This document shows, piece after piece, positions 1-32,665 of a stretch of DNA of 32,665 nucleotides. Numbering within the stretch: the stretch's first letter is position 1; each line of letters starts with the position of its first letter. The stretch spans positions 1 to 32,665 of the forward strand of contig NZ_JAMBOL010000037.1 of assembly GCF_023715605.1 (NCBI RefSeq), in the 5' to 3' direction. The notes under the pieces are model-generated. The model had not been told where the DNA came from. It saw only the letters and a program-made list of their open reading frames with translations, and did no database searches. Source of the DNA: Halalkalibacter oceani (GTDB lineage Bacteria; Bacillota; Bacilli; Bacillales; Bacillaceae_D). A program made the translations under genes and the position numbers.

Positions 1-124
1 AGATACCCTTAAAAAGTCAAATAAAACTATTCAAAAATGGATGAAAAGTCAACTTCAGCAATGGATTAGCGGTCTGCCTACCTATATCAAGGCTTATTTA
101 TCAATTTCAGTCTGCGAAGTTTGA
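1..124 (+). CDS. possible 3' end of an unrecognised gene (partial)
   Basis: An open frame enters from the left edge and stops at TGA 122-124, giving about 40 residues. The visible part is rich in Lys, Gln and Trp and ends in a short hydrophobic stretch. I do not recognise the family. Its last bases run into sequence that looks like the distal part of an old CRISPR leader, so the reading frame may be a chance one. The window edge prevents any start or length assessment. Confidence 0.25.
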   Translation, partial: DTLKKSNKTIQKWMKSQLQQWISGLPTYIKAYLSISVCEV

Positions 125-160
125 GTATAGAAATTAGTGATTTTTCGCTGTTTTTAGGAC

Positions 161-1011
161 GTGTCTGAAAACTAAAGAATCATGTGGTATGATATGAGAA
201 AAACGAATGGAGCAACGAGCATGACTCAAAGACGGTACGAAATAAACGATGAACAGTGGGAACAAATAAAGGACATGTTCCCTCCCTATCAAACAGGACG
301 TCCGACAAAACTAAGTAATCGCACGATGTTTAATGCTTTTCTTTGGATCGCTCGAAGTGGTGCGGCATGGCGAGATTTGCCGGAAGAACGTTATGGCTCA
401 TGGAAAACGGCCTACAGTCGCTTATGCAAATGGAGAGATTCGGGACTACTTATCGCCATCTTCCAAGCCCTTCACATTGAACCGGATTTTGAAAACCTGA
501 GCATTGATTCTACATCGATCAAAGCCCACCAACACAGTGCGGGTGCAAAAAAAACGCAGATGGACATGAAGTCAATCAACACATCGGCGTCAGTCGTGGT
601 GGAAAGACAACAAAAATTCATACCGTCGTCGATGGATTAGGAAATCCCCTCGCTTTTCTTTTGACAGGTGGTCAAGTCTATGATTCCGTACCAGCGATCA
701 ATTTACTTCAAGAATTTGATATTACAGGAAGTCATATTCTTGGCGACAAAGCCTATGGCTCAGAGGCGATTCGAAATTGGATTACGGCTAAGCAAGCATC
801 CTATACCATTCCCCCAAAGGCGAATAATCAAAATCCATGGAAAGTCGATTGGTATCGGTACAAAGAGCGTCACTTGGTTGAGTGCTTCTTCAATAAAATC
901 AAGCATTTTCGCCGCGTGTCCACTCGTTATGACAAACTGGCAAAATCATTCTTGTCATTTGTATACATAGCCGCCATTTTCAAATTGACTCTGTGATGAG
1001 TTTTCAGACAC
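161..1011 (+). mobile_element. IS5-family insertion sequence (IS427-like), complete
   Basis: An 851-bp element is bounded by 13-bp perfect terminal inverted repeats, GTGTCTGAAAACT at 161-173 and its complement at 999-1011. The flanks read GAC on both sides (158-160 and 1012-1014). TAG is also present on both sides if the repeat is extended by three bases, so the exact target duplication is ambiguous. It holds one two-frame transposase gene. Both ends and the transposase look intact, so insertion is probably recent. Rejoining the flanks restores a sequence resembling the leader of the array at 7906-10005. Confidence 0.88.
221..996 (+). CDS. IS5-family transposase, two frames joined by -1 frameshift
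   Basis: DDE transposase that would cut and join the ends of the surrounding IS. Frame A runs from ATG 221 (GGAG at 209-212 upstream) to TAG 638-640. It carries the N-terminal helix-turn-helix-like part and the first catalytic Asp (SIDST). Frame B runs to TGA 994-996. It carries the second Asp (LGDKAYG) and the catalytic Glu region (RHLVECFFNKIKHFRR). The frames meet at a run of eight A, with slippery heptamer A AAA AAA at 547-553. A -1 slip there gives one continuous protein of about 258 residues. This is the usual expression mode of IS427-type elements, so I read it as programmed rather than broken. An ATG at 182 is also in frame but has no ribosome site and does not match the family start. 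Confidence 0.85.
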
Positions 1012-1138
1012 GACCTAGTTCTGTTCCTCAATATTTTAATCCGTTTTATTACATTTTGTCACAAATTTATCCATATTTCAAAAGAATTTTGGTGCGAACC
1101 CCCTAGGGATTTTATGTGTGCTTAGGGTTCGCACCAGT

Positions 1139-1873
1139 TCATTTTTTTGAAATTAGTTCTAAATATTGATTTAAGCTTTCTCTTTCCAATTCAGTTACCA
1201 TACTGATAAATGGTTGATAATTCCCTTTGAAGCCAGCTATATCTAAGGCTTCATAGTATTTGATTCGATTTTCCACTTTGAACATAATAGGCAGGTAACC
1301 AGAAGATAGTAATACAAAATTCAGTAGCAACCGTGCCGTGCGCCCATTCCCATCTCTGAACGGATGAATGTTTACAAATTGACTGTGAAGCAGACTAGCC
1401 CGCTCTACCGGATGAAGTTTCTCACTTTCTTCATACCATTTCATCAAGTTGTTCATTTCCGCTGGAATGTGATAGCTTGGTGTAACCTTGTGTGATGCAC
1501 CTGAAATTTGCACCTCTTCTTTTCGATATGTTCCGGCTGCTTCCCGATCAATTCCAGCTAGCACAATTGCGTGAGTGTCCTTGATGAACTTTTCAGATAG
1601 CGGTTGATGGAGATGCTCTTCCATATACAAACTCGCTTCCCTATGATTAATAATTTCTAAATGCTCTCTTAACGATTTCCCCCCAACGGTTACCCCGTCT
1701 TCTAAAATCGCTTTCGTTTCATAGATCGTTAATGTATTTCCTTCAATCGCATTTGAGTGGTATGTATTTTTCACTAAAAAATCCTTTTTGAGAGACTGGA
1801 TTGTCTCTGTTGGCAAAGGTCGATAAGTATCCAATTCTTCCTTTAATCGATCAATTTCACTAAATAGGGACAT
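1139..1873 (-). CDS. Fic domain protein, class II (N-terminal inhibitory motif)
   Basis: A 244-residue Fic protein. Fic enzymes usually transfer AMP from ATP to a hydroxyl side chain of a target protein. The active-site motif HPFRDGNGRTAR (170-181) is complete, so it should be catalytically competent. The inhibitory motif SNAIEG (40-45, pattern S/T-x-x-x-E-G/N) is in the N-terminal helix, which defines class II Fic proteins that hold themselves inactive. Start ATG 1873 follows AAGGTGAG. That site overlaps the last, degenerate CRISPR repeat of array 1, and the stop lies 3 bp from the orphan leader palindrome. The gene is co-directional with the array, and no separate terminator is visible between them. 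No antitoxin gene is adjacent. The target is unknown. Confidence 0.9.
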   Translation of the reverse strand: MSLFSEIDRLKEELDTYRPLPTETIQSLKKDFLVKNTYHSNAIEGNTLTIYETKAILEDGVTVGGKSLREHLEIINHREASLYMEEHLHQPLSEKFIKDTHAIVLAGIDREAAGTYRKEEVQISGASHKVTPSYHIPAEMNNLMKWYEESEKLHPVERASLLHSQFVNIHPFRDGNGRTARLLLNFVLLSSGYLPIMFKVENRIKYYEALDIAGFKGNYQPFISMVTELERESLNQYLELISKK

Positions 1874-1886
1874 CAGTTATTTCTCA

Positions 1887-2791
1887 CCTTCAATCCACGC
1901 ACTCACAAAAAGTGCGGTAGTAGATATATTTATAGTTCCCAACTATTCAATTTTTAAAATTCCTGCTCTTATAGAGAGGACAACAACTATTTTATTTAAC
2001 ACTTGGTATATATCATTTAATCACCATTTCAATCCACGCACTCACAAAGAGTGCGATGAAAGGGGCCGAATAATATAGCACACGTCACCGAATTTCAATC
2101 CACGCACCCACAAAGAGTGCGATTTGCGTTATAAGCTTCTCCCATTGCACGATTAAATTTCAATCCACGCACTCACAATAGAGTGCGATTTTAGACTATA
2201 TTCCAAATTGGCATAAGGGGGTGAATTTCAATCCACGCACTCACAAAGAGTGCGATGCCAATTCTCAAGCCTACACCATTGCAGATGCTGATTTCAATCC
2301 ACGCACTCACAAAGAGTGCGATGTATTTACAAACAAGGGTTTACAATAAGTCGAAGATTTCAATCCACGCACTCACAAAGAGTGCGATAACTGCATCAAA
2401 ATCATCAAAGATTGCATTGCTATATTTCAATCCACGCACTCACAAAGAGTGCGATGAGTGTATCAGGTGAAGCTGTAAGGGTCTTGTTTAGATTTCAATC
2501 CACGCACTCACAAAGAGTGCGATGAGTGTATCAGGTGAAGCTGTAAGGGTCTTGTTTAGATTTCAATCCACGCACTCACAAAGAGTGCGATTTATCAAAG
2601 ATAGTAACGTCAAAACCTTCATCCTATTTCAATCCACGCACTCACAAAGAGTGCGATGAGAGGTTGCAAAGGAATTGGAATATGACTGGTGTATTTCAAT
2701 CCACGCACTCACAAAGAGTGCGATTCCTCCGGAATGCGGTCAAATCTAATGTTGCAGCTATTTCAATCCACGCACTCACAAAGAGTGCGAT
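1887..2791 (-). CRISPR. CRISPR array 1, type I-C-like, 12 repeats plus degenerate end
   Basis: Twelve repeats start at 2026, 2092, 2157, 2225, 2291, 2357, 2424, 2492, 2560, 2626, 2693 and 2760. They are 32 bp, separated by spacers of about 33-36 bp. Read on the minus strand the repeat ends in GGATTGAAAT and has the palindrome CGCACTC/GAGTGCG, as in type I-C. All twelve end in T on the plus strand, where array 2 ends in C. The repeat at 2092 has one substitution (ACCCAC) and that at 2157 has one inserted T. The spacers at 2456-2491 and 2524-2559 are identical. The far end has a mutated repeat at 1887-1918, and the 107-bp gap up to 2026 probably contains a decayed repeat near 1945-1981. The leader lies at 2792-2960. 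No cas genes are nearby. Confidence 0.97.
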
Positions 2792-2960
2792 AGCCAAAAT
2801 CGCCTAGTTTTTTGAAGTTATTTTCACTAAATGAGGCGATGTTGCTTGTTTGAGTTGAAATTCACTTAATTCCCTCATTATTTATTACATAATAGCACAC
2901 AATTCGGTCGTTTTTTGGTGCGAACCTCCCAGGGATTTTATGGGAGCTTCGGGTTCGCAC
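2792..2960 (-). promoter_or_regulatory. leader of CRISPR array 1
   Basis: AT-rich sequence between the last repeat and the FAA hydrolase operon, containing the palindromic element at 2917-2960 (arms GTGCGAACC/GGTTCGCAC, inner arms CTCCCA/TGGGAG). On the minus strand TGCTATTAT, near 2890-2900, could be an extended -10 promoter reading into the array. No clear -35 is seen. The element and AT-rich block are shared with the leader at 10006-10183 and the orphan leader. Confidence 0.75.
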
Positions 2961-3024
2961 TGGAAAGGTTTTGGTGAGTGATGCTCTGTCTTTATTTTAC
3001 CTTATTCTGAATATTTGTATATGA

Positions 3025-3068
3025 AAAGGATCGGATCGAGTGTTAATTAGCACTTGATCCGATCCTTT
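3025..3068 (-). terminator. terminator of the iclR-SDR-ADH-FAH operon
   Basis: An 18-bp stem (AAAGGATCGGATCGAGTG against its complement, with one wobble pair) and an 8-nt loop lie 8 bp beyond the FAA hydrolase stop. A short T tract follows on the minus strand. Confidence 0.8.
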
Positions 3069-3075
3069 AGTCGTC

Positions 3076-4017
3076 TTATTTATCGGCTGCGACGGTGTTG
3101 CGGAGCTTGCCGACTTTTTCTACTTCGACGATGACTTCATCGCCTGGCTTGAGCCACACTTGCGGGGTGCGGGACATACCGACGCCAGGAGGTGTTCCTG
3201 TGGCGATGACATCGCCTGGTTCGAAGGTCATTGATTGTGATAGATAGGACAGGATGTACGGGATGTCAAAAATGAGATTTTTTGTGTTGGAATCCTGCAA
3301 TATTTCCCCATTGAGTGTCAGCTTGATGTCGAGCTTGTGCGGATCCTCGATTTCATCTTTTGTGACGAGGACCGGCCCCATTGGAGCAAAGGTGTCCGGC
3401 GATTTGCCTCGTACCCACTGGCCGTCGCCAAGCTGAATATCGCGCGCGCTGACGTCATTGATAATCGTGTAGCCGGCGACATAGTCCATTGCTTCTTCTT
3501 TGCTGACTTTTTTCGCCTTTTTGCCGATGACGAAGGCGAATTCGGCTTCATAATCGATTTCGCTTGAATTTACTGGTAAGAGGATTTCTTCATCCGGTCC
3601 GATGATCGCATTGCTGTACTTTGAGAAGATGACAGGTGATTTCGGCACGTCCATTCCCGTTTCTTCACAGTGGTCGAGATAGTTGAGTCCGACACAGACG
3701 AGCTTTCCGGCTTTCGGAACTGGCGCCTGAAGCGTCACTTCTTTCTCAGTGTAAACGATTTTCTCGCCATTTGGCCCTTCCTTTTCACCATCTGCAACTA
3801 GCGCAATGACTTCTTCAGCCGCTTTTAATGCTTCGTCCCCTTTTTCAAGAAAACGGTTCATGTCAGATGGGACGATCGCATCGGCAAGCGCGTATGGACT
3901 TGTCACACCTTGATCAGACAGCAAAAGAGTATAGCCATAATTTAAATCGATCATCTGCTCATTTACTAATGCTCCAAGTCTCGTAATTCCATTTGTCGTA
4001 AACGTTGCTAATTTCAT
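3076..4017 (-). CDS. fumarylacetoacetate hydrolase family protein
   Basis: A 313-residue member of the FAA hydrolase fold, whose enzymes cleave a C-C bond in 2,4-diketo acids (or decarboxylate or hydrate related keto acids) with a divalent metal. The catalytic domain starts near residue 105 (VCVGLNYLDH). Likely metal ligands are E157, E159 and D188 (DYEAE, NDVSARD), with the conserved GTPPGVG loop at 274-280. The first 100 residues form the usual small N-terminal domain. The start ATG 4017 follows AGGAGGAAGAG. It is the last gene of a four-gene operon, with a terminator directly after. Next to an SDR and a zinc dehydrogenase, it would fit a 2,4-diketo-3-deoxy-sugar-acid hydrolase as in the non-phosphorylated L-fucose or L-rhamnose pathways. 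The substrate is not proven. Confidence 0.85.
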   Translation of the reverse strand: MKLATFTTNGITRLGALVNEQMIDLNYGYTLLLSDQGVTSPYALADAIVPSDMNRFLEKGDEALKAAEEVIALVADGEKEGPNGEKIVYTEKEVTLQAPVPKAGKLVCVGLNYLDHCEETGMDVPKSPVIFSKYSNAIIGPDEEILLPVNSSEIDYEAEFAFVIGKKAKKVSKEEAMDYVAGYTIINDVSARDIQLGDGQWVRGKSPDTFAPMGPVLVTKDEIEDPHKLDIKLTLNGEILQDSNTKNLIFDIPYILSYLSQSMTFEPGDVIATGTPPGVGMSRTPQVWLKPGDEVIVEVEKVGKLRNTVAADK

Positions 4018-4050
4018 TGTCTCTTCCTCCTAGATTCATATAGTCATTGA

Positions 4051-5082
4051 TTAAAAGCGGAAAACGGGCTTCGGTACTTTTTTGGCGATAGCATCTTCAA
4101 ACGCCTGAACCGCATCCTCAGGATCATAATAAGCGACGAGTTTATCGGTTTGGATTAAGCCTTGATCGAGCATTTTGATCGCCCGTTCAAAATCAAACCA
4201 AGTTGACGCGAAGCTCGTATAAATCGTAATTTCCTTACGCACGGCAATGGAAAGATTCGCTTCGACCGGCTTGGCAAATAAGCCGATTAACGTAATGCTT
4301 CCTCCCTTTGCAACGACATCGAGAGTCGTCTGAAAAATCGGTGATGCCCCTGAACACTCAAGCACCGCGTGCACGGTTTGACGTCCATACAGCTCCTGCA
4401 AGGCGTCAGTGATCGATTGCTGGCTGACATTGATTGTTTGGCAGCCGAGCTCTCTCGCAATCGGAAGACGGATTTCTTCGTCGGAATCAATTCCAACAAC
4501 GACCGGTTCTGCGCCAACCGCTTTAACCATTTGCGCCGCCAAAATTCCGATCGGGCCAGGTCCAGTGACGAGGACAAGGTCGCCGGCTCTAATATTGCTT
4601 CGGTCCAAAACAGCATGCGTCAGCACGGAAGTCGGTTCGACGAGACATGCTTTTTCAAACGACAATGAGTCGGGGATTTTATGTAAATCTGCTGGCGGAA
4701 CTGCGACATACTCGGCAAAAATTCCGTCACGATGCATTCCGCGAATTTGAAATTCATTGCAAATATGACGGTTGCCACGAAGGCAGCTTTCACATTTTCC
4801 GCAATAATTAATCGCTTCAATCACGACACGGTCTCCCGGTTTAAAGTCCTTTACTTGCGCTCCAACCTCGGCAACCTCGCCCGAGCACTCGTGTCCCATG
4901 ATAACGGGAGGCTGGATGAAATGGTGAGTAGGCGCAAAATGATACGCGTGGACATCCGAGCCGCAAATCGAGGCATTTTTAATTTTGACGAGTACTTCAT
5001 TTTCTCCTATTGTTGGGGTAGGAACATCAAGAACCTGTACACCACCATGCGTGCGTTCTGTTTTGACAACTGCTTTCATCAT
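4051..5082 (-). CDS. zinc-dependent medium-chain alcohol/polyol dehydrogenase
   Basis: A 343-residue medium-chain dehydrogenase, related to threonine and sorbitol dehydrogenases, that oxidises a secondary alcohol with NAD(P). The catalytic zinc site is C40, H64 and E65 (GHE). The structural zinc site is C94, C97, C100 and C108. A Rossmann fold begins near 170 with GPGPIG. Two adjacent ATG codons (5082 and 5079) follow AAGAGGGTCA, and either may be used. It lies 30 bp after the SDR gene and 33 bp before the FAA hydrolase, so all three are probably one transcript. The context suggests oxidation of a sugar or sugar acid. The specific substrate cannot be read from the sequence. Confidence 0.88.
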   Translation of the reverse strand: MMKAVVKTERTHGGVQVLDVPTPTIGENEVLVKIKNASICGSDVHAYHFAPTHHFIQPPVIMGHECSGEVAEVGAQVKDFKPGDRVVIEAINYCGKCESCLRGNRHICNEFQIRGMHRDGIFAEYVAVPPADLHKIPDSLSFEKACLVEPTSVLTHAVLDRSNIRAGDLVLVTGPGPIGILAAQMVKAVGAEPVVVGIDSDEEIRLPIARELGCQTINVSQQSITDALQELYGRQTVHAVLECSGASPIFQTTLDVVAKGGSITLIGLFAKPVEANLSIAVRKEITIYTSFASTWFDFERAIKMLDQGLIQTDKLVAYYDPEDAVQAFEDAIAKKVPKPVFRF

Positions 5083-5112
5083 TGACCCTCTTTTCCTGAT
5101 TTTTTACAGGGC

Positions 5113-5886
5113 TTACGCCATCTTCCCGAAGGTAACTCCACCATCAATGTAGAGAGGCGAGCCCATCATAAATTTCGATTCATCTGAAGCAAGGAATAAG
5201 GCGGCGCGAGCCACATCTTCCGGACGGCCGAGATCGCCGCTAAGCTGACGTTTCCGGATCGTGGCAAGCCCTTCTTCCGGATCATCATAGGAATTCTTTA
5301 AATAGTTCTCCACGAATGGCGTTAATATCGTCCCCGGAAGAAGTGCATTTACGCGGATATTGTAAGGAGCATAATCAACCTGCATCGATTTTGTCAGCGC
5401 GAGCACCGCTCCTTTTGTCGCCGCATAGACAGCGCGGTTCATCAAGCCGATTTCCGCGATTGTCGAGGACATATTAATGATATTTCCTTGCTTGCGATCG
5501 ATCATTTGCGGCAGGACATATTTGGACGGTAAAAACACGCCTTTCATATTGACGTTGACGACCCTGTCCCACAGCTCCTCACTAAGCTCGTGCAGCGGGC
5601 CGACTCCGGAGATGCCGGCGTTATTAAACAGAACGTCAATCGCGCCGAGCTTGTCAGTCGCTTCATTGATCATCGCCTCTACTTCATCGGCTTTCGTGAC
5701 ATCGGCTTGAATGAAAATCGCCTCTCCGCCCTCTTCGCGAATCGCCTGAACCGTTGCTTCGCCATCCTCTTTCGATAAATCGTTAATAATCAATTTGGCT
5801 CCTTCAGCCGCGAATAACTTGGCTGTGCTTCTTCCAATCCCTGAGCCTGATCCGGTAATCAAAACAACTTTTTTTTCGAGTCTCAT
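5113..5886 (-). CDS. short-chain dehydrogenase (SDR) of the sugar-acid operon
   Basis: A 257-residue classical SDR. The cofactor motif TGSGSGIG is at 11-18, with D36 after the second strand (IINDLS), which suggests NAD rather than NADP. NNAG is at 88-91 and the catalytic set is N113, S140/S141, Y154 and K158. The start ATG 5886 is preferred over an upstream frame extension to 5922, because it follows GAGAGGATGAG and gives the usual family N-terminus. It begins 4 bp after the IclR stop, so regulator and enzyme are translationally close. A 2-keto-3-deoxy-sugar-acid dehydrogenase role, feeding the FAA hydrolase, is an inference from the operon. Confidence 0.88.
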   Translation of the reverse strand: MRLEKKVVLITGSGSGIGRSTAKLFAAEGAKLIINDLSKEDGEATVQAIREEGGEAIFIQADVTKADEVEAMINEATDKLGAIDVLFNNAGISGVGPLHELSEELWDRVVNVNMKGVFLPSKYVLPQMIDRKQGNIINMSSTIAEIGLMNRAVYAATKGAVLALTKSMQVDYAPYNIRVNALLPGTILTPFVENYLKNSYDDPEEGLATIRKRQLSGDLGRPEDVARAALFLASDESKFMMGSPLYIDGGVTFGKMA

Positions 5887-5890
5887 CGTC

Positions 5891-6664
5891 TCATCCTCTC
5901 TCTTCCTTTTGATAGCCGGCATGTTGGGAGATGCGCTGTCCCAGGCGGATGATCTCTTCCCTCGCCAGCTCTTCTTTTTCTTTCCAGACTGTGGAACTCA
6001 TCGATATACTTACCGCGGCGATCATTTTGTTGGTATGGTTGTAAATTGGGGCAGCCACGCAACAAAATCCTTCCACCGCTTCATCGCGATCGACCGCTAT
6101 TTGCTGCTGCCTGATACGCTCAAGCTGTTCATACAGCTCTGTTCGCGTTGCCACCGTATACTTTGTTTTCGGCTCCAGCTCCTCTTCAGGAAAGAGATCG
6201 TCCAGCTCTTCTGCCGGTAAATGAGACAGCTGAATTTTGCCAAGCGCTGTTGCATAAGCAGCAAAGCGCATACCCGGATCAGAAACGAGCCGCATCGGTA
6301 AAGCGCTTTCTTCTTTGGCGAGATATACGACATCCCGGCGATCAAGCATCGCTAATTGTACCGCTTCTCCGACATGACGAACAGTCATTCTCGCTTCCTG
6401 ATGAAACGATTGCATCAGGTTGAATTGACGAAAGTACGAAGCGCTGATCACTCCCAAAGTCGGTCCGAGAGCGTATGTATCCCCTTTTTCCTTTGTGACC
6501 CAGCCTAAAGATTCTAACGTCGACAACAGAGAGTACATTGAGCTTTTATGAATATCAAGCCGATTAGCGAGATCCATTAATCTGAGGCTTGAAGGCTCCT
6601 GTGCGAGAAGGGCGATTATTTTATCAGCCCGCTCAATCGCAGGAACCCAGTATTTTCTTGTCAT
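5891..6664 (-). CDS. IclR-family transcriptional regulator
   Basis: A 257-residue regulator. An N-terminal winged helix (about 8-70, containing LANRLDIHKSSMYSLLSTLESLGWV) binds DNA. The C-terminal IclR effector domain runs from about 80 to 250. Start ATG 6664 follows TTTTGGAGG. It is first in the operon with the SDR, dehydrogenase and FAA hydrolase. A 22-bp palindrome overlaps its own promoter, so autoregulation and control of the downstream enzymes by a pathway intermediate are likely. The effector is unknown. Confidence 0.9.
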   Translation of the reverse strand: MTRKYWVPAIERADKIIALLAQEPSSLRLMDLANRLDIHKSSMYSLLSTLESLGWVTKEKGDTYALGPTLGVISASYFRQFNLMQSFHQEARMTVRHVGEAVQLAMLDRRDVVYLAKEESALPMRLVSDPGMRFAAYATALGKIQLSHLPAEELDDLFPEEELEPKTKYTVATRTELYEQLERIRQQQIAVDRDEAVEGFCCVAAPIYNHTNKMIAAVSISMSSTVWKEKEELAREEIIRLGQRISQHAGYQKEERG

Positions 6665-6693
6665 TAGCTTAAAACCTCCAAAACGCCATCGTT

Positions 6694-6729
6694 AAGGTTT
6701 TGTATAATAAACCTTGTTTTATATGGCAA
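6694..6729 (-). promoter_or_regulatory. iclR operon promoter with palindromic operator
   Basis: On the minus strand, TTGCCA (6724-6729) and TATACA (6701-6706) are separated by 17 bp, a good sigma-A promoter. The perfect inverted repeat AAGGTTT-N8-AAACCTT (6694-6715) covers the -10. IclR proteins bind palindromes of this size, so it is the probable operator; binding here is inferred. Confidence 0.7.
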
Positions 6730-6809
6730 CATTAATATAGCATATAAAGTAACCGCTTTCAATATTATATTCTAAAAATTCATATCATTTTTTTATAAGT
6801 TAGCAGAAA

Positions 6810-6864
6810 CAAAAAGAAAAAAGAGGAAGCATCATCAGGCGGGCGAACCTGATAATCCTCCTCG
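6810..6864 (-). terminator. terminator of the second SDR gene
   Basis: An imperfect hairpin (left arm from 6823, right arm 6848-6863, loop GCGGGCGAA) is followed on the minus strand by a T-rich run (complement of 6810-6822). It lies 33 bp after the SDR stop. Confidence 0.7.
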
Positions 6865-6896
6865 GACAATAATGAAACCGCTTAAGCTTCAGACGA

Positions 6897-7637
6897 CTAT
6901 AATGTGAATCCCCCATCAACAACGATCGTCTGCCCTGTTACGAATCCAGCATTTTCAACTAGCCCGAGTGCAACTTCCGCAATATCTTCCGGCGTTGAAG
7001 CTCTGCCTAGTGGTGTACCGGCCGATAAGCGTTCAACGTGATCCTCTTTTCCTTCAACCCAGCGTGTCATCACGATGCCCGGCGCAATGGCGTTAACTCT
7101 GACATCCGGTGCCAGTACACGGGCTAAAGATTTCGTCACGCTAATCGCCGCCGCCTTTGAAGCGGCATAGGCAATCGAGCTGCCGGCCCCTGTTAAGCCC
7201 GCTATTGAGGTAATATTAACAATCGCTCCTTTGCTTTTCTTCAAATGGTCGGCACAAGCCCGACTGACCATAAAGACTCCTTTTGTATTGACGGAAAAAG
7301 CGCGGTCCCAATGCTCGCTGCGAAGCCCGGCCAGATCATCAAGCTCGACAAAATCAGTCGTCCCGGCATTGTTGACTAGAATATCAATTTGGCCAAAGGT
7401 CTTTATCGTTTCTTCGACCATTGCTTCAATTTCGCCTTCCTCCGCCACGTTGGCGCGAAACACAAAACCATTCACTCCAAGCGCTTTTATTTCCTCCAGC
7501 GTCGCCTGCGCTTCCTGTTCAGAGCGTGAATAATTAACGACGATATTGACCCCTTTCTCCGCTAAACGAAGAGCCGTCGCCCGGCCAATCCCCGTACCTC
7601 CACCTGTAATAATTGCCGTTTTCCCTTTAAGACTCAT
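6897..7637 (-). CDS. short-chain dehydrogenase, FabG-like
   Basis: A 246-residue classical SDR with TGGGTGIG at 11-18, NNAG at 89-92 and catalytic S144, Y157 and K161. R38 in NYSRSE after the second strand favours NADPH. It resembles 3-oxoacyl-ACP reductase or glucose dehydrogenase-type SDRs, but no fatty-acid genes are near. It is separated from the iclR operon by a terminator and 230 bp, so it is probably its own unit. It lies between the sugar-acid operon and CRISPR array 2. The ribosome site upstream is weak (AGGCG). Substrate unknown. Confidence 0.85.
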   Translation of the reverse strand: MSLKGKTAIITGGGTGIGRATALRLAEKGVNIVVNYSRSEQEAQATLEEIKALGVNGFVFRANVAEEGEIEAMVEETIKTFGQIDILVNNAGTTDFVELDDLAGLRSEHWDRAFSVNTKGVFMVSRACADHLKKSKGAIVNITSIAGLTGAGSSIAYAASKAAAISVTKSLARVLAPDVRVNAIAPGIVMTRWVEGKEDHVERLSAGTPLGRASTPEDIAEVALGLVENAGFVTGQTIVVDGGFTL

Positions 7638-7905
7638 CTTTTTCGCCTGCCTTCACCATTAATTTTTCCTCTACTATTTTCGGCATGGCCCCTCAAATCC
7701 CCTGCTAATTGGAAGAGAACGATTGAATTGGTGAAGCCGGCATGTGATCGCAAATCAGACTATGGGCTTGGTAGAAGATGCTGGTTTTATGGAAGAAAAA
7801 CAGAGAAGGACAAGGATTGGCTTAGTAGAGGTATTTAACCTAAAGAGAGCTTGAATTACGTAGAGGTAACGCAATTGTCCAATAGTGACGACATGCGAAG
7901 AGGAG
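7638..7905. other. intergenic, no convincing gene
   Basis: 268 bp between the SDR start and the last repeat of array 2. An open stretch on the plus strand (about 7720-7840) has no start or ribosome site. A minus-strand frame reads into CRISPR repeats, so neither is called. It is the trailer of array 2 and may contain decayed repeats, but none was recognised. Confidence 0.5.
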
Positions 7906-10005
7906 GTTTCAATCCTTGCACTCATATAGAGTGCAAGGAATTGCTTCATAAAGTCTAACCCCGACTCGTATTTCAATACACGCACTCACAAAGAGTGCGA
8001 AATATTCATTTCTATGCGCCATTTTAATTTCGTTTTATTTCAATCCACGCACTCACAAAGAGTGCGACCGGTACAATGTCATAAGGAGCTCCAACAGGGC
8101 CATATTTCAATCCACGCACTCACAAAGAGTGCGACGATCGACGCAACCCTTTACGATTAGTAGCGCTCCATTTCAATCCACGCACTCACAAAGAGTGCGA
8201 CTATTTTGGAATTCCGTAATCGCCTCAAATGGAATATTTCAATCCACGCACTCACAAAGAGTGCGACAAAAAAATCAATAATTTTTTCCACATCTTGTAC
8301 ATTTCAATCCACGCACTCACAAAGAGTGCGACATAATTGACAACATTTCATAAATGGTAGAAAGAGATTTCAATCCACGCACTCACAAAGAGTGCGACGC
8401 GGCAGGATGCCACCACGCTTGACAAGCGCATATATTTCAATCCACGCACTCACAAAGAGTGCGACCCCCTGTGACTTCAGCCGAAGTGGCGTTGACTTGA
8501 GATTTCAATCCACGCACTCACAAAGAGTGCGACGCTCATGGCGTTATCTATTACGCGAGACCAAACGGATTTCAATCCACGCACTCACAAAGAGTGCGAC
8601 CTGGTCACGAGCAGAGTGTTAAGAGATTCGTTGAAATTTCAATCCACGCACTCACAAAGAGTGCGACGAGACACTTGACGAGCGAATCGTTCAGTGTCTA
8701 TCCCGATTTCAATCCACGCACTCACAAAGAGTGCGACGAGAGTTTTTGGAGCGACCGGCACTCGATAAGCTCAGATTTCAATCCACGCACTCACAAAGAG
8801 TGCGACGATCATCCTGCGATAAAGGGGAGGGTGTCGGTATGAATTTCAATCCACGCACTCACAAAGAGTGCGACGTATGAAAGCATTCTCTACGATACGT
8901 TGACAGATATTTCAATCCACGCACTCACAAAGAGTGCGACAACATATCTTTTGCAAAATCAGATATTTCGCTATTATTTCAATCCACGCACTCACAAAGA
9001 GTGCGACTGACAATAATATCGTCTGTTCGAATTGTGCTGATATTTCAATCCACGCACTCACAAAGAGTGCGACGTTCGTGATTTGACAGAAGGTATTTCA
9101 CTTATTTTGATTTCAATCCACGCACTCACAAAGAGTGCGACAAATGGATTGGCAGGCTGCTGAAACAGCTTTTTATTTCAATCCACGCACTCACAAAGAG
9201 TGCGACGATGCAGCACATTGAATTTGAATATGACAAAACAATTTCAATCCACGCACTCACAAAGAGTGCGACTCCTTTCTTTTTGTTTATTTTAGTTTTA
9301 TTTATTTTATTTCAATCCACGCACTCACAAAGAGTGCGACAAAACTAACAAATTTTGTCTAAACATGGAGGGTAAATTTCAATCCACGCACTCACAAAGA
9401 GTGCGACCTTCGCCCCCGCATTCGCTGAACGAACCACCTCGATTTCAATCCACGCACTCACAAAGAGTGCGACGATATATGATGATATTCCTGAGGTGAA
9501 CAAAGATATTTCAATCCACGCACTCACAAAGAGTGCGACCAACCAGCAGGGAGCCCTAAGTGCGGATGATGAAATTTCAATCCACGCACTCACAAAGAGT
9601 GCGACAGTTTAGCGGGGATTTATTAATCAAAGCACTTGTATTTCAATCCACGCACTCACAAAGAGTGCGACCGGCGAGTACATGGCGGTCGGACGGGAGC
9701 TAGGAATTTCAATCCACGCACTCACAAAGAGTGCGACACTATAAAATTCCGTTTTCGGAATGGGTGGAGTTATTTCAATCCACGCACTCACAAAGAGTGC
9801 GACCTTCTGCACCCAAGTAACCTAACTTACACGTAACTGATTTCAATCCACGCACTCACAAAGAGTGCGACCTTACGATTTTGAGGACAACAATGAGTAT
9901 TTTAGTATTTCAATCCACGCACTCACAAAGAGTGCGACTTGAGTTTGAGTACAATGCTTTGTGGTAAGGGCGAATTTCAATCCACGCACTCACAAAGAGT
10001 GCGAC
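7906..10005 (-). CRISPR. CRISPR array 2, type I-C-like, 32 repeats and 31 spacers
   Basis: Thirty near-identical 32-bp repeats run from 8037 to 10005 with spacers of about 33-38 bp. One repeat with two substitutions (7970-8001) and a strongly altered last repeat (7906-7937) mark the old end. Repeats end in C on the plus strand, unlike the T of array 1. On the minus strand the repeat is GTCGCACTC..GAGTGCG.. ending GGATTGAAAT, the type I-C pattern, with transcription from the leader at 10006-10183. Several spacers are open in one frame over their full length (for example 8534-8568, 9474-9507 and 9540-9573), as expected if taken from coding DNA of phages or plasmids. All 31 look distinct. No cas gene is adjacent. 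Confidence 0.98.
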
Positions 10006-10183
10006 AGCGAAAATTCCCGGTTTTGGGGCATGTCTAGTCGCAGAGTGGGAAGTTTTCGCTCTTTTTGGGCTGTTTTTTAATATTTCTACCCAATTTATCA
10101 CATTTTATCACACACTATTCCATATTACCCTTTGTTTTTGGTGCGAACCTCCCCGGGATTTTATGTGAGCTTGGGGTTCGCAC
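10006..10183 (-). promoter_or_regulatory. leader of CRISPR array 2
   Basis: AT-rich leader with the palindromic element at 10140-10183 (GTGCGAACC/GGTTCGCAC). It starts 135 bp from the leader-end repeat. The motif TTTATCACATTTTATCACACA (about 10095-10115) is shared with the other two leaders and may include the promoter on the minus strand. Confidence 0.75.
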
Positions 10184-10401
10184 TAAAGCAGTTTCGCTCC
10201 ATAAACGCCAATAATAATAATAGCGTTGACCTTAAAGAAGATCGGCTTTCCACCTCCCCCATCAGACTTCGCTTTATTCTATATTTACACAATTTCGTCT
10301 CTCATTCAATTGTTTTTGTACTCCTGTGAGCCCCTCAGATTAAGTCTTTTTAAGCTTGTTAATGTTTATTAAGTCAATTAATTTCTAAGTCAAGCGCCAA
10401 A

Positions 10402-10668
10402 TTAAAATTGGAAAGCAATATGTAAGGAGGTTGAGCCAAGTGTACCTTCTTCTTCAACTTCTAATACCCCTAATTCTTCCTCATCAGCAATTGCTCCTTC
10501 TGAACATGCCCAAAAGTAAATCGAGTTCCCAGCCATGGTCTGAATCATCTTCATTTTGTAGCTGGTCCACTTGATTACCGGAAATCTCTGAAGAACATCC
10601 CATCAAGATGGTACTTACCGTTACAGTTGTACCTGCTTGTCTCCATAAATTCTTACCCATTTTTTCAT
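10402..10668 (-). pseudogene. frameshifted small lipoprotein gene
   Basis: From ATG 10660 the minus strand reads a basic start, a hydrophobic stretch and a lipobox (TILMGCSS), followed by a polar region. This frame stops early. A second frame then continues with an acidic tail (DEEELGVLEVEEEG) to TAA 10402-10404. Another ATG at 10668 has the better ribosome site (AAGAGGA) but is in a different frame, which a one-base change in the A run would repair. I read this as one lipoprotein gene with two frame disruptions. It diverges from pfeT and shares its iron-box intergenic region. Family unknown. Confidence 0.5.
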
Positions 10669-10710
10669 TTTTTCCTCTTATGTACTCATTACCGTCATTC
10701 TAACTCTTAT

Positions 10711-10725
10711 TAATAATCATTATTT
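10711..10725. promoter_or_regulatory. distal Fur/PerR-like box
   Basis: TAATAATCATTATTT matches the Fur 7-1-7 consensus TGATAAT-N-ATTATCA at 11 of 14 positions. It lies 40 bp upstream of a better box, between the divergent lipoprotein pseudogene and pfeT. Confidence 0.5.
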
Positions 10726-10750
10726 CTAGGCTTAACAACCAATTATCTAA

Positions 10751-10795
10751 TGATAATAATTATCATATTAAAATAAATAAAATTTATGTTATAAT
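10751..10795 (+). promoter_or_regulatory. pfeT promoter with a perfect Fur-type box
   Basis: TGATAATAATTATCA (10751-10765) is an exact Fur 7-1-7 box and also close to the PerR consensus. A consensus -10, TATAAT, lies at 10790-10795. No good -35 is visible, and the box covers or abuts that place. In B. subtilis, pfeT is repressed by PerR and activated by Fur. Confidence 0.75.
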
Positions 10796-10903
10796 GCTTT
10801 ATAAGCTTTTAAAAAGACGTAAAAAGCTCACAAGTAATGATTTTTATTCTCAATTAAAAGGTATTAATTCACCTAGTTGAGAATTTCAGGAGGAGAGAAT
10901 ACG

Positions 10904-12811
10904 ATGATTGCAGACACACAACATCCAACAAGACCATTCAAATTATGGAGTCAATTCCAAACCCATTGGGAGCTGATTTTTGCTCTTCTCGCCGGGCTTT
11001 TCATTTTAACCGGATGGCTTCTTTCACAATATGGCTATGCCGGACTTTCTGTGCTTGCTTATGTGCTCGCCTTTGGAATTGGCGGATTCGCGAAAGCAAA
11101 GGAAGGCATTATTGACACGCTCGAACACCGAAAATTAAATGTTGAAATGTTAATGGTGCTGGCCGCGGTCGGCTCAGCATTGATCGGCTATTGGGTAGAG
11201 GGCGCGATTTTAATTTTAATTTTTTCCTTAAGCGGAGCGTTAGAAACGTACACGATGAACAAAAGCAAGAAAGAAATATCGGCTTTAATGAGCTTACAGC
11301 CGGAGAAAGCGGTCCGCTTCGAGGACGGAGTGGAAACGAGTATTCCCATCGAGTCGTTGCGGGTCAATGATGTCATTATTATTAGAGCCGGTGAACGAGT
11401 GCCGGCTGACGGTGAACTGATTGACGGGGAGACAACCTTTGATGAAGCTGCGATCACTGGAGAAGCGATTCCGGTAGTAAAAGCGAAAGGTGATGAAGTA
11501 TTCGCAGGAACGGTCAATGTAAGAGGAACGATTCTCGTCAAAGTGACGAAGCCCCTGAGCGAAACGCTGTTTCAGCGCATTATTCATATGGTGCAAACCG
11601 CACAGAGCGAGAAATCGCCCTCCCAGCTTTTTATTGAGCGAATGGAAGGCACTTACGTCAAAGTTGTCTTGCTTGTCGTTGCGGTCATGATGGTTTTGCC
11701 GCATTACGTGCTTGGCTGGAGCTGGACGGAAACCTTTTACAGGGCGATGATTTTGTTGGTTGTCGCCTCGCCGTGCGCCCTCGTCGCTTCCATTATGCCG
11801 GCGACATTGTCAGCCATTTCAAGCAGCGCCAAACGGGGAATTTTGTTTAAAGGCGGGGTTCATATCGAGAACCTCGGCCACCTTAAAGCAATTGCCTTCG
11901 ATAAAACCGGAACGCTGACGAACGGCAGTCCGGAAGTAACCGATGTCGTTATCCGTGATGGACTGAAGCAGCATTCCTTTTTCTTTCACGTCGCCTCTCT
12001 TGAAACATATTCAAACCATCCACTGGCGCAAGCGATTGTCGCCTACAGCGAGCCACAGTTAACGGATGGCATTACGAAGCCGGAACAGATGGAAGACATT
12101 TCGGGCTACGGGGTTCAGGGACTGTTCGCTGACGGGCAGTGGAAAGCCGGAAGCGCCGCCTTTGTCGGCGAACAGGAAGCAGCTGCATTTCATAATAATG
12201 TGGCAGAGCGCCTCGCGGCCGAGGGGAAGACCGTCGTCTTTATTAAGGATGACAAGGGAATTGCCGGCGTGATCGCTTTAAAGGATTCCATTCGTCCTGA
12301 AGCCGTCGCGGCCATTGAGGCGCTGCGAAAAGAAGGGATTACGCCGGTGATGCTGACGGGAGACAGCGAACAGACCGCGAAAGCGATCGCCGCTGAAAGC
12401 GGATTGACTCATTATGAAGCGGCCTGTCTGCCGGAAAAGAAAGTAAGCCATATTAAAGAGCTGCAACGGCAATTCGGTACGGTGGCGATGGTCGGAGACG
12501 GGATTAATGACGCCCCCGCTCTGGCGACAGCCAATGTCGGTGTCGCGATGGGAGACGGCACCGATGTCGCCCTTGAAACCGCCGATGTCGTTTTAATGAA
12601 AAATGATTTGCCGCGCTTAGCCGAAGCGGTGAAGCGCTCGAAGAAAATGAACCGGATCATTAAACAAAACATTGTCTTTTCATTGAGTGTTGTCGCGCTG
12701 TTAATTGCCTCGAATTTCATGCAAATAGTAGATTTGCCCCTCGGTGTAATCGGCCATGAAGGCAGCACGATTCTTGTGATAGTAAACGGATTACGGCTGT
12801 TAAAAGGATAG
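10904..12811 (+). CDS. pfeT: P1B4-type ferrous iron efflux ATPase PfeT
   Basis: A 635-residue heavy-metal P-type ATPase that exports Fe(II) (possibly other divalent metals) across the plasma membrane using ATP. Motifs in order: TGEA (185-188), SPC in the metal-binding membrane helix (289-291), the phosphorylated Asp in DKTGTLT (D333), GDGINDAPAL (near 523) and HEGST in the last membrane segment. SPC plus HEGST is the P1B4 signature, as in PfeT (formerly ZosA/YkvW) and FrvA. There is no N-terminal heavy-metal-associated domain, as in that family. ATG 10904 is chosen because AGGAGGAGAG lies 7 bp before it; a longer frame from 10877 has no site. Fur-type boxes upstream and a terminator after it support a single-gene iron-responsive unit. 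Confidence 0.9.
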   Translation: MIADTQHPTRPFKLWSQFQTHWELIFALLAGLFILTGWLLSQYGYAGLSVLAYVLAFGIGGFAKAKEGIIDTLEHRKLNVEMLMVLAAVGSALIGYWVEGAILILIFSLSGALETYTMNKSKKEISALMSLQPEKAVRFEDGVETSIPIESLRVNDVIIIRAGERVPADGELIDGETTFDEAAITGEAIPVVKAKGDEVFAGTVNVRGTILVKVTKPLSETLFQRIIHMVQTAQSEKSPSQLFIERMEGTYVKVVLLVVAVMMVLPHYVLGWSWTETFYRAMILLVVASPCALVASIMPATLSAISSSAKRGILFKGGVHIENLGHLKAIAFDKTGTLTNGSPEVTDVVIRDGLKQHSFFFHVASLETYSNHPLAQAIVAYSEPQLTDGITKPEQMEDISGYGVQGLFADGQWKAGSAAFVGEQEAAAFHNNVAERLAAEGKTVVFIKDDKGIAGVIALKDSIRPEAVAAIEALRKEGITPVMLTGDSEQTAKAIAAESGLTHYEAACLPEKKVSHIKELQRQFGTVAMVGDGINDAPALATANVGVAMGDGTDVALETADVVLMKNDLPRLAEAVKRSKKMNRIIKQNIVFSLSVVALLIASNFMQIVDLPLGVIGHEGSTILVIVNGLRLLKG

Positions 12812-12820
12812 TAAAACAGC

Positions 12821-12858
12821 AGGAGCGCTCTCAACATAGCTTGAGACCGCTCCTTTTT
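12821..12858 (+). terminator. pfeT terminator
   Basis: Stem GGAGCGCTCTCAA/TTGAGACCGCTCC (one mismatch) with loop CATAGC, followed by TTTTT. Confidence 0.9.
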
Positions 12859-12940
12859 CATCCGCTTTCCTCCCTGACAACTCACCTGTTTTCCAATCAA
12901 ATTAATCGGCATGTAGTTATCAAGTGACAGCGCTTAACCT

Positions 12941-13453
12941 CTAAGACTGCTCTCTTGCCGCTTTCATTGCGGCTGTTTCTTCTTCATTCGGTCCGTACAC
13001 ACCTGGCGCTACCAGTCCCGCCTGTCTCATCAGAATGGTGAGCTGACCGCGATGATGAATCTGGTGACGGATAAGTTTGTCAAGCACACCAGCATACGTA
13101 GTATCAATGAAACCAAACAGCTTCACTTCCTCAACGAGCTTATTGTCCTGCCCCGCCCATTTTCTAGTAAATTCGGCAATCGCTGATTCGCTCGTACTGC
13201 TATAAGCTTTGACGATAGCCGCTGCAGAGCTTTCTTCAACTGCCGGAATTTCCTGTTCCAGACCAAGATGATTAAGAAATACGCTAACGCTCTGGACAAT
13301 ATGCCAGGCGATTTCACCGAGCGTACGCGGCTGTGCCTCTGACACTGCCTGGCTTAATGAGGCGTCTGTCAGCTTGTCAAGCACCTGTCGTGTGAGATCA
13401 GCTTCCTCTTTCCAATCGTTCAGAAATTCTTCGACCGTTCCATACATGTTCAT
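12941..13453 (-). CDS. DinB-like four-helix metalloprotein
   Basis: About 170 residues of the DinB/YfiT-like fold, a four-helix bundle with a divalent metal bound by three histidines. These are H52 (IAWHIV), H131 and H135 in the typical HQIHHRGQ motif, numbered from the longest frame. Family members include thiol-dependent transferases, but many have no known function. Start options are GTG 13456, ATG 13453 and ATG 13447. The ribosome site AAGGAGAG fits the last two. It reads towards pfeT's terminator as a single gene. Confidence 0.82.
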   Translation of the reverse strand: MNMYGTVEEFLNDWKEEADLTRQVLDKLTDASLSQAVSEAQPRTLGEIAWHIVQSVSVFLNHLGLEQEIPAVEESSAAAIVKAYSSTSESAIAEFTRKWAGQDNKLVEEVKLFGFIDTTYAGVLDKLIRHQIHHRGQLTILMRQAGLVAPGVYGPNEEETAAMKAAREQS

Positions 13454-13550
13454 CACTCTCCTTATTCATCATTCAATTAATCGTTATCGTTTTTCTAAGA
13501 AGCTACATTCTTTATTATACATTCAATTTTCCATCCGGGAAGTAAACTCA

Positions 13551-14012
13551 TTAGAATGCTGCAAAATCTACAGTATCCGTAAAGATCATTCCAAAATAGC
13601 GGTATCTAATATGAACCGTCTTTACTTCTTCGTTATGAATCACACTAACGCCATAGATTTCATCTTTTTCAGAATAAGGGGAAGCTGCTCTTTTTATGGC
13701 TGCTTCCTTCATCTCGGTAAAACGGTATTTTTCCGCTTCTTCACCTGTAAAATCATCGGTTATGATGAAACCTTGTGAGGCATTGCTGACTTGTAATCCT
13801 GTCTTTAAAGGCTTCTGATCATGATTTATCCATACCTCTACGATGTCCACGTCACGATAGCCTTGATTGCTAATACCAACAACTACTGATTTATTGTCCT
13901 CGCTTGCCCCAAGGGTTCCGATCTCTATTGGAGGATTTAGCTTCAAGACGCAATAAACACTGGCTGCCATGATCGCAAAAAACAGAACAGAAAGCCAAAC
14001 GTTTTTCTTCAC
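13551..14012 (-). CDS. membrane-anchored protein of unknown function
   Basis: A 153-residue protein with one N-terminal membrane segment or uncleaved signal (residues 5-23), no lipobox, and a soluble outer domain rich in beta-strand-like alternation. Start ATG 14012 follows GGAGGGGGAATG-type sequence. No family recognised. It lies 43 bp downstream of the thioesterase gene on the same strand, so the two may be co-transcribed. Confidence 0.75.
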   Translation of the reverse strand: MKKNVWLSVLFFAIMAASVYCVLKLNPPIEIGTLGASEDNKSVVVGISNQGYRDVDIVEVWINHDQKPLKTGLQVSNASQGFIITDDFTGEEAEKYRFTEMKEAAIKRAASPYSEKDEIYGVSVIHNEEVKTVHIRYRYFGMIFTDTVDFAAF

Positions 14013-14055
14013 ATTCCCCCTCCTTCACACGGTAATCTTCGACCTTTCCTCTTTG

Positions 14056-14538
14056 TTACTTTTTCTTATTCACAATATAGAATGTTCCAAGACTATGGGC
14101 GACAAGGCTTTCATTATCATCAGTGATTTGACATTCTGCGACAACCGTTGTTTGTCCTCGGTGTAAAAATTTCGTTTTCGCATATACTTTACTGCCTACA
14201 CCTTTTTTGATAAAATTCATTTTCATTTCAAGTGTGTATACTTCTTGGTCTTTCTTCAATTCATTCACGATGTTCATTCCGATACTTATATCCGCTAACG
14301 TATAAAGCGCTCCGCCTTGAGCTACACCATATGTATTTTCATTAAACTGCCCCAGTTCCATGACTAACTCCCCGTCATCTCCCCAATCAATTCCTAAAAA
14401 TCTCGCAAAATAATGAAGTCTGGCTCTTTTATCGTCTTTTGCTTCAAAAGGAAGCTTGTAGAGCTGGACGACTCTCTCAATTTCTTTTACTTGTTCAGCA
14501 GACAATCCTTCAAGATCATTCATAAGTTTATCAAGCAT
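14056..14538 (-). CDS. PaaI-like hotdog thioesterase
   Basis: A 160-residue single-hotdog protein of the PaaI/YdiI type, which hydrolyses acyl-CoA thioesters. The central helix motif is at 68-86 (NENTYGVAQGG then ALYTLADISIG). The usual H-G-G at the start of this helix is Q-G-G here (Q74), which may alter activity. The remaining hotdog strands are present and the length is normal with an extra N-terminal helix of about 35 residues. Start ATG 14538 is preceded by a GGTGGTG-type site. Substrate unknown. Confidence 0.82.
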   Translation of the reverse strand: MLDKLMNDLEGLSAEQVKEIERVVQLYKLPFEAKDDKRARLHYFARFLGIDWGDDGELVMELGQFNENTYGVAQGGALYTLADISIGMNIVNELKKDQEVYTLEMKMNFIKKGVGSKVYAKTKFLHRGQTTVVAECQITDDNESLVAHSLGTFYIVNKKK

Positions 14539-14824
14539 CTTTCCAACACCACCATCCTAAAATTTCAGACATCTTCGTCATCTTATTATACCGTAAGAAT
14601 TAGCGTATTTCGGTAAAACTTATGACTTACTTTAGATGTTACATATCAGCTTTTTGCTAACGATACTGTCAGGCATAATTTTTTGCACTCAGTAAAACAA
14701 ATCTAATAATCGATACTTTATAACCGCTTTATCCATGCATTTTATATTGATTTTATCAATTACCATTACGAAAATTCCAAAAATTTGTTAAGATGTTAAC
14801 TGTAGAGAACAAAGGAGGGTTTTC

Positions 14825-14911
14825 ATGAGTGTGACAGCATATACTGCAACTAAAATATGGAACGATGGGGCATATGTACGCGGTGCGTACGGAGTCATTC
14901 AGAGGCTATAG
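14825..14911 (+). CDS. small ORF, 28 residues, strong ribosome site
   Basis: Starts ATG 14825 behind AAAGGAGGG (about 14812-14820) at good spacing and ends TAG 14909-14911. The peptide begins MSVTAYTATK and is neutral, without a membrane segment. It ends 2 bp before the next small ORF. The strong ribosome site is the main evidence. It could be a real small protein or a leader peptide for the following gene. No family recognised. Confidence 0.5.
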   Translation: MSVTAYTATKIWNDGAYVRGAYGVIQRL

Positions 14912-14913
14912 CC

Positions 14914-15081
14914 ATGTTTTCTTATCTCTTATGGTTTACAACCGTGATCCTCATGATCATTCATACATATCGCGTTGCCACTAATAAGAAAGAGAATGAA
15001 AATAAAACAGCCCAAACGATTTTTATCGTGGTGATTTTTATGGTTCTGCTTCAGAATAACCCATTCTTTAGCCGGTTTTAA
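14914..15081 (+). CDS. small membrane protein, 55 residues
   Basis: Starts ATG 14914 with GAGG eight bases upstream inside the previous small ORF, and stops TAA 15079-15081. Two hydrophobic segments (about 2-17 and 34-48) flank a basic, polar loop (YRVATNKKENENKTAQ), giving a hairpin membrane protein. A terminator follows at 15100-15137, so the two small ORFs form a complete unit of their own. A longer frame from 14857 lacks a ribosome site and is not chosen. Function unknown. Confidence 0.6.
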   Translation: MFSYLLWFTTVILMIIHTYRVATNKKENENKTAQTIFIVVIFMVLLQNNPFFSRF

Positions 15082-15099
15082 AATAGATAATGATACTTA

Positions 15100-15137
15100 G
15101 AGGCTGGAAAAAGGTAAAAAACCTTTCCTCAGCCTCT
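15100..15137 (+). terminator. terminator after the small membrane protein
   Basis: GAGGCTG-GAAAAAGG pairs with CCTTTCCTCAGCCTC around a short A-rich loop, followed by a weak T stretch. Confidence 0.75.
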
Positions 15138-15226
15138 TATACCACTAATCAAGCCACAGAAAGCCCTAGGTACTCTCGTACAACGCGAAACTTAAAAGTA
15201 GAGCTAGATTTAACCATAAGAAAACA

Positions 15227-15262
15227 CCCCAAAAGGTAGGTTTTTGACTGTGCCTTTTGGGA
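15227..15262 (-). terminator. queuosine operon terminator
   Basis: CCCCAAAAGG/CCTTTTGGG stem with a 16-nt loop, 50 bp after the queF stop, with T-rich sequence on the minus strand. Confidence 0.7.
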
Positions 15263-15312
15263 TGCTCTTATTTTTGGTCACTTTTTCATTTACAAGGAAC
15301 TCTTTCTTCCTT

Positions 15313-15810
15313 TTACCGATTATCAACCGTCTCCGGATACATATCATGGTTCATCAGGCGATGCTCGGCGATTTTTTCGTATTTTGTGCCGGGCTTGCCG
15401 TAGTTGGTGTACGGGTCAATTGAAATGCCGCCGCGTGGCGTGAATTTGCCCCATACTTCGATATAGCGCGGGTCCATTAGCTCGACGAGGTCGTTGAGAA
15501 TGATGTTCATGCAGTCCTCGTGGAAATCGCCGTGGTTGCGGAAGCTGAACAAATAAAGCTTCAGCGACTTGCTTTCGACCATTTTTTTATCGGGAATGTA
15601 GCTGATGTAAATCGTCGCGAAGTCCGGTTGATTTGTTTTCGGACAAAGCGATGTGAACTCAGGGCAGTTGAATTTCACAAAATAATCGCGGTAGGCGTGC
15701 TTATTTTCAAACGCTTCGAGCAGCTTTGGATTATATGAGAATTCATAGCTTGTTCCCTGGTTGCCTAATAGATTGACTCCTTCTAACTCTTGTTCACTTC
15801 GACCACTCAT
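15313..15810 (-). CDS. queF: NADPH-dependent preQ0 reductase QueF
   Basis: A 165-residue unimodular QueF that reduces the nitrile of preQ0 to the amine preQ1, the last free-base step of queuosine synthesis. The nucleophile is C56 in [10 protein letters not shown], with D63 next to it. The family signature [21 protein letters not shown] (from about 79) binds NADPH and substrate. Start ATG 15810 follows AAGGAGGA; a longer frame to 15852 overlaps queE and is not used. It begins 17 bp after queE and is the last gene of queCDEF. Confidence 0.95.
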
Positions 15811-15827
15811 CTGTCGTTCCTCCTTGA

Positions 15828-16541
15828 TTAAACGCCGCGTTTGTTGCCCCAAAGCAGGGTATGAAGCTGCGGCAGTACTTTGACGTCATTCATTTCCTTC
15901 GATTCAATCGTGCGCTCAATCAGCCATTCAAATCTTGAGAGCAGCTTGGCGACCAGCGCCTCGTCATCGGTTGTCGTACTATCATCATTGCCGATCTGAA
16001 GAAAGAACGGAACCGCCGGGTAACGTTTGTGGACGTGTTCGGCATAAGTGAAGTCAGCTTCATCAAAGATGACGACCTTTAGGCTGGCGTTTGAGCTGGC
16101 GGCTGTCAGCTGTTCGATATAATGATCAAGCTTGGCAAAATCCGTTTCCATACCGGAGCTCGGCGGCTTCGGCGAGATCGTGACATCATCAATCGCCAGC
16201 ATCCAGTCCTGCCAAAGGGAGCCCTGGGTTTCAACGGCGACCTTCCAGCCGCGTTGATGACAAAGCTCAATCAGCTCGCCGATTCCTTTATGGAGCGCAG
16301 GGTTTCCGCCGGAGATCGTCACATGGGAAAAGCGCTCTCCCCCGATCTTCTCCAATTCACTGACAATCGCTTCCGTCTCCATCAGCGTGCTGCGCGCGCT
16401 GCCATCCCATGTAAAGCTCGAATCACACCACGAGCAGGAATAATCACAGCCGCCTGTTCTGACAAACATCGTTTTTTGGCCGATGACCATGCCTTCCCCT
16501 TGAATCGTCGGACCGAATAGTTCCATTACCGGAATTTTCAT
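15828..16541 (-). CDS. queE: 7-carboxy-7-deazaguanine synthase QueE
   Basis: A 237-residue radical SAM enzyme that converts 6-carboxytetrahydropterin to 7-carboxy-7-deazaguanine. The 4Fe-4S cysteines C32, C36 and C39 (CDYSCSWC) follow the substrate loop [16 protein letters not shown] near 96 is the SAM-binding glycine motif. ATG 16541 follows GGAGGAATTGCA and overlaps the queD stop by 4 bp (ATGA), showing translational coupling. The 120-bp longer open frame upstream lies inside queD and is rejected. Confidence 0.95.
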
Positions 16542-16963
16542 TGCAATTCCTCCGCTTTCGGCCGGTAGACGACATAGCTCGTCGGTGTTTCCCGCACGAC
16601 GACTTGGAGGCAGTTCGGCTTGTTCGGCAGAGTCACAAGCTCCTGCTGGACCGCCTTCCAAATTTGCTCGGCAACCCGTTCGGTCGTTGGCGCGACCGCT
16701 TCATATTCTGCATGATCGTTCAGGAGCGTATGGTCATAGCGTTTATGGACAATTTCCTTCAGCCGTTTAAAATTGACGAGAAAGCCAAGCTCGTCCAACG
16801 AATCCCCGGCAATGGTAAGATTGATAAAATATGTGTGCCCGTGCATCTCCTGGCACTGTCCGGCCCGTTCATCGGGAATGAAGTGCGCAGCGGCAAGGTG
16901 CATATCTTTATTCAGCTCATAACGGTACGAGTGAGGAACCTGCGGATAAAATTGCTGGATCAT
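16538..16963 (-). CDS. queD: 6-carboxy-5,6,7,8-tetrahydropterin synthase QueD
   Basis: A 141-residue member of the 6-pyruvoyl-tetrahydropterin synthase family that makes 6-carboxytetrahydropterin from dihydroneopterin triphosphate. Zinc ligands are H27, H41 and H43 (MHGHTYF), the catalytic cysteine is C37, and a YDHTLLND segment near 76 supplies further active-site residues. Its ATG overlaps the queC stop by 4 bp (ATGA), and its stop overlaps the queE start in the same way. Confidence 0.95.
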
Positions 16964-17628
16964 GCGCTTTCACCTCCGCTCTTGTCAGCGAGATAGCTTT
17001 CCAGTCCCTGGCGACGCAGCTTGCAGGCCGGACATTCGCCGCAGCCGTCACCGCGGATTCCTTCATAGCAAGTGAGCGTCTTTTCTCTAACAAAGTCGAG
17101 CGCGCCAAGCTCATCGGCGAGCGCCCACGTTTCCTTTTTATTCAGCCACATTAACGGGGTATGGATGACAAACTGGGCATCCATCGCCAAATTTAAGGTG
17201 ACGTTCAATGATTTAATAAAACTGTCACGACAGTCGGGGTAGCCGCTAAAATCGGTTTCACAGACGCCGGTGATCAGATGACGCGCGCCGATCGCATCGG
17301 CATACACCGCAGCGAACGATAAGAAGAGATGGTTTCTCCCCGGGACAAAGGTTGATGGCAGACCGCCATTTTCCCCTTCCTTCACTTCAATATTGCTGCG
17401 GGTAAGGGCATTGGCCGACAGCTGATTAATCAGCTTCATATCGAGCACATGGAACGACACACCGAGCTCCTCAGCAATTTCCCGTGCGCAATTGATCTCA
17501 TCAGCATGGCGCTGACCATAGTCAAATGTGACGGTCGCCACTTCTTTAAATTGTTTTAACGCCCATAGTAAACAGGTCGTGCTATCCTGGCCGCCGCTGA
17601 ACACGACGACTGCTTTTTCATCTTTCAT
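16960..17628 (-). CDS. queC: 7-cyano-7-deazaguanine synthase QueC
   Basis: A 222-residue ATP-dependent enzyme that turns 7-carboxy-7-deazaguanine into preQ0. The N-terminal PP-loop SGGQDST (11-17) binds ATP, and the C-terminal zinc site is C187, C196, C199 and C202. It is the first gene of queCDEF. Start ATG 17628 follows AAAGGAGAAATGAGAG. A preQ1-I riboswitch lies about 125 bp upstream. Confidence 0.96.
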
Positions 17629-17723
17629 CTCTCATTTCTCCTTTGAGAAAGAGCATCCGATAAACTCCAGTCATCGGATCAGTTCCGTTTTTCACGATCA
17701 ATCAGGAACAAATCCGGACATAA

Positions 17724-17787
17724 CAAGAAAACTGTACAAGGCACAGTTTCAGCATAGTTTTTTATAGAGGGAGTTTGCGAACCTCTT
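17724..17787 (-). promoter_or_regulatory. preQ1-I riboswitch controlling queCDEF
   Basis: On the minus strand 17786-17755 reads AGAGGTTCGC, AAACTCCCTCT, then ATAAAAAACTA. This is the class I preQ1 aptamer pattern: a short stem, a C-rich loop and an A-rich tail forming an H-type pseudoknot. Just downstream (17749-17724) AACTGT/ACAGTT with loop GCCTTGT and then TTTTC forms a small intrinsic terminator, the likely off state when preQ1 binds. A second hairpin (ATCCGAT 17655-17661 with ATCGGAT 17673-17679) precedes the queC ribosome site. TGCTATGAT upstream of the aptamer is a possible extended -10. Confidence 0.93.
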
Positions 17788-17839
17788 GATTTCATTCAGC
17801 CTTAATCATAGCATAGATGACCCGCCCGCGGCTATCCTT

Positions 17840-17867
17840 TTGCCTTTCGTGAAATTTTTGGTAAAAT
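17840..17867 (+). promoter_or_regulatory. putative ampS promoter
   Basis: TTGCCT (17840-17845) and TAAAAT (17862-17867) with a 16-bp spacer, 37 bp before the start. It diverges from the queC riboswitch promoter. Confidence 0.5.
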
Positions 17868-17904
17868 CATCATGACAGATATGATACAGAAATGAGGAAT
17901 GAAT

Positions 17905-19137
17905 ATGAGCAGCTTTCAGGAAAAGATTGAAAAGTACGCCGAGCTCGCTGTTAAAGTCGGCGTTAATATTCAGCCAGGTCAAACATTGGTCGTCCGCACG
18001 CCGCTGACAGCCGTCGAGCTTGTCCGCGCCGTCGCCAAAAAAGCCTATCAGGCCGGAGCAAAACATGTGCATGTCGACTGGAGCGACGAAGCACTGATTA
18101 AGACAAAATATGAGCTTGCTCCTGACGATGCCTTTCATGAATATCCGGAATGGATCGCGAAAGGGTATGAAGAGCTTGCGGCGAACGGGGCAGCTTTTTT
18201 AAGCATTACCGGCTCCGATCCCGACCTGTTAAAGGATGTCGATCCGGAGCGTGTCGCCAACGCCAACAAAGCGAGCGGAAAAGCAATGGAGGGCTTCCGT
18301 TCCTACATTACGTCCGACAAAATCAGCTGGTCGATTGTCGGTGTTCCGTCTGAAGGCTGGGCGAAAAAGGTTTTCCCGGACGCCACGACGGAAGAAGCGG
18401 TCAATAAGCTGTGGGATGCCATTTTTGCAGCCACGCGGATTAACGAGGCTGACCCGGTCGAGGCATGGCAAACGCACCTCGCCACATTGGATGAGAAAAT
18501 GCATGCCTTAAATGACAAGCACTATCATGCCTTGCATTACATGGCGGAAGGAACGGATCTCGTGATTGAGCTGCCGAAAACTCATATTTGGGTCAGCGGC
18601 GGCAGCGTCAACAAGGAAGGGATTCCGTTCGTCGCCAACATGCCGACAGAGGAAGTGTTTACCTCGGCGAAAAAGACCGGCGTCAACGGCACGGTTTCAA
18701 GTACAAAACCGTTGAATTACGGCGGCACGCTGATTAATAATTTTTCGTTAACGTTTAAAGACGGCAAAGTAATCGACTTTAAAGCCGAGGAAGGCTATGA
18801 AACGTTGAAGCGGCTGCTCGACACGGACGAAGGGGCCCGTTACATCGGTGAGGTCGCGCTTGTCCCGCATCGCTCGCCGATTTCTGACACGAATATTATT
18901 TTTTACAACACGCTCTTTGACGAAAATGCTTCGAACCATCTCGCGCTGGGCAGCGCCTATGCGTTCTGCATTGAAGGCGGGAAGGAAATGAGCAAAGAAG
19001 AGCTGGAGAAAAGCGGCTTGAATACAAGCCTGACTCATGTCGATTTCATGATCGGAGAAGCCGATATGAACATTGACGGCGTCTACGAGGACGGCAAGCG
19101 CGAGCCGATTTTCCGTAACGGAAACTGGGCGTTTTAA
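17905..19137 (+). CDS. ampS: M29 family aminopeptidase AmpS
   Basis: A 410-residue cytosolic metal-dependent aminopeptidase of family M29, removing N-terminal residues from peptides. The length matches Bacillus AmpS. The C-terminal half holds the family's metal-binding region: N-x-PTEEVFTS (about 246-255), ALVPHRSPIS, the NASNHLALGSAYAF segment and HVDFMIG near the end. ATG 17905 is preferred to 17899, because GAGGA lies 6 bases before it and only 1 base before the other. It is divergent from the queuosine operon and followed by strong hairpins, so it is monocistronic. Confidence 0.93.
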   Translation: MSSFQEKIEKYAELAVKVGVNIQPGQTLVVRTPLTAVELVRAVAKKAYQAGAKHVHVDWSDEALIKTKYELAPDDAFHEYPEWIAKGYEELAANGAAFLSITGSDPDLLKDVDPERVANANKASGKAMEGFRSYITSDKISWSIVGVPSEGWAKKVFPDATTEEAVNKLWDAIFAATRINEADPVEAWQTHLATLDEKMHALNDKHYHALHYMAEGTDLVIELPKTHIWVSGGSVNKEGIPFVANMPTEEVFTSAKKTGVNGTVSSTKPLNYGGTLINNFSLTFKDGKVIDFKAEEGYETLKRLLDTDEGARYIGEVALVPHRSPISDTNIIFYNTLFDENASNHLALGSAYAFCIEGGKEMSKEELEKSGLNTSLTHVDFMIGEADMNIDGVYEDGKREPIFRNGNWAF

Positions 19138-19203
19138 ATTTTGCCGTAATCCCGCAGTCAAGAGCAACGTCTGCGCTTTGCGTTTACATGTCTTCGGCAC
19201 AGC

Positions 19204-19235
19204 CTTTGCAAGAAGGAGCCCTCCTTCTTGCAAAG
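19204..19235. repeat. perfect 15-bp inverted repeat, 2-nt loop
   Basis: CTTTGCAAGAAGGAG, CC, CTCCTTCTTGCAAAG. It is too tight for a normal RNA loop and has no T tract on the plus strand, although it could fold with a widened loop. It lies between ampS and the terminator below. Confidence 0.7.
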
Positions 19236-19268
19236 CGGATCCTTTTAGTAAACGATGGCGTTCAAAAA

Positions 19269-19313
19269 GGCCACCCCGCAAGATAATTCTACGCTTGCGG
19301 GGTGGCCTCTTCT
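19269..19313. terminator. bidirectional terminator between ampS and the DUF948 gene
   Basis: GGCCACCCCGCAAG pairs with CTTGCGGGGTGGCC across a 13-nt loop, with TCTTCTT on the plus side. It serves ampS and probably the convergent DUF948 gene. Confidence 0.85.
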
Positions 19314-19322
19314 TATTTCCGT

Positions 19323-19769
19323 TTAGGAGAGCGCGGCGGTTTTTTTCTCTGTTCTCGCTTTATTTGCTTTGCGTAAATAGTAAAGGAAGGCGATCGACTT
19401 CATCAACCCTTTAACATTTTTCCGTTCAGCTGCGTCGATTCCCGCTTTCGCCTGCTCACTGCGCTCAAACGTGTAAGCCGAAACAGTCGACGTCAGATGA
19501 TGGGCGGCTTTTCCCGCTTCTTCGACGATGTCGAATACCGGGTCGAGCTTCGCGACTTTATGGTTGATGTCGATCAATGTCTCATTTGTATTATATAAGA
19601 CAAGCTTCGTTTCGCTTGTGACATCCTGCAATGTTTTCTCGGCCTGGGCGACAGTCGTCGCCGTCTTGTCAAGCGTGTTTGTCAGCTTGCGTAAAACCGG
19701 GATGAGAAATCCGACCAATACAGCAAATCCAAGCGCGATAATAAATACTCCAATCCCTAACCAATCCAT
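19323..19769 (-). CDS. DUF948 membrane protein (YtxG/YoxC-like)
   Basis: A 148-residue protein with an N-terminal membrane segment (6-26), then a long amphipathic helix region (27-85) likely to form a coiled coil, and a basic C-terminus (AFLYYLRKANKARTEKK). This is the layout of DUF948 proteins of Bacilli, which are linked to general stress but lack a known activity. Its start is 25 bp after the DUF5665 gene on the same strand, so both are probably co-expressed. Confidence 0.85.
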   Translation of the reverse strand: MDWLGIGVFIIALGFAVLVGFLIPVLRKLTNTLDKTATTVAQAEKTLQDVTSETKLVLYNTNETLIDINHKVAKLDPVFDIVEEAGKAAHHLTSTVSAYTFERSEQAKAGIDAAERKNVKGLMKSIAFLYYLRKANKARTEKKTAALS

Positions 19770-19794
19770 CCAATCACCTCAATGTTTGTCGTTA

Positions 19795-20136
19795 TCATTC
19801 TCGATATTGTTCCACAATTTCAAGTAAATTAGCGATTGATTCCCCGATAACCGGCAAAGAAATCATCTGGCTTAACAGAAAAACGAGCAGGGCAATAAAC
19901 AGAGCTGTGCCGATCGTCAGTCCGACTCCGCGCGAAATGCCGGCGAGCAAATTGACCTTAATCACCTCTTTTTTGTTCGTAAAGTGATAGGCCATGTCCT
20001 TCAGGCGGCCGTTTGTGGTCATCTCTTCCAGCTTATTTAACAGCTTTTCAAAGCGCTCATTTTCCTCGGCCCGCTTCTCATCCTTCCGATGCTTTGGTGG
20101 AAGCTTCCGTTTCTCCTGCTCGGCAGTCAGAGGCAT
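19795..20136 (-). CDS. DUF5665 membrane protein
   Basis: A 113-residue protein. A highly charged N-terminus (EKRKLPPKHRKDEKRAEENERFEK) is followed by a helical region and a strongly hydrophobic membrane segment near 74-92 (GLTIGTALFIALLVFLLSQM), with a short C-terminal tail. It matches the DUF5665 pattern found with DUF948 proteins in Bacilli. Start ATG 20136 follows AAGAAAGGAGTGGTCAC. Function unknown; a shared role with the next gene at the membrane is an inference. Confidence 0.82.
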   Translation of the reverse strand: MPLTAEQEKRKLPPKHRKDEKRAEENERFEKLLNKLEEMTTNGRLKDMAYHFTNKKEVIKVNLLAGISRGVGLTIGTALFIALLVFLLSQMISLPVIGESIANLLEIVEQYRE

Positions 20137-20194
20137 GTGACCACTCCTTTCTTACTTGAGTCGCATACCTCTTTTTACCCTTGACTGTATTCGA

Positions 20195-21064
20195 TTAAAC
20201 GACTTTCTCTCCGTATGTAAGAAGGTGGATTGCCGTCCCTGAAGGATCCTCCACAGCAACGCGATCATCAAGCTCCGTAACCTGGAAGCCGAGTGACTGA
20301 AGGCGCTGGACGACCGCCGTTCTCTCTTCCGCGCTCGGCAGAATGAGCGTGAAATAGCGGAGGCCGGTGCTTTCCGGCGCGGGAGCAGGCGCGCCGAGCC
20401 CGTTCCATGTATTTAAGCCGATATGATGGTGATAGCGGGCGGTTGAAACAAAAAGTGCCTGCGTTCCGTAACGACAAACCACTTCGAACCCGAGCCCCTC
20501 ACCATAAAACTTTTCCGTCTCCTGCCATTCCGCCACATGAAGATGAATATGGCCGATGATTGTCTGTTCGCTAATTCCGCTCCATTCCTTTGCTTCTTCT
20601 GACAAAAGATGTTGATAATCAAGCGGCTCCGTCGCCATCAGCACTTCGCCATTCTCCCACTTCCATGTTGAAGCTGGGCGGTCGCTGTAAAGCTCAATTC
20701 CATTGCCATCCGGATCAGCCAGATAAATCGCTTCGCTTACGAAATGATCGGCCGCTCCCTGTAAGGGCCATTTCACCTCCAGCAAATGGCGAAACAGATC
20801 CGCTAAATCGCGACGTGATGGCACGAGCAGAGCAAAATGATACAAGCCTGTCGTCCGTCCATGCTTTTTCGTGACATGTTCCGGCTGTTCGAGGATAAGC
20901 AATGGCGACAGTCCGTCAGCGGTAAGCGTCGCCCGGTCTGCTTCTTCGTGTAAGACGCGGAGGCCGATCACCTCTTGATAAAATTTTAAGGAGTGCTGTA
21001 AATCGCTAATTTTCAAAACTACCTGCCCAACATGAATGTTGTGCGCATGATGAAACTCTTTCAT
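20195..21064 (-). CDS. catE: VOC-family extradiol dioxygenase, CatE-like
   Basis: A 289-residue protein made of two glyoxalase/VOC modules (about 8-128 and 168-287), as in Bacillus catechol 2,3-dioxygenase CatE, which opens catechol rings using Fe(II). The first module keeps a complete metal triad: H11, H76 and E124 (GIELYSD). The second has His at the place of the last Glu (AIHLL), so the first is probably the active one. ATG 21064 is used rather than GTG 21073, which sits directly on the GGAGGA ribosome site. No regulator or partner (such as CatD) is next to it, so the natural substrate is uncertain. Confidence 0.8.
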   Translation of the reverse strand: MKEFHHAHNIHVGQVVLKISDLQHSLKFYQEVIGLRVLHEEADRATLTADGLSPLLILEQPEHVTKKHGRTTGLYHFALLVPSRRDLADLFRHLLEVKWPLQGAADHFVSEAIYLADPDGNGIELYSDRPASTWKWENGEVLMATEPLDYQHLLSEEAKEWSGISEQTIIGHIHLHVAEWQETEKFYGEGLGFEVVCRYGTQALFVSTARYHHHIGLNTWNGLGAPAPAPESTGLRYFTLILPSAEERTAVVQRLQSLGFQVTELDDRVAVEDPSGTAIHLLTYGEKVV

Positions 21065-21312
21065 CTTCTTCACTCCTCCCTCTCATCGTCCTGAATGATA
21101 TGTCGTCATTTTATGTGAGAAATAGTGATTTGTCGAGTAATCTGCCGATGAAGAAAAAAAAACTGGAAATACTAAACGTAAGGAGGCCACTGAAAATCAT
21201 CCTTTTTCCTAACTCGAAGAAGAGTAATGGCTCCGCACGTTGCGCGCCTTGCTTCGACAAACCCGCTCGTAGCAAGGCTTTCAAAACCAGGCAACGGCTA
21301 CGCTCATGACTA

Positions 21313-21355
21313 AAAAGCTGCTGAAAAAGTGAAAATCATCCTTTTTCAGCAGCTT
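21313..21355 (+). terminator. terminator-like hairpin before the zinc-ribbon gene
   Basis: AAGCTGCTGAAAAAG pairs with CTTTTTCAGCAGCTT around TGAAAATCATC. A very similar hairpin is at 27727-27773. It lies 20 bp before the ATG, so it could terminate read-through or attenuate the following gene. Confidence 0.6.
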
Positions 21356-21374
21356 CATCATAAGGAGGGATTTT

Positions 21375-21614
21375 ATGACACATCCATATCTTTGTCCAAA
21401 CTGCAAAACAAACCGCTCACGCTTCAACTTAATTGAGCAGGTCGCAACACCGGTCAAAATTGATGCGCAAAGCGGTGACATTCTGGAGTCTTATGACGCG
21501 GGCGAGGCCGGTCCTTTTCATCTTCCTTACCGGGGGCCGCAGCTTAAAGTGCAATGTGCGACCTGCGGACTGATCGAGGACGAGCAAATGTTCATAAAAC
21601 GGGCTCAGCAGTAA
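21375..21614 (+). CDS. small zinc-ribbon protein, function unknown
   Basis: A 79-residue protein with two cysteine pairs, CPNC at 7-10 and CATC at 61-64, about 50 residues apart. Together they would hold one zinc in a rubredoxin-like ribbon. Start ATG 21375 has a strong ribosome site (AAGGAGGG). Similar short proteins occur in Bacilli without an assigned role. It lies alone between the CatE-like and esterase genes, both on the opposite strand. Confidence 0.82.
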   Translation: MTHPYLCPNCKTNRSRFNLIEQVATPVKIDAQSGDILESYDAGEAGPFHLPYRGPQLKVQCATCGLIEDEQMFIKRAQQ

Positions 21615-21664
21615 GAAAACCGCGTGGCGTTTCTTCTGCTTGAATTCCCGGACACATGTTACGC

Positions 21665-21706
21665 AAAAAATGCATCAAAGGGGCTGCGATTCCCTTTTGA
21701 TGCATT
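21665..21706 (-). terminator. terminator of the esterase gene
   Basis: AATGCATCAAAAGGG/CCCTTTGATGCATT-type stem with loop AATCGCAGC, followed on the minus strand by TTTTTT. Confidence 0.85.
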
Positions 21707-21715
21707 CCGAGACAT

Positions 21716-22909
21716 TTACGGAACCCGGTTTTCGCCTGAAGCATACTCGGGACTTAAGAAGGACAGCGCCTGCTTGCCAAGCAAAAAGCTGCCGATCGCA
21801 TAGGCTTCCACCTGATCCCGCAACTGCGGGGTCCCTTTCGTCCCGTTAAACACTTGGAGCTTATATGGCTCATATTGCGGCTCCGCTTCAAAAGAGTTGT
21901 GTAAAAACTTTGCCGTTTCACTTAATCCGTGGTTGCCGCGGTACATCACCTCATAAAAGGAAATGAAGCCATGCATCACACCATTATAGCGAATCGCCTC
22001 GACGGGCACGCCATGCTCAGCTAATCGCTCGGCATATGCTTCTCCCTCGTCCCGGAGCGGATCAAACTCAGCCGTAATGACTAACGCCGGCGGCAGCTGG
22101 TACAAATCCTCCGCTTCAAGTGGCGACGTGTATGCCAGCTTCCACATTGCCTGGTCCGGCGTATACGTATCCCGCGCTCTAAGCATGACATTTCGCGACA
22201 AGAGATAGTAGCCACTATCATACTTCAGACGTGAATCGAATTCGATATCCTGAAAAGTTGTCAGCGGATAAAGCAAAGCCTGCGCCGTTATAGCAGGTCC
22301 CTGCCGATCGCGGGCCATCAGAGAGACAACTGTCGCAATATTGCCACCGGCACTGTCACCAACAACTGCTATTTTCGTTGGATCTCCATTGATTTCATCC
22401 GCGTGGGACTCCGCCCATACGAGCGCGTCATAGCTGTCTTCAATCGCTGTCGGGAACGGATGTTTCGGTGCCACGCGGTAGCCGACGGCAATAACAATAC
22501 TGTTTGTTCGCGCTGCTAAAGAGCGGACGATGTTATCGTGTGTATGAATGCTGCCATAGCCTTCCATAAAGGCCCCGCCATGATAGTAGAGAATAATCGG
22601 ATGAGGTCCTTCCTGCAGGGGCTGGTACATCTTTGCTTCGATTTTACTGCCATCAGATACAGGAATGTCAATCATTTGACTTGTATAGCTGGGCTTGCCG
22701 CCTTGGGAAAAGAAGCTCGGGGCTTTCATATCCGGGGTGACAAGATTATGATGAACGGCATGGAGGAGCACAGCTGTTTTAGGTGGAACCTTCCCCGCTT
22801 CCGTATGCATCCAGAAATGAACGGAAATAATAACAATTAAGGCGCAAACGATCCCGGTTAAGGAAACAATGCTTGCCCAAAGTGTAAATTTCTTTACCAA
22901 TTTCTTCAC
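21716..22909 (-). CDS. membrane-anchored alpha/beta hydrolase, HSL-type esterase
   Basis: A 397-residue esterase or lipase of the hormone-sensitive-lipase group. The N-terminus has a basic start and a single membrane segment (about 8-33), placing the catalytic domain outside the cell. The oxyanion-hole motif HGGAF is at 110-114. The triad is S186 in GDSAGG, D283 (EFDPLRDEG) and H313 (MHGF). Start codon is GTG 22907-22909, with AAGGAGGGGAG just upstream. It has its own terminator. Substrates are probably short-chain esters; none can be named from sequence. Confidence 0.88.
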   Translation of the reverse strand: MKKLVKKFTLWASIVSLTGIVCALIVIISVHFWMHTEAGKVPPKTAVLLHAVHHNLVTPDMKAPSFFSQGGKPSYTSQMIDIPVSDGSKIEAKMYQPLQEGPHPIILYYHGGAFMEGYGSIHTHDNIVRSLAARTNSIVIAVGYRVAPKHPFPTAIEDSYDALVWAESHADEINGDPTKIAVVGDSAGGNIATVVSLMARDRQGPAITAQALLYPLTTFQDIEFDSRLKYDSGYYLLSRNVMLRARDTYTPDQAMWKLAYTSPLEAEDLYQLPPALVITAEFDPLRDEGEAYAERLAEHGVPVEAIRYNGVMHGFISFYEVMYRGNHGLSETAKFLHNSFEAEPQYEPYKLQVFNGTKGTPQLRDQVEAYAIGSFLLGKQALSFLSPEYASGENRVP

Positions 22910-23099
22910 TGTGCTCCCCTCCTTAGATGTCTGATAATTCTATTATTTCTATCATACCAAATTTTAAATAGATTTGTAAGAGTTTTTACGATATTTTAAT
23001 AGATTTTTACACAATGACGAAATATGTCGAACTTTGTTTTGTATGCGCTTACAATATTATATACTGAATAACTTGTCCAAGTGTGAGAATAAAGAGGAA

Positions 23100-23136
23100 A
23101 TGTGTCAAAAGAAAACGGCGTTTTCTTTTGACACAT
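23100..23136. terminator. long perfect hairpin downstream of msrA
   Basis: ATGTGTCAAAAGAAAAC and its exact complement (17 bp) with loop GGC, 26 bp past the msrA stop. The T tract after it on the minus strand is short, so termination is likely but not certain. Confidence 0.6.
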
Positions 23137-23161
23137 CCCAATAGCAGCGACTGCCGTCCGC

Positions 23162-23704
23162 CTAGCGCCAGTTTTCCTTAATAAATTCATCTCTCCCGGA
23201 CTGCGCACGGTCCTGTTTATATTCGGCCGGTTTTTTCTTATGGAATTGCTGGTGATAGTCCTCTGCCCGGTAAAAGGGGGCCGCTTCTTTTATTTGCGTC
23301 ACGATCGGTTTTTTAAAACGTCCGCTCGCCGCGATGTCTTCCTTTGAAGCTTGCGCCAACCGTTTTTGCTCGGCTGTATGGTAAAAAATCGCGGTGCGGT
23401 ATTGCGGCCCGCGATCAGCAAACTGACCGTCCGGATCGGTCGGATCAATTTGTGGCCAATAGAGGGAAAGCAGCTTTTGATAAGAAAACAGCTTCGGATC
23501 AAAGGTAATTTGCACGACTTCATAATGACCGCTGTTCCCTGCTTTTACTTGTTCATAGCTTGGCTGTTCAATATGACCGCCCATATAGCCCGATTCAACT
23601 GCGATAATTCCCGGCTGCTCTTCAAACGGACTGACCATGCACCAGAAGCAGCCTCCGGCAAAGGTCGCTTTCTCGTAGCGGTCCTTATCTTTTTCTTCGT
23701 TCAT
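23162..23704 (-). CDS. msrA: peptide methionine sulfoxide reductase MsrA
   Basis: A 180-residue reductase of the S-epimer of methionine sulfoxide, protecting proteins from oxidation with thioredoxin as donor. The signature GCFWC is at 18-22, with C19 the nucleophile. The conserved Y-GGH and GHYEVVQITFDP segments follow, and IDPTDPDGQFADRGPQYR is typical. There are no other cysteines near the C-terminus, so recycling probably uses C22 or an external thiol. Start ATG 23704 follows GAAGGAGGGAACGG. No MsrB is fused or adjacent. Confidence 0.94.
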   Translation of the reverse strand: MNEEKDKDRYEKATFAGGCFWCMVSPFEEQPGIIAVESGYMGGHIEQPSYEQVKAGNSGHYEVVQITFDPKLFSYQKLLSLYWPQIDPTDPDGQFADRGPQYRTAIFYHTAEQKRLAQASKEDIAASGRFKKPIVTQIKEAAPFYRAEDYHQQFHKKKPAEYKQDRAQSGRDEFIKENWR

Positions 23705-23787
23705 TCCGTTCCCTCCTTCCTCTTTTCAACCGACTAAATAGCACGGCAATCACATACACTAAAAAAGAAAAAACATAAGGTGATCGC

Positions 23788-24711
23788 ATGAAAAAAATCA
23801 TTCTTTTCGCCGATCCCGGCATTGATGACGCTATTGCCCTGCTCTATGCGTTGCGCCAGCCATCCTTCGATATTCTCGCTGTTGTCGCCGAATACGGCAA
23901 CACGTTTCGCCGGTACGCCGTCAGCAACAGCATCTATTTATTACATGAAGGTGGAAGGAGCGACATACCGGTATTTACCGGGGCGGAGCGTCCGATTACC
24001 GGCGAGTCGCCGGATGTTCAGCCGACGATCCACGGCCCTTACGGATTGGGCGATTTACACCCTTTTTTAATCACGGAACAACCGGCCGAAAACATTGACC
24101 AGCTCATTCCACTGCTTGATCAGCACGCCGAAGAGCTTACCATTGTCACACTCGGGCGCCTGACCACATTAGCTGCACTTTTTTTACTTTATCCTGCTTT
24201 GATGAAGCGGATAAAGGAATTTTATCTCATGGGAGGAGCTTTTTCTGTGCCGGGAAATATTACTCCCTTCGCCGAGGCAAATATTTACGACGATCCGGCC
24301 GCCGCCAAAATTGTCGTCCAGCAGGCTGCCAATCTCACAATGATTCCGTTAAATGTCACGAATGAGGTTCTTTATCCGCCCGGATTTTTCTTTGAGATGG
24401 AAGCAGCAGGAGCCAATCCGCTCATACGGCGGCTCGCCGAGTTTTATCAGCGCTTCAACAGTCAGGAAAATGGCTCGTTGACAATCCCGGTTCATGATTT
24501 ACTAACCCTCGTCGCGCTCGCTGAACCTTCCTTGTTCACGTACAGCCATTATCGCGTCGCCATTATTACAGCGGAAGGATTAAGCAGAGGAATGACGGTG
24601 GCTGATATGCGTCCACTTTCAGAGCAGCCGCCGGGGCCTTATCCACGCATCGCCTTGGACGTCAATGCTCCGGCCGTGCTGCGCCATGTTTTTCATCTTT
24701 TCACCGCTTAG
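23788..24711 (+). CDS. inosine/uridine-preferring nucleoside hydrolase family protein
   Basis: A 307-residue enzyme that cleaves the N-glycosidic bond of nucleosides to base and ribose for salvage. The N-terminal calcium-binding motif DPGIDDA (D9, D13, D14) is intact. GGAF...NITPFAEANIYDDPAAA (about 150-175) supplies the ribose-binding Asn and Glu, and VHDLLTL (near 237) gives the C-terminal His/Asp pair. The start follows AAGGTGATCGC. Its stop overlaps that of the convergent YneR-like gene by 3-4 bp. Base preference cannot be read from the sequence. Confidence 0.9.
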   Translation: MKKIILFADPGIDDAIALLYALRQPSFDILAVVAEYGNTFRRYAVSNSIYLLHEGGRSDIPVFTGAERPITGESPDVQPTIHGPYGLGDLHPFLITEQPAENIDQLIPLLDQHAEELTIVTLGRLTTLAALFLLYPALMKRIKEFYLMGGAFSVPGNITPFAEANIYDDPAAAKIVVQQAANLTMIPLNVTNEVLYPPGFFFEMEAAGANPLIRRLAEFYQRFNSQENGSLTIPVHDLLTLVALAEPSLFTYSHYRVAIITAEGLSRGMTVADMRPLSEQPPGPYPRIALDVNAPAVLRHVFHLFTA

Positions 24712-25013
24712 CCTTCTGACTTTTGATGGACAAATTCAATTTCATCGAGCTTGCGGCTATATTTTATCGTTACATCGTGGTCGTTAAAATACCAAATATC
24801 GGCTTCTTCTATATAGAATATAATCCCATCTACAGTAGTCTCGGCCCCTATTTGAGCTGGAGGCTCCTGTGTAATTCCTAACGAAAAACCGCTTTGGATC
24901 GAACCGCATCCGCCATAACGGGCAAATAAGCGAATATAATGTTTTCCTTCGTCTGCAAAGGAAAATTCATCTTTAAACCATTGCAATGCCGGCTTTGTAA
25001 TCGTAATGTTCAT
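24708..25013 (-). CDS. yneR: HesB-like protein, YneR family
   Basis: About 101 residues of the HesB/IscA-like fold, closest in pattern to Bacillus YneR (MNITIT start, ALQWFKDE, RYGGCGSIQSGFSLGI, VDGIIFYIEEADIWYF, DEIEFV end). Only one cysteine of the A-type Fe-S carrier set is present (in GGCGS); the C-terminal C-x-C is absent, as in YneR. A role as Fe-S carrier is therefore doubtful. ATG 25013 gives the family N-terminus; a longer frame to 25040 is open but unneeded. A strong hairpin lies just upstream at 25084-25123. Confidence 0.82.
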   Translation of the reverse strand: MNITITKPALQWFKDEFSFADEGKHYIRLFARYGGCGSIQSGFSLGITQEPPAQIGAETTVDGIIFYIEEADIWYFNDHDVTIKYSRKLDEIEFVHQKSEG

Positions 25014-25083
25014 TTCACTCACTTCCTTCATAATTATCATATCAATTTATCACCAGACTGTCTAAAAAAACACAAACAGGCAT

Positions 25084-25123
25084 AAGGCCATAAAAGTTTC
25101 CCCTTGGAAACTTTTATGGCCTT
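25084..25123. terminator. 18-bp perfect hairpin upstream of yneR
   Basis: AAGGCCATAAAAGTTTCC and its exact complement with loop CCTT. It lies between yneR and a small plus-strand ORF. It has no long T run on either side and could insulate the two divergent units. Confidence 0.6.
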
Positions 25124-25170
25124 AGTGAATAAAATATCGTAATCCTCTACACAAGAGAAGGAGAATCGCG

Positions 25171-25275
25171 ATGAATAAAACAAACTTTTACGGATTGCTG
25201 CTTCTTAAGCTGGGACTGCTGACAAAAGAACAGCACGAGAGCTTGAAGCAAATGCAAAAAAAGAAGCCGGTTTAA
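25171..25275 (+). CDS. small ORF, 34 residues, leucine-rich helix
   Basis: ATG 25171 lies 8 bases after AAGGAG and stops TAA 25273-25275. The peptide MNKTNFYGLLLLKLGLLTKE then QHESLKQMQKKKPV looks like one amphipathic helix with a basic tail. It weakly recalls the L-L-x-x-G-L-L-T-x-E-Q turn of MshEN-type domains. The stop overlaps the left arm of an imperfect hairpin that also ends cheV. No family recognised. Confidence 0.5.
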   Translation: MNKTNFYGLLLLKLGLLTKEQHESLKQMQKKKPV

Positions 25276-25326
25276 ATGGAAATTGCTCCTTTTAACCCGG
25301 TTCCTTTTTCGTTGAACCACTGCCAA

Positions 25327-26262
25327 TCAGGCTGTAGGCTGTGCGTGACTTTCAGCGAGAAGTTCATCGATTTTCTCCACAAGCTGAACAATTTCCGGCT
25401 TGCTGATCTGCGCATCCGCGCCCACTTTCTCTCCTTTATGAAACAAGTCGTCTGTAATCAAAGAAGAAAAAATGACAATGGGAACGTGCTGGAGCTGCGG
25501 ATTGGCTTTGCAACGCAATGTTAGGTGATGTCCGTCCATCTGTGGCATTTCAATATCCGTAATAAGGAGATCAATTGCGCCGGCAACAGCGTCCTTTCCC
25601 GCGAGCGCCTGCTCTTCAAGGAACTCCCAGGCCATTTTTCCGTTTTCAAAAAACATCAAATTCGTGTAACCCGCCTCGGACAACGTATCAGAAAGCAGCT
25701 TTCTCAGCACAGCAGAATCCTCGGCAATGCAAATCAGTTTCGCTGACCGTTCCCGTACCCCCATCGCTTTTACACGATCAACACTCAATCCTGTATCAGG
25801 GTTAATATCGACGACAATTTTTTCGAAATCAAGCAAAAGGGACATCTCATCCTCCAGTTTCACGATGCCGATCGTATGGCTTAAGTGTCCCTGGGCGAGC
25901 TCGCTCGGCTTATCGATCTGTTCCCAGGAAATCCGGTGGATTCTTGATACGCTATGAACGTGAAACGCGACTTTCATCTTATTTAGCTCGGAAATGATAA
26001 ATTTATCCTGATCCGGTTCCTCCGATGCGGGTAAGTTAAGCACTTTTGCCAAATCAACGACCGGAATAACCTCCTGCCGCAAACGGATGACGCCTTCCAC
26101 ATGCTCATGTCCATTTGGAGTGTCGGTAATCGGCAAAGGATTAATAATTTCTCTCACCTTTAATACATTAATTCCAAATGTGCCTTGAGCGACTTTAAAC
26201 ATTACGATTTCCAGTTCATTCGTACCGCTTTCCAGCAAAATCCCGTTATTGTTCAACTGCAT
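25327..26262 (-). CDS. cheV: chemotaxis coupling protein CheV
   Basis: A 311-residue fusion of a CheW-like domain (about 15-160) and a CheY-type receiver (about 172-305). It links chemoreceptors to CheA and adapts their signal when phosphorylated. Receiver residues are complete: acidic pocket E181/D182, phosphoacceptor D236 (LLITDIEMPQMDG) and K288. Start ATG 26262 follows GGAGGAGTAGCCGA. It is a lone gene away from other chemotaxis genes, as in Bacillus. No clear sigma-D promoter was found upstream. Confidence 0.95.
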   Translation of the reverse strand: MQLNNNGILLESGTNELEIVMFKVAQGTFGINVLKVREIINPLPITDTPNGHEHVEGVIRLRQEVIPVVDLAKVLNLPASEEPDQDKFIISELNKMKVAFHVHSVSRIHRISWEQIDKPSELAQGHLSHTIGIVKLEDEMSLLLDFEKIVVDINPDTGLSVDRVKAMGVRERSAKLICIAEDSAVLRKLLSDTLSEAGYTNLMFFENGKMAWEFLEEQALAGKDAVAGAIDLLITDIEMPQMDGHHLTLRCKANPQLQHVPIVIFSSLITDDLFHKGEKVGADAQISKPEIVQLVEKIDELLAESHAQPTA

Positions 26263-26682
26263 TCGGCTACTCCTCCATCACTCATGTCCGCCTCGGCGAT
26301 TGCGCCTTTATTCCTAAGACGAAACGAATAGTATTGATACCTCTAGTGTATAAGAGCTAGTAACATCGGGCAAGTTTAATTTTTCGAAAATAGAGGAAAA
26401 AAGTGGCGGGAATCGACCTATTACAAAATCGCTTTATAAGCGCGACGTGATGGAGCTGTTTTTTTAACTGCCCTGATGTGTTCTTCCATAACAGCTCTTG
26501 TAACATAAAATAATTTAAATAAAAAAATAAAAGAGGCTCTGGTTCTGCACGAACTACTTGAAATAAAAAAACTTGAAACAAAAGGTAAACATATCAGCTT
26601 TTACCTTTTATCTAAGCTCAAAGCCGTTGCCATACTCTGCTTCATAAATTTTACTTCTGTCCCGTTTTTTCTTGATTTTAGA
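26263..26682. other. intergenic between cheV and the methyltransferase, no gene
   Basis: 420 bp of AT-rich sequence. It contains GAGCTGTT/AACAGCTC arms (about 26453-26495) and a terminator-like AAAGGTAAA/TTTTACCTTTT (about 26580-26611) for the methyltransferase. A 74-codon minus-strand frame (26357-26581) has no ribosome site and a composition like non-coding DNA, so it is not called. Confidence 0.5.
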
Positions 26683-27600
26683 TCATTGTTTTTTTACCGC
26701 ATGAATGTAATGAATTGTTTCAAACGCAGTTAAATAATCATTTCGATTGTTAAAAAAACGCTCTTTAATTTTTGTAGGAGATAAATGCTCATAAATTAGC
26801 AACCCTGCTTTCTCTAACATTTTCTCCATTTCTGAAAATGAGAAACAAGCTTTCATCGGCTCTCCTCCAGCTGCAGCCATTTTCACCATGTTTTCAACTC
26901 TGTTGGAAAGCCCTTTTTCCTTAAAAAGTCTTTCATCGGCATAGTCAAAAACAATAGAGCTACCAGGTGGAACTTTATCAAATAAATACTCTAGTAAGTT
27001 GGAAAGTTCATCTTTCGTTAAATAATATGAGACTCCCAGTAAACTAAAAAATGTTTTTTTATACGTAAAGCTCTTTTCAAATAGTTTTTCATACGAAAAC
27101 ATTTTTGTGAGATCCATTGGAATAAAATGAAGATTACTCGGTATTTTCAACCTAACTTCATCCAACCTTTGGATTTTAAACGACTGTGTTGTTGGATAAT
27201 CAATTTCAAAAATTTCAACAGTGTTTTCCAATTCATGATACCGTAAAGAGAACGTATCTAATCCTGCCCCAAGTATGACATATTGCTTAACCCCTAAACT
27301 AAATTCATTTAGGAGAACATTTTCACAATACGCTGCACGCGCCAAAGGCGTTGGTGATAACTGTACTTGCGTTATCCATTTTATTATTTCATCTGGATTA
27401 TCCTTAAACTTTTCCGCAATTTCTCTGTTAAAGAACGGAATGCCTTTAACCATATTCTCTTTTATGTTTTGATACTCTTTTGGTGAAATTAATTTTATGG
27501 CCATAAAATCATTGAAAATTTTTGGCGAGTCATATTTACTATGGTAGGCTCGTCCAAAAGCTGCCACTAAAGAAGTTAAACTGGACTCATTCTCTTTCAT
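26683..27600 (-). CDS. class I SAM-dependent methyltransferase, LCMT/PPM1-type
   Basis: A 305-residue methyltransferase of the leucine carboxyl methyltransferase-like group (also found as O-methyltransferases in polyketide pathways). The SAM motif VILGAGLDTFSLRY is near 105-118, the acidic residue after strand 2 is in FEIDYP, and MDLT and the FFSLLGVSYYLT strand follow. Start ATG 27600 has GGGGAGGAAG before it; a TTG at 27642 is in frame but lies inside a hairpin. The gene is AT-rich compared with its neighbours, which suggests transfer. A consensus promoter, a terminator hairpin and a possible leader peptide precede it. The substrate is unknown. Confidence 0.85.
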   Translation of the reverse strand: MKENESSLTSLVAAFGRAYHSKYDSPKIFNDFMAIKLISPKEYQNIKENMVKGIPFFNREIAEKFKDNPDEIIKWITQVQLSPTPLARAAYCENVLLNEFSLGVKQYVILGAGLDTFSLRYHELENTVEIFEIDYPTTQSFKIQRLDEVRLKIPSNLHFIPMDLTKMFSYEKLFEKSFTYKKTFFSLLGVSYYLTKDELSNLLEYLFDKVPPGSSIVFDYADERLFKEKGLSNRVENMVKMAAAGGEPMKACFSFSEMEKMLEKAGLLIYEHLSPTKIKERFFNNRNDYLTAFETIHYIHAVKKQ

Positions 27601-27653
27601 ACCAACTTCCTCCCCACAAAAAATAAGATTCCCCTCGGCCAAGAGAATCTCAT
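27597..27653 (-). CDS. possible leader peptide, 18 residues
   Basis: ATG 27653 lies about 20 bases after the expected transcription start and reads MRFSWPRGILFFVGRKLV. The stop TGA overlaps the methyltransferase ATG (ATGA). The hairpin of the attenuator lies inside its first nine codons, so translation of the peptide would melt it. No Shine-Dalgarno is visible, which is the main doubt. Confidence 0.35.
   Translation of the reverse strand: MRFSWPRGILFFVGRKLV
27617..27650 (-). terminator. attenuator hairpin in the methyltransferase 5' leader
   Basis: Minus strand AGATTCTCTT, GGCCG, AGGGGAATCT forms a 10-bp stem (two G-U pairs) with a 5-nt loop, followed by TATTTTTTG. It sits between the promoter and the ribosome site, so most transcripts would stop before the gene unless the hairpin is prevented. 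Confidence 0.75.
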
Positions 27654-27679
27654 TATATAAGATAAATTAAAATTTGTAA

Positions 27680-27708
27680 ATTATAGCACAAATATATTTT
27701 TTTGTCAA
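27680..27708 (-). promoter_or_regulatory. consensus sigma-A promoter of the methyltransferase
   Basis: TTGACA (27703-27708), 17-bp spacer, TATAAT (27680-27685), and an extended -10 TG. Both hexamers match the consensus exactly. Confidence 0.85.
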
Positions 27709-27726
27709 TCATTTTAACTTCTATTG

Positions 27727-27773
27727 AAAAAGCTGCTGAAAAAGTGAAACTCGTACATTTTCAGCAGCTTTTT
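27727..27773. terminator. bidirectional terminator hairpin
   Basis: AAAAAGCTGCTGAAAA pairs with TTTTCAGCAGCTTTTT, with A/T tracts on both sides. Nearly the same stem as at 21313-21355. Confidence 0.75.
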
Positions 27774-27822
27774 CATAACGGGCTTTAAAAGAGAGTGGAG
27801 GTTCCGCTCATGCTCATTGCTT

Positions 27823-27865
27823 AGGGGCTGGGCAAAAGGGAAAACCCCTCTCATCCCAGCCCTTT
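27823..27865 (-). terminator. terminator of the SurA-N lipoprotein gene
   Basis: GGGCTGGG pairs with CCCAGCCC directly after the stop at 27869, with an inner GGGGTTTTCCC region on the minus strand. Confidence 0.65.
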
Positions 27866-27868
27866 GTA

Positions 27869-28636
27869 TTAAATATGAATCGTAATGTCGCTTTCTTCCC
27901 GTAAATCTTCAATGATTTGCGAAAGCTGTTCCTGCTGCTTTTCGCTTTGCAGCTGAGCCTGAAGCTCTTCGCGGTAATCTTCGAACGCTGGTAGCTCGCT
28001 GCTGCCTTCACCGGCCATTTCCACCATTTCATCGTAAGCAGCCTGAAGCTCTTCATCCGATACTTCCTCGGCCGTTGTGTGGGCTTCAACATACTTATCA
28101 CGCTTCACAAAATCGGAAATGTCCGCCCGCAGTTCTTCCATCGTGACACCTTGCTCATCAAGAGTCTCTTGAAGCTGCTCCTCAGATTCAAATTGTGACG
28201 TAATCAAATCAAGCTCGGCATCAATTTCTTCATCCGTTGCTTCGATTCCTTCATTATCAGCTGCCTGAATAATCATGCGTTCATTAATAATTTGCTGCAG
28301 CAGCTGTTCTTCCAGCATTTCAAGATAGCCGGCCGCTTCTTCGCTTTCAAGCTCAATTCCTTGTGCTAATAGCAGGTTGGCCTGCTGCTCCAAGGAAGCG
28401 ACATAAATATCCTTATTGATATCCTCGCCATTTACTGTTGCAATGACGTCGGGTATGTTCTCCGTATCAAGGACTGACTGAGGATCCTGTGCAACTTCCT
28501 CACTGTCTGGAGCCTGTTGATCGGTCTCGGTTGCTTCTCCTTCCGGGGTATCAGCTTGCTGATCTGACTCTCCCCCGCATGCTGCAAGACTGAGAGCCAG
28601 TAGGCCAGTCCCAAAAATCATAAACATCTTTTTCAT
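27869..28636 (-). CDS. lipoprotein with SurA N-terminal-like domain
   Basis: A 255-residue exported protein. The signal peptide MKKMFMIFGTGLLALSLAAC ends in the lipobox LAAC, followed by an acidic Gln/Glu/Asp linker of about 50 residues. The rest (about 65-255) is helical and matches the SurA/PrsA N-terminal chaperone domain (VIATVNGEDINKDIYVASLEQQ, then LLQQIINERMIIQAADNEGI). There is no PPIase (parvulin) domain, so it would be a holdase-type folding helper at the outer face of the membrane rather than an isomerase. ATG 28636 is chosen; a 9-residue upstream extension is open. It ends with a terminator. Confidence 0.85.
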   Translation of the reverse strand: MKKMFMIFGTGLLALSLAACGGESDQQADTPEGEATETDQQAPDSEEVAQDPQSVLDTENIPDVIATVNGEDINKDIYVASLEQQANLLLAQGIELESEEAAGYLEMLEEQLLQQIINERMIIQAADNEGIEATDEEIDAELDLITSQFESEEQLQETLDEQGVTMEELRADISDFVKRDKYVEAHTTAEEVSDEELQAAYDEMVEMAGEGSSELPAFEDYREELQAQLQSEKQQEQLSQIIEDLREESDITIHI

Positions 28637-28663
28637 ATTTTTCTCAATCCCCTTCCTTATCAA

Positions 28664-29059
28664 AAACCTTTAGTTATTGTAACACAAATGACATCTCCTT
28701 ACACCGCGAACAATGGCTTCCTCCAACGTCTGCAGACTTGATCACCATTATTATGAAAATATATGAAAGAAAGAAGACGCGAAAAACCTTGTTATTCCAC
28801 TGCGGGTAGAAAGGGGGGTATAACACTTTCAAAAACTGTGTAAATTTTCAACCGCCAGCTGATTCCACTGACCGAAAAGAAGAAAAAACCCGGGATAAAG
28901 GTTGACTTGCACCTTTTCCCCGGGCTTAAGGCAGTGAAAGAACTCTGAGGCTGCAACCTGCTGATCAGAATCTATAGGAAGCAGCCGCCTTCGGTACAGA
29001 GATTGCGCAAGAGCGATCGTTTCATCTCACTGCTCTCATTCAGTTGCGCGGGTTATCTG
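28664..29059. other. intergenic, contains one terminator and no gene
   Basis: 396 bp. The hairpin at 28889-28924 is a good terminator for the HesB selenoprotein operon. The remaining sequence, with imperfect GGCTGC/GCAGCC arms near 28951-28988, shows no start with a ribosome site on either strand. Confidence 0.5.
28889..28924 (-). terminator. terminator of the dipeptidase-HesB operon
   Basis: CCCGGG..AAAGGT pairs with ACCTTTTCCCCGGG, followed on the minus strand by TTTTTT (complement of 28883-28888). Confidence 0.8.
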
Positions 29060-29338
29060 TTAGCATTGATCTTGTCCGACAATGACAAGACCGCCACCAC
29101 CGTCTGTTTCCTGGTAGTCAAGAGTAACTGTCCGGACACTCTCCACCACTCCTGCTTCTATCGCCACTTCAATCCCGTTAATCGTTTCCCTTACATCGGT
29201 TTCTGCCGGCTCATCCAGAGCCAGTCCAAGCTTCGGGCCTCCTCAGCCCATGCCTGCGAAAACGACCCGGATTGTAGAGATTCCGTGCTCTTCCATCGTG
29301 CTTTTCACAAAGTCGCGCGCTTTATCTGTAATATTCAA
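29060..29338 (-). CDS. HesB-like selenoprotein (in-frame TGA read as selenocysteine)
   Basis: Reading through one TGA gives 92 residues of the HesB/IscA-like fold. It begins TTG (29336-29338) behind GAGGTGG, then LNITDKARDFVKSTMEEHGI, RVVFAGMG-U-GGPKLGLALDEP and VNGIEV-like INGIEVAIEAG, and ends in GGGGLVIVGQDQC. The TGA (29243-29245, residue 32) falls exactly where relatives have Cys in G-C-GGPxLGLAL, a family known to include selenoproteins. From 18 bases after the TGA, CUGGCUC-UGGAU-GAGCCGG folds into a 7-bp stem with G in the loop, where bacterial SECIS elements sit. Flanking frames before and after the TGA are intact and typical. It follows the dipeptidase by 28 bp. Sec insertion needs SelA/B/C/D encoded elsewhere; a nonsense pseudogene is the alternative. 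Confidence 0.75.
29206..29224 (-). promoter_or_regulatory. SECIS-like hairpin
   Basis: Within the HesB-like gene, CUGGCUC/GAGCCGG (7 bp, one G-U) with loop UGGAU. The loop is about 25 bases downstream of the UGA, within the distance range of bacterial SECIS elements. Confidence 0.6.
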
Positions 29339-29366
29339 CGCTGTTCCACCTCACTTTATGCTCGTT

Positions 29367-30287
29367 TTATTTTGGAACCGTTCTTCTGAAGTTATCCCCG
29401 AGAAACCCTTTGACAACTGTCGCAGAATAGTGCTTTTCCAATTCATTGACCAGTTTACCATAGTGCCCGCTATGCTTCAATTGATCGACATAGACATCAA
29501 TCCCGTCAAAATCCGAGCCGAAGCCGATATGACGGCTTGCCCCGAGCTCACACATATGCTCAACATGACGCAGGACATCGTCAATCGTCGCCTGCTCCTT
29601 CTCTGTCAGAAAGAGCGGGTGGAAGACAAGTCCGATAAAGCCGTTACGCTTAACAAGAGCGCTAATTTGTTCGTCCAGCAGGTTTCGGCGATGTGCGCAC
29701 AGCTTATAGGCATTGGAATGACTGGCAATTGGATAATCAGCCAACTCGATCACATCCCAAAATCCCTGGATGCTTAAATGCGAGACATCCGTCAATATTC
29801 GTTTCTTATTATGAAGCTCGACCACCTCTTTGCCGAGCAGGGAGAGTCCAGCCCCGCGCGGCTCGCCGACGCCGTCCGCACAGAGATTGGCCTGATTCCA
29901 GGTTAAGCCGACAGACAGTACGCCAAGCTGCAGCAGAATCGACAGCTTCGTCAAATCATCGCCGATCGGATCGAGTCCTTCCAGCGTCAATACCGCCCCT
30001 ATTTCGCCCTCCTGCAGGTCATCCAGCTCACTCCATGTTGTCAAATGGCGCATGAACGGATAAGGGGAAATGATCTTCTCATGAAAAAGCGAAATTTGCT
30101 CAAGCACAACCTGAAATTTTTGCTCCTGCTTGATCCATGGCTCGACAAAGATCGCAAATAGCTGAACCTCGACATTCCCCTCTTTCAGCCGGCTGGCGTT
30201 CGTATCGATTTCAGCAGCATCGAAAAAGGAGCGGTTCGGCTGCTCCCACAGCTTTAATAACGCATCACAATGTGTATCAATAATCAC
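29367..30287 (-). CDS. M19 family (renal-type) membrane dipeptidase
   Basis: A 306-residue zinc dipeptidase. Metal ligands are H6 and D8 (DTHCD), bridging E103 (LEGLDP), H170 and H190, with the SHSNAYKLCAHRRN segment and D259 in GSDFDG completing the active site. No signal peptide is present, so despite the family name it is probably cytoplasmic. It would cleave dipeptides, possibly including those with D-residues or Cys-Gly. The start is GTG 30285-30287 with AAAGGAGAG at good spacing. The HesB-like selenoprotein gene follows 28 bp later on the same strand, then a terminator, so they form a two-gene operon. Confidence 0.92.
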   Translation of the reverse strand: MIIDTHCDALLKLWEQPNRSFFDAAEIDTNASRLKEGNVEVQLFAIFVEPWIKQEQKFQVVLEQISLFHEKIISPYPFMRHLTTWSELDDLQEGEIGAVLTLEGLDPIGDDLTKLSILLQLGVLSVGLTWNQANLCADGVGEPRGAGLSLLGKEVVELHNKKRILTDVSHLSIQGFWDVIELADYPIASHSNAYKLCAHRRNLLDEQISALVKRNGFIGLVFHPLFLTEKEQATIDDVLRHVEHMCELGASRHIGFGSDFDGIDVYVDQLKHSGHYGKLVNELEKHYSATVVKGFLGDNFRRTVPK

Positions 30288-30426
30288 GGGCTACTCTCCT
30301 TTCGTTAAGAAAAACTCACAGCTTCTCCTGCTGAATTAGGCCGCTGAATCCGCTGTTGGCATGCACATTTACCGCCTCTGCACATATGGATATAGTGACA
30401 ACTAGCATAGAGGAGGAGGGACGGAC

Positions 30427-30858
30427 ATGTCTGAGCAGCGTGAGTCCAAAAAAAGCCATGGCTATCATGATATTTTAAGATCGATTGATGATTTCTTTAC
30501 TAACACATATCAGCAATTACACGATCATCCGTTGTTCCTTGCTCCCATTCCGGTTCGCATCAGCGAGGATCAGGAGCATTGGATCGCTGAGGCTGAATTG
30601 CCCGGGATTGACAAACGGCAAATTCAGCTTGACATCTACAGACAATCAATCCGGATTCAAATTAATAATGAAGAGCATACCGAGTACGCGGATGACACCA
30701 AAGGAATAAGGAAGCGCCAGTCACAAACACAAATTCGCCAACGCACGATTCCAGTTCCGTTCTATATTGATGAAAAAAGCGTCAAGGCAAGCTATAAAAA
30801 CGGCCTGCTGCGCATCAAAATTCCAACAAAGCGCAAGCCGATCTCAATTGATTCGTAA
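30427..30858 (+). CDS. Hsp20/alpha-crystallin family small heat shock protein
   Basis: A 143-residue small chaperone. The alpha-crystallin domain spans about 45-137, starting PVRISEDQEHWIAEAELPGI and including the family motif A-S-Y-K-N-G-L-L-R-I near 119-128. The C-terminal I-x-I/V anchor is replaced by KRKPISIDS. Start ATG 30427 follows GGAGGAGGGACGGAC. It lies 12 bp before yppG, so the pair is likely one transcript. The association with a YppG-like spore coat protein suggests a coat-linked Hsp20 similar to CotM/CotP, but this is an inference. Confidence 0.87.
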   Translation: MSEQRESKKSHGYHDILRSIDDFFTNTYQQLHDHPLFLAPIPVRISEDQEHWIAEAELPGIDKRQIQLDIYRQSIRIQINNEEHTEYADDTKGIRKRQSQTQIRQRTIPVPFYIDEKSVKASYKNGLLRIKIPTKRKPISIDS

Positions 30859-30870
30859 GGAGGAAAAAGC

Positions 30871-31173
30871 ATGTTCCCACGGCAGCGTAATCGGCAAATG
30901 CCACCCTATCAGCACGGCAGCCATCCATATCCGTTTCCGCCGCATCAACGGCCCGGTCGCCCTTATCAACAATATATGCAGCAAATGGACCCGTCATCTC
31001 AAGCGTTTGGCTATAAGCCTAAGAAGACATCATTTTTAAAATCAGCCTTCATCGGCGAAAATGGCAGCTTTGATGTCGGCCGGACCGTCCAAACCGTTGA
31101 TCAAGTGGTGAAAACTGTAAGCCAGGTCAGCCCGATCGTCAAACAGATAGGCAGCTTCTTTTTGAAAAAATAA
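30871..31173 (+). CDS. yppG: YppG-family spore coat-associated protein
   Basis: A 100-residue protein. A Pro/Gln/Tyr/His-rich N-terminal half (1-48) is followed by a conserved C-terminal part with SFLKSAFIGENGSFDVGRTV and a repeated VDQVVKTVSQVSPIVKQIG helix. This is the YppG pattern of Bacillus spore proteins. Start ATG 30871 follows AAGGAGGAAAAAGC. It is second in the operon with the Hsp20 gene, and its stop codon is inside a terminator hairpin. Confidence 0.85.
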   Translation: MFPRQRNRQMPPYQHGSHPYPFPPHQRPGRPYQQYMQQMDPSSQAFGYKPKKTSFLKSAFIGENGSFDVGRTVQTVDQVVKTVSQVSPIVKQIGSFFLKK

Positions 31174-31190
31174 AGCTGCCCTCTTTCTTG
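31151..31190 (+). terminator. terminator of the hsp20-yppG operon
   Basis: GCAGCTT and AAGCTGC flank the yppG stop, followed by CTCTTTCTT. A second stem, AGCCTTGTAAG/CTTGCAAGGCT, lies just after at 31198-31237. Confidence 0.65.
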
Positions 31191-31297
31191 CCGAGTGAGC
31201 CTTGTAAGAAAAATCATTGCAGTAAGCTTGCAAGGCTTTCGATCTCTTTCCTTTTCCAGCACGCTGATCCGTTTAGTGCACAGCCGAAAGACTTGCT

Positions 31298-32515
31298 TTA
31301 CAGCAAGCCTTCCTGTTCAAATAAATAGTCGTATGGGATATCAAGAAATAAATAAAGATCCTCTGAAATCGGATAGGAATAAGTCCGGATCCGTTCATCC
31401 CGGTCAATATCCGTGTACAAATCCGAAAGAAAGCCCCTCTTTTCGATATTCATCCGCACAATATTTTCTAAAAAATACGGCCGCCAGCTCCAGTTTTTAA
31501 AGCGTCCTTCCTCACGAAGCACCCAGCTTTCCTCTGCATTTTTTTCGGCATTCGACGATTGCTGGAAGCCCTCCGCATTGCAAAGATACACGCGAAACGC
31601 GTACCCGTCGCATTCTTTTGCCACTTTCATAATCATTTCGTCATATGTATCTTCGGGATTTATCATTTTCATGACCTGCTTCAGCTGCTGGTTTAATTCA
31701 TTCGTTAACGTCAGTTGAGCTTCCATCTTTTTGCGCTCATAAACGATAAAATGCTGAAATTCCTTTTGCATTTTATCCTTGCAGCAATCCGCCTCGACAA
31801 AGTCAGCCTTTTCTCCTTGCAAATATAAGCCTTGGTAATAGCGACCGCCATTTCTCCAGGCATAGTTGAGCTGATTAAAATTTGTAATCCCGTCAAACAG
31901 CAGCGTCGCGCCAATTTTACGGGAGAGCATCGATAAGGAATGATGAACTTCACGATACAGGTGAGGAAGCGCATCCTCATCCAAAAAAGCGACGTTCACC
32001 TTCACGATATTCGGCTTTAGCACCGCAATCCGGTCGAGGTAGCTGCCTGTTTTCCCCACTTCGTCAATCGCTATTCTGATGCCCGTGCTTTGAATATAGG
32101 CGAAAAAATGCTTGTATTCACTGATCCGTTCGACAATTTCATTTTCCTTTAGCTTCAGAACGATCTGGTGGGGATTCAGGTCATACTCGTTAAAGGATTC
32201 GAGACAACGGATAAATGTCTCGGCATTATCCTTGTACAGCAGCTCAATGTCATAGGCAAAAAACAAAGTCGACGTTTGATCTGTTTTCACAAAAGCGTCC
32301 AGCGCGCTCCGCTGTAAGTATTCGTTCAGTTCCAATCTATATTCATCGGGAATGCTTTTATCCTCCAGAAGCCCGTCAAAGCCTTTTATCCCCTCGTCGG
32401 TTTCCAGCCTTGCCAATACGTCATAGCCAACGACCAGCTGCTTATCTGCACTGATAATCGGCTGGAAATATGGCCGGATCATCTGTTTGTTCATCATGAC
32501 ATCTAATGGATCCAT
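31298..32515 (-). CDS. ykuI: EAL-domain protein YkuI with C-terminal PAS-like domain
   Basis: A 405-residue homologue of Bacillus YkuI along its whole length. It has an N-terminal EAL-type domain (about 1-250, YFQPIISADKQLVVGYDVLARL; YAWRNGGRYYQGLYL), a linker helix, and a C-terminal YkuI_C domain (about 270-405, NWSWRPYFLENIVRMN, then FSDLYTDIDRDERIRTYSYP). The EAL triplet is DVL here, and the metal-binding DDFG-like segment reads IDEVGK, so c-di-GMP hydrolysis is doubtful; it may bind the nucleotide only. Start ATG 32515 follows AGGGAGGTGGATGA. It reads against the hsp20-yppG operon. Confidence 0.92.
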   Translation of the reverse strand: MDPLDVMMNKQMIRPYFQPIISADKQLVVGYDVLARLETDEGIKGFDGLLEDKSIPDEYRLELNEYLQRSALDAFVKTDQTSTLFFAYDIELLYKDNAETFIRCLESFNEYDLNPHQIVLKLKENEIVERISEYKHFFAYIQSTGIRIAIDEVGKTGSYLDRIAVLKPNIVKVNVAFLDEDALPHLYREVHHSLSMLSRKIGATLLFDGITNFNQLNYAWRNGGRYYQGLYLQGEKADFVEADCCKDKMQKEFQHFIVYERKKMEAQLTLTNELNQQLKQVMKMINPEDTYDEMIMKVAKECDGYAFRVYLCNAEGFQQSSNAEKNAEESWVLREEGRFKNWSWRPYFLENIVRMNIEKRGFLSDLYTDIDRDERIRTYSYPISEDLYLFLDIPYDYLFEQEGLL

Positions 32516-32601
32516 TCATCCACCTCCCTAACAACCCTCGTATTGTCAAAACTTTTATAAGAAATAGGTTATAAAATACCTTGATAGAGGGCTTTATAAG
32601 C

Positions 32602-32634
32602 AAAAAAATTGCCACCCCCTGAAATTTAGGCAAT
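32602..32634 (-). terminator. terminator of a gene beyond the right edge
   Basis: On the minus strand ATTGCC pairs with GGCAAT around a 15-nt loop and is followed by TTTTTTT. It would end a minus-strand gene lying past 32665. Confidence 0.6.
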
Positions 32635-32665
32635 AGTGAGGTTACCACACCGACACTAAATCCCT

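Follow-up and report, generated by a model that had tools for sequence, protein, structure and literature searches.

A HesB-like gene with an in-frame UGA in Halalkalibacter oceani very probably encodes a selenoprotein

We analyzed a 32,665-nucleotide stretch of DNA from Halalkalibacter oceani, hereafter the window, which carries a small HesB/IscA-like gene on its minus strand (29060..29338). Read from 29338 to 29060 with TGA translated as selenocysteine (Sec, U), the gene encodes 92 residues followed by TAA, and no further stops lie inside the frame. The single in-frame UGA is codon 32 (29243..29245, minus strand), in the context GMG-U-GGPKLGLALDEP. This translation agrees with a reading made earlier from the sequence alone, which had proposed a 92-residue minus-strand frame with a lone TGA at this codon. 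The start codon is TTG, and a putative ribosome-binding site, GAGGTGG (29346..29352, minus strand), lies 7 bases upstream. An ATG, GTG or TTG start with a similar G-rich site upstream was found in 26 of 27 loci inspected; the row for the remaining locus, L051, starts past its start codon.

Just upstream, in the same direction and across a 28-base gap, is a gene for a peptidase of family M19 (membrane dipeptidase; 29367..30287, minus strand; Pfam PF01244, 319 bits), a probable operon partner of the HesB-like gene. Across 30 distinct loci, the window's own included, the M19 gene is found upstream in 24 (25 of 31 if a duplicate is counted). A SurA/trigger-factor-like gene lies downstream in at least 19 of these loci and an HSP20 gene beyond the M19 gene in at least 22, both counts being lower bounds because the loci, except L055, span only about 1.5 kb each way. 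No arsenic genes were found among the tested neighbors of the window gene. Past the end of the gene, a G+C-rich inverted repeat followed by TTTTTT (28883..28924, minus strand), recognized by eye, is a likely terminator; it is absent from the output of a simple scan. Elsewhere in the window, we noted a PreQ1 riboswitch at 17748-17791 (minus strand; 43.2 bits against a gathering score of 39) and, at 24708-25040 (minus strand), another protein that weakly matches the Pfam family Fe-S_biosyn (HesB-type; 28.6 bits against a gathering score of 26.3) and has no NCBIfam match.

At an E-value of 0.001, the window protein matches 137 of 149 genomes, ordinary A-type paralogues included; a scan of the genome contigs confirmed a single locus. 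Among the matches listed, down to about E 1e-5, the UGA form occurs in 43 of the 149 genomes, drawn from 14 families of the order. There were 73 match rows at E-values up to 1e-10, of which 70 were in the sequence set that we read, together with L055, a duplicate of L025. Two of the other three, from G135 and G032, are Cys forms of the HesB-like family; the third, from G047, was rejected as a Cys form because it is a regular A-type protein with CGC at its end. At the Sec site, the codons of 71 loci are UGA (48), UGC (13) and UGU (10). Cys, which the sequence-only reading had expected at this position in relatives, is thus the sole sense residue there, as it is again in a further 12 loci (plasmid and second copies). 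An alignment with Sec and Cys homologues, as that reading had advised, finds relatives keeping UGA or Cys, and not sense codons drifting at the site together with other disruptions.

Because relatives retain both the frame and its UGA, the interrupted frame is more than a chance one. The nearest relative differs by 13 base changes, all of them synonymous and in third positions, so that the two proteins are identical. In 26 comparisons that involve the window gene, share one sequence and are in many cases near saturation at synonymous sites, mean pN/pS is 0.39 before the UGA and 0.37 after it, suggesting that coding constraint is alike on the two sides.

Bacterial SECIS elements have a G early in the hairpin loop. 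In the window gene, a SECIS-like hairpin of 7 bp with the loop UGGAU (29206..29224, minus strand) begins 18 bases past the UGA (29245-29243), so that it lies just past the codon with a G early in its loop; one of its seven pairs is G-U. Folding bears out the same hairpin, loop and spacing as had been claimed from the letters. Judged by dinucleotide shuffles, the folding energy of the region gave a mixed answer: it is ordinary for the 56-base stretch from the UGA (z -0.34, 74 of 200 shuffles as good) and for a 49-base stretch (z -0.30), and unusual for a 64-base stretch that includes bases upstream of the UGA (z -2.38, 2 of 200). We also set each sequence against 200 recodings that change codons synonymously and leave its peptide intact, scoring a single hairpin without interruptions. 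This is a better control than comparison with Cys forms, because Cys forms differ in peptide too. Only 2 of 200 recodings did as well as the window hairpin, and the 5% level was reached by 29 of 45 distinct UGA sequences versus 1 of 23 Cys sequences; several of the 16 UGA sequences that miss it come from the same genus.

The pairs themselves are conserved. When the seven pairs were held fixed, 6 or 7 formed in all 45 distinct UGA sequences, amounting to 294 of 315 paired cells versus 59 of 161 in the Cys forms, 22 of 23 of which form at most four pairs (one forms six). In a control with slid partners, at most 156 of the 315 cells in the UGA forms pair. Two-sided changes that preserve pairing are seen at three pairs (the outermost C-G to U-A in 8 sequences, G-C to U-G in 7 and U-A to G-C in 1), and single further cases exist; in 11 of the 45 sequences, pair 24-38 fails to form. 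The loop starts with UGGA in every one of the 45.

A former Cys codon that had turned into a true stop would make the locus a pseudogene. UGA is indeed one base away from UGC and UGU, and Cys homologues exist; the same UGA is nonetheless shared by the 43 genomes in their 14 families, the sequence downstream of it is under constraint and the hairpin is conserved. We therefore consider a pseudogene very improbable.

The earlier reading had also held that this Bacillaceae host decodes UGA as Sec, naming selA, selB, selD and a tRNA-Sec gene (selC) as the genes to search for and hinging on selB and selC. All four are present in the host genome (4,474,054 bases in 124 contigs), on contig C47: selA (440747-442114, 567.9 bits) and selB (426032-427888, 367.5 bits), both over their cut-offs, the tRNA-Sec gene (421824-421916, 57.5 bits, anticodon UCA) and selD (439630-440559, 406.7 bits, over the cut-off), which contains one in-frame TGA. 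In the SelD locus (L009, 15532-16590, minus strand, on C47), this UGA falls in STKAG-U-GC, making SelD a likely second selenoprotein of the host. In a relative, G007, about 25 kb separates selA from the HesB-like gene on a single contig. The ends of C47 and of the window match adjoining places on that contig, and this synteny suggests that the distance between selA and the window gene is probably also about 25 kb in the host.

Sec machinery and the UGA form also go together across genomes. In every one of the 43 UGA-form genomes, selA exceeds its cut-off and selB matches at an E-value no higher than 1e-60. Both genes are present in 73 of the 149 genomes and, among the matches listed, the UGA form is found in 0 of the 76 genomes without both; another 30 genomes with the machinery show no UGA form among the matches listed, and so presumably have other selenoproteins. 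The association has P = 5e-18; neither this value nor the counts allow for genome relatedness. The UGA and Cys forms coexist in two genomes, and 20 genomes are Cys-only, two of which (G110 and G135) have selA and selB. In two UGA-form genomes, G008 and G012, selA is broken across reading frames; in G008 the selB match is also partial, spanning just 3-251 of 581 and containing a TGA. These split and partial genes are assembly error or decay. We observed the split selA in three same-genus genomes (L100, L101 and L110, from G012, G008 and G004), in which sequencing error and decay are not distinguishable; G004 has an additional full-length selA match without stops on its contig C11. The same-genus genome G003 has neither an over-cut-off selA nor selB, and its lone HesB-like match among the matches listed is at the A-type level (E 7.3e-7).

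UGA readthrough is known in Bacilli, which lends some credit to near-cognate reading of codon 32 without Sec. The confinement of the UGA form to genomes with selA and selB (149 genomes, among the matches listed), along with a sense residue that is always Cys, argues against this, and we hold it to be less probable still. A sequencing error at codon 32, in favor of which we saw nothing, has a negligible chance given the same UGA in other genomes. Relatives' codons, coding constraint and selA/selB co-occurrence thus led us to reject pseudogene, Sec-free readthrough and sequencing error alike.

We conclude that the window gene is, with high probability, a functional HesB-like selenoprotein gene whose UGA is read as Sec. 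The machinery, the conserved UGA and the hairpin support the earlier inference of Sec decoding by this host, and from them we infer that codon 32 is actually decoded in this way. In the mechanism that we propose, SelA and SelD would charge the UCA-anticodon tRNA-Sec, and SelB would bind the hairpin past the UGA and deliver Sec at codon 32; these comparisons strongly support insertion by SelB and the hairpin. The product would be of the A-type (IscA fold), with Sec replacing the first conserved Cys.

To which family does this protein belong? Its two best NCBIfam families are NF038090 and TIGR01911, for which it scores 60.8 bits against a curated cut-off of 85 and 44.9 bits against 66.35; another six Sec members score too low as well. 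Strictly applied, NCBI's rule places the window protein outside the HesB-like selenoprotein family. We aligned it with 59 of the 71 loci (60 rows, 40 Sec and 20 Cys), leaving out 12 because their rows were duplicated, nearly duplicated, incomplete or frayed. All 60 members match both families at E 0.001. The best E-values among them are 8.6e-18 for NF038090 (64.5 bits) and 1.2e-16 for TIGR01911 (61-62 bits as inferred on the same scale). As these best scores sit below the cut-offs, none of the 60 members, some of whose rows were trimmed to the matched part, would pass either one. We read the low scores as a sign of narrow cut-offs within what is probably the same family. In Pfam, the window protein has no match at E 0.001, and PF01521 matches 38 of the 60 members, the window protein not among them. 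The AlphaFold2 model of the protein (mean pLDDT 91.1) has IscA structures as its top PDB matches, the first two with TM-scores by query of 0.77 and 0.82, so that the predicted fold is that of IscA. Sec32 falls at the position of the first Cys in A-type proteins and stands in the UxGP motif as GMG-U-GGP. A-type carriers have three Cys ligands with a C-terminal CGC. The CGC is present in the A-type proteins aligned here; the window protein has Sec32 and a single Cys92 only. We nevertheless use the name HesB-like selenoprotein because of the motif, the fold and the best match. Sec32 and the C-terminal Cys92 may serve in binding metal, metalloid or Fe-S, or in thiol redox chemistry, a proposal to which we give an even chance.

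Relatives on plasmids offer a further clue to function. A DNA match of the window to a plasmid falls inside the HesB-like gene, and when we searched 72,556 plasmid records at the protein level, 22 gave a match (Cytobacillus, Priestia and others). In all eight of the plasmid regions read from these 22 records, arsenic genes (arsA, arsC, arsD, ArsI or an ArsR-type regulator) lie near the HesB-like gene, often with a trxB or phosphatase gene also present. The Sec site is TGC in five of the eight and UGA in the other three, all from Cytobacillus. These three UGA genes, observed among arsenic genes on Cytobacillus plasmids (L114, L115 and L116, at 2501), form 7 of 7 hairpin pairs with the loop UGGAU. 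The plasmid gene table, an incomplete one, lists the five Cys genes and lacks these three. Of four extra UGA copies examined in genomes, two lie in arsenic operons: one, from the same-genus G005 (L120, 4405 onward, contig C127), is a more distant HesB-like gene directly behind arsA, and the other, from G123 (L123), lies behind arsA and a phosphatase gene. For the remaining two (L121 and L122, from G140 and G071), a single neighbor was tested in each and neither was an arsenic gene. These contexts tentatively suggest that the small Sec and Cys HesB-like proteins of Bacillales could be thiol or selenol handlers of arsenic or other soft metals and not classical Fe-S carriers, a reading that we hold to be possible and rather doubtful. 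If it is true, the window copy would be a chromosomal version that acts together with the adjoining M19 dipeptidase. The window gene may then also be a main reason that the host retains its Sec machinery, because the formate-dehydrogenase-like matches of the host genome are without an in-frame stop and no SelW-like match was found there; a GrdB search matched 0 controls and so has no bearing on this.

As the sequence-only reading had stated, a HesB-like family with Sec members is long known, in the portions available of three papers: a 2006 survey has 11 HesB-like selenoproteins and names three selenoproteins from Bacillales (PMC1794560), a 2016 paper has 90 spread over 86 organisms (PMC5029168), and a 2026 account gives them with TIGR01911 and UxGP (PMC13188914). 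The available text of the last ties other selenoproteins, not HesB-like ones, to metal and arsenic resistance (PMC13188914). Literature searches for Halalkalibacter with selenoprotein, and for selenoprotein with arsenic resistance and HesB, found nothing; the arsenic-operon context of HesB-like selenoproteins was not found in print in the portions available and is apparently new. Since the curated models score this Bacillales branch below their cut-offs, its genes may be missed or split in annotation. The M19 dipeptidase context of Halalkalibacter relatives and the plasmid arsenic operons provide handles on HesB-like selenoprotein function.

Compared with known systems, the window protein resembles the HesB-like selenoproteins (TIGR01911, NF038090) in size, in its single Sec within UxGP (here UGGP) and in being IscA-like in sequence over nearly its whole length. 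Its branch differs in belonging to Bacillales and in scoring under both curated cut-offs, and the protein ends in a single Cys, whereas most relatives end in CC. With IscA, SufA and ErpA it shares the predicted fold but not their C-terminal CGC, and a distinct A-type paralogue, free of in-frame stops, is encoded elsewhere in the host genome (C80:62525-62785). In the regions read, the HesB-like proteins of Bacillales plasmid arsenic operons are 39-52% identical to it over 88-92 residues, and some of their genes share the UGA and the same hairpin; unlike these plasmid relatives, the window gene has an M19 dipeptidase gene as its neighbor and probably lies some 25 kb from selA.
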